Positions 1-42,114 of a DNA stretch of 42,114 nt are shown piece after piece. Each line of letters begins with the position of its first letter. Positions within the stretch are counted from its first letter, which is position 1. The notes beneath the pieces were generated by a model. It was not told the DNA's origin. It ran no database searches and saw only the letters and a list, made by a program, of their open reading frames with translations. The stretch is from a virus, in the IMG/VR virus record IMGVR_UViG_3300042881_001396, positions 1-42,114 of that record. One strand, written 5' to 3'. Position numbers and translations under genes: made by a program.

Positions 1-297
1 TGCTAGTTCTTCGGCGATTTGACTGTTTTTGAGTTGTCCTGCTTCGTCAAGGGTTTTGCCTTTGACCCACTCTGTAACAAGACTGGAACTTGCGATTGCC
101 GAGCCGCAGCCATACGTTTTAAATTTCGCGTCTGTAATAATACCTGTAACATCATCTACCTTTATTTGTAATTTCATCACATCACCGCATGCCGGTGCAC
201 CTACCATTCCAGTACCTACACTATCATCGTCTTTTGCAAAACTACCTACATTACGAGGATTCTCGTAATGGTCAACCACTTGTGCGCTATAGGCCAT
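1..297 (-). CDS. iscU: IscU iron-sulfur cluster scaffold, C-terminus cut by the window edge
   Basis: Reading the minus strand from ATG at 297 gives 99 open residues running off the left edge. The protein starts MAYSAQVVDHYENPRNVGS and contains GAPACGD (Cys37, Asp39) and TYGCGSAIASSSL (Cys64), the first two of the three cysteines and the aspartate on which IscU builds [2Fe-2S] clusters. The LPPVK chaperone-binding motif and third cysteine would lie beyond the edge. IscU receives sulfur from IscS and passes clusters on through HscA/HscB. The start has a good AGGA ribosome site and lies 14 bases after the nrdA stop, so the two are probably co-transcribed. No iscS, hscA or iscA is visible. The near-host sequence suggests acquisition from a proteobacterium (inference). 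Identification is close to certain; completeness is unknown. Confidence 0.95.
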   Translation of the reverse strand, partial: MAYSAQVVDHYENPRNVGSFAKDDDSVGTGMVGAPACGDVMKLQIKVDDVTGIITDAKFKTYGCGSAIASSSLVTEWVKGKTLDEAGQLKNSQIAEELA

Positions 298-311
298 TAT
301 ATCATCCTTTC

Positions 312-2624
312 TTAAAGTTTGCAAGCCTCGCAATCATCATCTTCTGATGTTGCTACTTCTTGTGCTAACGGTTTTTCTTCTACTGATTTTGATCCAGCCT
401 TATTGATGAGACTGTAGTAGAATGTCTTCAGTCCCCAACTATGTGCCAACATCAAATTCTTAGCGATTAATGTTGTTGGAACTTTACGATCTGTGAAGTG
501 TGCAGGATTGTAGAATGTGTTGGTTGATATACTTTGATCTACATATGCGGCTAATACTGCGGCAGTTTTTAAATAACCATCACAATCTTTCTGTTCCCAC
601 ATCAATTGATATTTATTTTTTAACTTTTGATATTCGGGTACAACTTGTGTAAAAGACCCGGCCTTGCTTTCTTTAGTTGAGATAAGTGACATGGGCATTT
701 CAATACCATTAGTGCTATTAATAACTACAGAACTAGACTCAACAGGAGCGATGGCCATAAGCGTTGCATTTCGTACCCCATACTTTAACATATCTTGTCT
801 TAGTGGTTCCCAATCCAATTCAGTATTGAAGTCTGCAAGTTGGTTCACACCTTTACTACGTAACTCCCAAGGGAATATACCTTGACCATAACGTGTCTTA
901 TCACTATCTACACACTTGCCACGTTCTTTAGCAAGTTCAACTGTTGCTTCGGTCAGATAATATGCTTGATGCTCCATCCAACTTTTAACATCTTGAAGTG
1001 CATCTTTCTCTCCATATCTATAGCCGCGCTTGGCATGCCAGTATGCTAGATTAGTTACACCGATGCCTAATGGACTAATCTCGTCATTGCTTAGTTTGCT
1101 TTGAATACTTAGGAAGTCCTGGTAGTCAAGAATATTACAGAGGCTGCGCTGAAGAATGCGGCAAGCTCTGCGCATATCCTCAGGGTTTCGGAATGCCCCC
1201 CAATTAATGGACCCCAAAGTGCAAAGTGCGATTCGACCACTAGGATCATCAAGACGCTTAAAAGGTTTAGTAGGTAAAAGTATCTCACAGCATAAGTTTG
1301 ACTGATAGATCGGATGATATTCAGGATCAAAGGATCCTTGATTCATCACATTGTCAATAAAGACAAGATAGATACGACCCGTGTCAGTTCTCTCCTTTAA
1401 AATTCCGCCCTTGAATACATCTTCAGCATTCATAGTTTTCTTACGCAAATCTTTGCGCTTCTCATATTTGACGTAAAGTTCTTCAAACTTCGCACAATCT
1501 GAATAGAAAGCCTCATATAAGTCTGGGACTTCGTTAGGGTCGAAAAAAGTTATGTTTTCTTTGTTTTTGAATCTTCTCCAGAAGAAAGCACTAAGCACAA
1601 CCCCATAATCCATATGACGGACTCGGGTTTCTTCGGTTCCTTGGTTGTTCTTGAGTACAATAAGGTCGTCAAACTGGTGATGCCAGATTGGATAAAAGAT
1701 AGTAGCACTTGCATTGCGAATTCCTCCTTGTGAACATGAACGCAGGTCTCCGAACCATTTCTTTAAAAATGGAATCATACCTGTATGCATGATTTCGCCG
1801 CCCCTAATGGGACTTCCTAAAGGACGTAGTCGCCCAATTTCTAAACCAATACCAGCTCGTTTGCTGGCATACTTTGCCATCATTTCTCCGGACGCAAAAA
1901 TTGAGTCCAGGTCGTCGTCGCTTCTGATGAGTACGCAAGAACTAAACTGTTTGGTGGGAGTACCAAGGCCAGCAAGTACAGGAGTAGCAAGAGTAAAAAG
2001 ACCGTCACTAGCCGCGTTGTAGTATTCTTTAATATAACGCATACGAGCCGCGTTAGGTTCTTCCTTATGGAACACAGTAGCGGCTGCAACCATGTATCTA
2101 ATCTGAGGAGTTTCATAAGTTTCTTTCGTTGCTCTATTCTTTACTAGATATTTTTCAATAAGTTGCTCAATAGCGGCATAACTATACTGCTCGTCTTTAT
2201 CATGCTCTAGCATATCGTTCATCTTATTCCAATCGTCTTCGCTATACCACTCTAGTAGTTCATGCGAGTATAGTCCAGCCTTTACATTTTTTTGTACTAT
2301 CTGGTAGAGAGACAATGGTGTATAACTTCCATAAACATCTTTACGCAACATACTGAGACGTTGTTTGCCAGCCACATATTGATAATTAGTATGACCGATG
2401 TCCGGATTACTTTCTACGTCGATTAAATCTACTATGGCTCGTAATGTAATTTCATCTATGGTTCTAGTTGTGATACCATCATAAAAATGGGGCTGTGCTT
2501 TGATTTCAATCATCGACTGACTTACATCTGCAATACCTTTACATATTTTTGCAACCTGTGCTTGCCATTTTTCAACGGCTAGAGGTTCTTGTGCGCCTGA
2601 GCGTTTAATAACGTTTAATTTCAT
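312..2624 (-). CDS. nrdA: Ribonucleoside-diphosphate reductase alpha subunit, class Ia
   Basis: This 770-residue protein is the large subunit of aerobic ribonucleotide reductase, which reduces ribonucleoside diphosphates to deoxy forms for phage DNA synthesis. An N-terminal ATP-cone region (about residues 1-95) precedes the catalytic barrel. Catalytic features are visible: Cys230 in TKQFSSC, Asn443/Cys445/Glu447 in SNLCCE, and Cys468 in IALCTLG, matching Escherichia coli Cys225, Asn437/Cys439/Glu441 and Cys462. The C-terminal CEACKL supplies the mobile redox cysteine pair. Length is normal for the family (about 760). It starts 2 bases after the stop of the upstream 146-residue gene, so translation is probably coupled. 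The partner subunit nrdB is not in the window and may lie further left or come from the host. Confidence 0.97.
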   Translation of the reverse strand: MKLNVIKRSGAQEPLAVEKWQAQVAKICKGIADVSQSMIEIKAQPHFYDGITTRTIDEITLRAIVDLIDVESNPDIGHTNYQYVAGKQRLSMLRKDVYGSYTPLSLYQIVQKNVKAGLYSHELLEWYSEDDWNKMNDMLEHDKDEQYSYAAIEQLIEKYLVKNRATKETYETPQIRYMVAAATVFHKEEPNAARMRYIKEYYNAASDGLFTLATPVLAGLGTPTKQFSSCVLIRSDDDLDSIFASGEMMAKYASKRAGIGLEIGRLRPLGSPIRGGEIMHTGMIPFLKKWFGDLRSCSQGGIRNASATIFYPIWHHQFDDLIVLKNNQGTEETRVRHMDYGVVLSAFFWRRFKNKENITFFDPNEVPDLYEAFYSDCAKFEELYVKYEKRKDLRKKTMNAEDVFKGGILKERTDTGRIYLVFIDNVMNQGSFDPEYHPIYQSNLCCEILLPTKPFKRLDDPSGRIALCTLGSINWGAFRNPEDMRRACRILQRSLCNILDYQDFLSIQSKLSNDEISPLGIGVTNLAYWHAKRGYRYGEKDALQDVKSWMEHQAYYLTEATVELAKERGKCVDSDKTRYGQGIFPWELRSKGVNQLADFNTELDWEPLRQDMLKYGVRNATLMAIAPVESSSVVINSTNGIEMPMSLISTKESKAGSFTQVVPEYQKLKNKYQLMWEQKDCDGYLKTAAVLAAYVDQSISTNTFYNPAHFTDRKVPTTLIAKNLMLAHSWGLKTFYYSLINKAGSKSVEEKPLAQEVATSEDDDCEACKL

Positions 2625-2626
2625 TG

Positions 2627-3067
2627 TTAACCTATCTTATTATATAGTGGGGAAATATCTAGTGTTCTAGTTATCTTAAAGTCTGTGATGAGATTATTTA
2701 CTACCGTATCAGGCCAATAATTCAGCACATATTTTGCATCATCAACTAGGACTAATACCACTTCATTGCTATTATCGTCTATTGCTTCTACAAGTTCAAT
2801 ATTTTTGGTATCCGACAAGATAAGGGTGTAAATCATACCCAATGCTCTACCATAATAACAATATAGATTGTCTGATATCAATTGCCATGGATCAGGCCAA
2901 TCATTCATATAGTCGGTATGTAGATAATGGGTCATCAAAGGTACCCGTTGCCAGAAATTGTCTATTTCAACACATCTCTGATCAATGGGTAATTGAGGGA
3001 TTTTCTCTCTGAGGGTAGCCCACGCCCTAAGGCGTGTCTCGTAGTCGAGTATAAAAACGTTAGTCAC
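2627..3067 (-). CDS. Conserved T4-like phage protein of unknown function
   Basis: A 146-residue protein with no recognised catalytic motif. It is rich in Trp and Tyr, with a WPDPWQLI segment near residue 57 and an aromatic cluster LYCYYGRALGMIYTL just after it. Similar small proteins with a WPDPW-type motif are remembered from marine T4-like phage genomes, without an assigned role. It looks cytoplasmic, with no signal peptide or membrane segment. It lies between the 1219-residue fibre gene and nrdA, with only 2 bases to nrdA, so it is in the same transcript. Whether it belongs to the virion or to the nucleotide-metabolism group cannot be told from sequence. Confidence 0.8.
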   Translation of the reverse strand: MTNVFILDYETRLRAWATLREKIPQLPIDQRCVEIDNFWQRVPLMTHYLHTDYMNDWPDPWQLISDNLYCYYGRALGMIYTLILSDTKNIELVEAIDDNSNEVVLVLVDDAKYVLNYWPDTVVNNLITDFKITRTLDISPLYNKIG

Positions 3068-3102
3068 GCTTTTACTTATCGCAGGAAAGAAGTCGATAGA
3101 TA

Positions 3103-6100
3103 TTAGAATCTACCGACTGCTACTTCGATTACGCCTGAACCACCTTCAAAGTTTTCTAGTGCTTTACCTAATATAGTACCTGCACGTGCCATATTATTTG
3201 CAACAGCACGACCATCTGCACCGCTTACCATTAAATCGCCTTTAGTGATTGGGCCATGTACTTTAACTGGAACACGACCTTGTAGTGCTATTGTAGCGAT
3301 ATGTGCGCCTGCACAGTCATTATTCATAGTGTATGCTGGGTTAGTTGATACAACTCCTGCTACACGATGTGAATCATAATCTGTTGATAGTGTTACTTCA
3401 TGGGCACCGCCGAATATCAATACTGTACCGGCTTCATAATCTGCATCAGCAACATATTTTTCTGCCAAGTCAGCGTATGTTGCATTCAATCTAGAACCTG
3501 CACTCAATGAGAAGTTTCCAGTAATCGTGCCTGCTGTTGAGTTTGCACCAGTAGTCAATGTACCTAATGTTACAGTACCTGCACTTACTGATACGTTACC
3601 AGCAGTGATATTTCCTGTTACTGCCAAACTAGTTAATGTACCAACACTAGTGATATTAGGCTGTGCGGCTGTATATACTGTACCTGCTACTAATGCGTTA
3701 GCCACTTGACCAGATACGTTAACTGTGACTGCACCAGTACCGCCACTGATTGAAATGTTAGTACCTGCTACAATACTAGTTACACCAGTATTAGTAATAG
3801 TTACACCAGTACTACCGTTATAACTTGTGCCACCAAGACCTGTACCAATTGTGAGTGCATTAGTTGCTGTTGCAGTAATAGTACCAGATCCACCAAGTGA
3901 AATTGATGTGCCGTTAACAGTTAATGAACTATTGGCAAGTCTTGCTTGTGCTAATGTACCAGAACTGATATTACTTGCGTTCAATGCAGTTAGAGCAGAA
4001 CCATTACCAGTAAAGACACCAGTGTTTGCTGTGATATTTGCAGCCGTTATAGTGCCGCTTACGCCCAATGATGTTAAAGTACCAACACTAGTGATCTGTG
4101 ACTGGCTTGCGTTTACGCTAAATGTTAGATTAGCAAGAGTTAGGCCGGTGCCTGCAAGATAAACTTGTGAACTACTGAACTGAGCGAATGTAATATTAGA
4201 AGTGCCAAATGTGATTGTTCCAGTAGGAGCATCAACAACATATGCGCTACCTTTATTGACATCACCGCCGCTTACAAAGAAGTAATTATTGAGACTCAAT
4301 TCTCCGGCACCAGGACCGTATGAATCAGCATCAGTTGCACGGGTGATAACTGTCGTGCTTGTGTAAGTATAGATACCGTTATGCGCGGCGTTTGCTTCGT
4401 TCTTGACTAATATACGAGCACCAACTGTTTGAACGTTTGCTGTATCAATCAAGTTGAATGTACCAGTAGTTGTCAATGTTGCACCAACACCTGCTGTACC
4501 GTTGTTATAAGTGATTGTTCCGCCAGTAGCACTAGCCAATGTACCAGTTGTGGCTGCTGTTACACCTTCGTGGTATATAAGAGCAGTACTTGCTAAATCA
4601 TCAACATATTGCTTAGTTGCCGCATCAGTACCTGCTACCGGAGTTGCAAGGTTAATAATATTGTTGCTGGTCATATCTAGATTACCAGCAATACTGCTTA
4701 CACCTGTACCAGTTACACTTAGTACACCTGTAGTTGTTAAGTTACCGGCTGCTACGTTACCAGTCACGCTTAGTGATGACAATGTGCCAACTGAAGTGAT
4801 ATTTGGTTGTGCCGCAGTTGTTACAGTACCTGCTGTAGTAGCCGCGCCACTTAGTGCGCCTGTAAATGTAGTTGCACTTACATTCCCAGCACTAATATTT
4901 CCTGTTACTGCTAAACTTGTTAGTGTACCAACTGATGTAATATTTGGCTGTGCGGCTGTGGTTAATGTGCCAGTCAATAAACTTGCACCGATCGTACCGC
5001 TATTAGCATAAACGTTACCAGCAGTAGCATTACCTGTTACTGCTAAACTTGTTAGTGTACCAACACTAGTGATATTTGGTTGCGCGGCTGTTGTTACTGT
5101 ACCGGCTGTTGTGGCACTTGGTACTGTACCTGTTACGTTAGCACCAGTAATTGCACTTAATGATGAACCATTGCCTGATACGTTAGTGAATACACCATTT
5201 GTAGCACCGATGTTACCAACGTTTGCATTGCCAGTTACACTTAATGCACCACCTGTTGATATATTGCCTGCACTTGCGTTACCTGTTACAGTAAGTGCTG
5301 ATAGTGTACCAACACTTGTAATATTTGGCTGAGCCGCAGTTGTCAATGTACCTGTTAGTAATGAAGCACCAATTGTACCTGAGTTAGCATAAACATTACC
5401 TGCAGTAGCATTACCTGTTACTGCTAGTGAACTTAATGTACCAACACTAGTGATGTTTGGCTGAGCCGCTGTTGTTACTGTACCGGCTGTTGTGGCTGCG
5501 CCACTTAATGTTGCTGTGATAATGTTTGCACTAAAACTTCCGTCAGTATCACGAATTACTACTGTATTTCCTGTTGCCGCAGTTGCTGTGCTATAACCAT
5601 CAAGTAGGTCAGCATTCAAGTTTGTTACCTTAGTAGTACTTGCTACTACGAATGGAGCAGTACCTGTTGCTACGTTTGATTCTAATGATGAAGCAACTAC
5701 TTTACCTGCTGTATTAACATTACCTGCGCTTGCATTACCTGTTACAGTTAAATCAACAAGAGTACCAACACTAGTGATGTTTGGCTGTGATGCGTCTGTA
5801 ACTTCGGCTGCAAAGGCAGCAAAATTGGCATTTGAAATATTACCACTAATATTACCAACAATGTTTCCGCCAGGAATATTAGTTAATCCTGCACCGTTAC
5901 CATAAAATGCTCCGGTATTTGCATTGATGTTTGACGCAGTAAGGTTACCATTAACACCTAATGCTGATAGTGTACCTACGCTTGTGATATTTGGTTGTGA
6001 GGCTGTTGATAACGTACCTGATACTGTAGTGAACACACCGTTGTTTCCGCCAATATTACTGACGTTTGCATTACCTGTTACAGTCAATGAAGTTAATGAA

Positions 6101-6762
6101 CCAACACTAGTGATGTTTGGTTGAGCGGCTGTGCTTAGTGTACCTGTCAATACGCTTGCTCCAATTACGCCTGAGTTAGCATAGACATTACCTGCTGTTA
6201 TATTTGCTGTTACTGCTAATGAGCCTAATGTACCAACGCTAGTAATATTTGGTTGAGCATCAGTTGTCAATGTACCGGTTACAGTTGTGAATATACCGGA
6301 CGCGGCGCCGATATTACCTACGTTAGCGTTACCTGTTACGCTCAATGCACCGCCCATTGATACGAGATTGCTTGATTTGTTGAAAGTAAATGCTGATGAG
6401 CCACCAAATGATTCATCATCATTAAATTGAATTTGAGTGTTGCTACCACCTGGATCACTTAGATCCCAAGCAGTACCGTTAGCATATAATAGGTTATCAG
6501 TTTTTACATTACCGGCAGCGACATTACCACTAATGTTCAATACATTATTATTAAAGTCATATGTAAGTGCGGCTTCGCCTGACAACGCAGTGCCGTTCAT
6601 GAAAACGACTTGTGAGTTACTTGCGGCTACTGTTGGAAACGTTTCAACATTACCGTCACTAGTTTTTACCGATAGTGTATCACTATCGTCTAAGAATATT
6701 GTACCTTTACCGGCTGGGGGTGTTGGTACTGTATTTGCCGCGTTTTGTTTTAAAATTAGCAT
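3103..6762 (-). CDS. Large repeat-rich tail fibre/adhesin with C-terminal YADLAEKY domain
   Basis: A 1219-residue fibre. It begins with a short N-terminal module unlike the other fibres here (MLILKQNAANTVPTPPAGKG). A long body of Ser/Thr/Asn/Gly-rich repeats of the type [19 protein letters not shown] follows, as expected of trimeric beta-structured fibre shafts. Around residues 700-880 is a globular insert with VDDLAS and [12 protein letters not shown] motifs that also occurs in three other fibres of this window. The last 120 residues start at YADLAEKYVAD and form a compact domain, with GAHIATIALQGRVPV, common at fibre tips of aquatic T4-like phages. No S74 Ser-Lys dyad is seen. A strong AGGAG site precedes ATG and a GATAAATA late octamer lies 50 bases upstream. 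Receptor binding is inferred. Confidence 0.9.
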   Translation of the reverse strand: MLILKQNAANTVPTPPAGKGTIFLDDSDTLSVKTSDGNVETFPTVAASNSQVVFMNGTALSGEAALTYDFNNNVLNISGNVAAGNVKTDNLLYANGTAWDLSDPGGSNTQIQFNDDESFGGSSAFTFNKSSNLVSMGGALSVTGNANVGNIGAASGIFTTVTGTLTTDAQPNITSVGTLGSLAVTANITAGNVYANSGVIGASVLTGTLSTAAQPNITSVGSLTSLTVTGNANVSNIGGNNGVFTTVSGTLSTASQPNITSVGTLSALGVNGNLTASNINANTGAFYGNGAGLTNIPGGNIVGNISGNISNANFAAFAAEVTDASQPNITSVGTLVDLTVTGNASAGNVNTAGKVVASSLESNVATGTAPFVVASTTKVTNLNADLLDGYSTATAATGNTVVIRDTDGSFSANIITATLSGAATTAGTVTTAAQPNITSVGTLSSLAVTGNATAGNVYANSGTIGASLLTGTLTTAAQPNITSVGTLSALTVTGNASAGNISTGGALSVTGNANVGNIGATNGVFTNVSGNGSSLSAITGANVTGTVPSATTAGTVTTAAQPNITSVGTLTSLAVTGNATAGNVYANSGTIGASLLTGTLTTAAQPNITSVGTLTSLAVTGNISAGNVSATTFTGALSGAATTAGTVTTAAQPNITSVGTLSSLSVTGNVAAGNLTTTGVLSVTGTGVSSIAGNLDMTSNNIINLATPVAGTDAATKQYVDDLASTALIYHEGVTAATTGTLASATGGTITYNNGTAGVGATLTTTGTFNLIDTANVQTVGARILVKNEANAAHNGIYTYTSTTVITRATDADSYGPGAGELSLNNYFFVSGGDVNKGSAYVVDAPTGTITFGTSNITFAQFSSSQVYLAGTGLTLANLTFSVNASQSQITSVGTLTSLGVSGTITAANITANTGVFTGNGSALTALNASNISSGTLAQARLANSSLTVNGTSISLGGSGTITATATNALTIGTGLGGTSYNGSTGVTITNTGVTSIVAGTNISISGGTGAVTVNVSGQVANALVAGTVYTAAQPNITSVGTLTSLAVTGNITAGNVSVSAGTVTLGTLTTGANSTAGTITGNFSLSAGSRLNATYADLAEKYVADADYEAGTVLIFGGAHEVTLSTDYDSHRVAGVVSTNPAYTMNNDCAGAHIATIALQGRVPVKVHGPITKGDLMVSGADGRAVANNMARAGTILGKALENFEGGSGVIEVAVGRF

Positions 6763-6811
6763 GTTTTTTCTCTCCTACTATGGTAGACACTCTCTTGCCA
6801 TATGTGTAATG

Positions 6812-6819
6812 TATTTATC
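6812..6819 (-). promoter_or_regulatory. T4-type late promoter octamer upstream of the 1219-residue fibre
   Basis: The minus strand reads GATAAATA, one mismatch from the T4 late consensus TATAAATA. It ends 49 bases before the ATG at 6762, leaving room for a normal leader with an AGGAG ribosome site. T4-like late promoters need only this octamer, recognised by the gp55-type sigma factor with the sliding clamp. It is assigned by motif and position only. Confidence 0.55.
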
Positions 6820-6825
6820 TTTCTT

Positions 6826-7206
6826 TTAATTTTTAGTCATTTCTATCCAACTTAAACTTGCTTCATCCCAGCGATATTGTTTACCGTCAGACGGATTAGG
6901 GATAGGACTAATCCATAAACAAGTATCTTCATCAAGTATCCAACTAGGATATGGTTTTGGGGGTATGAATGCATCTCTTTCTGAATCATAACTATAGCCG
7001 ATTCCGGCATAATTCTTTCTAAGTGCTTTAGTTTGATCGGCGCTAGGGACAGAAGAATTTGGTTGATAATGGACTCCTCCCCTAGTATTGTAACTAGTCT
7101 GTATCCATTGTCCAGGAATACTGTCATCAAATGTATCGATAAAATCTTGTTCTGCTACTATAACGCTTACGACTACTCCATCTTTTACTTTTGCGAAATG
7201 GCTCAT
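6826..7206 (-). CDS. Conserved aquatic T4-like virion protein
   Basis: A 126-residue protein starting MSHFAKVKDGVVVSVIVAEQ, with YNTRGGVHY (about residues 40-48), LRKNYAGIGYSYDSERDAF and PKPYPSWILDEDTCLW. This pattern is remembered as a very widespread small structural protein of T4-like cyanophages and pelagiphages, usually beside fibre genes and of unknown exact role. A GTAGGAGA ribosome site supports the start. It lies between the large fibre and the two glycine-rich adhesin genes, so a fibre-linked or decorating function is plausible but not shown. Family recognition is confident; function is not. Confidence 0.85.
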   Translation of the reverse strand: MSHFAKVKDGVVVSVIVAEQDFIDTFDDSIPGQWIQTSYNTRGGVHYQPNSSVPSADQTKALRKNYAGIGYSYDSERDAFIPPKPYPSWILDEDTCLWISPIPNPSDGKQYRWDEASLSWIEMTKN

Positions 7207-7217
7207 AAATTCTCCTA

Positions 7218-8306
7218 CTATGCCAAATATCTAATAATAACTATACCACTACCGCCGGCACCGCCTGCAAGTCCCTGCCAAGCCGCACCGCCGCCTCCGC
7301 CGCCTGTATTTGTTCCACCTGCCGCACCATTGCTAGTGTCAGATGCGTTCCCGCCGTTGTTCAACCCGCCAGTACCACCTAAGCCGCCTCCACCTCCGTT
7401 GGCTGATCCACCGCCGCCGCCACCGAAGCCGCCGTAACCACCTACTGCATTAGTATATGTGCCACCACCGCCACCACCGCCCCAATAGTAATTTGTACCA
7501 TTGATTGAACTTTGCATACCTGGCCCACCTGAACCTTGTCCACCGTATCCTGGGTTACCTGTAGTATTAGGGTTAGTATCGGGACCTTGGCCACCTGCTC
7601 CGCCACCGCCTGCTGCCTTAGTAGCATCGCCGGCTCTAGTAGCAGTCATATTTCCACCGCGATTACCGTATATTGTACCTGTGTTACTACCTAAACTGTT
7701 GCCACTACTTGCGCCGCCTTGATTTAATATACTATTGTTAGATGCCGCGCCACCACCGCTACCACCTGCTACGCCGGCGCCGCTATCGTGAGTACCTGAT
7801 CCACCACCGCCCGCAGCGGTTGCTCCGAAACCCGTAGAGTTTCCGCCGCTACCGCTAGTAACTCCGGTAGTAGCGGCAGCCGGGGCACCGCCTGCACCTA
7901 CTACGATAGAATAGTTTGTCGCTGATATAGGTATTGATGGCATGTATATTACGCCACCGCCTCCTCCACCACCGCCAATTGCCGAGCCACCTGCTCCGCC
8001 GCCGGCAACAATCAGTACTTCAACTGTAGCGCCAGATGTGGCCGCTGATACTGAAAAAGTTCCCGAAGTGGTAAATGTATGAACCTTGTATGCACCTACT
8101 GTGGTTATTGTTCCGCCAGTTGCTGTGATTGATAGTAATGATGCTACGGATATCCAAACAGGAGAATAATATACCTCTAAAGCACTAGTCGTAGTATTAA
8201 CTCTGCTATATCCATTTGCAGGGCTTACAGGTCTTTGTGCTGTGGTTCCCACAGGTAATCCTAAAAATCCTGTATCATTTATTATTGTATTTTTAAGAGT
8301 TGCCAT
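7218..8306 (-). CDS. Glycine-rich tail-tip adhesin, copy 1
   Basis: A 362-residue protein with a short N-terminal module (MATLKNTIINDTGF), then GTTAQRPVSPANGYSRVNT, a trimer-forming segment common in phage fibres. The remaining roughly 270 residues are dominated by Gly runs such as AGGGAGGSAIGGGGGGGG, closing with GGAGGSGIVIIRYLA. This is the phage glycine-rich domain. In the gp38-type adhesins of T-even phages such as S16, Gly-rich motifs form packed polyglycine II helices with receptor-binding loops between them, and a similar fold is inferred here. It sits one base from its paralogue at 8308-9402. A function as a distal receptor-binding protein is likely but unproven. Confidence 0.85.
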   Translation of the reverse strand: MATLKNTIINDTGFLGLPVGTTAQRPVSPANGYSRVNTTTSALEVYYSPVWISVASLLSITATGGTITTVGAYKVHTFTTSGTFSVSAATSGATVEVLIVAGGGAGGSAIGGGGGGGGVIYMPSIPISATNYSIVVGAGGAPAAATTGVTSGSGGNSTGFGATAAGGGGSGTHDSGAGVAGGSGGGAASNNSILNQGGASSGNSLGSNTGTIYGNRGGNMTATRAGDATKAAGGGGAGGQGPDTNPNTTGNPGYGGQGSGGPGMQSSINGTNYYWGGGGGGGTYTNAVGGYGGFGGGGGGSANGGGGGLGGTGGLNNGGNASDTSNGAAGGTNTGGGGGGAAWQGLAGGAGGSGIVIIRYLA

Positions 8307-8307
8307 A

Positions 8308-9402
8308 TTACTTAAACCGATATTTTATAATTACTATACCGCTACCGCCGGCTCCGCCTATACCATTCTCATTAGCACCGGTGCCGCCACCGCTACCTGT
8401 GTTAGCACCACCTGCACCACCTGTGCCTGAATCTGTTACTGAGCCATTGCCTCCGGCATTCCTTGCTTGAAGTCCACCTAATCCAGCAGACATAATACTG
8501 GCTGAGCCTCCCCATACAGTGGCTCCACCTCCGCCTCCTAATCCACCACTACCTCCCCAAGAAGGTGTATTGTTGTTGTAGGCTGCGCCACCGCCTCCAG
8601 CACCATACATATAATTGTTTCCATCTATATTTATAAGTATGCCAGGACCACCGTTGCCACCATTCAATGCATTGCCGGCAATTCCTGCGCCTCCGGCGCC
8701 ACCGCCACCACCGCATCCATAATTATAATTTGTACCAGGATTACCAGCGCCACCTGCATAACCTGCATATACTGTCCAACCGCTTGCTACTGGTGCTGTG
8801 GCTGTTCCGGCAGAACAATTGTATGAACCACCGCCGCTATTAGCGCCGGCGCCACCGTTTCCACCTCTGCCAGAAGTATCATCACCGAATTCGTTTGCTC
8901 CGCTTCCACCACCTGTTGCTGTCACACCAAACGCACTACTAGAATTACCTGGATTATTTGAAGCATTGCTTGTAGATTGAGAACCGCCTGCTCCTACAAC
9001 AATAGAATAATCAGCAATAGAAAGTGCTACACTACTATTATATAAAACAGCGCCGCCTCCGCCGCCTCCGCCGTGACCAAATCCACCTGCTCCGCCGCCA
9101 CCTACAATTAAAACTTCTGCTGTAGATGCTATGCTAGCACTAGTTACTGAGAAAGTACCTGATGTAGTAAATGTATGAATCTTAAAATTATCTGCAGTGG
9201 CTATAGAGCCTCCAGTAGCCGTAACTGCACCTAAAAATAAACTATTGAACCAAGTGCTGTTATAATAAACTTCTAAGTAACCTGTTGTGCTATTAACTCT
9301 AGAATAACCATTGGCAGGACTTGCCGGGCGTTGAGCCGTAGTACCGATAGGGAAATTTAAAAATCCTGTATCGTTAATGGTTGTGTTCTTAAGTGTTGCC
9401 AT
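8308..9402 (-). CDS. Glycine-rich tail-tip adhesin, copy 2
   Basis: This 364-residue paralogue of the preceding protein has the same architecture: MATLKNTTINDTGF, then GTTAQRPASPANGYSRVNS, then a glycine-dominated domain from about residue 95 to GGAGGSGIVIIKYRFK at the end. The N-terminal 50 residues are nearly the same in the two proteins. The Gly-rich part keeps its anchor motifs (VEVLIVAGGGAGG versus AEVLIVGGGGAGG) but has different loop residues, as expected if receptor specificity has diverged after duplication. One base separates it from copy 1, and its stop and start sit in a tightly packed run of small fibre genes. Whether both copies are assembled on the same virion is unknown. Confidence 0.85.
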   Translation of the reverse strand: MATLKNTTINDTGFLNFPIGTTAQRPASPANGYSRVNSTTGYLEVYYNSTWFNSLFLGAVTATGGSIATADNFKIHTFTTSGTFSVTSASIASTAEVLIVGGGGAGGFGHGGGGGGGAVLYNSSVALSIADYSIVVGAGGSQSTSNASNNPGNSSSAFGVTATGGGSGANEFGDDTSGRGGNGGAGANSGGGSYNCSAGTATAPVASGWTVYAGYAGGAGNPGTNYNYGCGGGGGAGGAGIAGNALNGGNGGPGILINIDGNNYMYGAGGGGAAYNNNTPSWGGSGGLGGGGGATVWGGSASIMSAGLGGLQARNAGGNGSVTDSGTGGAGGANTGSGGGTGANENGIGGAGGSGIVIIKYRFK

Positions 9403-9404
9403 AA

Positions 9405-9668
9405 TTATATTTTAGGAAATTGATTCTTTACCTCTAATATACGGTTATACCACTCACTATTTTTACCAGGTATAATTTCATCATCCATCATATGCCATAG
9501 CATATCTAATTGATCACCTATAGACGGGTATGATTGCATTCTATCTCTTTGGTATCGGGTTTTTTGAAATTCCGCTAGTCCAGTAAAGAATCCATATCTT
9601 TGATCTTCATTATACGAAGTTCCATCTGGCCATAGCAAAACTGTGTTATCATCTAATTCGTGTTTCAT
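9405..9668 (-). CDS. Small conserved phage protein with YPSIGDQLDMLWH motif
   Basis: An 87-residue protein. It carries RMQSYPSIGDQLDMLWHMMD (about residues 42-61), a motif found in small proteins encoded beside tail-fibre genes in many aquatic T4-like phages and resembling XkdW-like proteins. The rest includes a C-terminal amphipathic segment, EWYNRILEVKNQFPKI. An AAGGAT ribosome site supports the ATG. It lies between the Gly-rich adhesins and the three small paralogous fibre proteins, with 2-base gaps on both sides, so it belongs to the same transcript. A role in fibre assembly or attachment is inferred from context only. Confidence 0.75.
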   Translation of the reverse strand: MKHELDDNTVLLWPDGTSYNEDQRYGFFTGLAEFQKTRYQRDRMQSYPSIGDQLDMLWHMMDDEIIPGKNSEWYNRILEVKNQFPKI

Positions 9669-9670
9669 GG

Positions 9671-10111
9671 TTATTTTATCCTTGTTAAAACGTTACTTGT
9701 AGCACTCATAGCAGCCTGTATAATAAGTGAAAATGAATATGTGCCTGAACTATAATTATTAGTAAATCGCAAAGAATTAATATCCGGATTATTTGGGTCT
9801 TGAAAATTAGACAATGTATAGTTACCAGAACTAAGTGATATTAAATTTGTACTCAATACTCCATACCTAGATACCCCAAACGAAAAATATCCATACGGGT
9901 TTGTGGCAGTAGTAGCACCAACAAAATAACCATAGCCTGTCATTCTGCCATATCCACTATTGTTGGTTATTAAATCAACAGAAGAATTAACATTTATAGA
10001 TATCACACCGCTATATTCTATCAATGCTAGTGAACCATTATTATATGCCAGTGGTGAAATAATATTAGATGCTGTTACAGTAGGAGCTGTGGTTGTTTGA
10101 AGTGTGGCCAT
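9671..10111 (-). CDS. Small fibre-like protein, tandem paralogue 1 of 3
   Basis: A 146-residue protein starting MATLQTTTAPTVTASN, followed by a beta-rich Ser/Asn/Tyr domain with GYGRMTGYGYF, SRYG and NPDINSLRFTNNY. It resembles the next two genes upstream along its length, with shared spacing of the SRYG and SLRFTNNY-type motifs, so the three arose by tandem duplication. The start codon overlaps the stop of the upstream gene in TAATG, indicating translational coupling. No enzyme motif is seen. The N-terminal leader resembles those of the Gly-rich adhesins, suggesting a shared attachment site on the virion. Function as a small receptor-binding or decoration protein is inferred. Confidence 0.75.
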   Translation of the reverse strand: MATLQTTTAPTVTASNIISPLAYNNGSLALIEYSGVISINVNSSVDLITNNSGYGRMTGYGYFVGATTATNPYGYFSFGVSRYGVLSTNLISLSSGNYTLSNFQDPNNPDINSLRFTNNYSSGTYSFSLIIQAAMSATSNVLTRIK

Positions 10112-10587
10112 TATCTTGTCCTAGTTGTTAAATAATCACTATAGAAAGACTGACCACCTAATCCGCTAATTCTACTAATGGTAAAATAATAAGTGCCATT
10201 ACCCCAAACTGTACCCATCGTGTTGTAAAATCTCAAATAATTTGTACCAAATGAGGGACTATATCTTTCAACACTGAAAGCACCACTTGAATCCTGTGTG
10301 ATCTGTGTTTGTAAGCCATACTCACTTAATTGAAATGTAAGAGATCCGCTATGAAATTGACTTTGATTGACCCACCATACAAGAATACCATACATTCTTT
10401 CATAGTAACCAAAATTTGCAAACAAGTTTACGTAATTGACAGGATTATTGACACTGGTAGGAATAGAAACAGTCCCTGTGTATTCTCTATAAACTTGACT
10501 ATTTGTGTTAGTGATCTGCAAAGGCGAGGTAAAACTAGTACTAGCAGTTAGGTTACCATTTATAGTTGTTGATTGTAACGTTGCCAT
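10111..10587 (-). CDS. Small fibre-like protein, tandem paralogue 2 of 3
   Basis: A 158-residue member of the three-gene tandem family. It begins MATLQSTTINGNLTAST and continues with a tyrosine- and serine-rich beta domain (YYERMYGILVWW, LSEYGLQTQ, GTNYLRFYN). Alignment by eye with its neighbours keeps the leader, the Tyr-Gly motif near residue 95 and the NYLRF motif near residue 118, while the connecting segments differ strongly. It abuts the upstream paralogue with no intergenic base and overlaps the downstream start by one base. The level of divergence points to an old or rapidly evolving duplication. No match to a known functional domain is recognised. Confidence 0.75.
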   Translation of the reverse strand: MATLQSTTINGNLTASTSFTSPLQITNTNSQVYREYTGTVSIPTSVNNPVNYVNLFANFGYYERMYGILVWWVNQSQFHSGSLTFQLSEYGLQTQITQDSSGAFSVERYSPSFGTNYLRFYNTMGTVWGNGTYYFTISRISGLGGQSFYSDYLTTRTR

Positions 10588-11055
10588 TTAATTCACCCTA
10601 GTCAAATATGAAGATGTTATAGCATTTACTGGTGTAAAAACTGTCATATTAAGATGATAATTTCCATATGCCCAACTTGCATTATAGTTATTTGTCATTC
10701 TTAAATAATTAATATTAGGATTGGTTGGATCTTGGTATAAAGATAGACCCAATAACCCGTCGTTAAATGTCCAAGTATAATCTAATCCATATCTGGACAA
10801 AGCAAAATAAAAAGCATGGTTAGTGTTATAACTTTGATTAGCGGGCACTGCTATATATCCCGTGATCCAAGTATAACCTGCAGTATTTGCAAACACATTA
10901 GCAAAATTCCCAGTAGGGTCATAGTACGGTGTTTGTATGCCTACAAAGCCTGCCCATTGCTGAACAGATATTGAATTACTACATCTTATAGTTGCCGCCG
11001 TACTTGAGGTAGATACAGTAAAATTTGTTGCGGTTGTTGTTTGAAGGTTTGCCAT
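10588..11055 (-). CDS. Small fibre-like protein, tandem paralogue 3 of 3
   Basis: A 155-residue protein, first of the three tandem paralogues in transcription order. It starts MANLQTTTATNFTVSTS and contains AGYTWITGYI, LSRYGLDYTW and NINYLRMTNNYNASW, matching motifs in the two downstream genes. A clear AGGAGA ribosome site precedes its ATG, whereas the two downstream copies rely on tight coupling. The protein ends SSYLTRVN, comparable with SNVLTRIK and SDYLTTRTR in the paralogues, so all three share a C-terminal strand. It probably forms a small trimeric or decorating virion component, based on context and composition only. Confidence 0.75.
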   Translation of the reverse strand: MANLQTTTATNFTVSTSSTAATIRCSNSISVQQWAGFVGIQTPYYDPTGNFANVFANTAGYTWITGYIAVPANQSYNTNHAFYFALSRYGLDYTWTFNDGLLGLSLYQDPTNPNINYLRMTNNYNASWAYGNYHLNMTVFTPVNAITSSYLTRVN

Positions 11056-11078
11056 ATTCTATCTCCTAGAACATGGTT

Positions 11079-15005
<3,927 letters not shown>

Positions 15006-15058
15006 AGTTCCATATATCCCTGTTATACTAAACCAGATTTTTTAAGACTAGTTTAATA

Positions 15059-18000
15059 TTATGTTTTAATATAACTGCTTACTAGATTTACAACACAACT
15101 TGCGCTGTTTGTAGTCGCGTAAACAGATACGTTTCCTGATACTCCGTTGATATTTGCACTTAGTTCAATAATGTCTGCACTTACGTTTGAGGATATTGAA
15201 CCATATATCGTTATATAAGCATCTGTACCATCGTGTACAAGCAATGTTTCAACTGACTGATAGCCATTAGTTCCGCTTGCGCTGATTACATACTTAGCAG
15301 TTCTATAATCGCTTGGAGCAAAACTATCAATTAGTGTTGCTGTCGCTGTTGGTACGCTAACGTTTGCACGATTGCTTGTCACACCTACTTGTAGTTTAGC
15401 AACGCCACCTACAACCGCATTACCTGAAACAGCAAGACTTGTTAATGTACCTACTGATGTGATATTTGGTTGTGCCGCAGTTGTTAATGTACCAGTTAGT
15501 GTTGCACCGCTTACGTCGCCGGTAGCACTTATGTTACCCGCACTTGCATTACCTGAAACAGCAAGGCTTGTTAATGTACCGACACTAGTGATATTCGGTT
15601 GAGCATTAGTGTATACTGTACCGGCTACAAGAGCATTTGCTACTTGACCAGTGACGTTAGCACCTGTAAGATTTGTTAATCCACTACCGTTACCAGTAAA
15701 CACACCTGTGTTTGCTGTGATATTGGCAGCAGTGATGTTGCCGTTTACAGCAAGACCAGTCAATGTGCCAATACTAGTGACGTTAGGCTGTGCGGCCGTA
15801 GTCAATGTACCTGTGACTAAAGTAAACACCGCGTTATTAGCACCGATGTTACCGACGTTAGCATTACCAGTTACGCTTAATGCACCACCTGTTGATAGAT
15901 TACCTGCACTTACGTTAGCAGTGAATATACCAGCACCGCCACCGATATTACCGACGTTAGCATTACCAGTTACGCTTAATGCGCCACCAGTTGTTAAGTT
16001 ACCACCTGATACGTTACCGGTTGCGGCTACTGTAGTTGAGAATACGCCTGCACCTGCTCCGATGTTACCAACGTTAGCATTACCAGTTACAGATAATGCA
16101 CCACCTGTTGATAAGTTACCACCGGTAATATTACCAGTTGCAGTAATTAAGCCACCTGTGCCTAAATTACCTACGTTAGCATTACCAGTTACACTCAGTG
16201 CTCCAGCAGTAGTTAAGTTACCACCACTTACGTTACCAGTTGCTACTACTGCACCAAGTGTAGTTAAGTTACCACCACTTACGTTACCAGTTGCTACTAC
16301 TGCACCACCTGTATTTAAATTACCACCATCGATGTTGCCAGTTGCAACAATCAAGCCACCTGTGCCTAAGTTACCAACGTTAGCATTACCAGTTACACTC
16401 AGTGCTCCAGCAGTAGTTAAGTTACCACCACTTACGTTACCAGTTGCTACTACTGCACCAAGTGTAGTTAAGTTACCACCACTTACGTTACCAGTTGCTA
16501 CTACTGCGCCACCTGTAGTTAAGTTACCACCACTTACGTTACCTGTTGCAGTAATTAAACCACCTGTGCCTAAGTTACCGACGTTAGCATTACCTGTTAC
16601 GCTTAATGTTCCACCTGTTGATAAGTTACCTGCACTTACGTTAGCAGTAAACACACCTGCGGCTGCACCGATATTACCTACGTTAGCATTACCTGTTACA
16701 CTTAGTGTTGATAGTGTACCAACGCTAGTGACGTTTGGTTGACTTGCAGTAGTCAGTGTACCAGTCAATAATGAAGCACCGATAGTACCGCTATTAGCAT
16801 ATACGTTGCCTGCTGTTGCATTTCCTGTAATTGCTAATGAGCCTAATGTACCAACGCTTGTTAAACTTGAATTTACAACAGTTGATGATAATGTTGTACC
16901 TGTCAAGTTGGCTGCATTAGCAGTAATTGCTACGTTAGCAGCCGCTGTTAATTGACCTTGTTGATTGACCGTGAATGTAGCATTGTAATCACCATTACCA
17001 TATGCGCCGGCTGTTACAGTGGTATTGCTAATGCTAAACTCTGTACCGTTTAGTGTTAGTCCTGTACCTGCTGTATAAGTACCAGCACCACTAAATTGAT
17101 ACCAAGTAACTGGACTTGTACCAACAGTAGTTACTGGATCGGTCATCACCCAACCAGTATCGTTATATAATGTACCTGCACTGACGAATGTAAAATCACC
17201 ACCAGCCATTTCAGTTGGCGTATTGAAGTCAGTTGCTCTTGTCAATACTGTGCTACTTGTGTAAGTATAGATACCATTATGTGCGGCATTCGCTTCGTTC
17301 TTGACGAGAATACGTGTGCCGGCACTTGCAATGTTAATGCTATCAATAGTTGTATATGTACCAGTTGTTGTAAGAGTTGCACCAACACCTGCTGTGCCGT
17401 TGTTATATGTAACAGTACCGCCTGACAATACAGCCAATGTATTTGGTGTTGCTGCCGCGCAAGGTGCATGTATGTGCAAGCCTTCTGTGGCTGCGTCAAC
17501 ATAGCCCTTAGTGGCTGCATCTGTGCTTGCTACTGGAGTTGCTAAGTTAGAAATAATAAAGTTACCAACGTTAACTGTACCAGTACCTGTAGGTGTTAAA
17601 TTAACATTTTGATTTGATCCGGTTGCAGTAATTGTTATACTTGATGTTTTACCAACAATCAAATCAGTTACAACGTTTGCACTTGAAACTATATTACCTG
17701 TTACATCTAATGATGAAAGTGTACCAAGGCTAGTTACATTTGGTTGTGCCGCTGTTGACAATGTACCACTGATGTTATTACCAGTAATGTTTGCATTAGC
17801 ATCACGAACAACAACTGTATTTGCTGTTGCCGCTGTTGCAGTATCATAACCGTCTAATAAATCAGCATTTAAATTCGTTACTTTAGTAGTTGATGCTACT
17901 ACGATTGGTGCTGTACCAGTTGCAACGTTTGATTCTAATGCACTTGCTACAACTTTTCCAGCAGTAGTTAAGTTACCACCTGATACGTTACCAGTTGCGG

Positions 18001-18844
18001 CTACAAGACCTGCTGTTGTGATATTTCCACCACTTACGTTACCAGTTGCGGCTACAGCACCTGCTGTTGTGATATTTCCACCACTTACGTTACCAGTTGC
18101 TACTACTGCGCCACCTGTAGTTAAGTTACCACCACTTACGTTACCTGTTGCAGTGATTAAACCACCAGTACCTAAATTACCAACGTTAGCATTACCTGTT
18201 ACGCTTAATGTTCCACCGGTTGATAAGTTACCACCTGTTACTGTACCTGTAGCAGTAACAATTCCGGCTGTGCCTAAGTTACCAACGTTAGCATTACCTG
18301 TTACATTTAATGTTCCACCGGTTGATAAATTACCACCAGTAACAGTACCGGTTGCAGTAATTAAGCCACCTGTGCCTAAGTTAGCAACGTTAGCATTGCC
18401 TGATATATTTGCATATCCAGTGATGTTTGCACCAGTTGAAGTGAGTACTAAAGTAGAATTGCCATCAACATTTGCAATGATATTACCATTTGCTACCGGA
18501 ACACTTACGCTTGAATTACCGTTGCTGATACCTGAAGTACCAACCGTAACCCAACTTAAGTTACCTGAACCATTAGTCTGCAAGAATTGTCCTGAAGTAC
18601 CACCGGTGATTATCACGTTACCGTTAGGACCAAAATTACTTACGCCGTTGACTGTGAGTCCGGTCAATGTACCTACACTAGTGATGTTAGGTTGAGCATT
18701 AGTCGTTAACGCTCCTGTAAAGAAATTTGCAGTAGCCAAATTACCGAGATTAGCATTTCCTGTAAATAAATTACCGGAAGACGCATCGATATTTGCGTTA
18801 CCTACTGTTAAACCATTTTTGACTACGAAATTTTTTATACTCAT
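15059..18844 (-). CDS. Very repetitive large tail fibre with SAKYVI-type tip
   Basis: A 1261-residue fibre. Its N-terminal module MSIKNFVVKNGLTVGN matches the upstream S74 fibre. The body has dozens of short Gly/Asn/Thr repeats of the type ATGNVSGGNLTTGGAV, likely a trimeric beta shaft, with a 68-residue block duplicated exactly in DNA (see repeat entry). The shared [12 protein letters not shown] insert lies near residues 440-590. The last 100 residues (IDSFAPSDYRTAKYVISAS, LLVHDGTDAYITIYG) form a tip domain also present in the next fibre upstream. No S74 chaperone is seen. An AGGA ribosome site supports the ATG. The large tracts of glycine and asparagine fit a long thin shaft; receptor identity is unknown. 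Confidence 0.9.
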   Translation of the reverse strand: MSIKNFVVKNGLTVGNANIDASSGNLFTGNANLGNLATANFFTGALTTNAQPNITSVGTLTGLTVNGVSNFGPNGNVIITGGTSGQFLQTNGSGNLSWVTVGTSGISNGNSSVSVPVANGNIIANVDGNSTLVLTSTGANITGYANISGNANVANLGTGGLITATGTVTGGNLSTGGTLNVTGNANVGNLGTAGIVTATGTVTGGNLSTGGTLSVTGNANVGNLGTGGLITATGNVSGGNLTTGGAVVATGNVSGGNITTAGAVAATGNVSGGNITTAGLVAATGNVSGGNLTTAGKVVASALESNVATGTAPIVVASTTKVTNLNADLLDGYDTATAATANTVVVRDANANITGNNISGTLSTAAQPNVTSLGTLSSLDVTGNIVSSANVVTDLIVGKTSSITITATGSNQNVNLTPTGTGTVNVGNFIISNLATPVASTDAATKGYVDAATEGLHIHAPCAAATPNTLAVLSGGTVTYNNGTAGVGATLTTTGTYTTIDSINIASAGTRILVKNEANAAHNGIYTYTSSTVLTRATDFNTPTEMAGGDFTFVSAGTLYNDTGWVMTDPVTTVGTSPVTWYQFSGAGTYTAGTGLTLNGTEFSISNTTVTAGAYGNGDYNATFTVNQQGQLTAAANVAITANAANLTGTTLSSTVVNSSLTSVGTLGSLAITGNATAGNVYANSGTIGASLLTGTLTTASQPNVTSVGTLSTLSVTGNANVGNIGAAAGVFTANVSAGNLSTGGTLSVTGNANVGNLGTGGLITATGNVSGGNLTTGGAVVATGNVSGGNLTTLGAVVATGNVSGGNLTTAGALSVTGNANVGNLGTGGLIVATGNIDGGNLNTGGAVVATGNVSGGNLTTLGAVVATGNVSGGNLTTAGALSVTGNANVGNLGTGGLITATGNITGGNLSTGGALSVTGNANVGNIGAGAGVFSTTVAATGNVSGGNLTTGGALSVTGNANVGNIGGGAGIFTANVSAGNLSTGGALSVTGNANVGNIGANNAVFTLVTGTLTTAAQPNVTSIGTLTGLAVNGNITAANITANTGVFTGNGSGLTNLTGANVTGQVANALVAGTVYTNAQPNITSVGTLTSLAVSGNASAGNISATGDVSGATLTGTLTTAAQPNITSVGTLTSLAVSGNAVVGGVAKLQVGVTSNRANVSVPTATATLIDSFAPSDYRTAKYVISASGTNGYQSVETLLVHDGTDAYITIYGSISSNVSADIIELSANINGVSGNVSVYATTNSASCVVNLVSSYIKT
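16173..16507 (-). repeat. 131-base exact direct repeat inside a fibre gene
   Basis: Bases 16173-16303 and 16377-16507 appear identical by direct reading, with an offset of 204 bases (68 codons), so the reading frame is kept. The block encodes repeats of the ATGNVSGGNLTT type. Many weaker copies of the same sub-units surround it, through 15840-16700 and again at 17950-18390. The identity, including third codon positions, implies a recent in-frame duplication or gene conversion. Confidence 0.9.
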
Positions 18845-18864
18845 TTTGTTTTGATCCTATTTTT

Positions 18865-21189
18865 TTAGTCAGGAACATATGTCCCGATCAAATTTATTTT
18901 TGTATTTGTGGACAACCCAGTCGCACGTAACTCTACATTTCCGCTACTAACCCCTGTAGTGATAGAGACTGTGTTGCCTCCACCATCGTTTATCGCCGCA
19001 TACACTGTAATATAACTATTTATGTCATCATGTATCAAAAGCACTTCTAGGCTCTCATAACCTATATCACTACTACTTCTTACCACATATTTTGCTGATC
19101 TATACTTACTGACAGGAAAACTATCAATAATCGTATCTGTAGTAACTGCTATATTACCGCGCTTACTTGCGATAGAATTAGTAATAACTGTGTTTGCATT
19201 AGCAATATTTGATGTAACATTTCCTGTTACATTCAAACTAGTCAATGTACCTACACTTGTAACATTTGGTTGAGCATTGGTAGTTAGTGTACCAGTAACT
19301 AAATTTGCGCTAACATTACCTGTCACAGAGATATTATTATTAGCAATTAAATTACCCTGTACAGTAACGTTTGCAGTAGTACCGCCCATCGTGATGTTTG
19401 ATACAAGGCCTAAATTAATATCATCTACGAGTGACGCAAAAATACCTGCATTATTTCCGGTAACTGCTATAGTGGCGCTACCGATAGTTACGCATCCACT
19501 GTTTGATACTAGATAATTACCTGCTAAAGTATTAGCGCCGGATACGTTACCGGGTGTAACATTACCAGTTACAGATAATGATCCTAATGTTCCTACCGTA
19601 GTGATGTTTGCTTGACTTGCGGTTGTCAAATTACCACTAATAGTAGTCGCTTCAATGTTACCCTTAAATGTCTGGGCGCGAACATTACCAAGTGTAGTAA
19701 ATGTAACTATTTCACCCGTAATACTTGATTGGCTACTAAATGCAAATTCAGCATTGCTAGTATCCCAACCCATAAATGCGATACGTGCTTGTGTATCGTA
19801 ATAGTTTAATGCTGTACCGATATCCTTACCGGTATTTGCTACAGGAGGTACCCCGTTTGGACCAGTGTTTAAGTTGACTATCGGATCTTCTACGCTGAAT
19901 TCTTCAACGTTGATATAAATTAAATTACCGTTTACTTGTAGATTTCCACCTACTACAGCATTTCCTGACACAGCCAAATCAGTTATATTTGCTGTACCAG
20001 TAACACTAATATTTCCGTTTATACTTAATCCAGTTAATGTACCTAGACTTGTGATGTTTGGTTGTGCGGCATCGGTCACAGTGTTTGCAGTACCGGCATG
20101 AACTGCATTAGAAATATTACCTGTGATATTACCGACAATATTAGCACCAGGAACGTTTGTCAAGCCGGCTGCATTACCGTAGTATGCGCCGGTATTAGTA
20201 ACGATATTTCCTGTGACTGTTAAATTGTTTGTTGTACTGTTAAAAGTAAAATTGGCGCTTGCGCCAAAGTCACCGTTGTTATTAAATTGAACTTGTGTAT
20301 TGCTACCGCCTGGATTGCTTAGATCCCAAGCAGAACCGTTTGCATAGTAAAGATTATCTGTCTTTATGCCACCAGCAGTCAAATTACCTAATAAATTTGC
20401 TCCAGCAGTGTTCACTACAAATACATTAGCGACACCTGATACAGTAGTTGCTACATTACCATTAGCATAAACTTTTACATTACTAGTACCGTTTTCTATT
20501 TCAGTTGTGCTTGTTTGTTCAGTACCTTCAATAACGAATGTTCCACCTAATTCATTACGAATAACAACGAAACCATTAGCGTCTACACTAATAGTCGCTG
20601 TGTCTAAGTAAATCGTATTGCCACCAAAATAACCATTACGCCAACGAGCATTGGCTCTACCTAGATCATATGTGTCATCTGCACCAGGTATGATGCTTCC
20701 TGTAGCATTTATATTACCGGGAACATTTAAATTACCGTTATATGCTAAGAAAGTAAATCCATTATTACCGGTCGCAGTACCGTTAGTATCAAATAAAACT
20801 TGTGTAGGGTTAGACTGTATGCTATCTTGAATTTCAACGAGTATACCATCAACTGTCAATTCACCGTCAATAGTTATTGCTTGCGTGTAAAGACCTTGAA
20901 AATTATCATTGACAATATATGACTCACCAGTAGGAATCAAATACGGCATAGGAGCCGCACGATTGCTTTCTGTGTTTATTGTGCTGAAAGTTAGATTGCC
21001 GTTACCATCAGTAGTCAATGCTTGACCACTACTACCACCTGTAATTTTAAAATTACCGACATTACCAACGTTGCTTATGCCATTGGCTGTAAAGTTGATG
21101 GTAGTTATATCGGCATTAGCCTGAATAACTGTAATGGCAGGATCCCCTGCCGAGAATCCTGCTATCGAATTTAATGGTCGAACAGCCAT
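18865..21189 (-). CDS. Tail fibre with PLNSIAGFS N-terminal module and SAKYVV tip
   Basis: A 774-residue fibre, the shortest of the large ones. The N-terminus (MAVRPLNSIAGFSAGDP) matches those of the next two fibres upstream (ALKPLNSVGGFSVGE and SAEPFNTLGGYSVGI), suggesting a common docking site. The shaft is Asn/Thr/Gly rich, with GATGNNGFTF-like and AAGLTNVPGANIVGN segments. Around residues 430-500 is a less repetitive part (VEEFSVEDPIVNLNTGPNG, YYDTQARIAFMGWD), a segment common in fibres of aquatic T4-like phages. The C-terminal 100 residues (DSFPVSKYRSAKYVVRSS, LLIHDDINSYITVYA) are homologous to the tip of the downstream 1261-residue fibre. No catalytic residues are recognised. Confidence 0.88.
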   Translation of the reverse strand: MAVRPLNSIAGFSAGDPAITVIQANADITTINFTANGISNVGNVGNFKITGGSSGQALTTDGNGNLTFSTINTESNRAAPMPYLIPTGESYIVNDNFQGLYTQAITIDGELTVDGILVEIQDSIQSNPTQVLFDTNGTATGNNGFTFLAYNGNLNVPGNINATGSIIPGADDTYDLGRANARWRNGYFGGNTIYLDTATISVDANGFVVIRNELGGTFVIEGTEQTSTTEIENGTSNVKVYANGNVATTVSGVANVFVVNTAGANLLGNLTAGGIKTDNLYYANGSAWDLSNPGGSNTQVQFNNNGDFGASANFTFNSTTNNLTVTGNIVTNTGAYYGNAAGLTNVPGANIVGNITGNISNAVHAGTANTVTDAAQPNITSLGTLTGLSINGNISVTGTANITDLAVSGNAVVGGNLQVNGNLIYINVEEFSVEDPIVNLNTGPNGVPPVANTGKDIGTALNYYDTQARIAFMGWDTSNAEFAFSSQSSITGEIVTFTTLGNVRAQTFKGNIEATTISGNLTTASQANITTVGTLGSLSVTGNVTPGNVSGANTLAGNYLVSNSGCVTIGSATIAVTGNNAGIFASLVDDINLGLVSNITMGGTTANVTVQGNLIANNNISVTGNVSANLVTGTLTTNAQPNVTSVGTLTSLNVTGNVTSNIANANTVITNSIASKRGNIAVTTDTIIDSFPVSKYRSAKYVVRSSSDIGYESLEVLLIHDDINSYITVYAAINDGGGNTVSITTGVSSGNVELRATGLSTNTKINLIGTYVPD

Positions 21190-21210
21190 ATTAGGTACAT
21201 CCTATTAATA

Positions 21211-24200
21211 TTATATCAATCTATACTGAGTTACCCATAAAGTTGAATTAGAACTTGCTGGGGTTACTTGTAATTCTATGTTGCTTCCTGCTATGTTTAC
21301 TGCAAGAGTACCCGTGCTTCCTCCTAATGTTACTCCACCGAACACTGCCCAATCTACAGCACTACCGTTTGTAACTGCCTGTACAGTTGCTACACTTTGT
21401 TTGCCGCCTGAATCGAGTCCTTTGACTAACCATTGAACTCCGGTCACTCCTGTGACTGTGAACGTTGATATAGTTTGGTTTGCAGTTATCGCAGTTGTAG
21501 TAACTTCATCCCATGTAATAGTAGTATTACCTACATTTACTTGAGTATTTGCTGTGATAATATTTGCTGTGTAATTATTTGACTGTAGATTTCCGGCAAT
21601 TGTTAGATTACCTGAAGCGTCAATATTACCTGCGTAGACATTTGCCCAACGCTGAGTACTTGTGCCCAAATCAAGTGTCAAGTTAGCGTTTGGATTCAAT
21701 GCTGATGTGACATTCGCTTGTACATTCAAGTTACTGACGTTTGCAAGACCTGCTGTAGCAAAGTTGGCTGCAACAACATTACCTGTGAAGTTTGCAGTAT
21801 TACCAGCAAGTTCTAAGTTTACGCTTAGATTTGGTACGATGACATTGCCGCTAAAGTTTGCTGTGTTACCTAACAATGCATTACCAACTGTTACATTTGC
21901 TCCATTGAATACAGCATTACCACTAAAGTTTGCAGTATTACCAGCAAGTGCTAGATTTACAGTTAGATTTGGTACTACGACATTACCACTGAAGTTTGCT
22001 GTGTTGCCAGTCAATGCATTAACAATGTCTATGTTACCAGCATTGACGATGTTTGAAACGTTAGCAGTTGGTACAACGATCAATGTATTTGCATTGACAT
22101 TGTTTGCTAGTACGTTACCAGTTGCTTGAACATTACCTGATGTAGTTAAATTCAATCCACTTACGTTAGCATTTGAACTGATAGTACCATTAGCCGCAAT
22201 ATTACCGCCAACTGTTAGGTCGAGTGTGATATTAGCAATACTACTAATGCTCAAGTTGTTTGCAGTAACGTTGCCGTTGCTTAGTGTATTCCAAGTTAGA
22301 CTGCTAAATGTTGCATCACCAATGTTTGGTGTCACAAGATTTGCGCTTGTCTTGACGACGATGTTGCCTGAACTGATAGCAGTGGTGTCATTATCAACAT
22401 TTGCGCTGATTACTGTACCAGTGATAGCAATACCATTACCTGCACTAAAAGTGCCGGCTGCGCTAAACTGGCTAAACTGAATGTTTGTCAATCCAAACAG
22501 TATTTCAGTTACCGGATCAGTCAATACATAACTTGAACCAGCATAGTTTAGGCCTGCTAATACAAAGAAGTAGTCGCCATAACCTAATGCCGTTGTCTCT
22601 ACTGGGCTATATGTATCTTCGTCTGTTGCTCTTGTCAATACCCACGCAGTTGAACCATTACCCACTGTTGTTACAGTATAGACACCGTTCTCAAATTGAT
22701 TTGTCTGACCTTGAACAAGAACTCTGTTTGTTGATACTAATGCAATACTATCAATAGATAGTGCGGCGTTTGCACCTGCGTTTGTTAGTGTTGCGCCAAC
22801 ACCAGTGTTCGCTCTTGCAGTTTGTGATAGACCTGCACCGTTAGTCAATGTAGTGACTTCAGCACCGAAATACCCTGCCTTGACTGTTATAGTATCGGCT
22901 CCTGGGGTGCTGTAGACAAAGTATGGGTCATTGCCGATGATACCATTGAAACTGTTATCCCAAGCAAGTTCATCACCTATGCTTAGATTGTGATTTGCAC
23001 CAAACTGTATTGTTTTACCACCAGTGATTGCGATTGTAGTCAATACGCTACCACCGTTTGCGTAAGTAGCATTCAAGTTAGTTACACTTGTTACTCTTAC
23101 TGCCGTGTGTATTGTTAGACCTTGTGCAGTGCTGTCAACATATTCTTTTGTTGCCGCATCATTTGGTTGTGTTGGTGCACCAACTTGTGCTATACGGGCT
23201 AATGATGCTTCGATCACACCATTAGGGCCACCAGGAACAAGATTGATATTGACATTTGAACCTGAAGCAGTAATCGTTAGATTACCATTTGCTGTGATGT
23301 TTGAAGTTAGTAAACTACCAACATTTGCTTCGCCGGTTACTGCAAGATTTGCACCAACTAAGAAACTGTTTGCAGTCACGTTACCATTTGCTATGATATA
23401 ACCTGCTGTTGCGTGAATATTACCTGATGTGAACAATCCAGTATCGGATATTGTCACAATGTTAGATACAGCATTTGAACTGAATTCAATGTTAGCATCT
23501 TGGAATATTCTTACATTACTATTACCGTTTGCTAATGTACCAACTAAGTTACCTGCATTTACATTTCCAATAACGTTTAGATCGTTAGCAACGTTTACAT
23601 AGTTTGCAAGAGCCAAATTACCTAAATTAGCGTTTAGTGATGTTAGGTTACCAGTAAAGTTTGCAATGTTACCGTTTAAATCATTAGCAACGTTTACATA
23701 ATTAGCAGTTGCTAAGTTACCTAAACTTGCATTTAGTGATGTTAGGTTACCAGTAAAGTTTGCAATGTTACCATTTAAATCATTAGCAACATTTACATAA
23801 TTAGCAGTTGCTAAGTTACCTAAACTTGCATTTAGAGCAGTGATGTTACCTGTAAAATTAGCAGTATTACCATCAAGTTGTAGATTTACAGTTAGGTTTG
23901 GTACTACAACATTGCCGCTGAAGTTAGCAGTGTTACCACTAAGTGCCGCATTTACGTTTACGTTGTTTGATATTAAGTTGCTTGCAACATTGATGTAATT
24001 TGCATAAGCAAGATTACCGAGATTTGCATTCTCAGATTGTAAGTTACCACCTAATGTAAGAAGATTTGATGTCTTGTTAAATGTGAATGCATTGCTACCA
24101 TCTACCAAACCATTGTCTGAGAAAAGAACAGTTGTATTTGGCGCAGTGATTGTAATGTTGGCTTGTACGTTACCTACGAATGTACCTGCTGTTACATAGC

Positions 24201-25026
24201 CACCGGCAGGGAATGTGACGTTACCTGTATTATCATAAACAGTACTGAAGCCGTTTGACGTTAGTGTTAAGTTACCAGTACCGCTGTTGATATTTGGTGT
24301 CAATAATGTATTTGTTATGTTTGCATTACCTGTTACAGTCAATACTTGTGTAGTATCGTTGTATGTAAAGTTTGCGCTGGCTGCAAAATTATCACCTAAG
24401 TTATATTGAATTTCAGTATTTGAGCCGGCTGCTTCTTGTAAGTCCCACGGATTGCCGTTAGCATATAATAGATTGTCTGTACGTACATTGCCTGCTTGCA
24501 TCGTGTTAGTAACGTTGACATTTGATGATACGTTTACAAAGTTAGCACTTGCTAGATTTCCAAGATTAGCATTTAAGGCAGTGATGTTACCACTAAAGTT
24601 TGCTGTGTTACCAGCAAGTTCTAAGTTGACAGATAAGTTATTTGTAACAGTGTTTGAAGCAATATTAGCAAAATTTGCGGTTACAATATTACCAAGATTA
24701 GCATTGTTAAATTGTACGTTACCTACAACTGTCAATAAGTTAGTGGCATTATCGAATGTAAAGTTTGCACTCGCACCAAAATTATTACTATTATTAAACT
24801 GAATCTGTGTATTAGAACCAGCCGCTTCCTGTAAATCCCAGGGTTGACCGTTACTATAATATAGATTGTCTGTTAAGATACCATACGCGGCATTAGTGTT
24901 GCTTACTGCAACGTTTCCTACGAACGTACCTTTATTTGCTGTGATATCTGCGTTTGCAAGTATCACATTTGCTGGGACTTCTCCTACTGAGAAGCCGCCT
25001 ACTGAATTAAGTGGTTTAAGTGCCAT
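21211..25026 (-). CDS. Large tail fibre with 33-residue tandem shaft repeats
   Basis: A 1271-residue fibre with the N-terminal module MALKPLNSVGGFSVGE. The shaft is built of repeats around GNTANFSGNVVVPNLTVN and of a 33-residue unit (ATANYVNVANDLNGN, then IANFTGNLTSLNASLGNL) present as near-identical copies in tandem. Around residues 620-860 is an expanded version of the insert found in other fibres (QGLTIHTAVRV, QTNQFENGVYTVTT), enlarged by about 70 residues. The tip (TVTGVTGVQWLVKGLDSGGK, then ELQVTPASSNSTLWVTQYRLI at the end) differs from those of the other fibres. An AGCGGAGA ribosome site and a GATAAATA octamer lie just upstream. A shaft and receptor-binding role is inferred. Confidence 0.88.
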   Translation of the reverse strand: MALKPLNSVGGFSVGEVPANVILANADITANKGTFVGNVAVSNTNAAYGILTDNLYYSNGQPWDLQEAAGSNTQIQFNNSNNFGASANFTFDNATNLLTVVGNVQFNNANLGNIVTANFANIASNTVTNNLSVNLELAGNTANFSGNITALNANLGNLASANFVNVSSNVNVTNTMQAGNVRTDNLLYANGNPWDLQEAAGSNTEIQYNLGDNFAASANFTYNDTTQVLTVTGNANITNTLLTPNINSGTGNLTLTSNGFSTVYDNTGNVTFPAGGYVTAGTFVGNVQANITITAPNTTVLFSDNGLVDGSNAFTFNKTSNLLTLGGNLQSENANLGNLAYANYINVASNLISNNVNVNAALSGNTANFSGNVVVPNLTVNLQLDGNTANFTGNITALNASLGNLATANYVNVANDLNGNIANFTGNLTSLNASLGNLATANYVNVANDLNGNIANFTGNLTSLNANLGNLALANYVNVANDLNVIGNVNAGNLVGTLANGNSNVRIFQDANIEFSSNAVSNIVTISDTGLFTSGNIHATAGYIIANGNVTANSFLVGANLAVTGEANVGSLLTSNITANGNLTITASGSNVNINLVPGGPNGVIEASLARIAQVGAPTQPNDAATKEYVDSTAQGLTIHTAVRVTSVTNLNATYANGGSVLTTIAITGGKTIQFGANHNLSIGDELAWDNSFNGIIGNDPYFVYSTPGADTITVKAGYFGAEVTTLTNGAGLSQTARANTGVGATLTNAGANAALSIDSIALVSTNRVLVQGQTNQFENGVYTVTTVGNGSTAWVLTRATDEDTYSPVETTALGYGDYFFVLAGLNYAGSSYVLTDPVTEILFGLTNIQFSQFSAAGTFSAGNGIAITGTVISANVDNDTTAISSGNIVVKTSANLVTPNIGDATFSSLTWNTLSNGNVTANNLSISSIANITLDLTVGGNIAANGTISSNANVSGLNLTTSGNVQATGNVLANNVNANTLIVVPTANVSNIVNAGNIDIVNALTGNTANFSGNVVVPNLTVNLALAGNTANFSGNAVFNGANVTVGNALLGNTANFSGNVIVPNLSVNLELAGNTANFTGNVVAANFATAGLANVSNLNVQANVTSALNPNANLTLDLGTSTQRWANVYAGNIDASGNLTIAGNLQSNNYTANIITANTQVNVGNTTITWDEVTTTAITANQTISTFTVTGVTGVQWLVKGLDSGGKQSVATVQAVTNGSAVDWAVFGGVTLGGSTGTLAVNIAGSNIELQVTPASSNSTLWVTQYRLI
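23581..23838 (-). repeat. 99-base tandem repeats encoding 33-residue shaft units
   Basis: The units at 23641-23739 and 23740-23838 differ at only a few bases, and a more diverged partial unit precedes them from 23581. The period of 99 bases keeps the frame and gives 33-residue protein repeats. Such a unit can expand or shrink by slippage or recombination, changing shaft length without breaking the protein. Confidence 0.85.
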
Positions 25027-25047
25027 GTTTGATAATCTCCGCTGTCG

Positions 25048-25055
25048 TATTTATC
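25048..25055 (-). promoter_or_regulatory. T4-type late promoter octamer before the 1271-residue fibre
   Basis: The minus strand reads GATAAATA directly after the stop codon of the upstream fibre and 21 bases before the ATG at 25026. One mismatch to TATAAATA. The spacing would leave a short leader containing the GCGGAGA ribosome site. Confidence 0.5.
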
Positions 25056-27941
25056 TCAATATACATAAAAAGTAGTCACTTGCATCCTATGAGTCATCAA
25101 ATTTGCGCTCTGAGGTGTCATGACTAACTGAACCGAAGCCGGTACTATGATGTTTCCTGCATCATATTGTACTGCGAAGTCTCCGGTATACCCGTTTACC
25201 GGTAGTGTGCTATATTCCGCATAGTTAACTGTGCTTCCTTTCACTACCGCTGAAATTTTTATAAAATTTCTTATGTTTGCATCATCGCTGATAATTGTTA
25301 AATCTATTGCCGCAAGATCGTCTGCTGGAATACTCAATAAGACTTGCGAACTAGTGCTGTTCGTAGTAGCAAAATAAACATTTGCTTTACTAAATTCATA
25401 GACACCAGAACCCATCTGAAATGAGTTCGCTATCAAGTTGCCTGCTACATTGACTTCATTTGTAACATCATTGAAAGTCAAAAATGGACTTCCGGCAAAC
25501 GTACCTGCACTGTTATATTGAATCTGTGTATTGCTACCGCCCGGTGTGCCACCGCCGTTGCCGCCACCGGCATTTTTCCAACTTAGATTACCTAATCCGT
25601 CTGTACTGAGTACATATCCATTAACACCACCTGGTATATGTATATTAGCGATATTACCTAGATTTACGTTTGCTGAACCCTGTGTGTTTAAATTACCTGC
25701 AACCGTCAATGTGCTAGATGCTAATATCGTAGTGTTACTTAATGATACCGTTCCGCTTAAGTTTGCTGTTCCAGTAGCAGTAAAGTTTGCACTATTCAAT
25801 GTAGTCAACACATTCATTGTACCTAGAACGTTTGCGTTGCCACCTAAGTACATGTAGTTAGTAGTCTTGTTCCAAGTCAGTGTATTGTCACCACCGAATG
25901 TGTCGTTATCGTTAAACTGAATTTGTGTGTTTAATCCACCGGGTGTACCACCATTGCCGCCGTTACTCTGTGGTACCCAACTTAAATTACCTATACCGTC
26001 TGTACTGAGTACGTAATTAGCATTGCCACCCGTGATAGTAATGTTGCCTACGTCTCCTAAATTACTAGTACCTACTACTGTTAATGATGTAAGATTACCT
26101 ATGTTTGTGATATTAGGTTGACTAGCAGTGGTTAATGTTCCTATTAAGTAATTTGCTTCTACGAAATTTCCTGCATTTAAGTTACCTGTAATAGTAATAT
26201 TACTACCTAAACCAGTACCACTCATGCTACCATTGAATGATATATTACCATTACTATTTGGTATTGCCGTATCAACATTTAACCAACCAATGTTTCCTAG
26301 ATAATTGATATTTTGTTGTGCATTAGTTGTCAACGTACCTGATATAAAATTTGCCGTTAATAGATTTCCAGCGTTGACATTTCCTGCAGTTACATTGCCA
26401 GTTACTGATAATGAAGTCAATGTACCGACACTAGTGATGTTGGGCTGTGCAGGAGTTAATAATGGTCCTGAAATTCCTGATGCAGTTACGGTTCCTGATA
26501 CTGCTAAAGAAGTTAGTGTTCCAACACTAGTGATATTTGGTTGAGCATTAGTTGTTACTGTGCCAGCAAATGTTGCATAATTTGCGTTAGAAATATTACC
26601 TACAAAATTACCTATAAAGTTTGCGGCTGTAACATTTCCTGTTACAGTTAAACTTGTTAGATTGCCTACGCTTGTAATATTTGGTTGAGCATTTACTGTG
26701 ACTGTACCAGCTACGTTAGCGGCATTGGCTAAATTTGCTGTATTGGCAAATGTTGCTAGATTGGCTGTGTTTGCTATAGTAGCACTATTTGCTACTCCAT
26801 ATAAATTACCAATAAAGTAATTCGATGTAACACTATTACCTAATGTTGTATTACCACTTACAGTAAGTGATGTCAATGTACCGACACTAGTGATATTAGG
26901 CTGAGATGCTAGTGTTACATTTCTTGCAAGATTGGCTGTACCAAATAAATTACCTATAAAGTAATTTGATACGACTTGATTTCCTAATGTAGTGTTGCCA
27001 ACAACAGTTAAACTTGTTAGATTGCCTACGCTTGTGATATTTGGTTGTGCTGATGTGTAAACAGTACCGGCTATCAATGCGTTTGCAACTTGACCACTGA
27101 CATTAGCACCCGCTACATTATTTGCTACGTTGGCAAAACCTACTGTCCCACTAACATTAGCACCTGCTACATTATTTGCTACGTTAGCAAAAGCAACTTG
27201 ACCACTGACATTAGCACCAACTAAACCAAATAAATTGTATCCATTACCTGCAAAATAATTAGCATTGATCCAGTTAGCACTTGTTATGTTGGCTGATAGT
27301 GTTATATTTGATGCTATAATATCTGTGGCTGATAAAGTTCCATAAATTGTAGCATCCGTTACTGATAAGTTTACACCGGTAATAGCATTGCCGGAAGATA
27401 TAGTATTTGCTACTGAAAGAGTATTGCTGACCTTGTTATAAGTGAATCCTGCATCTCCGCCGAATACACCTGCATCATTAAACTGAACTTGTGTGTTTGC
27501 ACCGCCGGGCACACCGTTACCTGTGTTTCCACCGTTACCTGCAGGTGCCCACGTTAGATTACCTGCACCGTCAGTCTGTAAGAAATAACCATTGGTACCA
27601 CCCAAGATCACAACGTTTGATACGTTTCCTAAGTTGGCATTACTACCTACTTGTAATTTTGTGACTGTTAATAAACTAGTAGCACTATTAAATGTGAATG
27701 CCGAACTCGCACCTAGCAATCCAGCATTGTTATATTGAACTTGTGTATTAGAACCTGAAGCGCCTATGCTTAGTGGTTGACCGTTAGCATATAGATATGC
27801 GTTGGCAAATATACGATTTGCCGTGACGTTGGCATTGGGAGCGTTGACGTTGTTAACAACATTTCCATTCGCATCTATTACTAATTCCGGTGGGATTCCT
27901 ACGGAATATCCACCTAACGTGTTAAACGGTTCAGCACTCAT
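25056..27941 (-). CDS. Tail fibre with PFNTLGGYS N-terminal module, first of the fibre array
   Basis: A 961-residue fibre and the first gene of the 25 kb adhesin array in transcription order. It starts MSAEPFNTLGGYSVGIPPEL, the third member of the PLNSxGGFS docking type. The shaft carries [16 protein letters not shown] repeats. The motif GGxNTQxQFND/YNxAG, followed by SAFTF-like segments, recurs four times at residues about 85-110, 150-175, 690-715 and 845-870, each after a GxLSW repeat, giving a periodic fourfold design. The C-terminal 110 residues (YFATTNSTSSQVLLSIPADD, then VQLVMTPQSANLMTHRMQV) form a tip unlike the others. No chaperone domain is seen. A GATAAATA late octamer lies 29 bases upstream. 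A role as a receptor-binding fibre is inferred. Confidence 0.88.
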   Translation of the reverse strand: MSAEPFNTLGGYSVGIPPELVIDANGNVVNNVNAPNANVTANRIFANAYLYANGQPLSIGASGSNTQVQYNNAGLLGASSAFTFNSATSLLTVTKLQVGSNANLGNVSNVVILGGTNGYFLQTDGAGNLTWAPAGNGGNTGNGVPGGANTQVQFNDAGVFGGDAGFTYNKVSNTLSVANTISSGNAITGVNLSVTDATIYGTLSATDIIASNITLSANITSANWINANYFAGNGYNLFGLVGANVSGQVAFANVANNVAGANVSGTVGFANVANNVAGANVSGQVANALIAGTVYTSAQPNITSVGNLTSLTVVGNTTLGNQVVSNYFIGNLFGTANLARNVTLASQPNITSVGTLTSLTVSGNTTLGNSVTSNYFIGNLYGVANSATIANTANLATFANTANLANAANVAGTVTVNAQPNITSVGNLTSLTVTGNVTAANFIGNFVGNISNANYATFAGTVTTNAQPNITSVGTLTSLAVSGTVTASGISGPLLTPAQPNITSVGTLTSLSVTGNVTAGNVNAGNLLTANFISGTLTTNAQQNINYLGNIGWLNVDTAIPNSNGNISFNGSMSGTGLGSNITITGNLNAGNFVEANYLIGTLTTASQPNITNIGNLTSLTVVGTSNLGDVGNITITGGNANYVLSTDGIGNLSWVPQSNGGNGGTPGGLNTQIQFNDNDTFGGDNTLTWNKTTNYMYLGGNANVLGTMNVLTTLNSANFTATGTANLSGTVSLSNTTILASSTLTVAGNLNTQGSANVNLGNIANIHIPGGVNGYVLSTDGLGNLSWKNAGGGNGGGTPGGSNTQIQYNSAGTFAGSPFLTFNDVTNEVNVAGNLIANSFQMGSGVYEFSKANVYFATTNSTSSQVLLSIPADDLAAIDLTIISDDANIRNFIKISAVVKGSTVNYAEYSTLPVNGYTGDFAVQYDAGNIIVPASVQLVMTPQSANLMTHRMQVTTFYVY

Positions 27942-27970
27942 TATTGCACAGGTCCTCTATCATCTTATTA

Positions 27971-27978
27971 TATTTATC
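27971..27978 (-). promoter_or_regulatory. T4-type late promoter octamer at the head of the fibre array
   Basis: The minus strand reads GATAAATA, ending 29 bases before the ATG at 27941. It is well placed to start the long fibre transcript. Motif and spacing only. Confidence 0.55.
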
Positions 27979-28000
27979 AAATATATTCTTACTAAGCCAT

Positions 28001-28030
28001 AGAAAAAAGATCCGATTAGAACTTTTTTCT
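28001..28030. other. 9-bp inverted repeat between divergent genes
   Basis: AGAAAAAAG at 28001-28009 pairs exactly with CTTTTTTCT at 28022-28030 around a 12-base loop. It lies between the divergent fibre array (minus) and the zinc-protein gene (plus). The A/T-only tracts could act as a weak bidirectional terminator or as a protein-binding site; the sequence does not decide. Confidence 0.5.
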
Positions 28031-28035
28031 AAATA
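28028..28035 (+). promoter_or_regulatory. Late-promoter-like octamer 5 bases before the ATG
   Basis: TCTAAATA matches the late consensus TATAAATA at seven of eight positions and ends 5 bases before the ATG at 28041. No Shine-Dalgarno sequence is present. If used, transcription would begin at about the start codon. Confidence 0.4.
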
Positions 28036-28040
28036 TAGTC

Positions 28041-28409
28041 ATGCTTACTAAACAAAAATCAAGACCTATATGCAGTCATTGTGGTATAGTGCCGGCCAAG
28101 CCCAACGGTATAAGTAAGTTAGGATTCAAAAAATGGCACAAGTATTGTATAGATTGCAGTAAGTTATTGTATAGCGAGAAGCACAAGTACCTACAAAACA
28201 AGCAAATGAAGTGTGAGTTCTGTGGCTTTAAAGCGCAGGACAAATGTCAGATGGATGTAGTATTTAAAGATGGTAATAAGAAGAACAAGAAAGAAAGTAA
28301 TCTAAAAACACTATGTGCTAACTGCGCCAGGTTGTTTCAAAAACGCTTGAAGAAAGGGCGCAAGTCAGTCATGAACATGACTGTTGATGCTGATATAAGG
28401 ATTAGTTGA
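28041..28409 (+). CDS. HNH-like double zinc-binding protein with altered catalytic residues
   Basis: A 122-residue basic protein with eight cysteines in four CxxC pairs: Cys11/14, Cys36/39, Cys58/61 and Cys92/95. The second half has the layout of phage HNH nucleases: CEFCGF, then VVFKDGNKKN, then SNLKTLCANCARL. In active relatives the middle reads DHxDGN and the end NCHR. Here the DH pair is replaced by Val74-Phe75 and the final His by Ala96, so nuclease activity is unlikely, while the zinc fold is kept. It may be a DNA- or RNA-binding structural protein. Its stop overlaps the next gene's ATG by one base. It is one of few plus-strand genes here, placed between fibres and capsid genes. Confidence 0.85.
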   Translation: MLTKQKSRPICSHCGIVPAKPNGISKLGFKKWHKYCIDCSKLLYSEKHKYLQNKQMKCEFCGFKAQDKCQMDVVFKDGNKKNKKESNLKTLCANCARLFQKRLKKGRKSVMNMTVDADIRIS

Positions 28410-29074
28410 TGAAAGTTTTAATAGCAGGTGATAGTTGGGGTTGCGGGTGTTGGGATAAGACCGGAAATACACATAGAGGTCTAGAGTTATTTCTACAGAT
28501 GAAGGGTCACATAGTGACTAATTTATCTGTGTGCGGTTATTCAAATACAGAAATTTATAGGTCATTAAAAACAGTTGACTTATCAGAATTTGATTATGTT
28601 TTTGCATTTTATACCAATCCATTTAGAGATATAATATCTGATAATTTATATTCCAAATATTTCGATGTTCCTGATTACACTATAACATACAAAGATGTTT
28701 TAAAAATGTATGATGAATTATGGTGCAATTCATATCTGATGTTTGATAGTCTGAATTATCCGATACACATGATAGGTGGGCACCACAAATTAGAAGAGAT
28801 AGAATCGACCAAAAATCTAATTAGTTTTATACCTAGTATACGGGAAATGTTTTATAAAGATTATGTGCAACCTAAAATCGTTTATATTTCTACTGTTTTT
28901 AAAAACTACTTAAAAAAATTTGATAGAGATACTATAGATTTTCTGTATGAAACATATAATGTATATCTAAATCTACAAAACATACAGCAAGAATATTTTT
29001 ACCCTGACGGATATCATTTGAATGCAAAGGGGCATTTAATCTTATCTGGTCGTATAGAAGAATTCATGAAGTAG
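28409..29074 (+). CDS. SGNH/GDSL-type hydrolase-like protein
   Basis: Starting at the ATG that overlaps the preceding stop (TGATG) gives 221 residues; a TTG start one codon earlier is possible but less likely. The N-terminus MKVLIAGDSWG carries the nucleophile motif (Ser9). VCGYSNTE provides the block II glycine, AFYTNPF a possible block III asparagine, and DGYHLN near the end (Asp200, His203) the Asp-His pair. Together these outline the esterase/acyl-hydrolase fold used by many phages to deacylate surface polysaccharides. No signal peptide or fibre repeat is present, so it may be a separate virion enzyme or act in the cell. Substrate is unknown. The TGATG overlap couples it to the zinc protein. 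Confidence 0.8.
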   Translation: MKVLIAGDSWGCGCWDKTGNTHRGLELFLQMKGHIVTNLSVCGYSNTEIYRSLKTVDLSEFDYVFAFYTNPFRDIISDNLYSKYFDVPDYTITYKDVLKMYDELWCNSYLMFDSLNYPIHMIGGHHKLEEIESTKNLISFIPSIREMFYKDYVQPKIVYISTVFKNYLKKFDRDTIDFLYETYNVYLNLQNIQQEYFYPDGYHLNAKGHLILSGRIEEFMK

Positions 29075-29082
29075 ATGCTGAT

Positions 29083-29790
29083 TTAAGATTGCTTGATCTT
29101 GGCTAAATGCAGTTTACTTAATATAACTGTATAAACCCAACCTATATCTATCTCAAACCATCTACGACTGAGTTTGGCACTTGCAGGACTGAGGTGGTGA
29201 TTGTTGTGCAACTCCTCTCCACCAATAATAATGCCCCAAGGACTAATGTTTCTACTGTGATCTTTAGTTTCACCATTACGATATCCCCAATAATGTCCTA
29301 TGCCATTGATGATTCCGGCGGCCCAGAACGGAATCCATATCATCTGTACGCCCCACACCAACAGTCCCCACCATGAAAATAAAAGTAAATTTATCAATAA
29401 TAACAAAACTATTCCTAGACGAGAATGTTTACTGTATACATTCTGTTCCACCCAATCATCAGGAGTGCCAACACCATATTGTTTAATCATTTCTTTATCT
29501 TTACTTGCAATATGATATAGTAATGCACCTTTGAATACTACATTGTATATACCATACACATGTGGTGTATGTGGATCTCCTTCAAAATCACTGTATCTAT
29601 GATGTTTGCGATGTATTGCTACCCACTGTCTTGTAATCATTCCTGTAGTTAACCATAACCAGAATCGCATGAAATGTGAAACAGCAGGATGAAACTCTAC
29701 TGATTTATGTGCTTGACTTCTGTGGAGATAAAGTGTGACACACAATATTGTGATGTGTGTGACTATGAGGGTATATAGGATTTCAATCAT
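29083..29790 (-). CDS. Membrane fatty acid desaturase (delta-9-like)
   Basis: A 235-residue integral-membrane enzyme with the three diagnostic histidine boxes: HRSQAH (23-28), HRKHH (60-64) and HNNHH (195-199). An extra His166 in NGIGHYWGYR is also typical, as is GDPHTPH. These bind the di-iron centre that inserts a double bond into acyl chains. Hydrophobic stretches at about 1-22, 38-52, 126-143 and 145-165 fit the membrane topology. It is shorter than usual bacterial enzymes because the N-terminal leader is brief. It lies alone between the SGNH gene (convergent, 8 bases) and the gp23 terminator, with its own late-like octamer. Phage use in remodelling membrane fluidity or lipid supply is inferred. 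Electron donor and acyl substrate form are unknown. Confidence 0.93.
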   Translation of the reverse strand: MIEILYTLIVTHITILCVTLYLHRSQAHKSVEFHPAVSHFMRFWLWLTTGMITRQWVAIHRKHHRYSDFEGDPHTPHVYGIYNVVFKGALLYHIASKDKEMIKQYGVGTPDDWVEQNVYSKHSRLGIVLLLLINLLLFSWWGLLVWGVQMIWIPFWAAGIINGIGHYWGYRNGETKDHSRNISPWGIIIGGEELHNNHHLSPASAKLSRRWFEIDIGWVYTVILSKLHLAKIKQS

Positions 29791-29794
29791 AATT

Positions 29795-29802
29795 TATTTA
29801 TG
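29795..29802 (-). promoter_or_regulatory. Late-promoter-like octamer 4 bases before the desaturase ATG
   Basis: The minus strand reads CATAAATA, one mismatch from the consensus, ending 4 bases before the ATG at 29790. It directly follows the gp23 terminator. No Shine-Dalgarno sequence lies between, so a leaderless late message is possible. Confidence 0.5.
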
Positions 29803-29808
29803 CCCGAC

Positions 29809-29830
29809 AAAAAGGGGACCGAAGTCCCCT
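29809..29830 (-). terminator. Intrinsic terminator after gp23
   Basis: On the minus strand a perfect 7-bp stem AGGGGAC/GTCCCCT closes a TTCG tetraloop and runs into TTTT. It lies 33 bases after the gp23 stop. This is the clearest rho-independent terminator in the window and separates the head module from the desaturase. Confidence 0.9.
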
Positions 29831-29862
29831 GATTGTTCTTCCCATCCCGAAAGAAGATTTGA

Positions 29863-31059
29863 TTATTGGAATGTTAAGTTCTGTACAGCAATCTCACCAA
29901 CGTAATCAGCTGCGTTACCGAACGATGACGCAGTGTTAGTTAATTCGATGTAACCATAACGAGTCATAAATGACACGACTGGTTCGAATGTTGATGGATC
30001 TAGAACAACACCACTGCTCATCAATGGAATGTATGGGCAGTAGAATGCGGCTGCGTCAGTCTCACTTGAACCTTTATAACCAACCAATACTGGCTGAGTA
30101 TCTGGTGCATATGAGTCAACGAATACGCGCATTGCACCGTTCAATGTACCAACAAACTTAGTGTTAGTTGGTGCTTCGAAAGTGCCTTCAGTAGTTCTTG
30201 CGAATGCTGAAGTTGTTGCTGACTGTAGAACAGTCAATGATGCTGGTGATACAACTGCCCAGTTACCTGCACCGCGACGTGTGCGCTGTGCAATCAAGTT
30301 TGCTACGCGGTTGATTAGAACTGCTAAGGCAGCATGTTCGTCACCAACGTATGTTGCAGTACCTGATACTGTTGCTTGGTTGTATGTGAACTCTGTTGAA
30401 GCAAGAGTACGCAATGACAACAAGATTTCTTGATCGATTTCAGCAGTAATTTCTTGGGCAAGTGCTGCCATGATTTCTGCTTCGATGTCGATACCATGCT
30501 GTGACTGAGCATCCTGAGCTGCTTCAAATGTCCAACGTGCTTGCAACTTACGTGATTTGGCTTCAACAGCCTGACGTAAGATTTGTACGCTGATCTGCTT
30601 ACCGCCGTTACCTTCTAATGCCGCAGTATCATTACCTGTGTAGTAATTTGATGATGTTGCATTTTGAGGTGAACGTGAATAGGCCTGAGCAATTTTGAAT
30701 GGGCTCAATGCTTCTTCACCAGCAACAACGCTAGTAGCGGCTGCTGAGTTGTCAGTCAATGACTGAGCATAACGTACACGCAATGTGTGTATCTGACCAA
30801 CTGGACCAGTCATTGGCTGAACGCCGACTAGTTCGTTAGCAATAACAGTTGGCATAACACGACGGATTACTGGAAGAATCACACGGTTTAATGTTGCGAT
30901 ATTACCAGCAGTCGTTGTGCCTGCAGTAGATTCTGCGAGCAACTGTTTTTTGGTGTTTTCTAGAATAACACCCATCGTTGAACGGCGAGTTCCCTTTAAG
31001 CCTTCTAACAGGGCCTCTTTGGTCTCGTCCCAACGGCTTTCTAAGAGTACTTTTGACAT
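29863..31059 (-). CDS. gp23: Major capsid protein gp23
   Basis: A 398-residue T4-type major head protein, clearly recognisable from LNRVILPVIRRVMPTVIANE and LVGVQPMTGPVGQIHTLRVR in the N-terminal half and from the C-terminal TRYGYIELTNT region. It has the HK97-type fold and forms the hexamers of the icosahedral lattice. A gp21-type cleavage site (L-x-E) is visible at Leu41-Ala42-Glu43, so removal of about 43 residues is expected on maturation. The protein is shorter than T4 gp23 (521), in line with compact aquatic T4-like versions. It is the last gene of the head module, 22 bases after gp22, with an AGGAG ribosome site, and ends at a strong terminator. No gp24-like vertex paralogue is seen here. 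Confidence 0.97.
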   Translation of the reverse strand: MSKVLLESRWDETKEALLEGLKGTRRSTMGVILENTKKQLLAESTAGTTTAGNIATLNRVILPVIRRVMPTVIANELVGVQPMTGPVGQIHTLRVRYAQSLTDNSAAATSVVAGEEALSPFKIAQAYSRSPQNATSSNYYTGNDTAALEGNGGKQISVQILRQAVEAKSRKLQARWTFEAAQDAQSQHGIDIEAEIMAALAQEITAEIDQEILLSLRTLASTEFTYNQATVSGTATYVGDEHAALAVLINRVANLIAQRTRRGAGNWAVVSPASLTVLQSATTSAFARTTEGTFEAPTNTKFVGTLNGAMRVFVDSYAPDTQPVLVGYKGSSETDAAAFYCPYIPLMSSGVVLDPSTFEPVVSFMTRYGYIELTNTASSFGNAADYVGEIAVQNLTFQ

Positions 31060-31081
31060 TTTAATATTCTCCTAATATGTC

Positions 31082-32194
31082 TTACTTAAGCCCTGCCAGA
31101 CGCTTGAAATCGATCAAATTGTTTTCAACGCTTGGATCTTCTTCAATTTTCTTTTTGGCAGTTTCTTTATCACCAGTTACTTCTTTTACAACACTTTCAG
31201 TGAGAGCAGTTTTAGCGCCTGACTTCTCAATTCCTGTGTTAAGAACTGCTGGTAGATACTTATCGAAAGCGGACTTCAATTTTGGTGTCTGTACGCTTTC
31301 AAGTAAAGCCTTCATCACATCAGCCTTCTCTTTGTTTAGAGGAGATAGAAGTTTTTCCATTTCCTTTTCACGCTGAGTTGATTCTTTAATGATTCTAACT
31401 TCACGATCCTTTGACTCTACAAGCTTATGTGCTTCAATAGCCTTTGCTGTAGCCTCAGCCAACGCCTGATCTTTCGCAGTAATTACTGACATTAACTTGC
31501 GGGCTTCTGCTTTATCATTTAGATAAGTTACAGAATACTCACTAGCAAATGCTTCGAATAACTTACGTCCGAAACTGTTTTCGCGGGCTGTTTTGATGTC
31601 TTCTTTGAGTTGTGATAGTTCACCCTTCAAATGAGATGATATTGCATCGCTGACTCTCTTTGCGCTTTCGGCAACAAATTTTTGCTTAAGTGCTTCAAGT
31701 TTCTGGCGACCTTCTGTGACCAACTTAACGCGAGCCTCAACAACTGCTTTCTTATCCGTTGAAAATTCCCTGATCTCTTTTGCAAGAGCATGGACAACGA
31801 ATTTTTCTAACTTTTGTTGATTCTCCATTTGAGCCTTACGATCATTGCGCAATTCTTTGATTTCTTCGGATAGTTTAGTAACCATGAAACCATTGAATTT
31901 GGCTGCATTTTCTTGCATTTTAATTTTCGCTTGTACTCGGTCTTCGTTTAAAGCCTTTCTCTCATCATGAAATTCTGCAATTTCAGTTGAGAGGCTTTCT
32001 GTTATCATCTTATCTAGGGCTTCTACCATAACGCTACGATCATGCTCGTAACGGTGTGCAAATTCCTCGCGGAGTTCAGCACGTACTTGATCACGGGCTT
32101 CAGTCAACTTTCCTTCCCAAACTTTATTAATTTCGTTTGAGATGTCTTCGCTGATGAGACCGCTTTCAACTAATGGTTTGATAGCATCTAACAT
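31082..32194 (-). CDS. gp22: Prohead scaffolding core protein gp22
   Basis: A 370-residue, almost wholly helical, charged protein lying exactly where T4 has gene 22, between protease gp21 and capsid gp23. Long heptad-like stretches (about residues 40-290) with many Glu/Lys/Arg and hardly any aromatic residues indicate extended coiled coils. The N-terminal MLDAIKPLVESGLISEDI matches the start typical of T4-like scaffold proteins. Several L-x-E sites (for example LVES, LLES) fit destruction by gp21 during maturation. It is longer than T4 gp22 (269), mainly through the coiled-coil middle. The C-terminal IDFKRLAGL segment is probably the contact with the capsid protein, as in other scaffolds (inference). 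The assignment rests on synteny as well as sequence. Confidence 0.9.
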   Translation of the reverse strand: MLDAIKPLVESGLISEDISNEINKVWEGKLTEARDQVRAELREEFAHRYEHDRSVMVEALDKMITESLSTEIAEFHDERKALNEDRVQAKIKMQENAAKFNGFMVTKLSEEIKELRNDRKAQMENQQKLEKFVVHALAKEIREFSTDKKAVVEARVKLVTEGRQKLEALKQKFVAESAKRVSDAISSHLKGELSQLKEDIKTARENSFGRKLFEAFASEYSVTYLNDKAEARKLMSVITAKDQALAEATAKAIEAHKLVESKDREVRIIKESTQREKEMEKLLSPLNKEKADVMKALLESVQTPKLKSAFDKYLPAVLNTGIEKSGAKTALTESVVKEVTGDKETAKKKIEEDPSVENNLIDFKRLAGLK

Positions 32195-32210
32195 GCTCTT
32201 ATCCCCTATT

Positions 32211-32849
32211 TTATATTTTAAGTTCCTTGATGAGGCGCTTTACTTCCTCAGCCAAGTAACTTTGTACCTTCTTGTCGCCTCTTGCTTCTCTAGCGATATC
32301 TATGACTTTATGACCATGCTTCATATTCATGAGGCTTTCGTATATTGCTTTAGGATATGCGTTAGGTGCGCTAGGTTGTGCGACTATATCTACAGTGATT
32401 ATTTCAAAATCACTTACTTTGCCATCTAAGTCGCTTACATTACCTGATCCACGACTTGAAACGCCTAGTTTCACACCACTTTCCAACATTGTCTTTACTA
32501 ATTGACCCATTGGAGTTGGTAGAATTTTTAATTTACCGAAACCGTTTGCGCCATCCATCCACATATTTGTGATCATATGGCTGACACGGTCTAAGTTAAT
32601 TTTTAAATCGTCTGGGTGATCAACTTCACCCAACACTGAATAACCTTCTTGGATTTGCTTGTTTAACGTATCTACTGCGGTCTCTATTTCAGAAACGGGG
32701 TAAACACGCTCGTTTGCGTTTTTAACCCCGCCCTGAATAAAGATGCCCTTCATATAGAGGGTCTTTAACTCGTCGTTGCCTTCCTTGACGGACTCAACGA
32801 CCATGTTCGCTCTATCGAACGTTAAGTGCTCCTTGAGATACAAAGCCAT
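32211..32849 (-). CDS. gp21: Prohead core protease gp21
   Basis: A 212-residue serine protease of the T4 gp21/herpesvirus assemblin-like group, of the same length as T4 gp21. GEVDHPDD supplies the catalytic His78 and GVSSRGSG the serine at 131 or 132; an aspartate such as Asp87 (NLDRVSH) may complete the triad. MKGIFIQGGVKNANERVYP is the characteristic N-terminal strand region of the family. It is packaged in the prohead core, activates itself, and cleaves scaffold, core proteins and gp23 at L/I-x-E sites. It lies between the acidic core protein and gp22 in T4 order, with a GGAG ribosome site. No unusual change in the active-site region was noticed. Confidence 0.96.
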   Translation of the reverse strand: MALYLKEHLTFDRANMVVESVKEGNDELKTLYMKGIFIQGGVKNANERVYPVSEIETAVDTLNKQIQEGYSVLGEVDHPDDLKINLDRVSHMITNMWMDGANGFGKLKILPTPMGQLVKTMLESGVKLGVSSRGSGNVSDLDGKVSDFEIITVDIVAQPSAPNAYPKAIYESLMNMKHGHKVIDIAREARGDKKVQSYLAEEVKRLIKELKI

Positions 32850-32870
32850 TTGTCTCCAAGTTCCTCTTAA

Positions 32871-33650
32871 TTAACCTTTGGCTACCGGGCTCTTGCTATT
32901 TGCTGAACCGTCCTTAGTCACTGGCTTAGGAGCGGCTGACAAATCAACTTTTGCCTTGCCACCTGGTACGTTCTTGAATGAACCTGCACCTGGTAGATCG
33001 CCTTCTTTCTTGCTGTACTCATTTGATGGACCTTTTGGACCATTTGGTACAGATTCAGTACCGCCTGCGAATTTGACAGGCTTGCTGTCCATTCCCTTAG
33101 CGCCTGAGTTTGCTGTTACCGGGCTCTTAGTCTGAGCACCGTTATCACCGTGAGTTACAGATACTTTTTGTAACTGTACGGCTTCCATCATTTCTTCGCC
33201 GTCAACTTCTACGTCAACCATTTCTTCTTCGTCGTCGCCCATATCAGCGTCACCGCCCATGAGTGCTTCGAATTCGGCCATCAAATCATCTAACTTGTCT
33301 TTGATGTCACCTAAATCTTCTTTGTCTACTGAACCTTCAGCATCGTGATCTGCTTCTAGATCAGCGGTCATGTCGTCTCCGGCTTCTTCTGCTTCATCGT
33401 CAAAATCGATGTCTGCTTCGTCTTCTTCGGCTTCTACAACGTCACCTGATTCTTCTGCTGAAATCTCGTCCATTAGATCGCCTACTTCGCCAACCATCGA
33501 ACCTTCTTCGTCCATCATTTCTTCGTCCATGATAGATTCATAAATTTCGCGTGACTTTTCAACCACGATCTCGTGGAATAATTCTTTTGCTTTGTCTTCG
33601 TTCTCATTGATGATCAAATCAATAAGTTGTTCAAATTTTTTGTTATCCAT
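32871..33650 (-). CDS. Acidic prohead core protein in the gp68 position
   Basis: A 259-residue protein beginning MDNKKFEQLIDLIINENEDK, a helical N-terminus of about 40 residues similar to small prohead core proteins of T4-like phages. Residues about 42-150 are extremely acidic (runs of Asp/Glu such as EEDEADIDFDDEAEE). Residues about 155-259 are disordered, with Gly/Pro/Lys/Ser-rich sequence ending KSPVAKG. Its position before gp21 is that of T4 gene 68 (141 residues), so this is an expanded version. The acidic part may fill the core and be degraded to internal peptides, or may mimic DNA (inference). A CCAGGAGA ribosome site supports the ATG. The gene follows a hairpin terminator and a possible late octamer, so it probably starts a new transcript. 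Confidence 0.75.
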   Translation of the reverse strand: MDNKKFEQLIDLIINENEDKAKELFHEIVVEKSREIYESIMDEEMMDEEGSMVGEVGDLMDEISAEESGDVVEAEEDEADIDFDDEAEEAGDDMTADLEADHDAEGSVDKEDLGDIKDKLDDLMAEFEALMGGDADMGDDEEEMVDVEVDGEEMMEAVQLQKVSVTHGDNGAQTKSPVTANSGAKGMDSKPVKFAGGTESVPNGPKGPSNEYSKKEGDLPGAGSFKNVPGGKAKVDLSAAPKPVTKDGSANSKSPVAKG

Positions 33651-33684
33651 TGTATATCTCCTGGGTTAAATGGCTTTGTAGATT

Positions 33685-33692
33685 TATTTAGT
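33685..33692 (-). promoter_or_regulatory. Weak late-promoter-like octamer before the acidic core gene
   Basis: The minus strand reads ACTAAATA (six of eight to TATAAATA, with the TAAATA core intact), 34 bases before the ATG at 33650. Spacing agrees with other late promoters here, but the match is modest. Confidence 0.3.
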
Positions 33693-33756
33693 GCGTAGTT
33701 ATAAAAAGCACTCAATAAGTACTATTTTTTTACGTTTTTGTTAAAAAATGTAACAA

Positions 33757-33778
33757 TTTTAGATATTAGTATCTAAAA
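33757..33778 (-). terminator. Hairpin after the gp67-position gene
   Basis: TTTTAGATA pairs perfectly with TATCTAAAA across a 4-base loop, starting 4 bases after the stop at 33783 on the minus strand. It is followed by TTGTTACATTTTTT. The AT-rich stem is weaker than the gp23 terminator but its placement favours termination or 3'-end protection. Confidence 0.6.
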
Positions 33779-33782
33779 TCGA

Positions 33783-34010
33783 TCAAGCGGTTGCTTCTTG
33801 AGGTTGATTTGCCGCACCGTATTGTTCACGGACTTTCTTTAAATGTTCTTTCTTTTCATAGTTTCGAACATCTAGCATTTTGCGCAATTTGCGTAATTGT
33901 TTAAGTGTGAGTTTAGTTTTACGTGAGGTTCTCCACACAGGTTTGCTGTTATCGGCATTAACATCTTGCATCCCATTAATGGGTGGATCAAACATCTCAA
34001 ATAGTTTCAT
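33783..34010 (-). CDS. Small basic protein in the gp67 position
   Basis: A 75-residue protein starting MKLFEMFDPPING. Its second half is strongly basic (KTKLTLKQLRKLRKMLDVRN, then YEKKEHLKKVREQYG) and predicted helical. It lies directly after gp20 and before the acidic core protein, the slot of T4 gene 67 (80 residues). Yet T4 gp67 is acidic, so homology is uncertain and it may be a different conserved protein of aquatic T4-like phages. The basic helix could contact the acidic core protein encoded next, or DNA; this is inference. No Shine-Dalgarno sequence is visible; a GATAAATA octamer ends 6 bases before the ATG. Confidence 0.7.
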   Translation of the reverse strand: MKLFEMFDPPINGMQDVNADNSKPVWRTSRKTKLTLKQLRKLRKMLDVRNYEKKEHLKKVREQYGAANQPQEATA

Positions 34011-34016
34011 AGTTAT

Positions 34017-34024
34017 TATTTATC
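34017..34024 (-). promoter_or_regulatory. Late-promoter-like octamer 6 bases before the 75-residue gene
   Basis: The minus strand reads GATAAATA immediately after the gp20 stop codon and 6 bases before the ATG at 34010. There is no Shine-Dalgarno sequence in the short gap. Confidence 0.45.
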
Positions 34025-35800
34025 TTATGCCGGTGGACTTGCTGGAGTTGCTGGAGCCGCTGGTGCTGATGCACCTGCAGGAGCCGCGCTTACTGGACCT
34101 GCTACTTCAGCACCCATTTCTTCTTCAGGCGGTGCTTCCATCTCGTCTCCAGTTTGTTCATCTGTCTCTATATCTGCGGCGCTTACGCCTACGCTACGTA
34201 AATCGCTACCTTTTGGTTCGTCTAACGGCTCTTTATTATTTTCTTCACGCCATAGTTTTTCGTTCTTTGTAATCTCTTCTTCAGTCAATCCTAAGAAACG
34301 TTCCATAGCAAAACGTTTACTCATATAAGGAAACGCTTCCATAGACTGAAATGTACCTACTCTTGCTGTATCAAGTTCACTTTGACGATATGCCGCAAAG
34401 TTCTGTGGCGGATTGAATTCTATATTAAACAACCCACTATCAATATTGAATCCTCTCCAACGTAAGAATAGTTTAAATTCTTCGTCTAACTTGATTGACA
34501 AGTAGTTTTGTAGTCGTTCACAATATTGATTGAAACGATATTCTTGTATCAATGCTGTACCGACACGACCATCACTTAATGGGCGATCACTATCATCTGG
34601 ACCAGTTGGTAGATATGAACTTGGTACACGTAATCCACGTGCTAATCTGTTGTTGAAGTAACGCAAGTCATCGATCTCACCTAGATTCTGTCCACCGGGC
34701 ATGACTTCAACGCTACTTCCACGACCGTCAGCAGTGACTGGGAAGAAGTAATCTTCATTCATACTCAATGGATTATATGAAGCATCAACAATGCTTGAAC
34801 CACCATATACACTAGGAATTCTACGTTGATGTATTTCATTTTTGATACGTTCAACAAATGCCATAGCCAAATGACTTGGCATGTTACCAACGTCAATCTT
34901 GAACAGTCTACGTTCAGGAGCACGTTGTACACGATAGATAAGAACGGCATCTTCAAGCAATTCTTTTTGCTTGTAAACTTTGAAAATATTTTCTAATATA
35001 CTCTGACCAAAAGGCCAGAAGCGGTCAAGACCTTCTGTCAGGCTAAGATGTACTATGTGTTTCGCATCGATAGCGGCTTCGCTCTGACCTAATGTAAAAC
35101 GGCTACCTGATGTATTATATGGCATAGCAGGAACAGTGTAAGGAGTATTTGTTCCGCCCCCACTACCGCCTAAACCAGTTGCTGGATTTGCGGCAAAATC
35201 TGTATTTGTTTTTTGTGCTACAGATAAATTCTGTAAATTGATGTTCAAGTCTTTGATAACATACTGCTCAGGTTTCTTACCTTCACTTTCGTTAACAATA
35301 ACTTTAATAACTTTAACCATATCAACCCAGTATAACTTAAAGTTTTCTGGGTCACGTACAAATACTTGATCACCGTATTTTACAGTGTTACGAAATATTT
35401 TAAACAATCTCTGATCAAACTGATTTAGTTTGCACCATTGCTGTAACTGCTGTTTTAATATATTAACTTCATGAGGAGTAGGCTCTTCGCTAAAATTTAT
35501 ATTGAATGGAGTTCCGTTATGTTCATTCTTTTGTGTGCTGAACTCAGCAAGAATATCTAAACATGCATTGATTTCAGCATCGACATCCATCATTTCATAT
35601 TGATTATAACGTTCAATCCTATTAGGGTGCCCTGTGTAAACTTCAGGCAGTCTACTCATGTAATTGCGGTATCCCCAATCAGCATTATTGTAGCCGTCAT
35701 TAGGTCCGTTGCCGGAATTCCATGCACCGGCATTGCTGTTTATACCTGATATCGGGCTAGTGACGCCGGATTTGTTTAAGAATCGTTTAGTGTATGGCAT
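34025..35800 (-). CDS. gp20: Portal vertex protein gp20
   Basis: A 591-residue portal protein. Recognisable family segments include YNQYEMMDVDAEINACLDIL (about residues 67-86), KYGDQVFVRD, RAPERRLFKIDVGN, then MPSHLAMAFVERIKN, and DDLRYFNNRLARGLRVPSSY. Twelve copies form the ring through which DNA is packed and on which prohead assembly starts. Compared with T4 gp20 (524) it has a Gly-rich insertion around residues 205-240 (GLGGSGGGTNTPYTVP) and a longer disordered acidic then Ala/Pro-rich C-terminal tail (GASAPAAPATPASPPA). It is followed by the 75-residue gene and preceded by the tape measure gene rather than by gp18/gp19 as in T4. The upstream gap has an ACTAAATA octamer but no evident Shine-Dalgarno sequence. 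Confidence 0.97.
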   Translation of the reverse strand: MPYTKRFLNKSGVTSPISGINSNAGAWNSGNGPNDGYNNADWGYRNYMSRLPEVYTGHPNRIERYNQYEMMDVDAEINACLDILAEFSTQKNEHNGTPFNINFSEEPTPHEVNILKQQLQQWCKLNQFDQRLFKIFRNTVKYGDQVFVRDPENFKLYWVDMVKVIKVIVNESEGKKPEQYVIKDLNINLQNLSVAQKTNTDFAANPATGLGGSGGGTNTPYTVPAMPYNTSGSRFTLGQSEAAIDAKHIVHLSLTEGLDRFWPFGQSILENIFKVYKQKELLEDAVLIYRVQRAPERRLFKIDVGNMPSHLAMAFVERIKNEIHQRRIPSVYGGSSIVDASYNPLSMNEDYFFPVTADGRGSSVEVMPGGQNLGEIDDLRYFNNRLARGLRVPSSYLPTGPDDSDRPLSDGRVGTALIQEYRFNQYCERLQNYLSIKLDEEFKLFLRWRGFNIDSGLFNIEFNPPQNFAAYRQSELDTARVGTFQSMEAFPYMSKRFAMERFLGLTEEEITKNEKLWREENNKEPLDEPKGSDLRSVGVSAADIETDEQTGDEMEAPPEEEMGAEVAGPVSAAPAGASAPAAPATPASPPA

Positions 35801-35807
35801 TATCTAG

Positions 35808-35815
35808 TATTTAGT
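35808..35815 (-). promoter_or_regulatory. Weak late-promoter-like octamer before gp20
   Basis: The minus strand reads ACTAAATA (six of eight), ending 7 bases before the ATG at 35800, in the 16-base gap after the tape measure stop. No Shine-Dalgarno sequence is seen. Low confidence alone; noted because the same arrangement recurs. Confidence 0.3.
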
Positions 35816-35816
35816 G

Positions 35817-38800
35817 TCAGGCTTTACTATACTTCAATATCTTACTCTGTGTATTGTTGCTAGAGTCAAGTTTATCAATCACAGCATCTAGTTTGGTTGC
35901 CATCATATCCATCATTGATTGATTTATGCTAGCAAGTTCTTTGAATATTTCTGGATCGTTACTTCCTACTGCGGCTTCTTTGTCTTGTAATTGTGCTTGT
36001 ATTTCTGTATTAGTTTTCTTACCCAATTCTGCTAAGAAACTGTTAGGATCTAGTGGCACGATCATCTCATTACCGTGCAACGTTGCTGGATACCCAGTTT
36101 CTGGACCCATTGCTAATCCGCCTGCATCGGCACTAACTTTTGTTGGTATTTTACCTGATCGCAATGCTTCTGCAAGAGTCTTTCCTTCAGTAGCCTGTTT
36201 ATGACTCGACGTTTCACCGTGACCATATACCATGGACGCGCCGAATTTTGACATCAAACTTTTACCTAAATCAAATCCTGATTTTAATTGTGCTGTGCTT
36301 ACGTCAGAGTCGTCTTTTGCTACTAAAGAAATACTTACAGAGTTACTATTAGTAAGTCCAGGTTGCTTATCAGTTTTTCCTGCATGCCATGCTTTTTGAT
36401 CTCCAGGAACAAATTCTGTGACAGAACCATCTTGATCAACCATGTAATGGTAACCTAGACCTCTAGCCTTAAGTGTCGATATAGCACTTTGTAATCCTCT
36501 ACCACCTGTATGATGAACTATGATACCATCTGTCTTTTTTCTAGGTCCTTTTGCCGCATCTCCTGCATCAGCCGAAGCCATTTTTACTTCGGCTGCAGGG
36601 GCGCCGCCTCCGCCGCCTGCTTTTCCTTCAACGTCATCAGATGGTGGTTTTGCAGAATCTTTTGATCCGCCACCTAATAATTTAGAAGTATATCCGGAAA
36701 CCATGTCCATGAATCCACCACCGGATGACGATGAAGACACACTTACTCCTCCACCACCGCCACCTGCAGCCGCGGCTGGTTTGCTACCGCCACCACCACC
36801 ACCACCGCCACCTGCAGCCGCGGCTGGTTTGCTACCGCCACCACCACCACCGCCACCACTTGCTTTAGCAGGGCTTGCGGCTGTAGCAGGTGCGCCAGCA
36901 CCACCTGATTTAGCCATTCCTAATGCAGACGTATAGGCTGCAAATGCTTGTCCTAATTTTAGTGCTTTGTCTGGATCGACATCAAGTTTAGTAAACTTGA
37001 CAAATTTACCCATGACATCATCGCCGCCAAACATTTTGACGATGCCACCAACAATATTATCTGCGGCATTCTTTAATTCACCGCCGCCTTTAAATTCTGA
37101 TAGTGCTTGACTGAAGTATACAAATGCTTGTGCATTATTTTTAACGTTATTAGGATCGCCTATGTTTATCTTACTAAATTTTGAAAACTTAGTAAAGGCA
37201 GCATCATTATCACCGCCTATAAATGAAACTACATTAGACCTTATTGCGCTTGCTATACTAGTATCAGCACCGCCTTTATATTTTGACATTGCTTCATTAA
37301 ATGTTGTAAACGCTTCTGCATTTTCTTTAACCTTTTTAGCATCAATATTAAGTTGACTAAATTCTTGTAATTTGTCAATAGGTGTGGCACCACCAAAGAA
37401 TTTAGTAATGCCTTCAGACATATTGCCTATTATGCCCCCGATGCCAGCGGCTACGCCACCGGCACCGAATACTGCCATGCCTTTACCAATTTCGTATATA
37501 CCTTCACCGGTAGCTTTTAATTTCGTTCCGTCAAGTTTAGTAAATGACTCTAAACCTTCACTCAATGTAGGCAATGCTTTGCCCATGATCCATGTAGCAC
37601 CTGCAAGACCTGCACCTACTGCGGCTATTGCTACACCAAACCCTGCGGCACCTAACGCTACTTTAGGATTTGCGAATGCAGCCAAACCTTTGGCTGCACC
37701 TTCAAGCATGTTACCGCCACCTTGACCTAATCCTTGAACTATACTACCTGCTTTACCCCCACCTGCGCCACCTGCCGCAGGCTGAACCACTCCGCCGGTA
37801 CCAGGCAACCCTCCACCTGCACCGCCACCAAACATACCCATGGCTTTATTCATCATGCCGCCACCGTCACCGGTAGACAACATGCCTCGTTTAGCCATAA
37901 CACCCAATGCTATCGCAGCCGCTCCGGCTGCGGCTGTTAATCCTATCAATCCTAATTTAAATGGGTTAAGTGCAGTGACTAAATCTTCTACTGCGCCGGT
38001 GGCTTTTATATTAGCCTCTTGCAATTTTGCTCTTGCATCTGCTTCAGGATCTTTACCTTCTTTACCTGCCGCCTCACGTCTTGCTTTTTGTGCTTTGGCT
38101 TCTTCTTCGCCGTTGACGCCCATCTTATTACTGATTTGCGCTAATTCTTCAGCAGTACCGGTAAAGTATCTGTTAGAGATTTCTTCACTGATAGCCATCT
38201 GACGACCAGATGACTCTACACGATCTCCAAACTTCTTAACATATTCATCTTGTAATTTTTGTGCGGCTACAGTAGCATCACCGCCTTCTTTGACAGTTTT
38301 CTGATATTCTTGTACTGCTTCAGTCATGCCAAGCATTGACAATTGCTGTGCATTTTTACCGGTGATGGCACCGGTAGTCATCAATTCACGTACACCATCT
38401 TGCAATGCTTTGGGTTGCCCAGCCAATGCTGTCATTGCATCATTACGGCCTTTTATTTCTTTTTCTAATGCTTTTGCACCTGCTTCATCACCGGCGGCTC
38501 TTAATCTGTTAGCCTTCAACTGATCTTGCATGTTAACAATTTGCATCTGACGATGCATCAACTGTTCTTTTTGCTGTTCTTTTAATGCCTTGACATCTTT
38601 ACCAGTAAGTGCAGCCAAATCTAACAATTGAGTTTGATAATCTATACTTGCTCTTCTTAGTTTGTCTCTATCTCCTAATTCATTTCTGATAGAACGTCCC
38701 GAACTTGCTTGCATCTGTAAGTAATCAGCAGTGCCTTGCATCATCTCTTCTTGGTTTATACCAAGACGACTCATCATCTTACGTTCTTCGTCAGTAGCCT

Positions 38801-39482
38801 TGATTAACTGTGCAAATTCTTTTTGTGCGGCACCTGCACTAGTGCCCAATCCCATGACGCTTGAACCCATGCCTTGCAAGGGTTTGATCATGCGTCCTAT
38901 TGTTTCAGCATTAAGATCGGCTTCGCGAGCCATCTTTTGTATAGAGTCAGTAGTGTGTGCGCCGGCACCACCTAATTTATTAAGTTGATCCTTACTTTCC
39001 AAATATGCTTGACTTATCTTTAGATTGGCTTCCATCAGCACAGTGACTCCTTTGACGAGTCCACCTATCACTGTACCTAACGGGCCAAATGCTCTGCCTA
39101 AACTTAGTGCGGCATCGCCTGCGCTACTTAGAGCATCATTAAAATTAGTGAGTTTTACATTGGTATCCAGTATACCTTTACCAAAAGATCCTAAGGCATT
39201 TTTAGCATCATCAGAGGCTTTCTTCATGTACATCTCTGATTCTGCTAATTTTTTCTGCGCTTCTATTCTGGCTAGTTCTGCCTCTGTAAGTCCTTTCGCA
39301 CTTCTAGATAGTCCATCTAATGCTTTATTAGTCTGTGAAGTCTGATCAGATTGCGCTTTCTGACTTCTAGTTGCGTTAACTGCAACTCCTGAAAAAGTAG
39401 CCATGTTGGTAGACAGGTCTTGCATAGTCCTGTTCAAATTGCTTATAGCATCATTCAGTTCATCTATGTTTATGTCTGCCAT
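35817..39482 (-). CDS. Tape-measure-like protein with C-terminal N-acetylmuramoyl-L-alanine amidase domain
   Basis: A 1221-residue protein. Residues 1-500 are helical and Lys/Glu/Gln/Met rich with coiled-coil character, as in tape measure proteins. Hydrophobic Ala/Gly stretches (about 505-530, 600-635 and 670-690) are typical of tape measures that meet the inner membrane. Poly-Gly linkers (GGGGGGGGSKPAAAAGGGG) lie around 900-960. Residues about 984-1110 form an Amidase_2/PGRP-like domain: IIVHHTGG (His990), GLGYHYMVDQDG, AWHAG and VYGHGETSSHKQATEGK (His1088). After it, SGxGLA-type GPETGYPATLHGNEMIVPL is a common tape measure C-terminal motif. The predicted role is to set tail length and cut peptidoglycan during DNA entry. 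T4 gp29 (590) lacks such a domain. It heads the minus-strand operon with gp20. Confidence 0.85.
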   Translation of the reverse strand: MADINIDELNDAISNLNRTMQDLSTNMATFSGVAVNATRSQKAQSDQTSQTNKALDGLSRSAKGLTEAELARIEAQKKLAESEMYMKKASDDAKNALGSFGKGILDTNVKLTNFNDALSSAGDAALSLGRAFGPLGTVIGGLVKGVTVLMEANLKISQAYLESKDQLNKLGGAGAHTTDSIQKMAREADLNAETIGRMIKPLQGMGSSVMGLGTSAGAAQKEFAQLIKATDEERKMMSRLGINQEEMMQGTADYLQMQASSGRSIRNELGDRDKLRRASIDYQTQLLDLAALTGKDVKALKEQQKEQLMHRQMQIVNMQDQLKANRLRAAGDEAGAKALEKEIKGRNDAMTALAGQPKALQDGVRELMTTGAITGKNAQQLSMLGMTEAVQEYQKTVKEGGDATVAAQKLQDEYVKKFGDRVESSGRQMAISEEISNRYFTGTAEELAQISNKMGVNGEEEAKAQKARREAAGKEGKDPEADARAKLQEANIKATGAVEDLVTALNPFKLGLIGLTAAAGAAAIALGVMAKRGMLSTGDGGGMMNKAMGMFGGGAGGGLPGTGGVVQPAAGGAGGGKAGSIVQGLGQGGGNMLEGAAKGLAAFANPKVALGAAGFGVAIAAVGAGLAGATWIMGKALPTLSEGLESFTKLDGTKLKATGEGIYEIGKGMAVFGAGGVAAGIGGIIGNMSEGITKFFGGATPIDKLQEFSQLNIDAKKVKENAEAFTTFNEAMSKYKGGADTSIASAIRSNVVSFIGGDNDAAFTKFSKFSKINIGDPNNVKNNAQAFVYFSQALSEFKGGGELKNAADNIVGGIVKMFGGDDVMGKFVKFTKLDVDPDKALKLGQAFAAYTSALGMAKSGGAGAPATAASPAKASGGGGGGGGSKPAAAAGGGGGGGGGSKPAAAAGGGGGGVSVSSSSSGGGFMDMVSGYTSKLLGGGSKDSAKPPSDDVEGKAGGGGGAPAAEVKMASADAGDAAKGPRKKTDGIIVHHTGGRGLQSAISTLKARGLGYHYMVDQDGSVTEFVPGDQKAWHAGKTDKQPGLTNSNSVSISLVAKDDSDVSTAQLKSGFDLGKSLMSKFGASMVYGHGETSSHKQATEGKTLAEALRSGKIPTKVSADAGGLAMGPETGYPATLHGNEMIVPLDPNSFLAELGKKTNTEIQAQLQDKEAAVGSNDPEIFKELASINQSMMDMMATKLDAVIDKLDSSNNTQSKILKYSKA

Positions 39483-39514
39483 ATCTCTACTTTTTTCTGG
39501 TGGTTTTTTGTGTC

Positions 39515-39522
39515 AATAAATA
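39515..39522 (+). promoter_or_regulatory. Late promoter octamer for the plus-strand hub genes
   Basis: AATAAATA, one mismatch from TATAAATA, ends 50 bases before the ATG at 39573. An AACGAGGA ribosome site lies in the leader. It is one half of a divergent late promoter pair. Confidence 0.5.
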
Positions 39523-39528
39523 CACTTG

Positions 39529-39536
39529 TATTTATA
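39529..39536 (-). promoter_or_regulatory. Perfect T4-type late promoter octamer for the tape measure operon
   Basis: The minus strand reads TATAAATA, an exact match to the T4 late consensus, ending 46 bases before the ATG at 39482. It lies 6 bases from the plus-strand octamer, so both operons could be switched on together at late times. Confidence 0.7.
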
Positions 39537-39572
39537 ATTGGAAAACCAATCAGATTTTAACGAGGACAAAAC

Positions 39573-40397
39573 ATGGACAACAACCCACTAAGACAGTATT
39601 TCCGTAGACCAGCAGTACATTTTAAACTACCTAGCGGGGGCAAAGGATACTCACCCGGGGTATTAGATATGCCACCTAACGGTGAGATTCCAGTTTATCC
39701 TATGACTGCTATCGATGAGATCACTGTAAGAACTCCTGACGCATTGTTCAACGGCGCGGCTGTTGTAGACTTGATCAAGAGTTGCGTACCAAGTATTAAA
39801 GATCCATGGCAAATTAATTCAAACGATTTAGATGCTGTATTGATTGCTATCAGAGCCGCAGGTGGACAACAGCAATTAGAGATCAGCACACAGTGCCCTA
39901 AATGTCAGAATGAATCTACTTATGGCTTGAACCTTGTAGCCGTACTATCACAATTAAAGCACGGCGACTATGATACTGAATTAAAAGTAAATGATCTGAA
40001 AATAAAATTTAGACCTCTTTCTTATAAAGAAATGAATGAGGCCGGGTTAGAGCAATTTAAGATACAAAAGGCTTATGGCGACTTAGATAAGATAGAGAAT
40101 GATGATGACCGTAACAAAAAGACACAGGAAGCAGTACGTGTAATTACGGAAACTACAATGAAAATCATTTCAACAACTGTTGAATATATCGATACGCCCA
40201 CTACTAGAGTTGAAGAAAAACAATTTATTGATGATTTCTTGCATAATTGTGATGGAAGTGTTTATATTGCTATACGTGATTATAATTCCCAACTCAAGGT
40301 CAGCACAGAATTAAAACCCTTAGACATCAAATGTGACAACTGCGCACACGAATACGTTCAGCCTTTCACGTTGAACGCCAGCGATTTTTTCGGCTGA
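39573..40397 (+). CDS. T4-type baseplate hub assembly protein (gp26/gp51 type)
   Basis: A 274-residue protein of the T4_baseplate kind. It starts MDNNPLRQYFRRPAVHFKLP with SGGKGYSPG close behind; VYPMTAIDEITVRTPDALFNG (split by family blocks) and VVDLIKSCVPSIKDPW are typical. Two CxxC pairs, CPKCQNES near residue 108 and CDNCAHEY near 255, probably bind one zinc. In T4, gp26 and gp51 are needed to build the baseplate hub around the tape measure but are absent from finished virions, so a chaperone role is likely. Which T4 gene it matches cannot be fixed without a search. The stop TGA at 40395-40397 is preceded by the heptamer T TTT TTC in the frame needed for a -1 shift into the next reading frame. 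Confidence 0.85.
   Translation: MDNNPLRQYFRRPAVHFKLPSGGKGYSPGVLDMPPNGEIPVYPMTAIDEITVRTPDALFNGAAVVDLIKSCVPSIKDPWQINSNDLDAVLIAIRAAGGQQQLEISTQCPKCQNESTYGLNLVAVLSQLKHGDYDTELKVNDLKIKFRPLSYKEMNEAGLEQFKIQKAYGDLDKIENDDDRNKKTQEAVRVITETTMKIISTTVEYIDTPTTRVEEKQFIDDFLHNCDGSVYIAIRDYNSQLKVSTELKPLDIKCDNCAHEYVQPFTLNASDFFG
40385..40391 (+). promoter_or_regulatory. Candidate -1 ribosomal frameshift site T TTT TTC
   Basis: In the zero frame the hub gene reads GAT TTT TTC GGC TGA. The heptamer fits the X XXY YYZ rule with the right phase. A shift back by one base reads TTT TTT CGG CTG AAA and enters the downstream frame with no stop until 40619. A possible short stem CGGCT (40391-40395) with AGCCG (40420-40424) lies directly after it. 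Confidence 0.6.
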
Positions 40398-40621
40398 AAC
40401 TTCTTACTGCTAGCCCTGAAGCCGTACAGAAGTATATTGAAAGTTTAGAAAAAGAAACAGAGGGCATACGTAAGGCAGCACTCACCTTGGCTTGGTATAT
40501 GAGAGGTGGTGCTACTTATGAGGATGTCCTTAACATGTCTACTTTTGAACGTGAATCCATAAGCAAACTCGTTGAAGAACATATGGAAATCACAAAGAAG
40601 ACACAACTTCCATTTTTCTAA
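40394..40621 (+). CDS. Short conserved tail-assembly reading frame without ATG start
   Basis: This frame encodes KLLTASPEAVQKYIESLEKE and TEGIRKAALTLAWYMRGGAT, ending KKTQLPFF with TAA at 40619-40621. The WYMRGG(A/S/T)-YED and KKT-LPFF pattern is remembered from short proteins that follow the hub gene in T4-like phages. Upstream the frame is open back to a stop at 40334 but contains no ATG, GTG or TTG before the conserved part; the only candidate is CTG at 40394, overlapping the hub stop as CTGA, with no Shine-Dalgarno sequence. The likely routes are a -1 frameshift at 40385-40391 giving a fused product of about 347 residues, or termination-reinitiation at CTG (75 residues). Lambda G/GT and P2 E/E' show the same fused-chaperone design near tape measure genes. 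Confidence 0.8.
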   Translation: MKLLTASPEAVQKYIESLEKETEGIRKAALTLAWYMRGGATYEDVLNMSTFERESISKLVEEHMEITKKTQLPFF

Positions 40622-40650
40622 TACACAAATCTTTTAATCTTTATCTGGGA

Positions 40651-40705
40651 AGACAAACTTCGTTTGTCTAAGTCTTCGCTTTCGCTCAGACTTATTATTT
40701 TTCTT
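40651..40705 (+). terminator. Double hairpin terminator after the hub genes
   Basis: AGACAAAC (40651-40658) pairs perfectly with GTTTGTCT (40662-40669) around TTC. A second stem, TAAGTCT (40669-40675) with AGACTTA (40688-40694), is followed by TTATTTTTCTT. The two stems share a base, so they compete or alternate. It lies 30 bases after the TAA of the short hub frame. Confidence 0.75.
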
Positions 40706-41087
40706 AATCTTTTTATTAAGGGAATCATATTGCCGCCTTAGAGTCCATGGTAGTGCTATTCAGCACTACCATTGGAAAAAGCACATTGCCATGCCCTATC
40801 ACCCATGTCGTCTGTTCCCCGACATACTAGCCCTATCGCTGTATATCGCCACCGGTTGCCCTATAAAGTTTATGGGACTGTAGTGAGATACTGTTATATA
40901 TCTCGGCAACGCATGTTCTATAATCGCAAGACAAAGTAGATTATAGACTCATTGAGGGTTCGCAAACCTGTCGATTGCCCTCTCGGTATTCCGTAGATGT
41001 TACTCTACGCTTACTCCAGAATCTGACGGCACAGCACTATCTGTACAATCTCAAGGAGGGTCGAGCACCTCGACCAAACAAATTGTT
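40706..41087. ncRNA. Hairpin-dense non-coding interval; candidate structured RNA, strand unknown
   Basis: About 380 bases between convergent genes with no reading frame above a few dozen codons. Stems seen: 11 bp ATGGTAGTGCT/AGCACTACCAT (40747-40772); ATGTCG/CGACAT (40805-40825); GTTGCC/GGCAAC (40855-40860 with 40905-40910) enclosing GAGATA/TATCTC (40885-40904) and a weak ATAA/TTAT stem, hence a possible three-way junction; CTATAATC/GATTATAG (40918-40946); GAGGG/CCCTC around 40954-40982; CGTAGA/TCTACG near 40992-41010; GGTCGAG/CTCGACC (41059-41075). The motif GCCCTAT recurs three times (40793, 40830 and 40858 regions). It is not recognised as tRNA, tmRNA, RNase P RNA or a group I intron. The density of stems is unusual for spacer DNA. 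Confidence 0.5.
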
Positions 41088-41645
41088 TTAAACGCTAATT
41101 GATGTATCTATGATTAGATTTGAGTTGGTCTCTGCTTTACCGGAACAATATGATTTAAGTAGGTCTTTGTTTAATCTGAAAAAATGTTCGAACTCTATGA
41201 TGAGCCAATCTTTGTGTTTTGATGATGTGTAATATAAAAAGTTGTCTGTGACCCAGGTCACAGTAGTTTGCACTGCTACGAACTTACCTTTTCTGTTGAA
41301 CTTCATGAATAACACATTGATGTCATCAGATTCGGCAACGTCCATCATTTGATCTATCCAACCATCTAATACTTTGCAAGAACCTGCAAGCACTAGATGA
41401 AAAGGAAAATCAGCATAACTTTTACATTCTGCGTTGAGTTTAGAGAAACTTTCTCCCGGGACTATATCTCCCTTGAAACTACGTATCTGCCCTTCATGTA
41501 AGAATTGTGTTCTTACTTGATTTTTCCCACCTACGTAGGCTCCCGATCCCGGGGCGCGAATAAAACTCTCATTGTATAATTGTGAAAGGTAATTTGCAAC
41601 TTCGCGTTCATAACTATTACCTTTGGCTTTCTGTGGACTAGGCAT
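41088..41645 (-). CDS. PD-(D/E)XK nuclease, Holliday-junction-resolvase-like
   Basis: The ATG at 41645 gives 185 residues starting MPSPQKAKGNSYEREVANYL; the frame is open further up, but longer starts overlap the upstream gene. The nuclease core is visible: Glu13 or Glu15 in SYEREVANYL, the loop RAPGSGAYVGG, Asp60 in FKGDIV, and Glu73-x-Lys75 in NAECKSY, the standard order of the fold. RxPGSGA next to such a core is characteristic of archaeal-type Hjc and related phage resolvases. It would resolve branched DNA before packaging or act in recombination. GGTGAGAG lies upstream and overlaps the preceding stop, so it is co-transcribed with the radical SAM-like gene. Exact family is not certain. 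Confidence 0.75.
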   Translation of the reverse strand: MPSPQKAKGNSYEREVANYLSQLYNESFIRAPGSGAYVGGKNQVRTQFLHEGQIRSFKGDIVPGESFSKLNAECKSYADFPFHLVLAGSCKVLDGWIDQMMDVAESDDINVLFMKFNRKGKFVAVQTTVTWVTDNFLYYTSSKHKDWLIIEFEHFFRLNKDLLKSYCSGKAETNSNLIIDTSISV

Positions 41646-41661
41646 GTTTATATGTATTCTC

Positions 41662-42114
41662 TCACCACTCAGTGGCATAATTTTTATCGACATATTTGGA
41701 TGCACACTTAGTAGAACACTCATAACTGCCGTTCATAAAATCTTTATTCCAAAAACTGTCACTGACCACAATCGATAATAGGTTCTCATGCAAGTTATAT
41801 TTCTTTCCTAACTTGCCCCAATGATCGTTGTGACCATATCTGTTGGCTACCCAACAGCAAGGATAAAACTCTCCCCTGCTATTGATGAATAATCCCTTAT
41901 TTCCTACATGACATATAGGCGTGATACTATCTATCGTTTTAACCTGTGCTAACAATTCGTTGTTTTTGTTTTTCCATTGTTCAGGAATAGGTCTACTATT
42001 AAAATACCATAATCTACGTTCAAATCTATGGCTAGTGCTGATCAAGTCTTTTCTAGTAGGCTCTAGTATATCATCTTTACCATAATGCTCATACTTGCTA
42101 CCGAACTTTGTGCT
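41662..42114 (-). CDS. Radical SAM/SPASM-like protein, C-terminal part only
   Basis: The frame is open from the right edge (42114) to the stop at 41662, giving 151 residues of a longer protein; apparent internal starts are not needed. The diagnostic part is SITPICHVGNKGLFINSRGE followed by FYPCCW, then YECSTKC near the end. This arrangement of Cys around a 'G-x-x-x-PCCW' turn is that of SPASM/twitch domains which bind an auxiliary [4Fe-4S] cluster in radical SAM enzymes. The catalytic CxxxCxxC motif would be outside the window. Radical SAM proteins of this type are found in aquatic T4-like phages with unknown substrates. The gene is followed by the nuclease at a distance of 16 bases. Confidence 0.7.
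   Translation of the reverse strand, partial: STKFGSKYEHYGKDDILEPTRKDLISTSHRFERRLWYFNSRPIPEQWKNKNNELLAQVKTIDSITPICHVGNKGLFINSRGEFYPCCWVANRYGHNDHWGKLGKKYNLHENLLSIVVSDSFWNKDFMNGSYECSTKCASKYVDKNYATEW

Follow-up and report, generated by a model that had tools for sequence, protein, structure and literature searches.

The two-length tail proteins of phage lambda provide a useful reference for the locus considered here. Gene G of lambda gives a short form, gpG, and a low-level -1 extension near its 3' end gives gpGT; a passage of a 2016 review describes this G-T frameshifting as a conserved feature of phages with long tails, "except T4" (PMC5009743). As cited in excerpts of two papers (PMC10885494; PMC12846349), Vladimirov, Gautam and Davidson (2022) described gp26 and gp51 as the tail assembly chaperones of T4-like phages. 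With reference to the same work, the relevant part of the PRFect paper mentions some T4-like phages that carry one short gene plus a longer, fused one in place of frameshifting, and that of the Adele paper mentions poly-T frameshift signals in T4-like TAC genes. A passage of a paper on P1 assigns gp26 and gp51 proposed roles as chaperones or cofactors (PMC9024508), and an excerpt of a paper on a jumbo Xanthomonas phage speaks of a single tail assembly chaperone and not of a frameshift (PMC11273794). The TAC genes of Vandenendeviridae and Andersonviridae, as presented in part of another paper, share with the present locus a poly-T slippery site ending TAC-N and an open -1 frame, but they belong to other phage families and have a GTTTTT motif (PMC12846349). 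Going by these excerpts, frameshifting of the G/GT type, including its occurrence in T4-like phages, is already published; no description of the present site was found in the literature searched, which covers few subscription papers.

The site lies in a 42,114-nt stretch of viral DNA that was analysed over its full length and is referred to as the window. It is very probable that the gene in question is the tail assembly chaperone gene of a jumbo-type T4-like phage, and that it gives a short and a long form by means of -1 frameshifting. The observation on which the original prediction was built is correct, and its interpretation is mostly so. T4 itself has two paralogous genes, both of the same family, of which gp26, the counterpart of the short form, ends near a Phe-Phe pair and carries no heptamer, whereas the long form, gp51, runs into a further tail; in the window, one gene would make both. 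The cyanophages S-PM2 and P-SSM4, as well as KVP40 (annotated as gp26 plus a "gp51" ORF), have the same heptamer and the same -1 arrangement.

The junction and its heptamer

The zero-frame gene of the gp26 type (39573-40397, plus strand) encodes a product of 274 amino acids and ends AGC GAT TTT TTC GGC TGA. The heptamer T_TTT_TTC occupies 40385-40391 in phase with this frame and the stop TGA stands at 40395-40397, 3 nt past it, just as had been noted when the site was first described. The claim that the -1 frame is open across the site and has no ATG, GTG or TTG with which to begin also holds: the extension (40391-40621, plus strand) comprises 76 codons and a stop (40619-40621), with its earliest TTG at 40487 and its earliest ATG at 40499. 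Most ribosomes would terminate at the TGA at 40395, giving a 274-residue short form like T4 gp26, and a minority would slip back one base on U_UUU_UUC, both tRNA-Phe re-pairing from UUU-UUC to UUU-UUU, and continue as FF-RLKLLTASPEAVQ... into a long form, like T4 gp51, that has a helical domain at its C-terminus. The predicted long product has 349 residues (273 + 76) and not the approximately 347 first estimated, while the size given for a free product starting at the CTG at 40394, 75 residues, is correct. What the sequences show is the heptamer with its phase and conservation, coding selection on the -1 frame, a covarying stem in the clade and membership of the gp26/gp51 family; the occurrence of slippage, its efficiency and the chaperone role of the products are inferred.

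The junction was compared in 28 IMG/VR relatives, 11 named jumbo phages, 80 cyanophage-type IMG/VR loci and named phages of the T4 superfamily (of 62 phage records found, 12 were examined). At 85% identity these 130 loci, the window among them, reduce to 100 representatives, and to 99 once L016, a fragment of the allele carried by the window, is excluded. Also outside the 99 are Rhodothermus phage RM378 (L062), which has a +1/-2 frame, the T4-type two-gene loci (L052, L063, L145-L154 and L160-L162), and L155 and L157, which are copies of KVP40 and 121Q; L040 (CM1) is counted via L061. A phased T_TTT_TTN is present at the junction in all 99 representatives, whether of the window, jumbo, cyanophage, rhizobial or KVP40 type, and its last base is C in 93, T in five and G in one. 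The codon before the two phenylalanines has T as its third base in 99/99, across seven residues (S, N, D, A, H, R and Y), and TTT invariably encodes the first Phe (99/99), against a background of 782 TTT and 373 TTC. Away from the junction, the remaining 32,163 codons of 128 such genes contain 14 phased T_TTT_TTN; the 22 genes of the window hold three in 12,602 codons, the heptamer at 40385-40391 included. Since the same arrangement recurs in 99 representatives, a sequencing error as its cause was discarded.

A second set of loci was retrieved through a 19-mer from the core of a candidate structured RNA located downstream (see below), which is found in 107 IMG/VR stretches, 80 of which were examined. 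These yielded 61 junctions by a strict ORF criterion and 67 by a looser one, and T_TTT_TTC followed by a -1 frame of 78 codons (counted from FF) is present in 67/67; six contigs belong also to the first set (L188, L220, L222, L229, L236 and L253). The alignment across relatives that the original prediction had called for thus finds the slippery run kept in every junction counted. Among the 13 loci of the second set without a counted junction, 12 have less than 570 nt 5' of the RNA; in the other one, L218, the junction frames read DFFG followed by a stop, and FFRLRLL. In this locus an extra ORF of more than 200 codons stands between the extension and the RNA, and the C-terminal end of that ORF also precedes the RNA in L216.

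Outside the 99, T4 gp26 ends GAG TTC TTT GAG, and the T4-type two-gene phages have no slippery site. Two PF12322 genes were found in T4 and in five of six other T4-type genomes; the third match in the sixth (G005) comes from a gp51 homologue at 125062-125666 that is split into two parts (PF12322 positions 1-126 and 134-219), and the split may be a sequencing error or a real break. In RM378, the single exception among the compared relatives with one copy of the gene, the gp26-type gene ends TCC TTT TTT TGG (approximately 2020-2043), a run of seven T after which the open frame, for some 70 codons, is +1 (equal to -2) and not -1, so this site may represent a different type of recoding. A PF12322 match was looked for in S-TIM5 and none was found; this phage thus gives no information on the site.

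Candidate stimulators and alternative origins of the second frame

In the clade of the window, a putative stem, which the original prediction did not include, begins 7 nt past the heptamer, with its 5' arm at 40399-40404 and its 3' arm at 40428-40433 (both plus strand), and it is the likely stimulator of slippage there. Over 41 distinct relatives of the second set, its six pairs are formed in 238 of 246 cells, compared with 94-161 when the stem is slid as a control, and changes on both sides of a pair number 15, against a shuffle mean of 3.4 (none of 2000 shuffles reached as many). Individually, 22 of the 41 have a stem with p < 0.05 relative to synonymous-codon shuffles; Fisher values on these tests were set aside, given that they treat related sequences as independent. 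The window's stem taken alone is not significant (z -1.36; p 0.48). In a mixed alignment of 14 rows, the stem is paired in 64.3% of cases versus 55.0% in shuffles (0/500 as high), though shifting the partner by 2 columns gives a higher covariation score. Only over the 41 distinct members does the covariation of the stem become convincing, and this same comparison is what points to a stimulatory element at the site. In a sister subgroup a stem GCCUCCU/AGGAGGC folds well (L013, L019 and L021), but it lacks covariation support over the 14 rows and is absent from L014 and, by eye, from L017, and it was set aside as a stimulator.

Among the jumbo-type representatives, 11 of 23 have some stem of such spacing with p < 0.05 (10 bp in Atu_ph07, 11 bp in XacN1), as do five of 22 loci of the cyanophage type. 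The latter have another candidate: a Shine-Dalgarno-like motif (GGAG, GAGG or AGGA) 6-18 nt 5' of the heptamer is present in 69 of 87 cyanophage-type loci, a set that was not dereplicated, and in none of the 23 jumbo types. Mean pairing of the motif peaks at 7-9 nt, and the Glu codon within it is GAG in 62/79 cases versus 500/1850 elsewhere. The two types differ in that the cyanophage type has this motif upstream and the window's clade a covarying stem on the 3' side. In the 55 nt downstream, folding falls below a z of -2 in 14/29 cyanophage types (mean z -1.89) and in 7/23 jumbo types; since the cyanophage types fold better than shuffles in this region, they may use both stimulators.

These elements bear on the question of where the frame is changed. 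If RNA polymerase added or dropped a U within the T6 run, the ribosomes would read a mixture of mRNAs normally and no slippage in translation would be needed. This origin finds some backing in the presence of at least six T at every counted site, in the T7 of five representatives and in the RM378 run, whose open frame is +1/-2. However, the run is one of only six T followed by C in 93 of the 99, six T being probably too few for efficient polymerase slippage, and both the covarying stem at a spacer of 7 and the upstream motif of the cyanophage types fit ribosomal slippage instead. We regard transcriptional slippage as very improbable.

A second possibility is that the -1 frame is translated on its own, by reinitiation or independent initiation, from the CTG that overlaps the stop in the window and from an ATG elsewhere, and that it gives a free small protein. 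The CTG start, put forward in the original prediction as the alternative, is not kept among relatives. The expectation that relatives would also lack a start holds in part, as the absence is common without being general: of 23 jumbo-type representatives, 15 lack an ATG, GTG or TTG in the -1 frame through codon 10, and PA5oct lacks one across 75 codons, but the other eight have one by codon 10 and an ATG stands some five codons past the site in many loci of the cyanophage type, where annotators have placed separate genes. The end of the stop codon wanders among the representatives from 3 to 36 nt past the heptamer, yet conservation starts at FFR, and the jumbo types have no Shine-Dalgarno-like motif 6-18 nt 5' of the heptamer. 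Because the heptamer is conserved and no start is, reinitiation is rejected as the main reading and is judged very improbable, more so than a slip of the polymerase. Least probable of all is that there are simply two separate genes and that the heptamer reflects a requirement for Phe-Phe, which is conserved in the protein and kept by T4 gp26 (GAG TTC TTT) without the heptamer, because such a requirement does not account for TTT as the invariable first Phe codon, nor for a T before it across seven different residues, nor for the absence of the heptamer from T4, in which the long form has its own gene.

With -1 ribosomal frameshifting as the preferred reading, the arrangement at the level of sequence is that of an X_XXY_YYZ site, namely a phased heptamer and an open, selected -1 frame without a conserved start of its own, and that of two isoforms which share their N-terminus by frameshift, in the manner of lambda G/GT.

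Relation of the two predicted products to gp26 and gp51

The zero-frame product belongs to the family of gp26 and gp51. It matches Pfam PF12322 (T4_baseplate) with E 3.3e-16 and 60.1 bits, against a curated cut-off of 24.5, and phrog_150 (baseplate hub) with E 7.9e-19 over profile positions 4-232 of 282. Both T4 proteins match PF12322, and in phrog_150 gp26 covers positions 14-235 and gp51 positions 13-280, and therefore gp51 corresponds to the long form. The AlphaFold model of the short form (pLDDT 83) has as its best viral match, at TM 0.88, a structure named "Baseplate hub assembly protein, bacteriophage T4-like". As for the TAC fold, no solved structure matched the window's short form: a Foldseek search of the PDB gave nothing at E ≤ 0.001, and the best Z was 8.5 over 55 residues.

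Lambda gpG and gpGT are absent from the virion, which counts against the chaperone reading given the hub and structural labels carried by gp26-type proteins. The record of phage CBB labels its gp26-type protein "structural protein", and according to a 2010 review the placement of gp26 in the hub is backed by genetic studies.

The extension evolves as a protein in the -1 frame. Among 14 window-type sequences, pairwise differences at positions 1, 2 and 3 of the -1-frame codons number 2592, 1581 and 4022, respectively, and over 78 codons none of the 14 has a stop in the -1 frame, while the zero frame has 4-9. The conserved block starts at the invariant FFR and is gapless in the 13 window-type rows of the alignment. 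The model of the extension is all-helical (pLDDT 76), and its fold search gave no match at E ≤ 0.001.

Its relation to gp51 is better seen in other phages. The -1 extension of S-PM2 matches phrog_150 at positions 233-281 (E 7.5e-7), the match of the window's zero frame having ended at 232, and that of P-SSM4 does so only at E 0.027; the extensions of 121Q, Atu_ph07, Phosso and the window have no match to this profile, and the window's extension matched no named family. Profile alignments (hhalign) were made between nine gp51 proteins and virtual fusions consisting of the zero frame plus the -1 frame. With 23 fusions of the cyanophage, KVP40 and rhizobial types, gp51 aligns end to end and continuously through the junction (245 columns, 99.5%, E 2e-22); with 20 fusions of the window and jumbo types the alignment is discontinuous, with 55 zero-frame columns (76.5%) and a second match of 32 columns in the tail (10.8%). 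The tail of gp51 taken alone matches the cyanophage-type extension at 97.6% (E 3e-12) and, more weakly, the window/jumbo-type extension at 77% (E 2e-5). The likeness of the small ORF of KVP40 to the gp51 C-terminus had been remarked earlier by its annotators. The assignment to the gp26/gp51 type contained in the original prediction therefore stands well for cyanophage-type extensions; that the window's own extension corresponds to the gp51 C-terminus is moderately suggested by these profiles, the link being weaker than for the cyanophage type.

Surroundings, evolution and meaning of the gene

Past the extension, and before a convergent gene, there is a conserved stretch of approximately 340 nt without a long ORF (40738-41078, folded as the plus strand). 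The whole 466-nt gap that contains it has a folding z of -5.27 relative to shuffles, and the consensus is a closed, multi-branched structure in which 21 of 93 predicted pairs show changes on both sides in at least one of five sequences (two of these are almost the same across the element). A comparison with Rfam gave nothing for it at E up to 10. A hit to SNORD105, under the gathering score of that family, was ignored. The nearest ORF upstream of the RNA is the gp26-type gene in 35 of 42 distinct loci. This stretch is a candidate for a new structured non-coding RNA.

On the other side, the gene at 35817-39482 (minus strand), divergent from the gp26-type gene, encodes 1221 amino acids with Gly/Ala-rich stretches of low complexity. 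The idea that this neighbour is the tape measure gene was not confirmed: its sole recognised domain is Amidase_2 (residues 982-1091), and it is best described as a tape measure candidate. Ten other proteins of the window were compared with tape-measure families, with no match at E ≤ 0.001; in phiM12, the product of the gene two places past the extension ORF weakly matches tape-measure families (E 1.8e-5). The divergent intergenic gap contains TATAAATA, which we take to be the T4 late promoter core, at 39529-39536 (minus strand), one of only two occurrences in the window, where 4.8 are expected by chance.

A tree of 50 rows places the T4-type proteins, nine gp26 and nine gp51, on one side of a branch with support 97/91, across which are the 32 rows of the frameshift type, and gp51 forms one group (100/99). 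This topology fits a duplication into gp26 and gp51 in T4-type phages. The order of events is only suggested, because the root is a midpoint root, some branches are long, KVP40 joins weakly (84/43) and gp26 does not form one group. The history that we would put forward, which falls a little short of probable, is that the T4 superfamily retained the heptamer throughout and swapped its stimulators (the Shine-Dalgarno-like motif in the cyanophage and KVP40 types, the stem in the jumbo-type clade of the window), and that the T4-type phages gave up frameshifting through a gene duplication that produced gp26 and gp51. The downstream folding of the cyanophage types, described above, speaks against a clean exchange.

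By analogy with lambda gpG and gpGT, the ratio between the short and the long form would serve the assembly of the tail or hub: the short form would bind the tape measure, and its longer counterpart would recruit the tube or hub. In RaK2, PA5oct, Atu_ph07, 121Q, CBB and BF (L033, L031, L029, L034, L035 and L039, respectively), the extension is unannotated or appears as a separate hypothetical protein, with starts that differ from one phage to another, and the stretches of these six phages show no joined CDS. The finding means that the jumbo phage records inspected omit the second half of the gene or list it as a separate protein, and that the ratio of short to long form is directly testable in T4 itself.
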